Assembly (NCBI RefSeq): GCF_041381155.1
Contig: NC_091134.1
Location: forward strand, 60,543,467 to 60,607,466
Reading direction: 5' to 3'
Origin: Argopecten irradians
Taxonomy: Eukaryota; Mollusca; Bivalvia; Pectinida; Pectinidae
Length of the DNA stretch: 64,000 bases
Numbering within the stretch: position 1 is the first letter of the stretch; each line of letters begins with the position of its first letter. Positions 1 through 64,000 of the stretch are shown piece by piece. A model generated the notes under the pieces. That model had not been told where the DNA came from and did no database searches. It saw only the letters and a program-made list of their open reading frames with translations. A program made the position numbers and the translations under genes.

Positions 1-854
1 CATAAGGTTAGGGCCGATACATACACACTTTTTATCAACGTAGTTATGTTCAAGTATACCTAAGAAGTGATATGGGACAAGGAAGTAATTCCAACCGTGT
101 GAACAAAACAAATTGTCAAATTGTCGAGGCGATCTGCCCCTTTATCAAGACATACAAAACAAACACGATTACATAATAGGATACCAACAGTAATGCGGGA
201 CAAAGTAGACAAATATATAACTATATACAGCACAATGGAGCGCAATTTACCCTTCAGCAAGTGGCAGCCGAAGGCCGGATCTCCCAAAATGTATCCATGC
301 TGTTCGACAGAACGCGATATCGACATACAAACTAATATTACTGAAGGCAAGGCCTTAAAGGGCGCAGGCAGATGTTTCAGCAATTATTGATTATGTAATG
401 TTAAACAGTACAATTTATGATTTCCGATTATTTTTCATTCATATATCCATACTCTATCCTTGTCCCCAAACCCCTATTTGTTAAGGAAACCACCATTAGA
501 GAAGGAAGAAATTTTTTTCCGTAACATATATTCCGTTTTTGGTCGGCTGATTATATTGGAAGGTGGTCTAAATCACTTAAATGCTTACAGATAAAGAGCG
601 ATAGCACTGAGCTTCTGTATGATGAAGATTACGTTTGTCAGATCATGAGAGCGTTTGAACTGATCGATTATATAATGAGCTCACTTTAAAGCATCATATT
701 CATGGTGATTACCCATCATTCCCCTCCCCATAGGTATAATTGAATTGGATTGGATTGAATTTATCTATACCACAAACCTAAGATGAAGTTAAAACACCAA
801 ACAAATTTTGGATTCCCTGGGTAAATTTATGTTAACAGGGATTCATTTCGCTAA

Positions 855-1190
855 CTATTTAAGGACTTGGATAGATTTTTTATGTTATGGAGATATAACA
901 CAAAAACTGAGTGTACTCTAAATAAGCCGCGAAGCGGTTTATGATGAAAGTATTTTTGTGTTATATCTCCATAACATACAAAATGTTATCCAAATCAATC
1001 CCTATGATTCAATTTACTAAATATAATCTCTTCAATTTTACAAATTTATTCGGGACTCTTTTGTCTATGAAACCATTTCACCGTCATCTCGGCCAATCAG
1101 AAGCGACGTTAAAACAGCGACGCCATTTTTTCCTTAATGGGCTGGTAAACTAATTACAATTTTAAGCCATTGAAAATGCTCGTCACAAGT
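855..1190 (+). repeat. dispersed foldback repeat, copy 1
   Basis: One end is a hairpin: GAGATATAACACAAAAA near 890-906 is matched by its reverse complement near 953-970, around an inner GCGAAGC-type loop. The remaining 200 bases (970-1190), reverse complemented, align over most of their length with 30,798-31,015, including the shared words ATAGACAAAAGAGTCCC and CTTCTGATTGGC. Two diverged copies in opposite orientation mark it as an interspersed non-autonomous element. No coding capacity is seen; the superfamily is not known. Confidence 0.75.
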
Positions 1191-3062
1191 AAATTGAATT
1201 ACTGTGCGGTATCTAGGACGACAGTGGGAAACATGAGGATATCAGTGGTATAGTAATGGACATTTTGATTTATCAAACGTTTACATTTTCTAATCTGAAA
1301 TTCTCTTAACCCTCCTTGTAAAATAACAAAACCATTAACTATTACTCAACAAAGTGTAACATAAATAAAAATTCTGAAGAGCTGACACGAAGTCTATTCC
1401 AGAAACATTGAGTAACAAACGCCATCTTTATAATCAGCTAAAAAGGTAGTCTGTTTATAAGGGTACCTAGGAGCTCATTGTAATTACAAACAACTTATAC
1501 ATATAGTATACAGTCTAGACCCTCTTCCTACTCTTACAGTTTTTATGCAGCTCGCCTACACAGAGTTTTGAAGACGATGGCCTTGTTTTAGGGTGATAAT
1601 TAATACATAAAATAAAAGAATACAAACGCTTTTCTTGGGAGAGCTCTTTGTGATTAACCAATAGCTGAATTCATTTGGCGGACACACAAAATTTTAACAG
1701 AACTTCACCTCACCACACCAGTCCTAGATTATGTAGTGGGTAGAAATCAGCAAGACTACCGAGCTTTACATGCAGACACAATAAAGCTATCTCCCACATC
1801 CATTATGACACGTGTTTTGGATTTTAATATGGTTAGTTAAACATATCATATTTGAAACATTCAAATGCAGTTGGGTACTATACTGCACAATGGTAAAATA
1901 TCAGCATTTCTTATGTAGTGAAATAATTACAAATAAACATATATAAACTAACTTTGTTGTATTCTGGAAAATTCTGTAGTAAACATAAATCTCCCTAATG
2001 AGTAATATAGAAAAGTATAACTTAAACTATTTGTATTTGGTACATGTATTGTATATAATATATTATTACTGATACTTTTGGACATAGTATTTCATGAAAA
2101 ACGATTGTGTAGTCTTAATAACATTTTTCTTAAACAAATAGTCGTTTATTTTGTTACATTTATTTATTTATTTTCAATATTCAACAAGTCATTAGCTCAG
2201 AATGGAATTACAGAATCGATAACATAATAATACGAAACATGTAGTCTATAGGTTATGCATTGATATGTTGCTTTCATCTAGTTTAATAGTTTAATGATAG
2301 TATGTTTTGTGTAGCGGTATAGAATGGCCGGGTGCTTGGCGATTGTATATACGAGGCAAGTTAGATACACTTTGTGTGAAACATATTAATGAAGTTATTT
2401 TTTTAATTTGGTTTCATGGTCAGTAGATTACTATATTACGGTATGTTGATAGGGATGAATTTCGTGTGATTCTCTTGGAACAAAAGTTAGACATTGTTTC
2501 AGTGAGATCAGTGTGACAGGATTCTAAGATCACAGTATTAACAAAGTTCGGTATAAAACAATTATCTAAAAGTTGTATAAAGCAATAAGATAAATAAGAT
2601 AACCACGGCATCAATTTTAAATCAAAAAAATATTATCATATACAACTTGTAGATCTGGTATTCCAAAATATGGAGGATGCACGGGGTTGAAGTTTTGGCA
2701 TTGGCTATCTAAATACTTTTTCCGGAGTTTAGACTTATTGTCTGAATATATCTAATATAAACTAATGTTGCGTGTGCGGAGTGCATGCGTGTTTTCATGG
2801 TGTTTTAAGGGGCTGCAATTGTATGAAACATCAATTTGATAAACAGTTTTCCGAAAAGTGAAACGATACCTAAGCTTATATCAACTAATTAAACAGTTGT
2901 GTCCGATAGGTGGTAGGAATATCGTTGTTAATTTCGCATTATGAAACAAAAAGCTATTTGATATTATTTTCATCATCACGAAAACATGCTATTATGCATT
3001 AAAACATGGCTGTGATGTCTAGTCGGAGCAAAGTCTACTATAATCATCTACTACTGTTGAAA

Positions 3063-3116
3063 AGTTACCTTTTCCTGTGGAATAGTTTGTGAAATTTTCC
3101 ACGGGAAAAGGTAACT
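3063..3116. repeat. small hairpin
   Basis: Inverted repeat with 18-base arms (3063-3080 and 3099-3116) that differ at one base and enclose 18 bases. It is probably a relic of a foldback element; no function can be assigned. Confidence 0.6.
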
Positions 3117-4110
3117 ATTTCACAGTTGAAGGTAAATGTAAAGACTGGTGAACATCGACGGAGAGATGGATTACCAATTACATATGGTACTTGTCAAAGT
3201 TGTCGTGATGTATAAGTAAATTATTTTTATAATACCAATTCCATGAGACAAATGCTGAATTTTCTGCCAAAATGAAATTTCATATGCTTAAGACATGATT
3301 TTTCCATATTATGTTATCCAAATCACCTCATATACCATAAAAAATGGCATCTAAATTTACATCCCAACACTTTTTATGAAGATAATAATTCCCAAGGAAT
3401 ACTTTCAAAAACACACTCTTTTGTCACATGATTTCACTTTGTTTGTGTATATGAACCGGTAGTATTATGATCCCGAATATTTTGTTTTTTTCTTCTTCAT
3501 CTAAATTTTGATTAGCTCTCTCTAAGGCCTGTATTGCGTGGTAAAAGATTTTTGCCCAATTCACTTCAAATTTATATCCAAAAAATCATCACTACTGTAT
3601 TCAAATCTGCATACAAAGATACATATCTATGGTTCTCCATGTTGAACAGTGAAAACTAAACTGGGTAAATGTTTTAGTGTGAGTACCATATAGTACCTAC
3701 GCATGGATCTTTCAGAAAAATCATGTAAATCATGATTCTTGTTCTCCAGTGAGGTAATGAAATGCATCATGAATAGGTCTCAAGGTTTAGATAGATAGTT
3801 ATTGGGTTACCTGCGGCAGTGGTATAGTTAAACCAAACACCTCAAACTTTAGAATAGTCACAGTTTGAGGTATTTCTCCTATACTTAATGACTTACAAGT
3901 TATTTTACTTCAAAATCCAAAATATGATGACATTGAGTTTGATGATATAAACATCGTTTGTATTATACATCGTCTGATAAGTGAGTACATACTCTCCTCC
4001 ACATACCCCCTCCCTTTATCTCCACAGGTTGCCCCACCACACAGACGGTTGCTATGCGCACGTAACCCAATACCCCAGCCACTGTAGCCAGGCTCGTAGT
4101 GTATCCAAGA

Positions 4111-4181
4111 TGGCGGAGGATAATGTACAACAACGGAGAAAGAATCGTTTTCTTACTGAACTTCCACCAATAAGTCATGAA
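4111..4181 (+). CDS. possible orphan first coding exon
   Basis: An ATG in a favourable context (ccaagATGGCGG) opens 71 bases encoding MAEDNVQQRRKNRF and then LTELPPISHE, ending at a good donor (GAA|GTAAGT). The codon pattern and the CpG-richer leader look like a genuine 5' exon, and the sequence just upstream is less AT-rich than its surroundings. I do not recognise the protein. No partner exon in matching phase was found between here and the galactosyltransferase, so this may be the 5' end of an overlapping transcript, a duplicated exon fragment, or chance. Confidence 0.3.
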
Positions 4182-4202
4182 GTAAGTAATGTGTCATATT
4201 AG

Positions 4203-7200
4203 CAAGACATTATGTTGATGTATATTCATATAACATTTGTAAGATATTTAAGTCTGATTTAGATTAAGATTCAGTGCTGTGGATTCTTTACTTCGTTTAT
4301 TAACAGTAAGTTACTGAATCTTATCTTGATACCCCTCAACCAGGGCCGAGTAACTCTACATACACGAGCAACATGCACCATCAGTATAAATAACATCAGA
4401 CATACCATGGAAGTCGGTCGCCATGTTTAGGTTGAGATTTATGCATATGATTATGTTTTGGTCTGTGTAAAATAAATTAATGTTATGTTGAAGGTGTTAT
4501 TATGGCTGTTGCCGAGTAGACTTCGGTGTATAGTGGTCTACACACATGTAAATATACAAGTAGACAATTTATGTATCGACATACGACTATACATCTAATT
4601 CCACTTATTCTTCTTATCGTTTTTGTAAATAATGATATTAAAGAGACATAACCCACGTGAATAATTAAACCTGGAAATGATAATGATAAAAAAAAGCAAA
4701 AACAAACAAAAACCGGAAAATTAGAGCAAACAATGAAAAACAAAATAAAATCTTGAGGCTGTTGCCTTGTTCAATATAATAAGATTATACATGAATAATA
4801 ATGTACCTAGTTATTCCGATGGGGTCGAGAAAATTATGTAAATTCTTCTAATCATAATTTCTATTTAATACATAGCCAGATAAGCGATTCCATAATACAT
4901 TAACACTTTTCACGATAGAAACTAAGACATGCATTAATCATTTAACATTTCTAAAATACATTATGTGCCGTTACACCTTTATTTCTTTCACCATCTATCG
5001 CCCACGGCTATATGTTTATGACGTCACTTTCCCTCGAGCTACATGTCATCCATCACCTGAATAGGTGAACAAGTCGCCATTATGAGAGACGCGCTGACAA
5101 TGTCGCCTTTAATGCACAAACACTGATCCAGCGCGAATAATAGACCACTGTTCTATACAGAACATCACAAACAATATTAATATGATAGTCCACGTGTCAT
5201 CCGTATGCTTTCACAAAACAATATAATACGCTTGAAAGTCACACGGAAGAAGCTGGTAATTAAATAACTAACTCAGCAAATTCACAATTTCCTGCAAAAT
5301 CTTATTATAAGAAACTGTTCTACCGTCTTGTCTAGTTAATGTCATTCCACAATTGAAACAATTTAAAAGTAATACTTCTTTGGTCATTATATCGATATAT
5401 GAAGGAAACTCCAAAGATGTTGTCATGATGATATGAGTAAAGGTATTATGAATATGCACATGTTTTGTGTAAGCATCACCTGGAATAATGTCCCTCCTGA
5501 TACAATATAAATATATCCACTAGATCAACATGTTCCAATACAAAGAACAATATAGAAAAGCAATTTGTAATCCATGCATACATAGATACTTATACTGTAT
5601 ACAAACATGTAAATTACAGAGATATATCTGTCGATGTACCGTTTGATTGACAAGGTCTCGTGCTGCTCGAGACAGATTATGATGTACTCAATATAGACGT
5701 TTTTGGCTGTGGCAGAATGTCTTATTGTCCGACTACGGTGAGCCGTATTTGCCATAAGCAGTCCCGTTGAAACACAAAGTTTTTTTTTCTTGCCCTGGAT
5801 AGAAATGTCTGCAATATTACCATTATGAAACGGTTTCGCTATTTGGCACATGTCTTTGACGTTTCTGAACAATTTATAAGATAGTTATGCAACGCCATGA
5901 CGTCAAGTAAAATATATAACGACGTCATAACGACGGAATGTTAAAAAAAGAATGTGCTGGACATCTTGAATTCTACATAAATTTATATGCATATGAGATC
6001 CTACTTTGACAAGTTCAGACTGAAATTGCGATCGAGTTGATGTCCTACTTTCTGAACTGTTAAACAGTTCCCGCCTGTTGTGATGGATATTTTCAATTTT
6101 CCAATCGTCATTAAAGTATCAATTACCATAAAACTTAATGGAATACTGTTTTACATATAAACCTGTAACAAATTATTGTAAATTATTGCATATGATAAAC
6201 CGACGAAATTTACCAAAGATTAAATTGTATATCTTTCAAATGCTTACGATTTTTTATAATACACCTTCATGGTGATATTACAGTCTCACCCCGCCCACCA
6301 AGACCGACCATGCACATTTCAAAGACAAGAAGAAGAAAGTATTTACCGGATATTCTATTTTTCTCTAAGCTTTCTCGCTCATCTACAGTAGTCCTACTTG
6401 CCACGCGCCAACGACTGTCTCGCTTGCCTCCACATCCTCTCTTCTCTTTAACTCTCTCTTCCTGTCTTTTCCCCCTGCTTTTTTTTATTTTTTTTCTGCT
6501 CACTCCCGCTGTTTTTTCCCTCTTACCCTCCTTCGTTCTATTTTTTTTCTCCCCTTCCCCCTATCGCTTTATGTATTTTCTCTCTCACCCTCTCTCTGTA
6601 TTTCTCTCTATCTTTCTGTATTTTCTCTCCACCCCCTCTCTCTCTACGTTGCTCTTTACTCTCACTACCCTCCTCTCTATCTCGATTTTCCTCTCTTTCT
6701 CTCTATCTCTGTCGGAAACAATTACTGTTAGAAACAATGAGACTTGTTATTGTGAAAGATATAAAAAAGATATACATATGCTATATACCATTTTCGCATT
6801 GGGACCATATATTCATAGAGAATGACCTTAGTCCTGAGTGCTTAAAAAAAGAAAGAAGAAGAAAGTAATTAGACCTTCTCGCATAAACCGCATGTTAGTA
6901 TTTTGGTGAATTAGAACTCAGGAATAAAAGAGAGTTAGATGGTCATATTTGGCTTGGATAGAAGACCGCTTTATTATACTGCTATGTGTAGCTGCCGTCG
7001 GCGTGGAGGTGCTTCCATACATAATAAAACACAATGGAAGATGTAGGTAGAGAATGATGAAAGTGTGCTAGCGAGATCTGTGACACAAGTACATGTCTCT
7101 CTTAAGCGCAGACACACAAACTGGTATTTACAGTTATGTGACCAATGTTATACTTCATTTTAGTATCTTTCTGTGATTAAGATTTATGTTGTAACGGATT

Positions 7201-10200
7201 TATATCAAATGTGACATATTCAGCAGGACTGTGTCTTAGCTATTCTATAGGTAAGTTTTGTGTTTTATACTACGTTCCTCCGGGCTAATTGTATGTGACA
7301 TTTCCGTTTAATGGAACACAATATACTCGTAGAAGTTCATATTATACATGATATCACTCGGCAAACCAAACGCATCTTCTACTTATGATCAAATACAACT
7401 ATTACATTTTTTATTCATTTCATTTCATAAATGATGAATAATGGCCAAGCCACGTTATTATGTACATATTCAGTGTTTTAGGGCTTCACGCATCTCATTT
7501 TGGTTCCCTAGTTGGTTACATATTCTGTTCTAAACTGGTATGTTTTATTTAGAGACCGGATACTCATCGCAAACCCCTACTAGTTCAGGACCATTCCAAG
7601 TAAATACATTCCCATATTAACACACCATTCCGAAATCAGTATATTAATATAAAGTTTATTTATTTACTATGATTGCGAATCAATTATATAATTATATATG
7701 ATGTTACGGACAAATGGTATGTGTCCCATCAAAATGACTTTTGTAAGGTGTTGGGGAGAGAGGAAAGTCGGGCTACACCTGCTCTGTTAGGCTATCTTTC
7801 ACTATATTACCTGTGATAAGTCACCAATAACCAATATGTTGTAACGTTAATGTTACATTAGATCAACGCTAACTGCATTTTGATTACCTAATTACACCAA
7901 ATGTGTCATATACGGAGCCTATGAGAAGGCAGAAATATGTAAATGAAATTCACTATTCATCATTTTCATTTCTGCATGGGTTTTTTTTCTCTCTACAACT
8001 GGTTTGGGTATGTCAATACTTTTTATGCAAATCTCGCACAAACTTACTTTGATGAGTTAAGCCTGCATGTCTGGAAGGTAAATATATGATTGGTAATTAA
8101 TTAGGAACAATAAAAAGCACATGTAAAGTAGAAGTTGACATATGGGATATGTAACACGTGTATTCATTCCTAAATTATCATACCATCATGGATTTATCAT
8201 TTAGAACTTTCGAGGTTTATCACAAAATTATTCTACAGCAGTCAAGAGGGAATGGATTTGCCTTCATCGGTAGGAATAAGTTCTTGGTTTTTTCTTTGCT
8301 TTAATATCACTAGAAAGACGTCTTGTAAACAAAACAATGCCAATCGAGTTGGTCCATAGGTATGACATATTTAACGTCAATAATATTTTCTTAATTTCAG
8401 TCAGTATAATGCGCCATCACATATTACTTATTATATAATGACTCAAATGGTTGGAATGGTGTGTAGGCATGTGGACGGGAATAGAACTGCCATTAAGATA
8501 AAGGTATATTGTTAAAACGATTGTTCATTGTCAAAGTCACCTTAATCGACAACCATACCTTATATAGATACGCGATATACGTCGTTCACCGACTAAAGAC
8601 TGATTAATTGCAGTTGTAAAATAAATTAGCTTAAAGACGAGTCCGTATCTTAAACAGGCATATAGCAAGGGAACTTGGTCTAGAATGTCGTTATTTTTTT
8701 TTCGTAACTAGGATCTTGCCCATGTTTCATCAACGCTTTGAACTTAAGGAAATACTTAAGCTTAAAATGCTTGGCCGAAAAGCAGGAAGGAGGTTAATAA
8801 AGTTTAGATGAAACTTTTGTTAACTTCTATTATGCTGATATGGATAATATTAAGCTAAAATTCTTTTAGTGAAGGTCATTTGATGAACTGGTCCCTAATT
8901 CGTAGTTTTGATAATTAAGCCCATTTTGACGTCCCGCTGTAGCCTTCTGAAGCACGTAATTGTCTACCGTGCAGTAAACACATAGGTATGGTGATGATGT
9001 ATACAGGTGTTAGAGGACAGGACCTGCCTATTGTTGGGTTATATACAGTAGGCAATAACTCGAAACATGTCAAACGATATAGATGAGCACACTAATAAAT
9101 TTATGGGAACATAATAGATTCACGGAAATGACATCATAGACGGGATGTATACGTACCAGACTGAAACAAACGGGACATGTTGTCTCTGTCTGGAATTAAG
9201 ACTTGGTGAGTACACAGTTTTTGGAACAGTGTTATCACAGTTATTTTCTTTCTCATATTCATTGTAGAAGCCATCACCCTATTGGAATAGTTAAAGATTA
9301 TTAAGGTGTTTCATGTGGTATACTTATGTATTGTAGATTTGGTCTAATTGTGCAGTGTATATTTTCAATGTCAATAGCCATTGCAGGAATACAATCACAA
9401 AATATTTCATTTAAAGAACACTTTTAACGAATGTCACGAACCTGCCGCTATTAGGTAATGGCCCTTTCTGTAATGTATCGATCATGTTTATATGTAGTAC
9501 ACAGACTTAGTATGATATGTGTTCGAAAATCTTCGAACAGCATACATTATTTTGTATTTCAAACGAAAATTTGTAATGCCAGTCTTTCTTATGTTAACTC
9601 TACAAAGAGCGTTCCTTTATGTAGCGTTAAAATTACAGTTATCGTGTTATCATCGTGAGATGAATTTTAATGAATCTTCAGATATTTCAAGTGGATATTT
9701 GGGAGTTTTCATCGAATTATTGCCCTGTAATACCATAGTAGTCGATTTAGTATCGGATCATAAATCACGCGGTATAATAAAGATAATGGAACTAGTTAAA
9801 GGGCTCTTAGTGATGTCCGCCAATGTTGTTCTGTCTACCTGACGTCTGGGTGTACAATGTGTAGGAATGATACCACCGTGATGTCGTCCATCATCGGCAT
9901 TATTGTTCAATCTATAATTTGTCAAAGTTACAATAAGGGTTTTTGAAGAAAAAAACATCTGATTAAGGAACATGCCACTGTTAGCGGTAACATTTTTATA
10001 GAAGTTTTATTTCTCTGGCCGTCACTCATTTATCGATAATTTACCCAACAAGAATTCGGGCACGATTAAGATTCTGTATGGAGAAGACCTCAATAATCGA
10101 GCTACATAGTGCAGGTTAATGATAAGAACTGGTGTAACGAATTTCATGTTAGCAACTGGATAACTCACTTTCACGACAATGTTTGCTTTTGGCGATAAAA

Positions 10201-10652
10201 CGGCGACTGCCATTGAATGTATTGGAGGCGATATATTAAATCTTTGCCTTTATTGCAGACTACTGGACAGCTAGGGCAATGAAAGGGTCGCTCACGTGAT
10301 GGACCGTGGACAGGTGAGGAGCGGTGACGGTTAGCCCTAACCACGTGTGATTTTACCGTCGTCATGACACCAAAATCTTGCAATGGACTGCCATCTTACT
10401 GCGATTATTTGTTTTCCTTTTAATTTAGCATATCCATTAATTCCAAGGAAATACTTTGCACCTGAATCCTATTCTGTTAAGACGCGGGATTAGTATTGTG
10501 TTGGTACGATTCAAATATGGAAGTGTGAAAGTGGATTTTAACAAATTTTGTTTTATTTCACTCCATGAACTTATACATATTGTGAAAAATCAAGACATTG
10601 AGTTACATTGGGATTATATTTTACCAAATTGTGTCCCCAGTTGCTTGTGACA
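4203..10652. other. non-coding region upstream of the galactosyltransferase
   Basis: No supported gene. Two palindromic CRE-type sites TGACGTCA occur at 5019-5026 and 5898-5905. A long pyrimidine tract lies at 6360-6720. The segment 10,260-10,380 is richer in GC and holds two CACGTG E-boxes, which would suit promoter or 5' UTR sequence of the gene starting at 10,653. The other open frames are short and show no homology that I recognise. Confidence 0.5.
6360..6720 (+). repeat. polypyrimidine (CT-rich) low-complexity tract
   Basis: Most of these 360 bases on the + strand are C or T, with runs of CTCTCT, TTTTTT and CCCC. An apparent 171-residue open frame across it is an artefact of base composition (Leu/Ser/Phe/Pro only). 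Such strand asymmetry can form triplex structure. Confidence 0.8.
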
Positions 10653-13600
10653 ATGCCATGTATCAATGGTTCAGCTATCATATCACAAGGACGACGCGTC
10701 TTTAATGTCCGTAACCTCTTGTTTGTCCTACTCATCCTGGTGACCGTTGAACTGGTGACCTTTAACCCTACAAAATGTGCTATGATGGGGTCAATTCTCG
10801 GATTGTGTTCGGTCCAGAGGATGCGAGGCGATTCTTCCAAAGTCAGACAAATTGGTTGGTTTTGGGAAACCAAACCGGAAGTGACGTTGCCTTTATGTCC
10901 TCTCATTCCTCCAACCATTGGTAAGTTTATTTAAGTTTATACGCTGATTTGGGGAAAAGTGTCCTCCAGTATACGGTTTCTTAGTCATGCATACTAGTAG
11001 TTTGATTGTTTTATTAGCTCTATACGTTTAATATATTTTGGATTTGGAAAATGGTTTTGTTTTTATGGAACACGAATCATTACATATTGTCAAAATATAC
11101 ACTAGTACATTTATTAGTATAATCTATGACAGAAAACGCAGTCATCATTTTGTGAGACAGTACTACGATTGCATGTATTTATAACAATACATTTCCTGTC
11201 AAACTAAAAGTTTCTGAAATATGGTTTCGTTTTCACGGGGAAAGATTTCTTGATGTTATATTTGCTTTCAATGACGTTTGCATTTAAAATAAAACATGAC
11301 AAAGTTTTTATTTTTTTTATTTTGAACTATTCCAAGACCATATCACTTCATATCGCATCATGACGCTATCCTTATGACTGGATAAAAGTAGTGTTCAAAT
11401 ACAGAACCTACGTACTAGCTATTTGGAAGTCATTGGATTAAACATTTTAGTGTAATCATTCAATATGTCTGTTGAATGAAGGCCAAAATATGACAAACTA
11501 ATGTTCATTTCTCAAATACCTCTGTTTAATATCAATGTGTCTCTTAATCAGTTGGAAAGGTTCCCGTGACGACAGCGGTTTACAGCTGGGAAGCGCTTGA
11601 GACAAAATTTAAGGACGTTGGAAATGGCGGCCGGTACCGTCCTACACATTGCACTGCTCGTCATAGGGTGGCCATAGTACTGCCCTTCAGGGACAGAGAG
11701 ATACACCTGAAAATCTTGCTCAATAATCTTCATCCATTCCTACAGAAACAACAACTTGACTACGCAATATTTATTGTCGATCTGGTAAGCAATCCTACAA
11801 TTTCTACCAATTTATGCATTCTAACTACATCGTAATAAGGTAAAATCAAACATACTAAAAACCTTGATTAAATACTTGTGCTGTTCCCATTGTTTCAGAT
11901 GCCGGAAGTGACGTTTAACAGGGCCATGCTGCTAAATATAGGTTTCGCAGAGGCTCTGAAACTCTATGACTACCAGTGTTTTATATTTCATGACGTTGAT
12001 CTCATACCCGAAATGGGCCATAATATGTACAGTTGTCCGGAAAACCCACGTCATATGTCTGTTGCCATAGATACAATGCATTACAGGTGAGTTATGTGTC
12101 AATGAGGTATGGTTGATTTTTCGTTTTATTTTGAAGGATGTAGCCCGAGATGTCATCAACAAATATTACGAGGCAATTGTTTTACAAAGTTACAGTTTGA
12201 AAATCGTTCAAATAATGCATCAACCTTTAAAGTGATGAAAATTAACAATGTCCATTGGAAGTTCTGGACAACAAATAACATTTAATTGTGTTAGAATATA
12301 AATATTTGAAATTGTTGTTGAAATATTCATTGGAAAACTCAGGGTAAGTTGCAATACCATTCTTAGATGACAAACCAATGCATTGTCAATTGAAAGTATC
12401 ACAGAAAGGTTTCTGAGAGCCGATATTATTAAATGTCACATTCTTTATTTCTAAACCTCTAAATGTCAATGGGGACAACCTACGTCACCGGAAGTGATAT
12501 CGGACAATTCCGAAATCTGTTATACATAACTGGATTATGAAACCCCTCCAGTACTTTCAGAGAAATAACAGATGTAAAAGACGGACGGATGACGAGAAAT
12601 GAGGGAAAGGCTATTTTTATAGCTTGCCAACCATTTGCTGATGGTGGGTTAGAAAAAACAATTAAATAAAAGTATTTTGGAGGGGTATCCATTGGAGTTG
12701 CATGAATGCGTAAATAACGACTACATGTACAATGCTGTAATATTCAGTTTTCGTAACTTTGGATGTGACCGTTACCCCTAAAGTTCTAAGTGTGACCGAT
12801 ATCACTTTCATAATTTCTAATTAAGCATCGTATATGATTCTCCACTATCAGATATAATGAATGAAATATTTTCTTTCAACAGTCACATAATACATATTAG
12901 CAAACGGAAGAGTTTTGTGGCAGCAAAATTTATTTATTTGCAATTTATAACGTTTTAGTGATTAAAATGTGACCGATATCCCTGCTGTCGAAAAATATTG
13001 TGTCGATGTGTTTGCATAATCTGAGCTAGTTTGACGATATCTAATAATTTCGCAGAGTCTCTAACAATACACTGTCTTTAACGCACGATAGATTTAGAAG
13101 ATGCATTGCTTTTATGTCATACTTTCAGCCGATTTTCATCTTGAAGCGGGCGTTTTTCCATTGTTTTTGTGTGCCCGATATCACTTCCGGTGACGTAAGT
13201 TGTCCCCATTGAATGTAGTTCTCAGATTATCGAATGTTCTCCTATTTACAGATTGCCATACAACAATATATTTGGAGGGGTGGTAGCAATGACAAAAGAG
13301 CAGTTCCAGCAGGTCAATGGGTTCTCTAACAAATACTTTGGATGGGGAGGCGAAGATGATGATATGTTTAATAGGTAAGTGTATGTAGCAAGGTGATGTG
13401 TTATCATGTGAGATATATAGTATTCCTTAATAACATTCAAAACGAAAGTGTATATAGCTGAGGTAAACCAGAACAAATATGAGGTCAAAACAGAAATTAT
13501 GAATGAATGGGATATTTACTGGGGGAAAACTGTGTAACAAAATCGGAATACATGTTTCATGTTTATTTCTAACAAAAAGGGATCCGAGTTGATAAACACT

Positions 13601-16600
13601 TCTCATTTAAATCTATCAAAGCATCTGTAATACATCTGAAATACGAAATCAAGCCGCGTAGGACATTTTGTAGCTATGTACATGTATGTTGGTTAGATGT
13701 CATAATGTTTTCGGTCGTCTGCACAATTACGTGGCTATTAATACTCGGGCAGAATGCTGTCACCATGTATATGTTGTATGCAATAAAAAGACAATTAAAT
13801 AAATGTGGCAACAGGAAGACATCATTGCCTAAAACGAACGAGATTATAGCTTTTTATTAATTCAATATATAACTTACCATGTACACTTCTTTATAGTGTT
13901 TGTAAGCTGGAGACACACGTCAAAATATGTTTTAACATCATTGTTCATAGTGTTATCTTGTTTATTCCTATTGAATTTTATAAATATAATGACTGAACTT
14001 CATTCACCTACCATTATGCATGCATACTAACACCATCTTTTACCATCCATTGTCTTTTAATGTCATTTAATGTCACCGCGTCGATGTTTAACATATTTCG
14101 ACAATAAATTAGCATATCACTTATCATAATATTTACAAAAACGATTAGCGAGATAGATCATTAGTTACTTACTTGTCTATAATTGTCTACACGATTTCGC
14201 TTATTACAAGGCTTTGTCTAATTACCCGGATGTTTATTGTAAGAGGAGAACAGAACCGCGGGCTCCAGATGGATAGGCGTTTTATCGATAGCAGACGCTA
14301 ACAACTCCGATCATATTAAATAATCATACTTCAAAGTTTGATCCAATCTAATATTGCCTTACTTTCTAATTAACTGCTAAGGCCATTTAAGGATGGACTG
14401 TACTGTACGTCATGTATAACGTCTGGTATGTTTGCATTTCATATTGCAAAAGATCTTCCCAGAATGGATCAAGATTTGCATCAAAAAAAGCAAATGTCAC
14501 TTCTGAACCACCAGTAGTTAATTTATATTTGTTGAATTCACAATTTCCTTCATACCAATTCTGTTCTACCCTAATTATATAGTTATATTTTTTTTATTAT
14601 GACTTTTTTAGAAGTGTAGTGTAACCATGCAAAATATATTCTATATACAACATTCTCAGGTTCATATGCGTTAAAGGTGGTATGAACGCAATGGGATACA
14701 GACATATTCAATGTAGCGCGTTAGCGCTACATGTAGAATATGTCTGTATCCCATTGCGTTCATACCACCTTTAACGCAATCAAAACACTGTTCAATCTAT
14801 ATATTTACATAAATTAGTCTTTTTTTACATGTTCGTGGTCAAATTTAAAATGATGTTGGTTGCTAAGCTAGGTAACTACGGTAGTCAGGATGACCGAAGA
14901 TATAGTTCCGATTGTTGAATGTTATAGCTGCAGTTTGATTTGAAATATAACAATGACATCTTTCAATTATTTTTAAAATATGTTGTTTTTTTTTCCAATT
15001 TGATCATATATCAATAATGTCAATTTCGAATAAAAATTGAGATAAGTGGGGCGGAACGACTACCGGTATGTATCGTTGTCAAGGTAGTGACGCGGTCCGA
15101 AGTGGAGCAAGCCGCCATATTTGATTTTCAACCGAGTAAAGTACTGTGACATAGCCTGTTAATGGTATGACCGTTGAGCTACTGAGTGTTTGTCATGTAT
15201 GTATCGGTTTACGAACGCGATATAGTCTAAATTCTTCATAGTTATGACTTTTATTTTATTGTACGGATGAACAATGTACATTTGTTTGCATGGTGTGTGA
15301 CTGACGTAATTTTGAATTCCCCGAACATTCCTGAGGAAAGCCCCCGGTTGTAGCCAGACCAGCGATTCATTTTGCTGTTTATTACCGTTACAATTCCTGA
15401 ACACATATTCTGTTTTGATATCAAATACATATTTAATTGGATTTAATAACAACTCTTTATTGTTATTTTGAAACCCGACAACGAAGAAACTTTGTTTACA
15501 CTACCTACTACTGTCAACCGAGTACTGACGAGCATAATATTGTCAGTGCCGCCTAAGGATCAGTCTTGAGAAAAATAGAAGAACGAAATAATTTTTCTTG
15601 GTTTATTATTAATTCAAAGCAAATCTGTCATCTGTGAAAAGGAAAAATGTATATCAAATAATTAAAGCTTATTTAGATTATCATATGACGCAAATTTACT
15701 GAAGCGTGAGCTAGAAGTAGTCCGATCCTACTCTGGGTTTGTATTCATACGTCGTTGCGTTTACGCTAATTTGAACGCAACTCCCCTCCCGTTGACTATA
15801 TAGGGGCATATGTAAATATATTACAGTAATTGTAAATATCATTTACAATTACTGTAAACCATCTTTCTCTCATGCTAATAAATTTCGCGATTTCAGTTTC
15901 AAAACATTTTCATGGAGATTAAAGTATTTGAAATTAGGTGGAGATATATTTTAATTTCATTGTGCAAGAATTGTCTATGGTATTGATGCGGGGGGGGGAT
16001 AAACTTGGTTTTTCCTTGATCTCGAAATTCGCGAAAATAATCGTACAGGAAAGAAAGTTGGTTTACAGTATATACACATTTGAAACGGGACAATGTAACG
16101 TTTTGAAGTTGTTTCTCCTTACTAGGGATTTCTATACATACATGTATATGCATTTACGTAAAGCTAATTGCATACTGCAGTTAAATATAGGTCAACAGTT
16201 TACAAGAAATATGTACATTTAATATCATTTACTATGTGATCCTATGTCATTCGCATGATATTATGAAACGTCAGTACACACATTGAAAATTCTTGAACTA
16301 TAAACCAAGCGAAGTAATCTTGCCATAGTTATCCAAACTCACATGAATATACCGTAGTTTTAAACACTGTACACCAACAGAAAATAATCTTTAATAATGA
16401 AAACCAAAACTAAATTGTTTTACATGTTAATTTATTTTTTTCATTTGAAACCATTTTTTTTTTTTTTTTTTTTTTGCATTTTTGCATTTTTGCATTTTCA
16501 CATATATAGCAGTTAAATGACAGAAATCAGAAGACATCACTTTCTCACTCACTTTCTCACTTGTGCCTTCTGGTCAGAAAAAAAAGAATACTAAGATTGC

Positions 16601-18503
16601 AATTTGCCATATCTTTCCTTTTGATATATCTATATAATCCTTCCTAACGATAATAACGCTGTCCGGTATAATGTCCACAATAACAATAGCAATTACACCA
16701 AGTTGATTTGAATTATTAATTACAGGATACGAACAAACAACATGTCTATCACAAGGTATCCCGGTGACGTCTCCCGGTATAAAATGCTGTCTCATAAGAA
16801 AGAGCACGGTAATCCAGACAGGTTTGTATTCTATTGTTGATGTTCTGATAAACACTTCAGTAATGTGGCTCGAATAACGATAATAACAATTAAATCTTTC
16901 AGAAACATTGGTGTGAATGACAGTTTTGTGTTATATTACATGATGTTATATTACATTATTTTTATATTCCCAACATCAGCACTAGGTATTGTTCTATTAT
17001 TCTAAAGGAAAACCATTGTAATTTATCTGTTCTGCTGGGAAGAGACATGTTTTATCAGTCTTGATAAAACTTAATTTTCAATGAATCCTACTGAAAGCAA
17101 AACTTGAGTCTGTAAATTTCTTATGTTTAAAGAATAATGAGGACAACAAGACGAAAATAATCCATACCACATAACTAGTTCCTTTCCGTATTCCGTATTT
17201 ATGTATTACTGCACTAGTATGTCACTTATTTTACGTATCGCTTGTTACCGAAGATCAAACCAGTTTTACTTACTGCTTTTTAGCACTGTAATGCCAGAAA
17301 CGTGTCCTTGGTTGTTTCAGATTTCATTTATTGCAAGGATCGAAAAAGAGATGGCAGAAGGACGGCTTAAACAGTCTGAAGTACTCCCGTGTAAAGCTTG
17401 AACTACGGAAGTTATACACATACTTATTAGTTGATGTAGACGAGGTTTACATAATGAGTAACGGAGAATTCAACAGAAGTCACCACAAGCAACATCAACA
17501 CCAGCTACAACAACAGTTCCAGGAACAAAACATCGACCAACGTCATATAGCCAAAATACAGCAAGATATACAGAAGGGATTGCAGTTTGAACAACAGAAA
17601 CAAAGAATAGAACAACGAGAAAAACAAAAACAACAATCACAACAAAAACAGCAGGATATGCCGCAAAGCGGTAAACAGGGACAACAGCAGGCGAACCAAT
17701 TAAATGCGCGCCTAAATCAGCACGTACAGCAAAATTTACACGAAAACCAAGTAATAAAACAAACTAATATACAGACGAAACAACAGGTATTACAACCAGG
17801 TGGTATACCAGTTCATTTACTAGATCCACAAAACCAAGTTATCACAAATCTGCATATGAGTCAACAGCAAAACCCAAATCTTCAATTGAAGCAAAACTTA
17901 CAAGAAGACCAACTTAATAAAAATATACCACAGAACAAAGTAAATCAAAATCTACAGCAGAGCCAGCAAGCTCTGCAAAATATGCAACATAATCAACAAG
18001 TTCCGCAGAATATACAAAACCTGCACAATAATCCAATTCAACAAAATTTACAACATAATCAACAAGTTCAGCACAATGTACAACAAATTCAACAAAATCA
18101 ACAAAATATTAAACAAAGTCAACAGATTCAGCAAAATGTACAACAAATTCAACAAAATCAACAAAATATTAAACAAAGTCAACAGATTCAGCAAAATGTA
18201 CAACAAAGTCAACAGATTCAACAAGATATACAACAAAATAAACAAGTTCAGCAAAATGTACAACAAAATCAACTAGTTCAGCAAAATGTACAACAAAGTC
18301 AACAAATACAGCAAAATATACAAGAAAATAAACAACCCCAGCAAAATACACAACAGAAGGTTCAGCTTCCGCAAAATCAGCAGCAGCATAAAATAGACCT
18401 AGATGAAAAACACAAAATATTACAAATGGCACAAGCACAATCGAATGCCGGTGGTGTTATAAAACTGCCAAACCTATTAAAGCACCCAGATGTACATGTA
18501 TAA
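10653..18503 (+). CDS. B4GALT: beta-1,4-galactosyltransferase with a glutamine-rich C-terminal tail
   Basis: Golgi enzyme of family GT7, expected to transfer galactose (or GalNAc in some invertebrate members) from UDP-sugar to GlcNAc. Six exons in consistent phase: 10653-10920, 11552-11784, 11899-12086, 13252-13374, 16726-16821, 17321-18503; 696 residues. Residues 21-37 form a type II signal anchor after a short basic N-terminus. The catalytic domain carries [31 protein letters not shown], the metal-binding DVD (199-201) and FGWGGEDDD (259-267), ending with DGLNSLKYS. The start is the first ATG before the anchor. The oddity is the last exon: it continues without a stop past the usual end (about residue 356) into about 310 residues dominated by Gln and Asn, with a 60-bp unit duplicated at 18081-18200. 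AATAAA follows at 19117. Which B4GALT paralogue this is cannot be decided. Confidence 0.93.
12467..13211. mobile_element. 745-bp inverted-repeat DNA transposon (MITE) in galactosyltransferase intron 3
   Basis: Both ends carry a terminal inverted repeat of about 40 bases starting CAATGGGGACAAC, with two or three mismatches, and including ACGTCACCGGAAGTGATATC. A perfect 5-base direct repeat AATGT flanks it (12462-12466 and 13212-13216), which fits a target-site duplication. The interior repeats the word TGTGACCGATATC and has no reading frame. It is a non-autonomous element; superfamily undetermined. Confidence 0.85.
14667..14778. repeat. 112-bp near-perfect palindrome in galactosyltransferase intron 4
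   Basis: The left arm (14667-14719) and right arm (14724-14778) pair over 52 bases, broken only by a few unpaired bases near the tip; the loop is GTTA inside GCGC-flanked stems. It is probably the hairpin end of a foldback element whose other limit I could not fix. An extruded cruciform or a double-stranded RNA stem in the pre-mRNA is possible. Confidence 0.85.
15821..15857. repeat. perfect 17-bp-arm hairpin
   Basis: TTACAGTAATTGTAAAT is followed by ATC and its exact reverse complement. It lies in intron 4 of the galactosyltransferase and is likely a small transposon relic. Confidence 0.7.
16451..16498 (+). repeat. poly-T followed by TTTTTGCA repeats
   Basis: A homopolymer T run followed by three short repeats of TTTTTGCAT in intron 4. 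Simple low-complexity DNA. Confidence 0.8.
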
Positions 18504-21500
18504 TGCAGCAGTGTCATACAGTGTGACTGATTATTGTTATTGTTCTTGTATGTTCAGGAGATATATGGTCTGAAGAGACATAAAACACATTTAGTGGTAT
18601 GTATATTGTGTAAATGGTAATTATCATGTGCTGATATTTTCAAGTCATTGTCTTATTTTCACAAGAGGTAAAAACACTTCAAAAAATATGCCTCATAATT
18701 TTTTTTTAAGTTTAAAATTAATTTAAAAAATGTATATTTGCTTCCTCAAATCTCCTTTTTTTTGAAAGTATGGGATGGATTGCAGAGTTCCTGATTCTGA
18801 TGACACAGTTCAAAAGACATCATCGCTGGAGAGCCACGGTTGATTGACTACCTTACGCTTCATCGATAGATGCATGGTAGCGAAGTGTAAACAACCGTGA
18901 GTCTCTGACGATAAATTAACTTGGTATATCTGTAGTAACTTTCGTTTTTGGGGACCATTCTTCTATTCACGACTATAATTGTGTGAATGAGGACCGAGTC
19001 AGTGAGAGAATCATTCGCTATTTTGTCTGTGATAAAACGTGTGTAAAGGTGACAAGAGAATTGTTGTCTTTGATTGTTTGTTGACATTAACATGTATTAC
19101 GGAGGGTACAAACAACAATAAATTATTTCAATGCTATTCCTCTTTGTCGGTATAGATAATGTCTTCCTTTCTTTGTGCACGAAAGAGAAATCATATAATG
19201 ATTAAATCCGTTTCTTCCACAATAGGCGCTGTTATTCAACTCTCAGGGTATCAGATAAACGATGCAGCTGATGATTCACAATATGTTAATACCACACGTG
19301 GTATAAACTCTGTACGCATTCTGATTGGTTAAAACTAGCGTCTTTTGTAACTTTTAAAAAATAACTCACTCGTGGGGAAAAAATTCCATATCCAACAACC
19401 AATCGTTGTGTAACCTCTATATATCAAACAGTCATGCAAAAAGTTTGCTGGCATATGTAACCCCAAACAGATAATATTACTTCGTTATAAATTGATGGAA
19501 CTGGTGATGTTGTATTCGGCATTGATGTCACTATTTTTTAGTTCATAGGTGTATGAAATAGATTTTGTTTGCATACTGCTAACAAAATTTATTTCAAAAC
19601 CCTATGAAATTAAAAAAGATATAGTGATTTCAATCCTTGTGATTAATTTCCCAGACTACTTTATTAAATAAAATTCGTTACACGTACGATATCATTGATT
19701 TTCCAAGGGATTTTTTTTTCAAATCAACGTCAATGTTTCTATTGTGATTTCCAGATAATGCCATTCTTGGATGTTTATTATTTTTTCCATAGTAGTATGA
19801 ACAAAAATGAATCTGTCAGCTAGAAAGCCAATTTTAATATAAAAAGAACAAAGAAAAATGAATTATAAGAGAATGGCGCCGAAAGAAATATTGATGAAAC
19901 CTCCACTTGTTTGGGATCCGGAGAAGCTAATAAGTATCACGAAAAGAAAGATGGGAAAAAAGAAAATTTATGAAATAAAGTCTCTTGATTCAATGTGAAG
20001 TCGTGGATAAAATAGACATACTTCAAACAGCCATGATTTTCTTAATATCAGATGGGATAAGTACAAGAAATTACAGATTTATTTTTTATTCTTCTATAGA
20101 CAATTGAGATATGTTTGATGTTAAATCAATTTTGCTATATCCTGTTTGTTTCATTTCAATTTTAAGATTTTTATGTTTAATCTGCGAAGCAATAACATAC
20201 CATGAGTAAAGGTGAAATTAAGAAATGTCTATCGTTATGAAATTCACACACTTCTTGAACAAAAAAATAATAATTTATTAATGAATGCATGACATTAGAA
20301 AAAAGCTTTAATCTATGTTATTAATTCTCATATCCAGGTATAATATATTACTTGTTATCCGCGATACTCAAGGGGTTACTATCACTAGTCCAGGGGTGTA
20401 GAGATCTTAAGGGAACACAGGAGTATCGAGTATGATTATTTATAAACTAGGTTCAATTCCTCAAAGTAACGTTAGCAGAAAAGAGCTTTAGCAAAACAAA
20501 TTCATGATTTTGTTCACATTTGTGTTTACACCAAATAAGTATATGAGATGCACATATTTGTTTTATCAAAGCCTTGTCTAGATGGAGTAAAAAAACATCA
20601 CTACTCATTCATCATCATCAATTATTAGACAACATATACATTGTAATGTTTTTCTTACGTAAGGATGTATCAGCTGTTTGGGTTTGGACTTTTCAAATGG
20701 ATGCGTTGATCACATTGAATTAAATACAGGCTGTTAGGAGTTGTATGGTACAAGATAAAACGAATTGTGGTAACGTTTATTTGAAGGGAAACAACCCTTA
20801 CTGTACTTAACGCAAAAGCTAAACTATTTGATCATAACTTTGTAATTATTTATGTGTTAAATATAATTGATAAGTCTAAACAAAAGGCATTGAAGACAGA
20901 AGAAAATTTAAATTTCACAAGGATACTCATCGTCAGCTACCCACGCAATAAACCTTCACTACAGATTGCGGTATAAACGGAGAGTAGGGTATATAGATAG
21001 ACGCTGTGCTTCCGAGGGGAATGGCAGTCTTATATGTTCAATATACACACTATAAATCTCCTTGACAATTAATAGGGTAGGAAATTGTGAATTGGTAAAC
21101 GTACAATTGGTTTATTCCTTCTATGACTTCCAGTAGAACTGGAAACTCTCCTAAAGCTGTTGATAAGAACTCTATCCTACGGTGTAGTCCTCCAAGGACT
21201 CTTCAGTGAGGCCAAGAAGATAGCGATTCTGTGTGGACGTTAGTGATCTAATATTAACAGCATACATCGGTTTCGTCCTAGACCCATGGTCAATACAGCC
21301 GTACTGTCCTTCTAGCACCTGTTATCTGTCAATGGTGCTAAATACAAAATGCATGCAGCTATATCGTCCTTCTAGGACCACACAGCTGTGTGATCTTTAA
21401 TGTATTCTTTTATGAGGTGTTTTTGGGACTTAACTATTGATGTTATGTCCAACCGAAAGTTTATAAAACCGAAACATGAAATCAGCATATGTAAAGTTAA

Positions 21501-22689
21501 AGAAGACGACATATGAAGTTACAAAAGACACGATATTCATGTATTGAGAACGCATACGAAATAGCTTAACATTTTCAACGTTGGCAATCATCTTAGCGAA
21601 TTATATAATCGCTAGGACTAAACAATTCACTAAACAATTATGTAAACGTTTGAATAGTGACATGCACCTAAACAGCGAGGTTCTATATCATACGATATCT
21701 TTCCTGAACAATGTGTTTCATTTCCTTGAGAAATTGTAAAAGTCATCTTTTTCTGTTAATACACATGTTGGAGTGGAAACATTTGTCCCTGCATAAAACA
21801 GATGAAATTGTCGATTATTACATTCGGTATATTTCGTAACTGTTAAGTTTATTTTCAACAATTTTAAAATATTTATTTTGGGATGACAAAATAATGAATG
21901 ACAACTTTGACATTTGGTATCATTGTCACTATCCTAAACCGCGAAATCATTAGTAGTAATATGTGCACTATCAGTTTGTGTTTATTATATGAGAATACAT
22001 TATGTAAATGAAATGGATTTATTTTATGCGAACTCTGGAAATCAGTTAGGAAAATAAACAAACTTTTGTTGTGTGTTTATATCTTTGCATAACACATATT
22101 TGTACACTAGTTGGTACCAGCTGTTCATCCTAATGTCCGACATACAACAAAGGAAGTGAGTGCCTGTCCAATACACAGGACTGTGTATACAATAAAACAT
22201 GGCAGCACTCTTCATCACTGGTCTGCGTTTATTTACGTCTTAAAATAACTATGTAAACAACTACATGTATAATCAATCCATGACGTTCCACATACTGACT
22301 TATTGTACATGTATATCTAAATATATATAGAGAAAGATAAGAAAATCACTTGCTTTGCTTTTGTTGTTAAAATGTGCCAGAAACCCAAACAATCCAAGAG
22401 AAGCCTATCATGGTTTTACTTGTTAGCATACTTTTGAGTTGCTGATGTTGTTAAAAGTCTTCAAAGTGCCATTACCTATTTTGATCAGCATCCAAAGTTC
22501 AGTATTCCAATGACATATATAAACTGCACCAAAGAGTTACGTTACCGGGACCTGGCTGTAATCTATCAGTCAATGACCTTGCCCTTCCGTGTACATCGTA
22601 CATTGTGTACATACATTCGTCTTCCACCCATTTCATTACTATCGCTTGCCGCGTGCGCGTCTATAACCAGAGAGACACAGTCAGCAAAG
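18504..22689. other. 3' UTR of the galactosyltransferase and intergenic spacer
   Basis: AATAAA at 19117-19122 may end the galactosyltransferase mRNA. A hairpin (about 18,833-18,900) and a palindrome ATACCACACGTGGTAT at about 19,290 are probably repeat remnants. No gene is supported. The last 150 bases, richer in GC, likely contain the promoter and leader of the next gene. Confidence 0.5.
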
Positions 22690-25600
22690 ATGCCAGGAAA
22701 AGGTATGTCCAAGTTTATTTATCTATATTTTTTGCTTAATGCATGTGCACATGTTGACAACACATCAAAAACAGCGGTACATACATTTTCATATTATCTA
22801 CAATGTTAATTGTTATCAAAAATGTTACATGGGGAAAAGTCTTTTTTAATTAAAGTCAAGTATTACATAGAAAATGTAGACAGTGCTTTGCTGCAAATCA
22901 AACGGAGGGCAAATGATTAGAAATATCTTTAATACATTTTACTGTAGATGAACATAATTCAAATTAACAAATGATCTATAAACTCTTAATGTATGAAGTT
23001 ATATTCATTTGTATTAATGAGTGTTCCAAACAACTAACATTGCTATGCTACTGGCAATGATCTATACATTGTGCTGATCTGAGTTTTTTTATTAGGATTA
23101 CGAATGTCTTTGGGAACGAAGATTCAAATATTTTCTAATCCTTTGATGACAGTAACACACTAGCACTATCAGTATGCGCTCTAAGAAGGGAAACACCAAT
23201 ATATGCTGAATTGTGGAAAATCAAACTACAATGACAATCAAGTCAAAGTAGGACATACACAACCGATAGATAAACAAACGTGGGCAATGAATAGAAAACA
23301 AGCACGGAGATTTATCTGATAACCGATTTAAGATAAGGAGCATGATGTTATCAGTGACTGGACGAAGCTGTTGTTTACAATGTGTACACAGGGGTCATTA
23401 ACCTTTACGCTGTCCAGTTGTAATGTTTATCATTTATCAGGTTACCAGTACCATAGGTTGACTAATTGGGCCAACTGCTGAAAGCGCACCCTGTTTTGTC
23501 CGGGGAAAATAGGTCATGATTTACACATGTAATATGTAGAAGGCCATAGGACTAGTGTGTTGTCGAGGTTAAGAGACTAAACAAACCCGTTAATAAACTG
23601 ACCTTTTAGAGCAGCAGCCTGGAGACTATAACAACGGTCAAAATAACCACGCAATATACACAAATTATTTAAAAGTTTGAAAATATCAATTTAAATCGGT
23701 CGAGGAAAACAGGTTTACGTTTTTGTGTATAACATTAGATCATAAGCAAATGATGGTGTTGTTTTTTACCAGAGATACACCGGTAAGTGTACATGTAGAC
23801 AAAGAAAATAAGTAATCGATTTCGTATAAGATATGAATATAAAATTATATTCAATTAGATAAATAAATCCTTAAATAAATCCAGGAGTCAGTCAGAAATA
23901 CCAACATGAGAGCTTAACCAGATTATGATAAGATGGTAACGGTCAATTTGTGGACCGACAGGGTCGATTTGGTGATAACCGTATCAAGGAAAGCCTCTTG
24001 GCTTATCCAATGGCCGCTGATTAATGGCGACGAAAGTTGTACAGAAGCAAATAAATTGTATAAAAATTCATTTGTTATGGTCAAAGAGGATCATCGTGAT
24101 AAAGGTCACTGTAACCCGGTGTTCTGGAAGATCAAATAAAATTTCTACCAACAACAGCTAGGGGATCGAACATATCCATGAATACCCTCGGTCTCGGATA
24201 GCTTAAATGAACAGCAGCCATTTCTTAAATATGTTGAGAATAAGATTTAAGTCTGCTGTGGAGTGTACTTATAAGTAGTTTTCATGCTGGAGGACGAAGT
24301 TTGGGTATTGCTATGGCGAAGAACTACCCATTATTAACTTAAGGTAAAATCAAACTGCAGTAAAATTATATCTATTTGAAAAATGGTGTACAGGTCCCAA
24401 CTGTCAAGACGTCGCGCACAATGTTCGGTCACTTTTATGTAACGTTATTGAATGTAAAAGATGTCATTATCTTATAACATGACGAGCGCAATTGACGTCA
24501 TTTCCGACATTCGGCAAACCTGCAAGACAAAGAAAAAACGCAATTTTTCGAATACTTTTTTGAATTTTCAGTAGAGATTTCGCACACGTATATTTGAGCA
24601 AAAACGTATTTTTTTATTCTGAATAGAAAACATACTTCCTAATATAAAGTCATTTTTCAACGTCGTGAACTTGCGTGATAGAACAGTCAATCTAAAAATT
24701 TCATTTTGTGTCATTTCTGCAAGACAAAGGTTTTGTTCGATAAAAAAGTAGAACGACGTCGCAGTCTATATTTTCTGACATGTTATTAAAATAGAAGAAA
24801 AACGTATTTTTATATTAACAATTCATGTCTCTATCTCATGTATTAGTACCGTTTTGTACTGCGTGTATTTGTGTTTTTTCACTTTATTATCTTTTCTCTT
24901 CGGATCTGTCGATCGGCAAGTCTACAAACAAAGTCCACCATTTTGAAGTATGACGTCACAATTCATTATAACGAAATGACATTATGATAGTTCGTGTTTG
25001 GGGAATCTCTTTGTCAAATTTTACCGCCATGTGGTGTTCAGTATGACCACAGTGACACTTTAACTGAAACCGCATACAGGTGCGTGTTACATCTGTCGCG
25101 CCAAAAAACGTCATTTTCTCAACAAAAACACATCAATAGAAAAATAATATTACAAATATTTTGATAAAAGTCCTCCCGTAATTGAATAAATATATCCTTT
25201 CTGTTTTTCAATTTAAAAAAATAGTATTGCGCTTATATTATTTTACTGTTCAACGCTTTTTCCAATGAAATTCCGGCGTGACGTAAAAGTGACCGAACAT
25301 TGTGCGTTATGTCTCAAGTTAAATTGGGTTGTTAAAACGGAGCCAATTATAACCCATTGTGCGACATGAAAAATTGGTAATCTTTTAAATGAGTCTAATT
25401 ACGCAATTGGAACTATTGTTGGGCTACCGCAATGAAACGACCTAAAAATGGTAGCACAAAATTCAATTTAGCTGCTTATCGCTGCAAAGTCTAGATAAAT
25501 GGTTATCATCCTCTTTTAAAGTATAGATAAGCAACCCAATCTTAATCCTAAACGAACCAATAATAATCGAATCGGTGGCAAGCCAGAATTGTAGTCAATT

Positions 25601-28600
25601 ATCAAAGATTATATTACCTATATTACCTCTATTGGACACCGCTCTTACTGCGAAATGGTATAAGAACATATATTTGTACTAACTTTTTTCTCCTTCTTCG
25701 AATGATGTTTCTGATCAAGTTTTGTTAAAATCAATGCAGACCGTAAAGATAACTAGCTATCATAGTGACTTAAAGAAAGTGTTGACGGATGGACGACGTG
25801 ATAGGCGCATTTGCGTATCGGGTTAAATCATCTGTTGATATTCCGTCAGAAGTGTTAGCTAATTGGGGCTTGGGAGTAACTTAATGGTATAAATCAAGGT
25901 TTTCCTATCTACACTAAGGGCGTCTTTATTATAACTATATACCTAGCTAAGGTAGATCTTTTTTGGATATTACAAACTCAGCAAATGTGACATTTGGTGT
26001 AAGTACCCATAAGGTGAACATTACAGACCCTTTGGTTTCATCACTGTTTCTGATAGTTCCCTTGCTATAGTTTGCAATCCTAGTAGCGTTTTGATTCTTC
26101 ACAGGATTGCTTGAACGACTTGAAAATGGTGGAAGTGTACTCATCGCAGAAGGATACTTGTGGGAATTTGAAAGAAGAGGTTATATTCAACAGGGAGCTC
26201 ACGTACCGGAAGTAGTCCTAGAACATCCGGAACTAGTTAAGATTATGCATGAAGAGTTTGTCCATGCTGGTAGTGACGTGTGCGAAGCATTCACGGTAGG
26301 TATTTTTGATATTACAACTGACGTTCGTGAAGATAAAGCCACGGAATCAGGAGAAACCATTTAAATTAGATTTTACCTCTTTTAGAAACACCAACTTCCA
26401 AGATATATATATATGTTCCTTTTTCCTGATCTCGCGTTCGTATGTTTTCATAACGCCAAGCTCCATATAAGCACTCACTTGTCGCAAAAACAGAGCAAAC
26501 GAAACTAATCATTGCTATTATTGCATTAACTATACGTAATATTAATGAGCTTACATTTGTTTGTTGCAGTATTATGGCAACAGAGAGAAATTAAGATTTA
26601 TAGGACGTGAGGATGACCTTGAGAAACTCAACAGAATGGCCTTGAAGATGGCACGAGAAGTGGCAGACAGGACAGGAACCCTTATGGCTGGTGGGATCTG
26701 TAACACGGGGGTATACCAGCCAGACCAGCCGGAGACGCACGAGCAAGTCAGGGCCATGTACAAGGTAAACACAGAAAAGGGGTTTGGTTAGGCTATTCAC
26801 TTTTGTATATTAAGTAAGACCTGTATTACCCAAATTTGCAAACCCAAAGTTTCAAACAAGCGTCTTTCACGGGGAGAAACTCAATATTGTCTCTTCTTTT
26901 GCAACTTTTCGGTCCCCTGTTTTTCAAAGTGTATTGAACATACATGATATTTACCACACTTCGAATGATTTTTTTATTTGTTATTCAGTTCGATGTTTGC
27001 TCAATATCCTGACAGATAGACCTATGTGACATTGAGTTAATCTTAAAGCATTAAAACTTACTTTCTTCGCCTATGTGGGTTCCAGAGGGGATACGAGTGG
27101 ATATAAACAAAGGTCTTTGTGAACAGGGAGCACGACAAACAAACTCTCACATTAACCTATGTCGTCCTTTGTATTAGGAACAGGTGGAGTGGGCGGTGGA
27201 AGAGGGTGCAGATTACATGATTGCCGAGACGATTGATTCTTTAGGGGAGGCGAAGATTGCCCTAGAAACCATTCAGAAATACGGCAAAGGTAGCCAAATC
27301 TATAGATGGAATTCATTTTTGCATGCTTTGTCGTCTAAGGAAAATCTTTATTTCAAACACCTGCCCGTATCATGGCAAGTTAGTTTATCCCGTGGTATGA
27401 CATTAATCATCCGGAGGTCAGACAGCAACGCTTGGTTTCGCAGTATCCAAAGCTAGGGTGGTTAGTTATGATATTATGTTAGTGTAATATAATATAATGA
27501 AATAACCAATTTTTGATTACAATTACATTTGTATATATATGAACTAAAAGTTGATGTTTAGTAATGTATGCCGCACCACTTGCCAAGATTCGGACACGTG
27601 ATATACTTAACATTTATAACATCAGTAGTATGCTCGAATGAAGACTACGAGTTTTTAATGCATTCCAATAGCAGCTTTTCTGCTTGTTTGGTTCAAATAG
27701 GATTAAATCTTCAAATAACATCTTCATAGACTCGTTATGGGGCTCGACGCATCTACTGGCAGAATGTTGTTCAATATACAATCAATGTCTGATCTGAACC
27801 ATTACTTAAAGCATACCAACCACTTTGATAGGGATGTCGGCGGTTGTAACTCTGGGCTGTTATGTGCCTGAGGAAACGACTGACGAGGTACCAATAGTCG
27901 AGGCCTGCCGTATACTTGAGGAGTTGGGGGCAGCAGTGGTCGGTCTCAATTGTGGACGTGGCCCCAAGACAATGCTTCCTCTTCTACGCCAGGTCAGGGA
28001 GGCGTGCAAGGTATGCTGGAGACAATGTTTTCGTCGCCAATAGTAAAGCCATCCTCTAGAAGATATTATCTCTATCAGTTGATGAAGTATAGCCTACGCA
28101 ATTCATAAGCATTGAGAATTGGGAGTAGCTATAATGTTTAAACAAAATATATGAGAGAACATTGATTACGAAATCAGGAATTATGATTGTTAGTTAATTA
28201 ATGCAGATCGTTTATACATGTGAAAATGTTTGTGCTCACAGGGACCAATAGCTGCACTTCCGGTTACGTACAGGACACGAGGCGATTGTAAAAGCTTTAT
28301 GTCTCTTAAAGACCCTGACTCAGGTAAAACATAGAACGAGATACTGAGACTACAGAAATGTGTGTATTCATGTAGATATCATACTTAATTAGTACGACCT
28401 AATGAGATACTGAGACTACAGAAATGTGTGTATTCATATAGATATTATACTTAATTAGTACGACTTTATTAATCATTAAACATTTTACTTGTTGGATATA
28501 CAAATCTCGTGTATAAATTGAGCATGCATGATTTGTTCTGTCATCATATTCCTTCATTTGATTGATTACAGGTAAATATGTGTATCCAATAAATGTGGCC

Positions 28601-28855
28601 ACATGTCTATGTGGTAGAGACGAAATTCGGGAATTTGCTGAAGAAGCAAAGGCCATTGGTGTTAACTACATCGGACTATGCTGTGGAAATGCTCCGAACT
28701 ATTTCCGGGAATTGGCGGAAGTGTATGGACGAACACCGGAAGCTTGCAGATACCGACCAAACATGACATTTAATTATATTTTTGGAGACACCGAAAAAAC
28801 GGATAAGTATGATGTAAAGAAATTGAGGCAGTATATGGTAACAGGAAAAGAATGA
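22690..28855 (+). CDS. BHMT: betaine-homocysteine S-methyltransferase-like protein
   Basis: Cytosolic zinc enzyme that transfers a methyl group to homocysteine, making methionine. Seven exons join in phase: 22690-22702, 26105-26295, 26570-26764, 27178-27289, 27832-28010, 28242-28323, 28572-28855; 351 residues. The first exon encodes only four full codons (MPGK), followed by a 3.4-kb intron. The three zinc ligands of the homocysteine methyltransferase fold are present: C211 in GLNCG and C294-C295 in [26 protein letters not shown] and [11 protein letters not shown] are typical of the invertebrate BHMT-like group. It lacks the C-terminal dimerisation arm of the 406-residue vertebrate enzyme, so the methyl donor (betaine or, for example, S-methylmethionine) is not certain. 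AATAAA occurs at 29276 and 29286. Confidence 0.92.
24417..25304. mobile_element. 888-bp inverted-repeat element in BHMT intron 1
   Basis: The ends share an inverted repeat of about 23 bases, CACAATGTTCGGTCACTTTT and onward, extending with mismatches to about 30 bases. The interior is AT-rich, without coding frames. The CACAATG start fits the CACWRTG terminus described for Transib transposons, but I see no clean 5-base target duplication, so the family assignment is only a suggestion. Confidence 0.75.
28338..28468 (+). repeat. 66-bp tandem duplication in BHMT intron 6
   Basis: Two adjacent copies of about 66 bases beginning GAGATACTGAGACTACAG, differing at a few sites. A recent local duplication with no apparent function. 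Confidence 0.85.
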
Positions 28856-30797
28856 ACGTGTTTTATTTATGGGATTCTGCAATAGAAAACTATATGTTAT
28901 AATATTTAGATGTAAACATGACAAATCACATTATTTTGGTACTTGCGGTATGAACAAAACTAGTAATTACTAGACTTCTAGTGAATTTTGACAAAACCTT
29001 ATAATACAATGTCATATCAAGAGCCGATGAACCTTAGGTAGTCTGTAAGATGTCTGTGTTTAGATAGAATTGGTCTATAAAACTGCGAGAGTATTTAACA
29101 TTGTGTTACGGCAGCGAAAACATTCCACTCATTTTAACTGCTTATTCCCCTTACATATGTAATTTTGCCTAAGTTTCCATAACTTTATCTATGTGCCTTT
29201 CTGTATCAGTTAGTCGAAATATTTTGGGTAGGACACCGGTTTGTACAAAAGAGTTATTTGAATATTTGTTAAAACAATAAATATTAATAAAGATAATGTA
29301 AAAACGGCTAGACATGACAACGAATCGTTAGATTATTAAAAATATATCATTGAATACAAAATAAGTATACAATAAGTAAATATTGTCATGGGAAATTTGA
29401 TCACAGAGAATTGTGTTCAAGTTGCCCTCTAGTATGATATAAAGTATGCTGTGAGGCAAGGCCAAGCAAATCCAATATTGATTTCTAAGAAGTCTTGTGT
29501 TAGATTAAATGATAATTTACCATAATATACTTGGACTTCCATTTGAATTTTGCTCAGTTGTGGAATAATAAAATAATGCTTGATTTCCAATTCGGTAAAC
29601 CATTCAATAAAGTAACGAGTATTTGGTAAGTCAAAATTTACAGTCAGTGACGCTTAGAGTGTTGGAGACCGAAGAGACCTCGGTGCCTGCATATATTTGT
29701 TTTCCTAATCAAAGGTTTTTTAATGTCACAATTATGATGTTGAATATGGCCATTCAGTTCATTGATGTCGTCCATAAACAGGGGACAGGTGTGTGAGATG
29801 TGTAATTATGACACAGTAGGCCACTACTTGCAGATTACATATGAGTATATGGTCGACACTACAATGGTGAGTGTGTATAAGAATGATTTTATCATGAAGA
29901 ATTTCTGTGAGTTTAAGAATACGTTATATGGCTGTGTTTGAGAAATAAATCAAAATCATTGTGAAATGTTAAATAAAGAATAAAACTCTGATAACAGTGG
30001 TGATGTGATATTACTGCAATCCATTTTAAACATGCCGATGTTAAAATTGAAATGCAAAACAATCACATCGTATTTTGTAAATTTGTTTGATCTGTAGTAG
30101 CAATAAACTATTACTTGAATATGTAAAAGACCCGTGTTGTATTTTATTGCTGGTATATATACAGTTTTTGATATATCTTAACAAATTCCTTTTGTTACAG
30201 AGAGACATACAATATGAAAACAAATTAAAATATAAGTTAGATACAACAGCTTCATTAAAGTTCCTCCGTCCACAAATGACATATAATTGATTTAAATGAC
30301 TTGATAGTGGAGATTTATTCAAAATATCTCAATCTCAATGAGCGAATGACAGCAACATATAAAAGAACATCTTTTCCCAACGACCTCAGTCCAGTGGTGC
30401 TAAGTAAAATAAAAAATATATATATACAAAACTACAGAAATAGAAAGGATGCTTGATAGGCATACGCAATGTAAACATACTTTAAAATTATTTCAATTCA
30501 GTTGAATTTATGGTATTAAAAACGTATGCTAGAACACACGTGTTCATAGATAAAACGAACATATACACACACGATAAGTTTATTTGTATATCAATATATT
30601 TTACTGTCACAAACTGACGCCACATTTTATTGAGACATGTTATCATAACCTAAATAACTCCCACTTAACATTTAGGTCTTGTTTAGTCTACTGCAAACCA
30701 TATCTGTGTGATAGGTTTCATTCAGTAAAGGTACACAAATTAAGTCATCCACTCCATCTTATTCTTGCAATATATATATATATATAATTCAATTTTG

Positions 30798-31110
30798 CTT
30801 GTTACGAGCATTTCCATTGGCTTAAAAATTTACTTAATAAGCCCATAAAGGAAAACATGGCGTCGCCGTTTGTGACGTTGCTTCTGATTGGCTGAGATGA
30901 CGGCGTAATGATCATGATTTCATAGACAAAAGAGTCCCAAAATGAATTTCGACTATTAAAGAGATTATCTTTAGTAAATTGAATTATAAAGATTAATTTG
31001 AATAGATTTTTTATGTTATAGAGATATAACACAAAAATCTGAGTGTACTCTCATTATAAACCGCTCACGGTTTATTCAGAGTACACTCAGATTTTTGTGT
31101 ACAGATGACA
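30798..31110 (-). repeat. dispersed foldback repeat, copy 2
   Basis: Reverse-orientation relative of 855-1190. It ends in a hairpin whose arms (about 31,042-31,059 and 31,079-31,096, sharing CTGAGTGTACTC) surround ACCGCTCACGGT. The body carries CTTCTGATTGGCTGAGATG and ATAGACAAAAGAGTCCC in common with copy 1. Confidence 0.75.
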
Positions 31111-31238
31111 CCTTTACCTGATCATTTAATCTCGCAGGTCTGTTCTCCCTGTACCTTGATCTGGCGTGGGAATGATATAGCCCACGCGTCATTTTACGTA
31201 AGGTCAGTTTCGGTGATAAGATAGGGTTGTTTACTGCC

Positions 31239-31246
31239 TATAAATA
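31239..31246 (+). promoter_or_regulatory. TATA-box-like site
   Basis: TATAAATA sits in a GC-richer pocket (31,130-31,330) right after a foldback repeat, followed at about 30 bases by TCAACTCTACGC. It resembles a focused animal core promoter, but no open frame or exon follows. It may belong to a non-coding transcript or to an old element. Confidence 0.2.
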
Positions 31247-31789
31247 CGACCAGTGTCCTCTTTCGTCAACTCTACGCTTACCAAGCATTATTATAACGCC
31301 TGATCAGCGAGTTTGTTTAAGAGGTGGCTAGTTGGGGTAATGCTTCACATCCTTGACATTCAACTGTTGTTATCAAACAATTTGACATTAATCATTTCAA
31401 ATTTTTAAATTTCAATAACATATTTAATATCTATATCACAGTCATTTACAAAATTCGGTGGACGACTGATTACAAAGATTGTACATGTAGATCTATGTGA
31501 AACAGTAGGCAATACCTTCTCATGATTCTAACTACAAAGCATTCAGATAAGATCATCTATTTAGAATGAAAATATAGAGTTTGTATTATATAAATCAATA
31601 ATTTCCAGTTCAGGAAAATCGCAGATGTTCATAAAAATGTAAATAATACATTTGGACAGCATCTGCATCTTCATAGTCAAATAGCAACTAAATGACAATG
31701 ACATAGGTATTGTCAGACCATCACTTATACCGAATGAAAATAGAACACTTTACAAACAAACGAAATAGATCATTCTAAAAAAACATCAG

Positions 31790-31930
31790 GTTCACGATAC
31801 CTCAATGAATCCTGCTTCTGAAGACAATGGGTAGCACCTTCCAGCCACAGTCTACTAACATTACATGACAACGGGCGAAACAGTCTCCCAACTCCCAGAA
31901 TACCGAGCACTAAACCAAAGTAGTCTTTTC
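31790..31930 (+). repeat. fragment of an unclassified dispersed repeat (1)
   Basis: Shares GACAACGGGCGAA, CAGTC and a GAGC(A/G)CTAA word with 35,085-35,275. It is cut on the right by the TTAA-flanked MITE at 31,956. Diverged and non-coding. Confidence 0.5.
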
Positions 31931-31955
31931 TTGAATATAATTTTAACCGAATTAA

Positions 31956-32959
31956 GGGTGTACACCTCTGAGAAGTCAAAATTTTCTTGTATTAAACTTT
32001 TTTTCTCATATAGATTTTTGGAAAAAGGAGTTCGTACCATAAAAGAAAATGGAAGAAAAAACATATGTCCGTGTGCTCGTTTTTGAGCTTTTGTCACTCG
32101 AAGACACCTAGTTGACAAAATGTTGGATTTTATGGGAATTTTGCCGTTTTGACCATATGAGATAGCGATTAAAGCCATAATTTCCTAATGAGATGTTTGA
32201 TATGAATGAATGTTTGTAGAATTCATTTTCTAGTAGTCTTCTTTAAAAATATACCAGTTTTGATCAATTAGACTAATATTTTTTCTCAGAATAACAACAT
32301 ATGCTACCCCTACCCCTTAATTTTGAGCTACAAAATGCACCATTTTCAGCCATTTTTGCCAAATTTAACCCATTATAGGAAAAGTTCTGGTATTAAACTT
32401 TTGTTATTATTTTGCATATCAATAGGGAAACGGTAGTTCTTTCTAAATCAGGAAGAAAAATTGGGGGTCCGTGTGCTTACTTTTTTGCCCCATTTTAATT
32501 TTTGTTATTTTTCAGTATTTTAAAGTAAAAAATAAAAGTGCCCAAATTACCATTAAATGTAAAAATAAACTCACAAACGTGTATCGTTTCACATATTAAT
32601 GCTCAATATCTTAATTACTACGAACCTAGTAACGATTTGCAGCAAAAATTAGCTAAATACAGCTAAAAATGCTGGCGCAGTGATGATTTTAGTAAAAACA
32701 ATTTCAGTAAAAAATGGAAAAACTGTGGCTCTACTTGAAGCGAAAAAAGACACAATTTCAAAATGGCCGCTAAATGGGCCATTTCTTAAAATCCCTGTAT
32801 AAAAAAATCTACTAAAAATAGAAATGTAATTTTTTGACAAAATTTGCATCTGGCAACTTGCTACAGATACTGATAAATTATATTTGAAAATCGCATAACT
32901 TCTTTGATTTATGTTGAAACGAGACTTCAACGGGACTGAAACCTCAGAAGAATACATCC
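31956..32959. mobile_element. 1.0-kb TTAA-flanked MITE
   Basis: TTAA stands on both sides (31952-31955 and 32960-32963). The ends match as inverted repeats: GGGTGTACACCTCTGAG at the left and, reverse complemented, GGATGTATTCTTCTGAG at the right. The interior is AT-rich and repeats GTCCGTGTGCT. TTAA targeting is known for piggyBac and Kolobok transposases; no transposase is encoded here. Confidence 0.75.
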
Positions 32960-33012
32960 TTAAGAATGTGTGAAAAAGTAATTAATAACCATTTTTTACA
33001 TTAAGGAATAAC

Positions 33013-33583
33013 CTTGAGTTACATATACTGTACATATTTATTTTCCTTCGTGGTCATGTCAGCAAGTATATTTAGAAATGACTGCAGTTGATAAAAACGT
33101 GCTGACCTTTGCCAGATATAAGAACGCGGAAGAACTTTCTTTTATCAATTCGTTATCACAGCCCAACATAATACCACAAATGGAAGGAAGCAGGGTAACA
33201 GGTAATTTGTTATTTTCTATGCTTCAGAAATCACACACGTCATTATGATTCTGAAATAAATGATATATATGATTTTGAAAAAAGGCGTTTTCATAATTAC
33301 TTTCAATACAATTGTGATTAGTAGCATGAAAACTGTAAATATTAGTAAACGTGTGTGTTTTCTGGAGCAGAGAAAATTAACAACTTACCTGTTACCATGC
33401 TTCCTTCCACCTGTGTTATTATTTTGATCCGATAACGTAATACAGAATGAAAACATATTGAGACCGCGCCTTCTGACAACTGGGATATGTCAGCACCTTT
33501 TAGCTACTGCAATTATTTCTAAATAGACATTGTACTTGTTGATATGATCATGAAGGAAAATAAATATATATATGTAACTCAAG
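33013..33583. repeat. 571-bp large inverted repeat (foldback element)
   Basis: Arms of roughly 230 bases (33,013-33,245 and about 33,350-33,583) are reverse complements with scattered mismatches. Outer ends are CTTGAGTTACATATA and its complement; inner arms share GGAAGGAAGCA and GTAACAGGTAA. No reading frame. Confidence 0.85.
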
Positions 33584-33589
33584 TTGAAA

Positions 33590-33852
33590 ATAACATAAAA
33601 TGATATATTTTGCCTGTGGTGCATGCGCAATCAGTACTTCATTCAATATAGGATATAGTGCCACGTAATTTTTTCGGGATGCAATTATGTAATTATTTTT
33701 AATATCTTTAACAAGAAGTAAAATTAGAATCTCAAACTATAAATGGTGGTAATGGTGTAAAGTAAGTAACTTTTGTAACTGAAGAAAAATACCAAATCGT
33801 CTGCTCCTGATTTTTATAGTGCAATAATACCATTTGTCAGCGGTGGAGCATA
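33590..33852 (-). mobile_element. B-family TTAA MITE, copy 1
   Basis: It aligns along its length with 43,926-44,194 and, inverted, with 43,564-43,832: shared words include GGTGCATGCGCAATCA, TGGTGGTAATGGTG and GGTGGAGCAT. The right side runs into TTAATTAATT; a left TTAA is not clear. It abuts the foldback element at 33,583. Confidence 0.8.
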
Positions 33853-34544
33853 ATTAATTAATTATTAAGTATATGAACCATTTTCCATATGAGCATGCTC
33901 TAATGGTAAATCACTTACTGTTTAAAATATATGCGACACTTTGATAATATCTTATTATTATATGATTATTTCGGAAAACATTGAATTACATGAGTGCTAG
34001 GATATTTTAATTACTGCAAAATGTATACCAATTAAAACATCTTATTAAAAAATCACATTCTGTTTAACTAGCTATATGATGCTTCAATCAATTACTATTG
34101 TAAAATATGTGTGACACTCAAATAAATATTGTACAGTGTGTTTTTATATAATGATTAAACAAGTAATAATGATCATATAATAAATGATATTATATATTTT
34201 AGTGAGTGCTTGAAAACAAAACTGTAGTATATCTTATGATGTATCTTTTCATAGGTATAAGTATAAAACTTACCTGGTTGAAAAGTTACCTGAGTTGGTG
34301 TTCGAGTTTGAAACAGACTATAACTAAACTCATAAACACCTCCCATTGTATTAACCAGAGTTGGTGTTCGGGGAATGAGCCTTTCTTCCATACAAAATCA
34401 ATAAATAAGCTGTTCACTCTTTAAACGTCCTACTTTCCGTGTGAATTGTCGAGATAACGGTAGTGGGATTTCCTGCAGTGAGTCACTGTCGTCTGTCGGT
34501 ACAGTGAGGCGGCACTATAGTACAGTGGGCTGTGACCATAAACG

Positions 34545-34640
34545 ATGTCGACGACGTCTTATTTGCTGGAGCTAAGCAGAAGAAGCAATGTCACTTTTAT
34601 GCATCCATTTGTGGTTTGTCTCGATCAAAAAAACAGATCA
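34545..34640 (+). repeat. fragment of an unclassified dispersed repeat (2)
   Basis: GGAGCTAAGCAGAAG and the following 50 bases resemble the 35,190-35,260 part of the third fragment. Short and diverged. Confidence 0.35.
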
Positions 34641-35084
34641 TAGACAAAGTCTTCTTCCAGGGACGGGTCTTCAAAGAGGAAGACTATTTAATGAGATGGT
34701 GAGAAGAGACGCCTTATAGTGGTATGTAGTAAATATGTTATTATGCATCTTCTGTCAAAGTTTCTGAGAACATACCAGGAGTTATCTTCCTTTCCGTTTG
34801 ACTACATTCTTTACAATCTAACATCCAGTACATGTACATGTATATGCATTCACTTGTCAATGATAGGTTGTGGTCTTTTTTAAAGAAAAATCAACATGGG
34901 TGTAAGACAGGGCCACAAATAATTGCAGACGACATATTATTTTCATTGTTCACAATGAATGTACTCCAACAGATTTGAATTGGCGGTTGACATTCTATTG
35001 ATCTTCCATTGGTATTGGCCTTTTATTAACTGTATACCCCATAAATTATATACATATGGCCATAAATTTGGATTTTAGGGACGG

Positions 35085-35275
35085 CCTCATATAGCGAAAT
35101 CTCACTACGCATGCTGCCAGAGACAGACAGAAACGTTCAACACATCCCACCAGTCACGTTATACTGACAACGGGTGAACCAGTCGTCATACTACCAATAT
35201 GCTGAGCGCTAAGCAGGAGCAGAAACTACCCCTTTATAGACTATGGTGTGTTTCAACCAGGAGACGTCGTTCATT
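35085..35275 (+). repeat. fragment of an unclassified dispersed repeat (3)
   Basis: The longest of three related fragments, containing CTGACAACGGGTGAACCAG and GAGCGCTAAGCAGGAG. No coding frame; family not identified. Confidence 0.5.
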
Positions 35276-36062
35276 GCATTAAATTAATATAAAACATGCG
35301 AATATTGTTTGATGCATATTCAATTTGGAATTAATTGATTTAATTAATTCATAAAATGTATTTTCTTATTCCGATGCACAATACCTTTCCAAAACAAAAA
35401 TTAAATTATCAGTGAAGATTAAATTCGCTATTTTGCGATCTGACGCCATTATTATCAACTAATTATAACGCGATAGCGCGCGGTGATTACGATCCGCGTT
35501 ATGAAAATCAAAATTGATTTATTTTTATTTTTTTAATGAAATTGTTCAGAAGGTGATGATAAGTAATGTGATAATGAGATAAAAAAACCAACTGCTGTAT
35601 CTTCACAGTGCTGTTCATAAACTTCTTGCACAAGCTATGCACGCCCCTGCCAACCACAACACAAAATAATCATTAATATTGATAGATTTGTGATATCATA
35701 AGAAGAAGAAGTGTAACGTTAGTATATATAGCCTACTAACGGTAAGCTAATAACTTGTGCGACCCAAGTCGCTTCAGATATATTTGTATATGTGTATGTA
35801 TATCAGAATTTACTTCAATATTTATGGTTGTTTAAAAACTGATTTTTAAAAATTAAAACCGTTGGCTTACAAATAAAGTCCATGTAAATTAAAAAAAAAC
35901 AACACGTTTCACTAATTTGCTTCCTGTTTAAAACAATGAACATGAAGACACCATTCTTGACCCATTATATATATACAATTGAAATGAAAGTAAAAGTAGA
36001 GGTGCATTTGCACTCGGAACTTCTCGCATATGTACCTTCCGAATGACAAGTAGCAGAACGTA

Positions 36063-39000
36063 ATGGCAGAGTTGAAAAAGGTTGCTTGTGATCACATTGA
36101 TGATTTGACAGTTGATCTTGGATCTCTAAGCGATGACATTTGGAACCATCCTGAATTAGGATACAAAGAATACTATGCACATGATGCCATTTCAAACTTC
36201 CTCGAGAAACGAGGATTTGAAGTAGAACGAAAATACAAACTCGAGACCAGTTTTTGTGCCAGGTTTGGACATAATCAACCAAACAGCAATAATCTGCCTC
36301 ATGTAGCGGTGTTGTGTGAATACGACGCCCTCCCGGGGATCGGGCACGCATGTGGGCACAACTTGATAGCTGAAGTGGGCGTGGCAACAGGTCTGGCCAT
36401 CAAACAAGCATTGCAATCAGCTGACAGAACATTAGGCAAGGTAAACACTGAACATGCAGGGCATACACATCTACATTGTACATCATAACCAAACAGCACA
36501 TAACGATTACAAAGTTAATTTTAGAAATGATCACATACAATTTAAAAAAAACCAACATACAATATGTCTAGTCCTATAACGTTGACAAGGTCATTCTAAT
36601 AGAAACATTCATGCATGCAGATATATTTACATTGAATATTAATCCAACATCAAATTTGCGTCAGATGAATTGATTTACAGGGACATGACTTAATGTCTTC
36701 CCAATCCATGATCCTCAAGATATTTATCACATACTACAATACTGAGATGTAAATGTTTAAGTCCTTGTGACAAGATGACTATGATATATAAAAGCTTAAA
36801 AGTGTACTATATTTAACCAAACATTCATTGTTCAGGACGCCAACAATTAGGAAATCGGAGACAAGGCCTTGGCTTATTTAGTTTTGATATGTACTGATAT
36901 GTATGAACGACTGAAAATTAAAAAATGAACTACGGAGGGTTTGAGATCCTATATAATTGCATTTTACTATACATGTACATTTAGTTGACAACTTGCTTGG
37001 TATCCCAGCTGAGAAGGGTCTGTGATTCTGTGTAATGTATTATAATGTATATTTAGTTGACAGTGTTTGGTACCCCGGCTGATGAGGGTCTGTGATTCTG
37101 TGTAATGTATTATAATGTATATTTAGTTGACAGTGTTTGGTACCCCGGCTGATGAGGGTCTGTGATTCTGTGTAATGTATTATAATGTATATTTAGTTGA
37201 CAGTGTTTGGTACCCCGGCTGATGAGGGTCTGTGATTCTGTGTAATGTATTATAATGTATATTTAGTTGACAGTGTTTGGTACCCCGGCTGATGAGGGTC
37301 TGTGATTCTGTGTAATGTATTATAATGTTATGTATATTTAGTTGACAGTGTTTGGTACCCCGGCTGATGGGGGTCTGTGATTCTGTGTAATGTATTATAA
37401 TGTATATTTAGTTGACAGTGTTTGGTATCCTGCTGAAGAGGGTCTGTGATTCTGTGTAATGTATTATAATGTATGTTTAGTTGACAGTGTTTGGTACCCC
37501 GGCTGATGAGGGTCTGTGATTCTGTGTAATGTATTATAATGTATATTTAGTTGACAGTGTTTGGTACCCCGGCTGATGAGGGTCTGTGATTCTGTGTAAT
37601 GTATTATAATGTATATTTAGTTGACAGTGTTTGGTACCCCGGCTGATGGGGGTCTGTGATTCTGTGTAATGTATTATAATGTATATTTAGTTGACAGTGT
37701 TTGGTACCCCGGCTGATGGGGGTCTGTGATTCTGTGTAATGTATTATAATGTATATTTAGTTGACAGTGTTTGGTACCCCGGCTGATGGGGGTCTGTGAT
37801 TCTGTGTTATGTATTATAATGTATATTTAGTTGACAGTGTTTGGTACCCCGGCTGATGGGGGTCTATGATTCTGTGTTATGTATTATAATGTATATTTAG
37901 TTGACAGTGTTTGGTACCCCGGCTGATGGGGGTCTATGATTCTGTGTTATGTATTATAATGTATATTTAGTTGACAGTGTTTGGTACCCCGGCTGATGGG
38001 GGTCTGTGATTCTGTGTTATGTATTATAATGTATATTTAGTTGACAGTGTTTGGTACCCCGGCTGATGGGGGTCTGTGATTCTGTGTAATGTATTATAAT
38101 GTATATTTAGTTGACAGTGTTTGGTACCCCGGCTGATGGGGGTCTGTGATTCTGTGTAATGTATTATAATGTATATTTAGTTGACAGTGTTTGGTACCCC
38201 GGCTGATGGGGGTCTGTGATTCTGTGTATGTATTATAATGTATATTTAGTTGACAGTGTTTGGTACCCCGGCTGATGGGGGTCTGTGATTCTGTGTAATG
38301 TATTATAATGTATATTTAGTTGACAGTGTTTGGTACCCCGGCTGATGGGGGTCTGTGATTCTGTGTAATGTATTATAATGTATATTTAGTTGACAGTGTT
38401 TGGTACCCCGGCTGATGGGGGTCTGTGATTCTGTGTAATGTATTATAATGTATATTTAGTTGACAGTGTTTGGTACCCCGGCTGATGGGGGTCTGTGATT
38501 CTGTGTAATGTATTATAATGTATATTTAGTTGACAGTGTTTGGTACCCCGGCTGATGGGGGTCTGTGATTCTGTGTTATGTATTATAATGTATATTTAGT
38601 TGACAGTGTTTGGTACCCCGGCTGATGGGGGTCTGTGATTCTGTGTAATGTATTATAATGTATATTTAGTTGACAGTGTTTGGTACCCCGGCTGATGGGG
38701 GTCTGTGATTCTGTGTTATGTATTATAATGTATATTTAGTTGACAGTGTTTGGTACCCCGGCTGATGGGGGTCTGTGATTCTGTGTAATGTATTATAATG
38801 TATATTTAGTTGACAGTGTTTGGTACCCCGGCTGATGGGGGTCTGTGATTCTGTGTAATGTATTATAATGTATATTTAGTTGACAGTGTTTGGTACCCCG
38901 GCTGATGGGGGTCTGTGATTCTGTGTAATGTATTATAATGTATATTTAGTTGACAGTGTTTGGTACCCCGGCTGATGGGGGTCTGTGATTCTGTGTAATG

Positions 39001-42000
39001 TATTATAATGTATATTTAGTTGACAGTGTTTGGTACCCCGGCTGATGGGGGTCTGTGATTCTGTGTAATGTATTATAATGTATATTTAGTTGACAGTGTT
39101 TGGTACCCCGGCTGATGAGGGTCTGTGATTCTTCTGTAATGTAAATTTGTTAGTGTTTGGTACCGGCTGATGGGGTCTGATCTGTATATTTAATGTATAT
39201 TTAGTTGACAGTGTTTGGTACCCCGGCTGATGGGGGTCTGTGATTCTGTGTAATGTATTATAATGTATATTTAGTTGACAGTGTTTGGTACCCCGGCTGA
39301 TGGGGGTCTGTGATTCTGTGTAATGTATTATAATGTATATTTAGTTGACAGTGTTTGGTACCCCGGCTGATGGGTCTGTGTGATTCTGTGTAATGTATTA
39401 TAATGTATATTTAGTTGACAGTGTTTGGTACCCCGGCTGATGGGGGTCTGTGATTCTGTGTTATGTATTATAATGTATATTTAGTTGACAGTGTTTGGTA
39501 CCCCGGCTGATGGGGGTCTGTGATTCTGTGTTATGTATTATAATGTATATTTAGTTGACAGTGTTTGGTACCCCGGCTGATGGGGGTCTGTGATTCTGTG
39601 TATGTATTATAATGTATATTTAGTTGACAGTGTTTGGTACCCCGGCTGATGGGGGTCTGTGATTCTGTGTAATGTATTATAATGTATATTTAGTTGACAG
39701 TGTTTGGTACCCCGGCTGATGGGGGTCTGTGATTCTGTGTAATGTATTATAATGTATATTTAGTTGACAGTGTTTGGTACCCCGGCTGATGGGGGTCTGT
39801 GATTCTGTGTAATGTATTATAATGTATATTTAGTTGACAGTGTTTGGTACCCCGGCTGATGGGGGTCTGTGATTCTGTGTAATGTATTTATAATGTATAT
39901 TTAGTTGACAGTGTTTGGTACCCCGGCTGATGGGGGTCTGTGATTCTGTGTAATGTATTATAATGTATATTTAGTTGACAGTGTTTGGTACCCCGGCTGA
40001 TGGGGGTCTGTGATTCTGTGTAATGTATTATAATGTATATTTAGTTGACAGTGTTTGGTACCCCGGCTGATGGGGGTCTGTGATTCTGTGTAATGTATTA
40101 TAATGTATATTTAGTTGACAGTGTTTGGTACCCCGGCTGATGGGGGTCTGTGATTCTGTGTAATGTATTATAATGTATATTTAGTTGACAGTGTTTGGTA
40201 CCCCGGCTGATGGGGGTCTGTGATTCTGTGTTATGTATTATAATGTATATTTAGTTGACAGTGTTTGGTACCCCGGCTGATGGGGGTCTGTGATTCTGTG
40301 TAATGTATTATAATGTATATTTAGTTGACAGTGTTTGGTACCCCCGGCTGATGGGGGTCTGTGATTCTGTGTAATGTATTATAATGTATATTTAGTTGAC
40401 AGTGTTTGGTACCCCGGCTGATGGGGTCTGTGATTCTGTGTAATGTATTATAATGTATATTTAGTTGACAGTGTTTGGTACCCCGGCTGATGGGGGTCTG
40501 TGATTCTGTGTAATGTATTATAATGTATATTTAGTTGACAGTGTTTGGTACCCCGGCTGATGGGGTCTGTGATTCTGTGTAATGTATTATAATGTATATT
40601 TAGTTGACAGTGTTTGGTACCCCGGCTGATGGGGGTCTGTGATTCTGTGTAATGTATTATAATGTATATTTAGTTGACAGTGTTTGGTACCCCGGCTGAT
40701 GGGGGTCTGTGATTCTGTGTAATGTATTATAATGTATATTTAGTTGACAGTGTTTGGTACCCCGGCTGATGGGGGTCTGTGATTCTGTGTAATGTATTAT
40801 AATGTATATTTAGTTGACAGTGTTTGGTACCCCGGCTGATGGGGGTCTGTGATTCTGTGTAATGTATTATAATGTATATTTAGTTGACAGTGTTTGGTAC
40901 CCCGGCTGATGGGGGTCTGTGATTCTGTGTAATGTATTATAATGTATATTTAGTTGACAGTGTTTGGTACCCCGGCTGATGAGGGTCTGTGATTCTGTGT
41001 AATGTATTATAATGTATATTTAGTTGACAGTGTTTGGTACCCCGGCTGATGGGGGTCTGTGATTCTGTGTAATGTATTATAATGTATATTTAGTTGACAG
41101 TGTTTGGTACCCCGGCTGATGGGGGTCTGTGATTCTGTGTAATGTATTATAATGTATATTTAGTTGACAGTGTTTGGTACCCCGGCTGATGGGGGTCTGT
41201 GATTCTGTGTAATGTATTATAATGTATATTTAGTTGACAGTGTTTGGTACCCCGGCTGATGAGGGTCTGTGATTCTGTGTAATGTATTATAATGTATATT
41301 TAGTTGACAGTGCTTGGTACCCTGCTGATGAGGGTCTGTGATTCTGTGTAATGTATTATAATGTATATTTAGTTGACAGTGTTTGGTACCCCGGCTGATG
41401 AGGGTCTGTGATTCTGTGTAGTGTATTATGATTTTTATTTAGTTGACAGTGTTTGGTACCCCGGCTGATGGGGGTCTGTGATTCTGTGTAATGTATTATA
41501 ATGTATATTTAGTTGACAGTGTTTGGTACCCGGCTGATGAGGGTCTGTGATTCTGTGTAATGTATTATAATGTATATTTAGTTGACAGTGTTTGGTACCC
41601 CGGCTGATGGGGGTCTGTGATTCTGTGTATGTATTATAATGTATATTTAGTTGACAGTGTTTGGTACCCCGGCTGATGAGGGTCTGTGATTCTGTGTAAT
41701 GTATTATAATGTATATTTAGTTGACAGTGTTTGGTACCCCGGCTGATGGGGGTCTGTGATTCTGTGTAATGTATTATAATGTATATTTAGTTGACAGTGT
41801 TTGGTACCCCGGCTGATGGGGGTCTGTGATTCTGTGTAATGTGTATATTTGTTGACAGTGTTGGTACCCGGCTGATGGTCTGTGATATGTATTAGTTGAC
41901 AGTGTTTGGTACCCCGGCTGATGAGGGTCTGTGATTCTGTGTATGTATTATAATGTATATTTAGTTGACAGTGTTTGGTACCCCGGCTGATGGGGGTCTG

Positions 42001-45000
42001 TGATTCTGTGTAATGTATTATAATGTATATTTAGTTGACAGTGTTTGGTACCCCGGCTGATGGGGGTCTGTGATTCTGTGTTATGTATTATAATGTATGT
42101 TTAGTTGACAGTGTTTGGTACCCCGGCTGATGAGTGTCTGTGATTCTGTGTAATGTATTATAATGTATATTTAGTTGACAGTGCTTGGTACCCTGCTGAT
42201 GGGGGTCTGTGATTCTGTGTAATGTATTATAATGTATATTTAGTTGACAGTGTTTGGTACCCCGGCTGATGGGGGTCTGTGATTCTGTGTAATGTATTAT
42301 AATGTATATTTAGTTGACAGTGTTTGGTACCCCGGCTGATGGGGGTCTGTGATTCTGTGTAATGTATTATAATGTATATTTAGTTGACAGTGTTTGGTAC
42401 CCCGGCTGATGAGTGTCTGTGATTCTGTGTAGTGTATTATGATTTTTATTTAGTTGACAGTGCTTGGTACCCCGGCTGATGGGGGTCTGTGATTCTGTGT
42501 TATGTATTATAATGTATGTTTAGTTGACAGTGTTTGGTACCCCGGCTGATGAGTGTCTGTGATTCTGTGTAGTGTATTATGATTTTTATTTAGTTGACAG
42601 TGCTTGGTACCCTGCTGAGGAGGGTCTGTGATTCTGTGTAATGTATTATAATGTATATTTAGTTGACAGTGTTTGGTACCCCGGCTGATGAGTGTCTGTG
42701 ATTCTGTGTAGTGTATTATGATTTTTATTTAGTTGACAGTGCTTGGTACCCCGGCTGATGGGGGTCTGTGATTCTGTGTATGTATTATAATGTATGTTTA
42801 GTTGACAGGTTTGGTACCCCGGCTGATGAGTGTCTGTGATTCTGTGTAGTGTATTATGATTTTTATTTAGTTGACAGTGCTTGGTACCCTGCTGAGGAGG
42901 GTCTGTGATTCTGTGTAATGTATTATAATGTATATTTAGTTGACAGTGTTTGGTACACCGGCTAATGAGGGTCTGTGATTCTGTGTAGTGTATTATGATT
43001 TTTATTTAGTTGACAGTGCTTGGTACCCCAGCTGATGAGGGTCTGTGATTCTGTGTAGTGTATTATGATTTTTATTTAGTTGACAGTGCTTGGTACCCCA
43101 GCTGATGAGGGTCTGTGATTCTGTGTAGTGTATTATGATTTTTATTTAGTTGACAGTGCTTGGTACCCCAGCTGAGGAGGGTCTGTGTGGTAAACATGAT
43201 CTGATCAAAAGTGGAGCATTTGAAGGAATAGATGCTGCAATGATGGCTCATCCATCCCAGTTTACCTTGTCCAAACCAAACTATGTCTCCATGACTCCGT
43301 AAGTAATAATTCTTAAACTAACACAGGGTTTATGCTGGATGCTCCTTATGTAATTTGAATGGACTTGGAAAAAGAGTGGGTTTCTTTTCATTTTCTATGC
43401 TTAAAGCTAGAGGACATGGGAATGGCATCAACACAAAACCTGTAAAATCATATTACATTGTATATGCAAAGTTTAAGGATGCTCCACCGCCGACAGAGCA
43501 TAAATGATATTCATCATTTGAATAATAATTGGTGTTTAATCATGTATATATATGCCTAATTAAAGATGCTCCACCGCTGACAAATGGTAATATTTCACTA
43601 TCAAAAACAGGAGCAGACGATTTAGTATTTTTCTACAGTTACAAAAGTTACATACTTAACACCATTTCCACCATTGAAAAGTTTGAGCTTCTAATTTTAC
43701 TTCAAGTTAAAAATATGAAAAATAATTAATTGCATCCCGAAAAAATTCCGTGGTACTATATCTTATATGGAATGAATTACTGAATGCGCATGCACCAAAG
43801 GCGATATCAATTATTTTATGTTATTTTTTGTGTTAATTAGGCATATATATATACACGATTAAACACCAATTATTGTTCAAATGATGAATATCATTTATGC
43901 TCTGTCGGCGGTGGAGCAGCTTTAACACAAAAGATAACATGAAATAATTTATTTCGCTGTTGGTGCATGCGCAATCATTACTTCATTCCATATATAATTC
44001 AGTGCCACGGAATTTTTTCTGGATGCAACTAAATATTTTTCGTGTATTTATCTTGAAGTAAAATTAGAAGCTCAAACTTTTCAATGGTGGTAATGGTGTA
44101 AAGTAAGTAACTTTTGTAACTGAAGAAAAATACTTAATCGTCTGCTCCTGTTTTTGATAGTGAAAAAATACCATTTGTCAGTGGTGGAGCATTTTTAAAT
44201 AAACGTATCTTGAAATGTCTATTGATGCAGTACTGGAATATATCTGGTTGCAGATAAACAAGATTGCCAAAAAGCATTTTGATTTACCTGCATACAGTAA
44301 AACACAGTTATTACAAACTGCTTGGGACCAATGGAATCAATTCATTTTAAGTATAGTTTGTTATACACATATTACAGACATCTAGAACCAGTATGTTATA
44401 ACTATGAGTTTGTTGTAAGCGTGTTCATTATAAACATTTTTTATTGTAAGCGTGTTTGTTATAAACATGTTTTATTGTATGTATAGTTTGTTATACACAT
44501 ATTACAGACATCTAGAACCACTATGTTATAACTATGAGTTTGTTGTAAGCGTGTTCATTATAAACATGTTTTATTGTATGTATAGTTTGTTATACACATA
44601 TTACAGACATCTAGAACTACTATGTTATAACTATGAGTTTGTTGTAAGCGTGTTCATTATAAACATGTTTTATTGTATGTATAGTTTGTTATACACACAT
44701 TGAATATTTATATTAACACACATCTAGAACTACTATGTTATAACTATGAGTTTGTTGTAAGCGTGTTTGTTATAAACATGTTTTATTGTATGTATAGTTT
44801 GTTATACACATATTACAGACATCTAGAACTACTATGTTATAACTATGAGTTTGTTTATAAACATGTTTTATTGTATGTATAGTTTGTTATACACATATTA
44901 CAGACATCTAGAACTACTATGTTATAACTATGAGTTTGTTGTAAGCGTGTTTGTTATAAACATGTTTTATTGTATGTATAGTTTGTTATACACATATTAC

Positions 45001-48000
45001 AGACATCTAGAACTACTATGTTATAACTATGAGTTTGTTGTAAGCGTGTTTGTTATAAACATGTTTTATTGTATGTATAGTTTGTTATACACATATTACA
45101 GACATCTAGAACCACTATGTTATAACTATGAGTTTGTTGTAAGCGTGTTGGTTATAAACATGTTTTATTGTATGTATAGTTTGTTATATACACATATTAC
45201 AGACATCTAGAACTACTATGTTATAACTATGAGTTTGTTGTAAGCTGTTCGTTATAAACATGTTTTATTGTATGTATAGTTTGTTATACACATATTACAG
45301 ACATCTAGAACTACTATGTTATAACTATGAGTTTGTTGTAAGCGTGTTGTTTATAAACATGTTTTATTGTATGTATAGTTTGTTATACACACATCTAGAA
45401 CTACTATGTTATAACTATGAGTTTGTTATAAACATGTTTTATTGTATGTATAGTTTGTTATACACATATTACAGACATCTAGAACTACTATGTTATAACT
45501 ATGAGTTTGTTGTAAGCGTGTTTGTTATAAACATGTTTTATTGTATGTATAGTTTGTTATACACATATTACAGACATCTAGAACTACTATGTTATAACTA
45601 TGAGTTTGTTGTAAGCGTGTTCATTATAAACATGTTTTATTGTATGTATAGTTTGTTATACACATATTACAGACATCTAGAACTACTATGTTATAACTAT
45701 GAGTTTGTTGAGTTTGTTATAAACATGTTTTATTGTATGTATAGTTTGTTATACACATATTACAGACATCTAGAACTACTATGTTATAACTATGAGTTTG
45801 TTGTAAGCGTGTTTGTTATAAACATGTTTTATTGTATGTATAGTTTGTTATACACATATTACAGACATCTAGAACCACTATGTTATAACTATGAGTTTGT
45901 TGTAAGCGTGTTTGTTATAAACATGTTTTATTGTATGTATAGTTTGTTATACACATATTACAGACATCTAGAACTACTATGTTATAACTATGAGTTTGTT
46001 ATTATAAACATGTTTTATTGTATGTATAGTTTGTTATACACAAGTTTACAGACATCTAGAACTACTATGTTATAACTATGAGTTTGTTGTAAGCGTGTTT
46101 GTTATAAACATGTTTTATTGTATGTATAGTTTGTTATACACATATTACAGACATCTAGAACTACTATGTTATAACTATGAGTTTGTTGTAAGCGTGTTTG
46201 TTATAAACATGTTTTATTGTATGTATAGTTTGTTATACACATATTACAGACATCTAGAACTACTATGTTATAACTATGAGTTTGTTGTAAGCGTGTTTGT
46301 TATAAACATGTTTTATTGTTATGTATAGTTTGTTATACACATATTACAGACATCTAGAACCACTATGTTATAACTATGAGTTTGTTGTAAGCGTGTTCAT
46401 TATAAACATGTTTTATTGTATGTATAGTTTGTTATACACATATTACAGACATCTAGAACTACTATGTTATAACTATGAGTCTGTTGTAAGCATGTTCGTT
46501 ATAAACATGTTTTATTGTATGTATAGTTTGTTATACACATATTACAGACATCTAGAAATACTATGTTATAACTATGAGTTTGTTGTAAGCGTGTTTGTTA
46601 TAAACATGTTTTATTGTATGTATAGTTTGTTATACACATATTACAGACATCTAGAACCACTATGTTATAACTATGAGTTTGTTGTAAGCGTGTTCATTAT
46701 AAACATGTTTTATTGTATGTATAGTTTGTTATACACATATTACAGACATCTAGAACTACTATGTTATAACTTTAAGTTTGTTGTAAGCATGTTGGTTATA
46801 AACATGTTTTATTGTATGTATAGTTTGTTATACACATATTACAGACATCTAGAACTACTATGTTATAACTATGAGTCTGTTGTAAGCGTGTTTGTTATAA
46901 ACATGTTTTATTGTATGTATAGTTTGTTATACACATATTACAGACATCTAGAACCACTATGTTATAACTATGAGTTTGTTGTAAGCGTGTTCGTTATAAA
47001 CATGTTTTATTGTATGTATAGTTTGTTATACACATATTACAGACATCAAGAACTACTATATTATAACTTTGAGTTTGTTATAAACATGTTTTATTGTATG
47101 TATAGTTTGTTATACACACATCTAGAACTACTATGTTATAACTATGAGTTTGTTATAAACATGTTTTATTGTATGTATAGTTTGTTATACACACATCTAG
47201 AACTACTATGTTATAACTATGAGTTTGTTGTAAGCATGTTCATTATAAACATGTTTTATTGTATGTATAGTTTGTTATACACATATTACAGACATCTAGA
47301 ACTACTATGTTATAACTATGAGTTTGTTATAAACATGTTTTATTGTATGTATAGTTTGTTATACACATATTACAGACATCTAGAACCACTATGTTATAAC
47401 TATGAGTTTGTTATAAACATGTTTTATTGTATGTATAGTTTGTTATACACACATCTAGAACTACTATGTTATAACTATGAGTTTGTTGTAAGCATGTTCA
47501 TTATAAACATGTTTTATTGTATGTATAGTTTGTTATACACATATTACAGACATCTAGAACTACTATGTTATAACTATGAGTTTGTTATAAACATGTTTTA
47601 TTGTATGTATAGTTTGTTATACACATATTACAGACATCTAGAACTACTATGTTATAACTATGAGTTTGTTATAAACATGTTTTATTGTATGTATAGTTTG
47701 TTATACACATATTACAGACATCTAGAACTACTATGTTATAACTATGAGTTTGTTGTAAGCGTGTTGGTTATAAACATGTTTTATTGTATGTATAGTTTGT
47801 TATACACATATTACAGACATCTAGAACCACTATGTTATAACTATGAGTTTGTTGTAAGCATGTTCATTATAAACATGTTTTATTGTATGTATAGTTTGTT
47901 ATACAAATATCACAGACATCTAGAACTACTATGTTATAACTATGAGTCTGTTGTAAGCATGTTCATTATAAACATGTTTTATTGTATGTATAGTTTGTTA

Positions 48001-51000
48001 TACAAATATCACAGACATCTAGAACTACTATGTTATAACTATGAGTTTGTTGTAAGCATGTTCATTATAAACATGTTTTATTGTATGTATAGTTTGTTAT
48101 ACACATATCACAGACATCTAGAACTACTATGTTATAACTATGAGTTTGTTGTAAGCGTGTTCATTATAAACATGTTTTATTGTATGTATAGTTTGTTATA
48201 CACATATTACAGACATCTAGAACTACTATGTTATAACTATGAGTTTGTTGTAAGCATGTTCATTATAAACATGTTTTATTGTATGTATAGTTTGTTATAC
48301 ACATATTACAGACATCTAGAACCACTATGTTATAACTATGAGTTTGTTGTAAGCGTGTTCATTATAAACATGTTTTATTGTATGTATAGTTTGTTATACA
48401 CATATTACAGACATCTAGAACTACTATGTTATAACTATGAGTTTGTTGTAAGCGTGTTCATTATAAACATGTTTTATTGTATGTATAGTTTGTTATACAC
48501 ATATTACAGACATCTAGAACTACTATGTTATAACTATGAGTTTGTTGTAAGCGTGTTCATTATAAACATGTTTTATTGTATGTATAGTTTGTTATACACA
48601 TATTACAGACATCTAGAACTACTATGTTATAACTATGAGTTTGTTGTAAGCGTGTTTGTTATAAACATGTTTTATTGTATGTATAGTTTGTTATACAAAT
48701 ATCACAGACATCTAGAACCACTATGTTATAACTATGAGTTTGTTGTAAGCGTGTTGGTTATAAACATGTTTTATTGTATGTATAGTTTGTTATACACATA
48801 TTACAGACATCTAGAACTACTATGTTATAACTATGAGTTTGTTATAAACATGTTTTATTGTATGTATAGTTTGTTATACACATATTACAGACATCTAGAA
48901 CTACTATGTTATAACTATGAGTTTGTTATAAACATGTTTTATTGTATGTATAGTTTGTTATACACACATCTAGAACTACTATGTTATAACTATGAGTTTG
49001 TTGTAAGCATGTTCATTATAAACATGTTTTATTGTATGTATAGTTTGTTATACAAATATCACAGACATCTAGAACCACTATGTTATAACTATGAGTTTGT
49101 TGTAAGCATGTTCATTATAAACATGTTTTATTGTATGTATAGTTTGTTATACAAATATCACAGACATCTAGAACCACTATGTTATAACTATGAGTTTGTT
49201 GTAAGCGTGTTTGTTATAAACATGTTTTATTGTATGTATAGTTTGTTATACACATATTACACACATCTAGAACCACTATGTTATAACTATGAGTTTGTTG
49301 TAAGCGTGTTTGTTATAAACATGTTTTATTGTATGTATAGTTTGTTATACACATATTACAGACATCTAGAACCACTATGTTATAACTATGAGTTTGTTGT
49401 AAGCGTGTTTGTTATAAACATGTTTTATTGTATGTATAGTTTGTTATACACATATTACAGACATCTAGAACCACTGTGTTATAACTTTAAGTATGTTGTA
49501 AGCGTGATCGTTATAAACATGTTTTATTGTATGCTATTATGTCCTAGTGTGAAGATAACCTACAGGGGCCAGGCCGCCCACGCCTCCTCGTACCCCTGGG
49601 AGGGCCTCAATGCCCTCGATGCTGCTGTTCTCTGCTACAACAACATTTCCTGTCTACGCCAACAGATGAAGCCAACCTGGCGTGTTCATGGTAATATGTT
49701 CAATCCTTGCTACTTTCCTTTTCTGGCAGAAAATGATAATGGATACATGATCCATATGTTTATTGAAATTTCCTTTTCATTTACTCTATTTTTTTGCCAA
49801 GCTCTGAACCTTTTGTGTTAAGGTTACAATCTACATGGGGCAGTTGCCATGATCACAAATTGGTAGTTTTTCTCTGGATACTGTAGCTTTCTCCACCAGG
49901 CATATCTTTAAATGGTCCATGCTACTAAAAAAACAGTCAAGCAAATGGATGGATGTTATAAATTATGTATCTTTTGTGCTCATATATTATGAGGTACTTC
50001 TGATATCTACAGTGCTAGGAGCAGACAAGAAATAAATAAAATATTGCAAGGGAATGAAATATTATTGCTTTATAATATATATTAATAATATTATATTATT
50101 ATATTTACATTCTGAGTGTTTCGTCACTATATGAATCAACCAACTGACGAAAACAAACCTTTGCCTATGAAAACTCTATGAATACTATGAATACAACGAT
50201 TCTAGTGCATCAATCAGCTGATTACAAACATCACACTAGTTTCATATCAATAAGAAAAATAGTCCCCCACAATATTTTAATGTATAATCTTTAATGTGTT
50301 GTTTTTTGATGTAGAATCAACCAAGGTTTACTGTAATAAGTCAATCAAATCTAATTTTAATTATATTTCTTGTTTATCATTTGTCATTTGCAAAAAAAGG
50401 TTGACTGGAAGGTGGAAGCTTGAAAACATGACTTTGTGGAAAGACTATGTCATCCAGCTGTTTCATTAATCTCGTTTCTCGTCGTATATGAGTGTCATAA
50501 TTTCTAATATAATATAAATAATATGAATAGCAGAAGCTATCTACATATCTTCTGAAGAGCGCTAACGTGCTCAACGTAATATGTAGATAGCTTCTGCTAT
50601 TCATAGTCGTTATGAAAATTAGAAAAATACATTCAATCCCTATGTAATATTTTGTTCCCATGCAATAATATTTCATTATAAAGCAATAATTTTTTCCATG
50701 TCCATCCCAGCCACTGTACGTATCAAAAACAAAGCAAAATGAAAAAAAAAATCCACAAGAACCTGATGTCACCCATATTGAGAAATTGGGAACGACATTA
50801 CTTGAATTGCTGTGCCATAACTTATATCCTGAATTTTGTATTCTACATTCTGTGTAATTTAAACACTACTCAAATTATTGATAGACATAGGTCCCTTGGT
50901 GTCCATTTAGGTAGACACAAGCAGGCTCAGCCTTTCATAAACTTCAATAAGCTGATATACCTACAGGAAATAACAAAATTAAATTCTCATTATTACTGTA

Positions 51001-52260
51001 AATTTACTTTAACTATTGTTTTTGTCTCTAGGAGTAATAAGTAAGGGAGGCCTTCAGCCCAACATCATTCCAGATGAGACTGAACTACAGTATTACCTCC
51101 GAACTCCCACAGAACCCGAACTCAAGGTTCTTATATCAAAGGTCAACAACTGTATCCAGGCTGCTGCCTTAGCAACAGGGTGTGAAGTAGGTGTTTTCAA
51201 AATATTGTAACTTTTCCAACTTATACAGATTGACCATCAGATCCAAAATGAAAAAATAATTATTACAGTATAATATTGCAGTGTAATTTTTGTTATTTTT
51301 AGTCATCTATAACTGAATACTTGGAAATGTCTGATAGCAAGTCTTTTTCCTCATGTATGATCCTGATGCCCAAGGTAACTTTAAAATAAACAAGAGGGGG
51401 AAAAAAACCATTTATCGGAGACTTAACGCCCAAATGAATAGCTTTCTAACCCATCCCCTTTGTCCTAAGAATTATACAATGCAATTTAATTGATTGATTT
51501 CTTATCTGAGGGTGATTTTTTTTATTTCAGACAGAGTATAAATATTCAGAAAAGCACTATTTTTCACTGTTGTCAAATGCTACAATGGCTGCCACTTTTG
51601 AAGAGAATGCTAAGTGTGTAGGAGTAGAGTTTGAACAGAAGGATGAGCTGATCCGGAAGTTTGGAGGATCCACGGATATGGGGAATGTATCCCATGTAGT
51701 TCCTAGTATCCACCCCAAGTTTTACATCGGAACCAAGGCTAGTAACCATTCAAAGCCATTCACACAAGCTGCAGGTACGTATAGACATCAACACAAAAAT
51801 GTAAATTTGTGTCTGAAAAAATGAAATTGATCATGAATATTTATTGTAAAGTTTAATTATTTAACCAAATCATGTTACAACCAAATCAAAATATTTTGAT
51901 TGTAGTTAGACTCTATATAAAAAGTTCAGCTATTACAATCAGGATTAAACAATTACTTTCACCTTGTAGTTGTCAAAATTGTATGAGAAATTAAAACTTG
52001 TGTTCTACAGTGTAAATTTAAAGTTTGCTGTCTGCCCTTTTACAATTTCCTCCTAGGAATCTGTTAATTTATCCAGACATAATTATATTCTTTACAGTCC
52101 TTTTTAACCTCTATGAATTCTAGGTGACCCTCAAGCCCAGCCCTACACACTGGCTATAGCTAAAGGACTCGCAATGACAGCTCTGGACATCTTCACCAAA
52201 CCTGACCTCCTCTCTTCTATAAAGGCTGACTACCAGAAGGCTGTTAGTGAACAAGTGTGA
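36063..52260 (+). CDS. PM20D2: peptidase M20 domain-containing protein 2 (PM20D2-like)
   Basis: Cytosolic M20-family dipeptidase; the vertebrate homologue hydrolyses unusual beta-alanyl and gamma-aminobutyryl dipeptides such as beta-alanyl-lysine. Six exons keep phase: 36063-36440, 43150-43298, 49548-49690, 51032-51186, 51531-51774, 52124-52260; 401 residues (human about 436). Visible motifs are the metal site [16 protein letters not shown] (83-100), the catalytic GTPAEEG (131-137), MAHPSQ (H160), the dimerisation/lid segment beginning [16 protein letters not shown] (from 187) and [30 protein letters not shown] and the alanine-rich C-terminal helix complete the fold. No signal peptide. Introns 1 and 2 exceed 6 kb because of minisatellites; the others are ordinary. 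Candidate poly(A) signals lie at 52900 and 53018. The gene converges with AK9. Confidence 0.96.
36975..43149 (+). repeat. 70-bp minisatellite, about 88 copies, in PM20D2 intron 1
   Basis: Highly homogeneous tandem array. Each unit contains TATATTTAG, then TTGACAGTGTTTGGTACC, CCGGCTGATG(G/A)GGGTCTGTG and an AT-rich linker. The part after TTTAG matches the first 38 bases of PM20D2 exon 2 (from 43,150) with about three differences, so the unit is a splice acceptor plus exon start. Units at 36,975 and in the last 700 bp are the most diverged; the last ones (from about 42,990) carry CTTGGTACCCCAG as the true exon does. Some units are shortened, for example near 39,130 and 41,840-41,900. Confidence 0.97.
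43477..43921. mobile_element. A-family TTAA MITE, interrupted by a B-family MITE
   Basis: TTAA flanks both sides (43473-43476 and 43922-43925). The halves 43,477-43,563 and 43,837-43,921 are near-perfect inverted repeats beginning GGATGCTCCACCGCCGACAG, leaving almost no unique centre. The central TTAA has been used as the insertion site of another element (43,564-43,832). Confidence 0.85.
43564..43832 (+). mobile_element. B-family TTAA MITE, copy 2, nested in the A element
   Basis: A 269-base unit bounded by TTAA at 43560-43563 and 43833-43836. It starts AGATGCTCCACCGCTGAC and ends TTTTTTGTG. It is the reverse complement of 43,926-44,194 (same length) with scattered differences. Confidence 0.85.
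43926..44194 (-). mobile_element. B-family TTAA MITE, copy 3
   Basis: 269 bases bounded by TTAA at 43922-43925, shared with the A element's right border, and at 44195-44198. It aligns with copies at 33,590 and 43,564. It lies in PM20D2 intron 2. Confidence 0.85.
44360..49535 (+). repeat. 99-bp minisatellite, about 54 copies, in PM20D2 intron 2
   Basis: The unit contains ATAAACATGTTTTATTGTAT, GTATAGTTTGTTATACAC, ATATTACAGACATCTAGAA and CTATGTTATAACTATGAG. Common variants lack 15 bases between two GTTTGTT words or 9 bases around ATTACAG, as expected of slippage between short direct repeats. Because 99 is a multiple of three and one frame has no stop, open frames of up to 1,166 codons appear (46,321-49,821), encoding a 33-residue Tyr/Leu-rich repeat. 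I regard this as non-coding intron. The array ends about 13 bases before the acceptor of exon 3. Confidence 0.96.
50522..50605. repeat. hairpin with perfect 26-bp arms in PM20D2 intron 3
   Basis: Arms 50522-50547 and 50580-50605 (TATGAATAGCAGAAGC and onward) are exact reverse complements around a 32-base spacer. Weaker inverted similarity at about 50,035-50,095 and 50,655-50,700 (GCAATAATATTTCATT) suggests the whole 50,030-50,710 stretch is a decayed foldback element. Confidence 0.75.
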
Positions 52261-55029
52261 CATTCCAAACGTATAGCACAGGCAGACTGGGATGTTTTAT
52301 GCTTTAAAATATTGAATGAGACAAAATATAAGACCCGAGTTTTAACGAGATATAATTAATATAAACCATAAGACACAGAGCTTTAACAATACCCACAGTA
52401 TTCACATTTGTAACCAGGACATTTTCATCATTGATGTGAAATTTGTTACCAAATCAGCATTTATTTATAGCTATTTATCATTACGTATAAACAGCTGTTT
52501 TAGATACTTAAAGCATTAATTTTGTTGTTATACATAAACAGATATAGTTTACATGGCCACCTTTTTTCCAAAGAACTGGTGAACATATCCACTTAGGGGG
52601 CTCAACAGCGAGTGAAAGAAAACTGTGATAATAAGAGTATTTATTTTATGCAGTATTATTACAGTTTATACATGCAAGTACTGCAGCAGTAATAGATGCC
52701 ACATATGGATAGATCATATACAGGTGTATTACAGTCCCCATGGGCCTGTTGTTCTTGTCAAGTCCTTTTCTTTTCTTGAGGCAATGTGTTATTACTGAGA
52801 CTGTTGCCATTAGAAATTAGGCATTTTAATGTATGGGCTTTTAACTTGTCCTCAAAGATCTATATTTATTCTTGATAGCCGATATATTGTATTTCTAAAA
52901 TAAATGTTTTCCACAATTAACTGTGTATTAATACCTAGGTACATATTGTCAAACCTTTCAATCAATTAATTTTTTTTTACAATTTTTTTTGGTAGAATAT
53001 TGTACAATTCTAGTCAGAATAAAGTTTAACTAGTAACCAAATGGCTTATTACATGGAACATTTAGTCATAACAAAGGGGTATTCTTACTTCCTTATTATC
53101 CTGGGGTGTTATTTTATTTCCTTAAAGGGACAATTCACTCAGGCTAATTCTTTTACATAACCAAGAAGCAAAATATGGCATAAATGTATTGTTCTATATT
53201 CCTTATGAAACATATAACATAAAATATTGAAAAATCGACGTCTTTGTTAAGTATTTTGATTGATACCGTGTTGTAATTACAAATCGTTGATCAATACGAT
53301 TTAGCGTGTACAATATGTACGCTGTACCCATACCCGAGTCAAAGTCACGCATGTTAAACAAATGAACAACATAACCATTGAGGAGGTGATAAAATGATTT
53401 TTAGGTAAGAAAATTCGCTTACTAAGGTAAACACACTACTGTCAGAGCGATTTGAGCAGTTTTAGACAAAAGTTGCATTACTCTACGAGCAAGGGGCAGG
53501 GTTCGGCATACAAGATGTTCAACCACAATGCGTAATGGCGGACAGCGAGCAAAGTTTGAATATTTCAAATGCATTTCACCACCATGGGCTTTTCTGGCAT
53601 ATCACAGTAAAACCGACTGATCTAATTTCAATAAGAACTATTTTTCCCGATATATGTACAAATTTTAATGTTCTCTTAGACTGCATTGTCCCTTTAACAC
53701 CGACTTCTTTTTCGTTTTATTGAACCATTACCATAATACCTACCTTCTTTTACTATTCTGAGAAGATATACACTTTTGCAAGAAAGTTTCTGTAATTACA
53801 TAGACTCTTCTTATCAGTAACCAACATCAAAATAGATCTTCAGCTGGATATTTATGATTCTCTGTTCCTGTATTGTATATGTTTAGTTATGGATTTTAAT
53901 AATCAATGGTCACATATGCTTTAGGTATAAATAGAACATTGTATTAAATGCTGTTATATGTGATATTTTTGGAATGTTTTCATTCAATTTAATAATTTTG
54001 AAATAAACAGGTTGAACTCTAAAATTAGGAGTTTTATTTTATTCATTAATTTACTTTTGCTTTCTTTTGATAAATTTTAATACTTGAGTAATTAATATTC
54101 AATTTACAAAACAATTTGAATAACAGAATGAGAAAATGTGCTAAGGCAAAAAACGTGCACAACTACCTATACACTAATTGTAAACTCCAATCTGCTACAT
54201 ATTACCATCAGCCTTCCACCTCTTGGTTTCAAGTTTTAATCTCACTTTAGGCAGTTGTCGGGTAGTACTAACCACAGGTACTTTGGCTTTCCCCGCTCCA
54301 CTTACTAAACACTGGCTAAAAGACACACAAGACCAAAAACAAAGCTCTTTGATCTACATACATTCTGTAGACAATTAGCTCAAATGGATACTTTTAAGAT
54401 GTCCTTAATTAAAGGTAAATAAAAGAAACAGGGCAAAGTTGTTTCACATATTTAATGGACGGAACTGTACTTCCACATAGATATTGTATTATATTAACAA
54501 ATTCAATGTACAAAATTTTACATAAATACTGTATTTACAATAACAATCCTGTCACCCATTGGTGACCACTGATATCACAGATAATGAGGAATGTAGTTAA
54601 AATAGACTTAACCTAATACAGATGTCATCTGCAAACCATTAGATATCAAGGCACAGTACAATGCTGTTGTGTCAGTCCTTGAACAGATGAAATAACATTT
54701 TAGCAAAAACTTTTTTTTTCAAATAATAAATTCTATAAAGCACTGTTTGAAAGTATTAATGCTGAAATATTAAATCACAATTATTTCCAAACTAAGGCAA
54801 AATTGTCAAAACTTTTACAGCTTAATCGATTAAATCAAACCAGTTTACTGCATCATTCCAAGAAACTAATTTATATTTTATATTCCTATAGTATGTTGCA
54901 TGCAAAAAAGTCTTATTTTTGCAAACATTTAATTTGGCTTGCACACAAGTGACATGATCCAGAATTCTTTTGTCCACATTTTTATTCACTGATGCCTGAA
55001 CTTTCCAATAAAATTGTCAAATGAATTTT
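52261..55029. other. 3' UTRs and spacer between convergent PM20D2 and AK9
   Basis: Holds likely poly(A) signals for PM20D2 (AATAAA at 52900 and 53018) and for AK9 on the other strand (TTTATT at 54981-54986, about 45 bases past its stop). A TTAA-flanked MITE sits at 53,126-53,693. No gene is seen. Confidence 0.6.
53126..53693. mobile_element. 568-bp TTAA-flanked MITE
   Basis: TTAA at 53122-53125 and 53694-53697. The ends are inverted: AGGGACAATTCA at the left and, reverse complemented, AGGGACAATGCA at the right. No transposase frame. The TTAA target and GGGACAAT-type termini suggest a Kolobok- or piggyBac-mobilised element. Confidence 0.8.
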
Positions 55030-58000
55030 TCATGCCACCCAGGTTGCTGTTGGTTCAATTCCACGGAGTGCAAAGAAAGTTTCTAATTTCATGTCGAAAT
55101 CTCCAGGCCGTTCCGTGGGGTCCCGATATCGTACTGTCATATTGTCTCCCAAGTATTTTATCAGCCTACACGTGTCCTCAAACTGTTTTAGTTTCTGTCT
55201 ATACTTTTTCCTTATGTAATCTGAACTTTTAGGGTTGAAAGCTGAAAAGAAACAAAAAGAAATGAATATCAAAATTTAGATGTGTAATTTATGTTATAAA
55301 GATTTTGAAATTGCAATTCCTGATAATCTAGAAAAATTTGGTTAAAAGAAGCTTAAAGAAAGAACTTGTATCTTTTTATAAAAAAAGAATATTTTTTTGT
55401 GACATAGTGCTGTCAAAGATATATTAAAGCATCAATTGATGGATATCAATATACAAAAAGTCTCTTTAAAGATGCTTCTGTTAAAGATGTTCAAGTTGTC
55501 ATTAGGATTGCACTATCTTTCCTCTAGTTTTAGGTTCTAACAAAACATTCGCTCATAAGGAAGGACTATGAAGGATACCTTTGAGGTGGTAAGCTACGTA
55601 GATCAATGAAGATCTGCTGGGGCTCAAGAAAGGGTATTTAGGTTTAAAGTTTCCAACTGCTGTCATTGCTTTGATGAGCGATGTTGCCACGGTCTGTTCC
55701 ATGTAACCAAGCATTGGTAGGTTAGTGACCGTTAAGCTTTCCTTAGCAGGCGGAAGTTTGTGTGGCAGTTGAAGGTTCCAGTATTTCTCTGGTAATCTGG
55801 AGATGGGAACAATTATTTTTTACCTTAAGTAGGTTGTTGACTTTATTTATACTTTTATTCTGAAATACATCTGGAATAAGAAAACCTGTCTTCACAATTC
55901 AAAGTGCTATAAAATCTAGTAATTACAATAGTAAGTCGTAACTTTAATTGGAACAGAGAAAATGGAGATTATATGAAAATGATCACAAGGTCAGAGATGT
56001 TGGATTTTACAACTTTTTACTTACTTCATAAATTTAAGGAGTTTTTCTTCATTTTCCATGTAGTAGAACTTTTCTCTGTATTCCACAATGAGGTCGGGAT
56101 TGCCAGGAATTATTGCTTCATATCTACGAAAAGAAGACATGATAGATTAATCTATTACACACAAAAGTGAAGCTGTAAACCCTGTGCAATTTTCTTTGCA
56201 TCATATGGAACGTCTCACATTGTATACAAGCAGTTCAAAGTTAATACAGTTTACAGGATATACCTTCCTTTGACATTTTAAGTTTCTAGGTTTGATAACT
56301 TTGCTGGCATGCATTAATACATGTATCAATCATAACATTTATAAAGTTTACATAACAATAAACATGTTCAGCTGTGAACCTCACCTGCACTTGCCATCTA
56401 GGAAAGTGACTGGACAGTAGCCCTTGACCTCTATCTCCTGTGAGGCTTTCACTTCGTCAGGGAATCGTCGAATGGGAAGGAGATCCTTTGCTGGTAGTTT
56501 TCTGGGGGCCAGAGGAGGGACATATTTCTCTGGTTCCTCCAGGAATAGCTTAAGTTCCTCAGCACCAGCCAACTTATAATAATGTCCTAGGAAAAGAGAA
56601 AGGAGATTGTAAGAGTACAAAATTAGCATTAAGTAACACTTAAATTTGCAATTTGATTCTAAAGAACGCTACATGTGTTTACTGTGACCAACATCATGAA
56701 ATAGATTTTTTTACATTTAAACACATTATGTTACTGAGCAAATGAGACATACCTCTGAACTCGGCAGCAAATTCCAGTGTTGAATTTGTGGAACAGTCAA
56801 CGAGTTCCCCTCGGAGGGCGAGACTGACTGGACAGTATTGACCATAGTCTCCCATCCTCTGTAGGAACTCGTTTGGTGTTATACACATGTCCGCAATCGA
56901 CGCAGATTTACCTACAGAGAGAAAGTGATTTCTTTAATTAAATATTTCTAATACATGCCACCATATATCTTTATATAGTTAAGATATTTTCACAAATAAT
57001 TAAAGAAAAGGTTCAGATAATTTTTAACATAAAGGCATAGAAACCTTTCATGAGAAATAGATAAAATTTCTTGACTCACCATCGGACACCCGCTGTAGAT
57101 AGGTCTGTATCTGTGTGACTGACTGACTGGCAATCTCGGAACCCTTATTCCACATCCACCACTTAGAGTTCTCCCCTGGGATTTGGATGAAGTTCATGTG
57201 CTCAGACTTATACCACTGCCTCACGGCAGCTATCTCCTTATTATAGGCGGCCATCTTCACCGCCAGGATCTGAGAGCTGTCGTGTAGGGGTATCGTTCTG
57301 GAATGTCAGCAAAACAATATTATATGTTATGTTCAAGGCTGATAATTATAAGGTAATATCAGCAAAACAATATATTTTATGTTCAAGGCTGATAATTATA
57401 AGGTAATATGACATTTATTTGGAGTTGGTGAACTATATGTTTTTCAAATTATCTATTTTTTCATTACTTGTTCTATAGAAAAAAAAAATCCTCTTTATCA
57501 AATTGTTTCAAATAAATTGTTTATTTTTCATAGCTTAAAATGTAGCATATTTGTAAATATAATAACATGTATAAATAAATGAAAACCAGAGATGTAACAA
57601 CACTTTGTCGGGACCATGTCAGGATCACTTCATGCAAGTTTCAGCCAAATCGCACCGGTAGAACTTGAGAAGAAGTTCAAAATGTGTTTTCAAGATGGTG
57701 GCTGTGGTGGCCATCTTGGATTTCGGATCAATCCGATAAATAACAACACTTTGTCGGGATCATGTCAGGATCATTTCATGCAAGTTTCAGCCAAATCGCA
57801 TCGGTAGAACTTAAAAGGAAGTTCAAAATGTGTTTTCAAGATGGTGGCTGTGGCAACCATCTTGGACTTCAGATTGACTTGAAAAATAACAACACTTTGT
57901 CAGGACCATGTCAGGATCATTTCATGCAGGTTTCAGCCAAATCGCACCGGTAGAACTTGAGAAGAAGTTCAAAATGTGTTTTCAAGATGGCGGCTGTGGC

Positions 58001-61000
58001 AGCCATCTTGGATTTCTGATCGACCCGAAAAATAACAACACTTTGTCGGGACCATGTCAGGATCATTTTATGCAAGTTTCAGCCAAATCGCACCAGAAGA
58101 ACTTGAGAAGAAGTTCAAAATGTGTTTTCAAGATGGTGGCTGTGGCGGCCATCTTGGATTTTGGATCGACCCTAAAAATAACAACACTTTGTCGGGACCA
58201 TGTCAGGATCATTTCATGCAAGTTTCAAACAAATCGCACCAGTAGAACTTGCGAAGAAGTTCAAAATGTGTTTTCAAGATGGAGGCTGTGGTGGCCATCT
58301 TGGATTTCGGATCGACCCGAAAAATAACAACACTTTGTCGGGACCACGTCAGGATCATTTCTTGCAAGTTTCAGCCAAATCGCACCGGTAGAACTTGAGA
58401 AGAAGTTCAAAATGTGTTTTCAAGATGGTGGCTGTGGCGGCCATCTTGGATTTCGGATCAACCCGAAAAATAACAACACTTTGTCGGGACCATGTCAAGA
58501 TCATTTCATGCAAGTTTCAAACAAATCGCACCAGTAGAACTTGAGAAGAAGTTCAAAATGTGTTTTCAAGATGGAGGCTATGGTGGCCATCTTGGATTTC
58601 GGATCGACCCGAAAAATAACAACACTTTGTCGGGACCATGTCAGGATCATTTCTTGCAAGTTTCAGCCAAATCGCACCGGTAGAACTTGAGAAGAAGTTC
58701 AAAATGTGTTTTCAAGATGGCGGCTGTGGAGGCCATCTTGGATTTCGGATCAACCCGAAAAATAACAACACTTTGTCGGGACCATGTCAGGATCATTTCA
58801 TGCAAGTTTCAGCGAAATCGCACCGGTAGAACTTGAGAAGAAGTTCAAAATGTGAAAAGTTAACGCACGGCGCACGGCGGACGACGACGGACGAAACATG
58901 ATGCTATAGGTCATCCTGACCCTTCGGGTCAGATGACCTAAAAATGAAAAGGTAAGTTTTCTAAAACAAATGAACAGTGTTGAGTTAAGCCTTACCTTGT
59001 TGGTGCCATGCGGTCCTTCATGCCCCGTAATAAAACTTCTTTACTATCCAACTCCAGCTCAACAACACGTACAGGGATGATGCTGCGTTCAGTCATCAAA
59101 TCAATCTGTTTCTTGGTTTGGGGGAAACCATCTAGGATATACCTATATAGAAAGTTGATATATTATAAGGAAATCTATTCATCATTCCATGCTATAAGCC
59201 AGTGTCCATTACATTATGTAGGACCAAAGTGATATGAATGCTTCAACATTTGTTATTGAAACCAAGCTTAGGTATTCAGCAGTTATTTGTATTTTCAGGG
59301 CAACTACTTTCATATGCTTGTAAAACATTGTTCATAAGAATTTCATCTAAAAAAAGAGAGAAAAAACCTGCCTGAAGTTGGGTATTACAACTTACCCTCT
59401 TGTTTGACACTTCATGTCCAGGAGACAGACGTCGAGAGCCTGGACAGCCAGTTCCTCTGGAACAGTGTAGCCCTTTAACAGATACTTTAACATTTGTTTG
59501 GCTAGATCTGTCTTAGACTGCTCTGCCAGCACTTTCCTCATAGCCTCCCCGATAGACAGTCGTACCAAACCGTACGATTCAGCAAATCGTGTAGCCACTA
59601 TAATAAATCGTATTCAAAATGTTAAATGAGGCTTAAGGCGTATATCGTTGTTTTATAATTTTCAGTCAAAACCTGACTTCATAATTCATAAGCAGAATTT
59701 TGCATTTTCATTCCAGCATCTTTTAAAAGTTATTTTATTTTCAGACATAAGTAATCCTATAGTCTCAATACATTATCAAAATTATTCAGGATTAATATTA
59801 ACTATTGAGCTTTCATCATTTTGAATCTTACATATATAAATGATTATAATCATAAATCATTCCCAAGATGTGTACTTACATGTGGTTTTGCCAGACTTTG
59901 GTGGGCCAATAATTGCCATTTTGATGGGTACGACAGGTTTGGGTGTAGGCTGAGTGAGGTAAGTCATAGGGTCCTGGATAAAGTCCTCCCGAGCCGACAG
60001 AGATGACAGGAAGAAGATGTGGTTACGGTACAGACATGGATAGGTCGGGTAGCCAGGTCCACTCATAGGCTGGATACAGTCTCCCTCCTTAATCTACACA
60101 AAAAGAAAACCATTTTTAACACCTCAAGTTTTTTGAGGATAAAATAAGCTTTCAGTTTAACCATCTATTTAGGCAATCATCAAATTAGAAGTGTCCAATG
60201 TTTTGACATAAAAAGGTAAAACATACCATAGAATGTCCAGCAATTTCCTGTAAAGGGTTCAAAAACAAGATGATCTCCCCTTAACGAACAATTTTTATGA
60301 CTTATAAAAGGAATTCTCTAATAGCGATCTATTAAGCAAATTTGGTATCAGACAAAGCAATGTCATGAATATTCTACAAACTTATTCTCTCTTCCCTAAT
60401 TAACTTGCTCATATCAAAACACATTTACACTCAATCTGACCTTAACTGGACACCATCGTCCAAATCGACTGGGCTGTTTGTATCCACTCTGTAACATCTT
60501 TTTAGCCAGTTTCTCTCCAAGAGGGTAAACTCTCTCAAACATGCTGTGTCTAAACTGAACATATGGTTTTAACTTCTTTGTCATCAGATAACGAACAATG
60601 TGTGGTTTACGACCTCCATCCAGGTCGAGTCGGGGCACCAGGATCTCCTCTAATGCTTCCTGGAAACAAACAATCAGGTGGATATTGATGATATTCAGAA
60701 TCAGGGCAAATTTCTTATGCAATCTATAATGCTCTGATTATTATTCAAAGAAGTTTACAAAGTCTTAAAATTCTTTTACAAATGATATTGAACACTTAGT
60801 AAAGCAATTTGAAAAAAAAAAATGCAATTATTTCTTGAAAGCTAATAGAATTCCAGAGCCTACCTGTACACCAGCTAGTCTGTTTGTGTCATTGTCATAT
60901 ACTTCATTTAATTCATTCCTAATTCTGTCCTTAGCATCCTCCTCTAATTCATCTTCTTCCTCCTCCTCTTCTTCTTCTTCCTATGAAAACATCAACATTA

Positions 61001-63890
61001 CAACATGAACATCAACATTAAACATCCACTTCCACCTATTCATCTTAATTCTAATTGTTGTTTGTCCAGGTACAATAAGAATCAGTTATTAGTGCATGGA
61101 CGTTCCCATTGGCTCCTCTGTGATGGAATCAATTATTTCAATTCTTAAGACTCAGAACAATATATTACCAGATAAATACACTCAAATTATGTTTAGAAGT
61201 CTTCACAGGTATAAACTATAACCACATTCTTCAACATACAACCACTTTTCAATGAGATTATTTCACAAATTGTTTTCGTTTTTGGTTGGATACCAAAAAT
61301 GAATGCAATATTCCACAATTCATTAATCATTCACTGGGCAAAATGTTGTATACAGAAATTTTTTATTGATCTATTTTTACCTCAAATTCTTCAGCCAACA
61401 TGGCCTCAATATCCATCTCCTCCTCTTCTTCCTCTTCTTCTTCTTCCTCTTCCTCTTCTTCTTCATCTCTATCTTCTCGTTCTGCTGCCTTCTGAGCTTG
61501 TCTTTCCTTCCTCTTTTCTTCTTGTTCCTTCTGTAATTCCTCCCTCCTTTTCTGGACAGCAGCATCCTGAAGACATTTTGAATTGAATATTTGATAAAAC
61601 ACAATTAAAATACAAAACATTCAAATGTATAGGATATAACACATATCTGATAACTTATCAATGTAAAAACAAGAATAGTTGATTTTATAAAATTTAACCT
61701 ATGGTTTACTTCTCAGACTTCAACTCTATCTATTCACAGAAGCTCAACTTGATATGCACTCTTCTATGAAGAGACGTCTTCTCAGAAGGTCTTTTACCTC
61801 GCAGATGGAAGAGCTTCCAGAAGCAGAAGAGCTGCAGATCGATTGAATCGAAGTAGAGAGTAGAAGAGGGCAAATCTAGTTAGGCTAAAACAATGGTTTG
61901 TTTTATGATACACAGGGTAATTGCTTTGGTTTGTAACTGAGAGAGATTTTCCCATTCAACACTTTGAGTAACTTACCTTCTTTTTCTTTGCCTTTTCCTT
62001 CTTTTTCTCTCTCTTGGCGATACGTTTGTCACGCTTTATACACCATCTATCAAGCTTTGGTGGAAGCAGTCTACCAATGACATCGCTATCTTCCACAGAA
62101 ATGATGACAGCTGCGTCAGGGAACATGCCCATCTCAGCGAGGTACTTAGCTTCTTCTGCAGTACGAGGGAATCCCTCCAGGACAAAACCTGTAGATCTGT
62201 AGGTAAATTAACACATCACATGTCATAAAAAGCTCAGTTGGTTAGACTTTGTGATTAAAATTGAAATTAATTGTCAAAATAACTTTTCACTTTATAGAAT
62301 TTTGTAATATGGAGTGTAAGGTACAGTACTTGAAATTTTGTATTAGCTACTTCACAGATTTCTTTATATTTTTATGGTAGCTGATGAAGTTGTATTGTCC
62401 AATCTTAACCAACAATAAGATTCCATAAAATATATATATATATATATAATTCATATTACTACCAACACTAACATGGGCTATGTGTTATGGGTCTGAAAGG
62501 TGGTTGCCTATCAATGACCCTGCCGACAGGTAACAACACATAACAAATGTACCAGTAACTAGATAGATCTACTACATCTCAAAAGAATACTTACTTGAAG
62601 GGCTCTTTGTGCCACCAGTGAGGAACAATGTTGTCGAGGACTTCGGCTGGTAGAGGTTCCTCAGACTCAAGGTTAGATTTAATGGCTTCCTCTTCCTCAG
62701 TATACTCCACCTCTTCTTCCTCCTGATCAAACAGAAAATGGACAAGTGAGACAGGGTGTAACAAATTACTTACTGACAGAGCTTACTGTATGGCAGTTGT
62801 TATTTCACTATTACAACAGAATAATCTTTTTATTATCTTTCACTAACAAAGGTCAAGCCTTTATGAGACCTTACAATAGAAAAATCTTTTTATTATCTTT
62901 CACCAACAAAGATCAAGCCTTTGTGAGACCTTGACTTACAGGTTTCTCTTCCTCCTTCTTTTCCTCCTTGACTGGCTCACCATCAGGATCAGTGATACCT
63001 GCTTCTTCATCTTCCTCTCTGTAACATAGGTACACACATGAAGATTTCAATGACAACGTCGCATGCTATTAAATTTCTCTAAACAAGGCAGTTTTAATCT
63101 TTGATTCAAATGCTTGCAAAAACAGTTTTTGTTTTCTTTTCATGTTGAAAATATGCACCAAAGTCGAAGTAAGTTCCAATAATCAGATATCACATTTGTT
63201 ATTTTTGTCTAGATATCTTGTAACTCATACTCACTCTTCCTCATCAGGAGGCTCCTCCTCATTCTCTTCAGCGTACTCCGGACCGACACGTTTCTTCGTT
63301 TTATGGATGATCAGTTCCTGGAGCCTGTCCTTGAAGGAGATGTGGAACAGTCCAAGCTTCTGAGCCAGGTATCTGCCATGGACTGACTTCCCAGCTCCTC
63401 TGGGGCCAAGGAATAGCAGTCTGATAGGCGGGGTCTGTGTTGTGTACAAAACAGGGGGTTATAAAGAGAGTTTATATCCAATAAAAGAATGTAGATTAAC
63501 TCTATTGTTAATTATTTCTTTACAAGGTAACTCTTTTGAACTCAATAATTTAAAACTTTTGCATCAATTTTGAAAACGCTATTTATCATATTATAACTCA
63601 GGGCCATTTTTTTAATTTTAATTTCTCTGTGAAGTAAACATAGAGACAGACATATGTAAACTCTAAGAGACACTTACATCAAATGGTTTACCATGGGGCA
63701 GATACTCCTCGGGGTTAGCTAGGAAACGTTCACGAGCCTCTGAACTGGATATATAATAAACCTTCTCTCTGTACTTGACGGCAATCTCTGGATTACCCGG
63801 AAATAAGACATTGTTCTCCTTCAGGGCAACAGGACAGAACTGATTGGTATCTCCGAGGGGTTTCTTCTTGTTCCTATTAGGATCCTCCTC
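55030..63890 (-). CDS. AK9: adenylate kinase 9, C-terminal 17 exons (partial)
   Basis: Large multi-domain nucleoside mono-/diphosphate kinase. Exons on the - strand, 5' to 3': 63678-63890, 63235-63434, 62940-63018, 62595-62722, 61977-62196, 61381-61566, 60864-60980, 60441-60659, 59880-60093, 59396-59597, 58996-59142, 57080-57297, 56753-56911, 56385-56586, 56025-56123, 55579-55796, 55030-55241. All phases agree, giving 1,010 residues; the rest lies beyond the right edge. Two kinase units are visible: P-loop GPRGAGKS with FVLEGFPRT, and P-loop GPPKSGKT with YILDGFPQT, each preceded by YHS-like segments such as FCPVALKENN and VKYREKVYY. The first unit is split by acidic, coiled-coil-like exons with long Glu runs (61,381-61,566 and 60,864-60,980). 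The C-terminus (AFNPKSSDYIRKKY) ends at a TAG/TGA-type stop at 55,030. Confidence 0.95.
57306..57411 (+). repeat. 53-bp tandem duplication in an AK9 intron
   Basis: Two adjacent copies beginning TCAGCAAAACAATAT and containing GTTCAAGGCTGATAATTA. A recent local duplication. Confidence 0.85.
57595..58940 (+). mobile_element. pearl-like element with 146-bp tandem core repeats in an AK9 intron
   Basis: Eight full units of 146 bases start at 57595, 57741, 57887, 58033, 58179, 58325, 58471 and 58617, followed by a partial unit to about 58,853. Then come an ACGG/ACGA-rich microsatellite (58,862-58,897) and a terminal hairpin, GGTCATCCTGACCC, TTCG and its complement, at 58,911-58,939. Core tandem repeats, an ACGG-type microsatellite and a 3' hairpin are the published plan of bivalve pearl elements, non-autonomous relatives of Helitron/Helentron. 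Each unit also carries AAGATGG(C/T)GGC facing GGCCATCTTGG. The many 63-residue open frames here are repeats of the unit, not genes. Confidence 0.75.
62430..62449 (+). repeat. (TA)n microsatellite
   Basis: Pure alternating TA of about 20 bases in an AK9 intron. A similar run lies at about 30,770-30,786. Confidence 0.85.
62823..62940 (+). repeat. 60-bp tandem duplication in an AK9 intron
   Basis: Two adjacent copies beginning AATCTTTTTATTATC and containing AAGCCTTT(A/G)TGAGACC. The second copy runs up to the donor site of the exon at 62,940, so it may include splice-proximal sequence. Confidence 0.8.
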
Positions 63891-64000
63891 CTATAAAGAA
63901 ATACAGCAAAAAAATTTTCATTGTTTGATCAACCAAAACTTCCAATATCAAAATTAGATGTCCTTTCTGTTCCCTCTTTATCAAAAGAGGAAAACACATT

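Follow-up and report, generated by a model that had tools for sequence, protein, structure and literature searches.

Minisatellite-like tandem duplications that span an intron-exon boundary have been described in amphioxus, where they are called mirages; they occur in the globin genes BflGb6 and BflGb9 and in Adh3 (PMC3087553). In the parts of that paper on which we draw, BflGb6 carries 6 and 3 units of 150-160 bp on two haplotypes, and the Adh3 mirage units measure 10-72 bp. Adh3 data and RT-PCR of the globins suggest that mirages leave splicing undisturbed, and the authors proposed that introns can be gained from such repeats (PMC3087553, same parts). Excerpts of PMC3902484 add mirages in troponin C and PGBD5 of amphioxus. 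Variable internal tandem repeats at exon-intron boundaries were also reported from human segmental duplications, with alternative splicing via novel introns (PMC2812944, in the portion cited here).

Here we describe an array of this kind in intron 1 of a PM20D2-like gene of a mollusc, Argopecten irradians. The PM20D2 unit, like those of the amphioxus mirages, is minisatellite-like and spans the intron-exon boundary of its host gene, and in both cases the interior is homogenised with the cluster edges left out. Its geometry is that of BflGb6, namely the 3' end of the intron plus the 5' part of exon 2. In contrast to the few long units of the cephalochordate gene, PM20D2 has 88 copies of 70 bp. 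Splicing of the amphioxus mirages was examined by RT-PCR, and the PM20D2 array is described here from genomic sequence. The human boundary repeats, variable tandem arrays as far as the cited portion describes them, likewise lie at exon-intron boundaries of a non-cephalochordate, but they gave novel introns, and no new intron is evident in PM20D2. Another minisatellite that copies a splice site of its host is that of the human gene 6-16 (G1P3, IFI6), which reportedly carries multiple splice donor sites (Turri 1995); there the donor is repeated, and in PM20D2 it is the acceptor.

In the excerpts of open-licence literature that were searched, arrays named mirages were found only in amphioxus, and no mollusc minisatellite spanning such a boundary was found among the matches listed. 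A paper on gastropod haemocyanin introns (PMC7931591) was rejected as a precedent, because the tandem duplications in its cited parts are protein units and minisatellites are not mentioned in them. A sequence-only reading of this DNA had singled out a minisatellite built from the gene's own splice acceptor. The structure is real, but its kind was already known from the amphioxus mirages.

The PM20D2-like gene and its 70-bp array

The window, which is the whole stretch of 64,000 nucleotides analysed, contains a PM20D2-like gene of six exons and five GT-AG introns with an open frame for a 401-residue protein. The best solved relative of this protein is Xaa-Arg dipeptidase (PDB 7yh4, E 2.1e-122). 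The residues encoded at the start of exon 2 align with VLGTPAEE in the chain of Xaa-Arg dipeptidase, and the conserved GTPAEE motif is kept. We take the product of this Xaa-Arg dipeptidase-like gene to be PM20D2, and the two glutamates of GTPAEE in exon 2 are presumably part of the M20 active site. The features of the gene and the array are as follows.

36063..36440, + strand: coding exon 1, PM20D2-like, 126 codons counted from the first ATG, aligned to Xaa-Arg dipeptidase; its final AAG is followed by the donor GTAAAC
36441..43149, + strand: intron 1, 6709 bases, of which 6182 are array
36968..43187, + strand: 70-bp minisatellite, 89.8 copies (TRF); the final 38 bases are exon 2
36985..37056, + strand: most 5' copy, diverged; keeps the exon-like bases CTTGG and CCCAGCTGAG, missing from most interior copies
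37057..42453, + strand: copies 2-78, mostly homogenised A-type with the tract ATGTATATTTAG; a single B-type copy at 41443
39090-39204 and 41791-41895, + strand: degenerate units within copies 2-78
42454..43149, + strand: copies 79-88, B-type mixed with A-type; the B-type tract ATTTTTATTTAG is that of the real site
42454, 42594, 42733, 42871, 43010 and 43080, + strand: starts of the B-type copies among copies 79-88
43150..43298, + strand: real exon 2, 149 bases, donor GTAAGT
49548-49690, 51032-51186, 51531-51774 and 52124-52260, + strand: exons 3-6, frame intact to the stop

The array unit joins the 3' end of intron 1 (TATTTAG) to a copy of the opening 38 bases of exon 2, followed by a short junction. 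Segmentation at the exon-like start gave 89 starts; one of them, at 43150, is that of the real exon 2, and the other 88 are copies. The copies are mostly spaced 70 bases apart and elsewhere 69-75, three units are irregular at 115, 61 and 44 bases, and the acceptor AG is intact in 87 of the 88 upstream copies. The array consensus is identical to the exon 2 start at 34 of 38 positions. Local alignment of the unit to exon 2 scored 30; none of 2000 dinucleotide shuffles exceeded 14, and the other five exons of the gene reached 7-9. These results bear out the earlier claims that the unit is the gene's own acceptor plus the start of exon 2 and that about 88 such copies precede the real acceptor. The gene is intact, and the array lies right at its genuine intron-exon boundary, running straight into exon 2.

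There are 29 unit types among the 88, the commonest of which accounts for 39 units. The interior is mostly uniform, whereas copy 1 and copies 79-88 are deviant, so that the array is homogenised with the edges left out. Such a pattern is in line with slippage or unequal exchange that spared the edges from homogenisation. By eye, a four-unit block is seen twice, in copies 79-82 and 83-86. The similarity of the intron part of the copies increases toward the exon (rho 0.31, p 0.003), but their exon-likeness does not change significantly from one end of the array to the other (rho 0.14, p 0.18).

Origin of the array and its genomic surroundings

The array unit was searched for in the 846-Mb assembly, in which the window's own contig is C1. 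Its 24-base core gave 87 matches genome-wide with up to 3 mismatches, of which 86 lie at the PM20D2 locus, including the real exon; the one off-locus match is on contig C5 and has 3 mismatches. A 1-kb piece of the array matched no locus other than PM20D2 intron 1 among the best candidates scored. A cluster of PM20D2 paralogues lies at 67.67-67.71 Mb of C1, and the GTPAEE-containing exon 2 start also matches these paralogues. In all four paralogous exon 2 starts the homologous codon is immediately preceded by an AG, and none of the arrays found by TRF extends to any of the four paralogous exon 2 copies (the nearest ends about 500 bases before one). This indicates that the intron predates the array. 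The conserved GTPAEE motif and the paralogous exon 2 copies, which no array reaches, further indicate that exon 2 is the older form, from which the array was derived. An intron newly gained by tandem duplication was considered and rejected, because the intron position is common to the four paralogous exon 2 copies. Inspection of the edge copies by eye suggests that the original duplication probably took in about 25 bases of the intron and 38 of the exon, plus a short filler. The tract difference between A-type copies and the real site may be due to Ts gained at that site or to Ts lost from the copies. The tract of the most 5' copy is A-like, which may simply reflect that it belongs to the A lineage.

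Minisatellites, defined by a period of at least 10 and a TRF score of at least 100, cover 8446 of 50,000 bases (16.9%) in ten 5-kb samples taken one per contig from C1-C10. They cover 13,283 of 64,000 bases in the window, 18,438 of 50,000 in the paralogue region and 11,345 of 16,198 in the PM20D2 gene span. Other large arrays lie between the paralogue exons, with a 37-bp unit present 146 times and a 44-bp unit present about 191 times in two adjoining rows. Minisatellite arrays are ordinary in this genome; the unusual part is the exon boundary inside the intron 1 array.

Several other features were observed. A second array, with a 99-bp unit, fills most of intron 2 (44440-49533), leaving 14 bases between its end and exon 3. 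In the frame of exon 3 this array is open for more than 1000 codons; among shuffles of the unit, a given frame is open in 5% and any frame in 20%. Relatives of its unit are found on many contigs. Intron 2 also contains inverted repeats at 43473-44217, with 296-nt arms of 87% and 81-nt arms of 95% complementarity, which are perhaps a palindromic mobile element. A 146-bp tandem repeat of 8.6 copies lies at 57595-58854 of the window, and a Q/N-rich open frame of 403 residues at 17292-18503 contains 30/90-bp repeats and has no Pfam match at E 0.001. On contig C15 (L050), an egg-laying-hormone-like prohormone scored 26.5 bits (cut-off 20) and has two similar copies, LSLNGDL and LSINGAL. This family is molluscan, which makes the prohormone a hint of a mollusc genome; the COX1 and FMRFamide families had no match, although the latter result is of little weight.

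Stops, donors and acceptor strength in the copies

Reading into any of the 88 copies leads to a stop within 7-16 codons, and after exactly 12 codons in 76 of them. The commonest 12-residue decoy peptide arises from 54 copies and another 12-residue peptide from 12. The sequence-only reading had expected about 12 in-frame residues and then a stop from each decoy, and GTAATG in most units; the first agrees with these counts and the second with GTAATG lying downstream of the AG in 63 of 88 copies. As every copy leads to a premature stop, the last acceptor would be needed to make the enzyme. Pseudo-exons, which the same reading thought conceivable, look unlikely, because GTAATG is by consensus presumably a poor donor and no GTRAGT donor occurs in 36968-43149. 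The array was also considered as a minisatellite supplying multiple splice donors, and this was rejected: it has no GTRAGT, and GTAATG in those 63 copies. Purine-rich motifs of the GAGGAG, GAGAAG or GAAGAG type are marks of exonic enhancers. Exon 2 contains GAGGAG, and one of the three motifs is present in 4 of the 88 copies. As a lead only, such a motif may be an enhancer mark that distinguishes the real exon 2.

The pyrimidine tract was measured over the 16 positions from -20 to -5, together with its longest run. The real exon 2 site has 10 pyrimidines of 16 and a longest run of 5, and the gene's other four acceptors have 10-12 of 16 and runs of 4-8. The copies had been regarded as equal decoys, but 81 of the 88 have a poorer tract than the real site (8-9 pyrimidines, runs of 2-3). 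Only seven match it, numbers 64, 79, 81, 83, 85, 87 and 88, and all but the first of these fall within the final 700 bases. The 12 paralogue acceptors include one whose longest run is 3 and another with 8 pyrimidines of 16, and therefore the tract measures overlap between copies and real acceptors. Copies 87 and 88 cannot be told from the real site over a stretch that begins at least 45 bases upstream and extends to +26, so the choice among these must depend on downstream sequence. Downstream of the real site lie exon sequence beyond +26 and a donor 149 bases away.

A position weight matrix was built from 16 acceptors, four of the gene and 12 of its paralogues. The real exon 2 site was excluded from training, and one paralogue exon 5 start with an unclear AG was left out. 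The real site scored -0.09, and 8 of 88 copies scored at least that (the seven B-type copies tie with it, and one A-type copy scored 0.86). The 81 A-type copies average -4.0, and 75 of them fall below every leave-one-out training score. However, the 148 other intronic AGs average 0.40 and 55% of them score at least as high as the real site; a matrix that cannot tell real acceptors from the remaining AGs of introns is weak evidence and descriptive. RNA folding was rejected as the reason why the copies are ignored, because the real tract is less accessible (0.179 unpaired) than the copy mean (0.420); the gene's other four acceptors have tracts 0.41-0.71 unpaired. In the zone from -40 to -16 the real site is more open (0.492) than the copies (0.361), yet B-type copies reach 0.41-0.50. 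Compared with shuffles, one interior unit shows better folding (z -2.2), unlike five other stretches (z -0.5 to 0.7).

Explanations for the array

We consider it likely that the array is a mirage that has grown to 88 copies and serves no function of its own, being tolerated by a genome rich in minisatellites. A tandem duplication would have straddled the boundary of intron 1 and exon 2 of PM20D2, and the duplicated boundary would then have expanded to 88 copies via slippage or unequal exchange. Splicing would take the last acceptor, which is closest to the exon 2 donor, by exon definition, with a 6.7-kb intron on one side of exon 2 and a 6.2-kb intron on the other; the poorer pyrimidine tracts of most copies would also favour it. 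If the seven copies whose tract equals that of the real site were used occasionally, the resulting isoforms would be 70, 140 or more bases longer and would carry a premature stop, and nonsense-mediated decay would probably clear them. According to the cited parts of PMC9225289, exon definition favours the sites nearest across the exon, and for 3' sites it lowers the upstream preference. The latter counts against the exon-definition account. Nothing local separates copies 87 and 88 from the real site, which also counts against our preferred explanation. Further points against it are the low matrix score of the real site, the paralogue acceptors with tract values as low as those of the copies, the lack of a significant trend in exon-likeness, and the predicted folding, in which the real tract is not exposed. 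Judged from the DNA itself, the array is still most likely a tolerated by-product, with the last acceptor picked by exon definition.

A regulatory role would make the array a splice sink, in which the copies near the exon compete with the real site and array length or the number of B-type copies sets the amount of productive PM20D2 mRNA. The seven copies sharing the tract of the real site and the early stops in all 88 are consistent with it, whereas the poorer tracts of most copies and the commonness of minisatellites in the genome argue against it, and we regard it as unlikely. It is similarly doubtful that the array is a splicing brake tunable by copy number, whose length would vary between individuals and set PM20D2 output. 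The array might instead be raw material for intron or exon gain, with short pseudo-exons of about 45 bases running from the AG of a copy to its GTAATG. That motif lies downstream of the AG in most copies, and the amphioxus authors proposed intron gain for such repeats in the cited parts of PMC3087553. But the array has no GTRAGT, and the intron position is old and common to the four paralogous exon 2 copies, which makes this highly improbable.

Tandem arrays are hard to assemble, and the copy number could be inflated or the array misplaced. However, the window has no Ns, no exact repeat within the array exceeds 457 bp, and 29 unit types occur among the 88, which argues against a simple assembly error; the array also runs into exon 2 at a single locus. 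An artefact is therefore very unlikely. The neighbouring array at 44440-49533 has relatives on many contigs, and the intron 1 array could likewise be a transposon-borne or dispersed satellite that resembles exon 2 fortuitously. We give this almost no credence, as the two genome searches gave the intron 1 unit no other locus except the core match with 3 mismatches, and the match of the unit to exon 2 is far above chance.

With 88 upstream acceptor copies, seven of them with the real tract, and a single exon, the locus is a natural test of splice-site choice. A mirage in a mollusc would suggest that minisatellite-rich genomes generally give rise to arrays of this sort.
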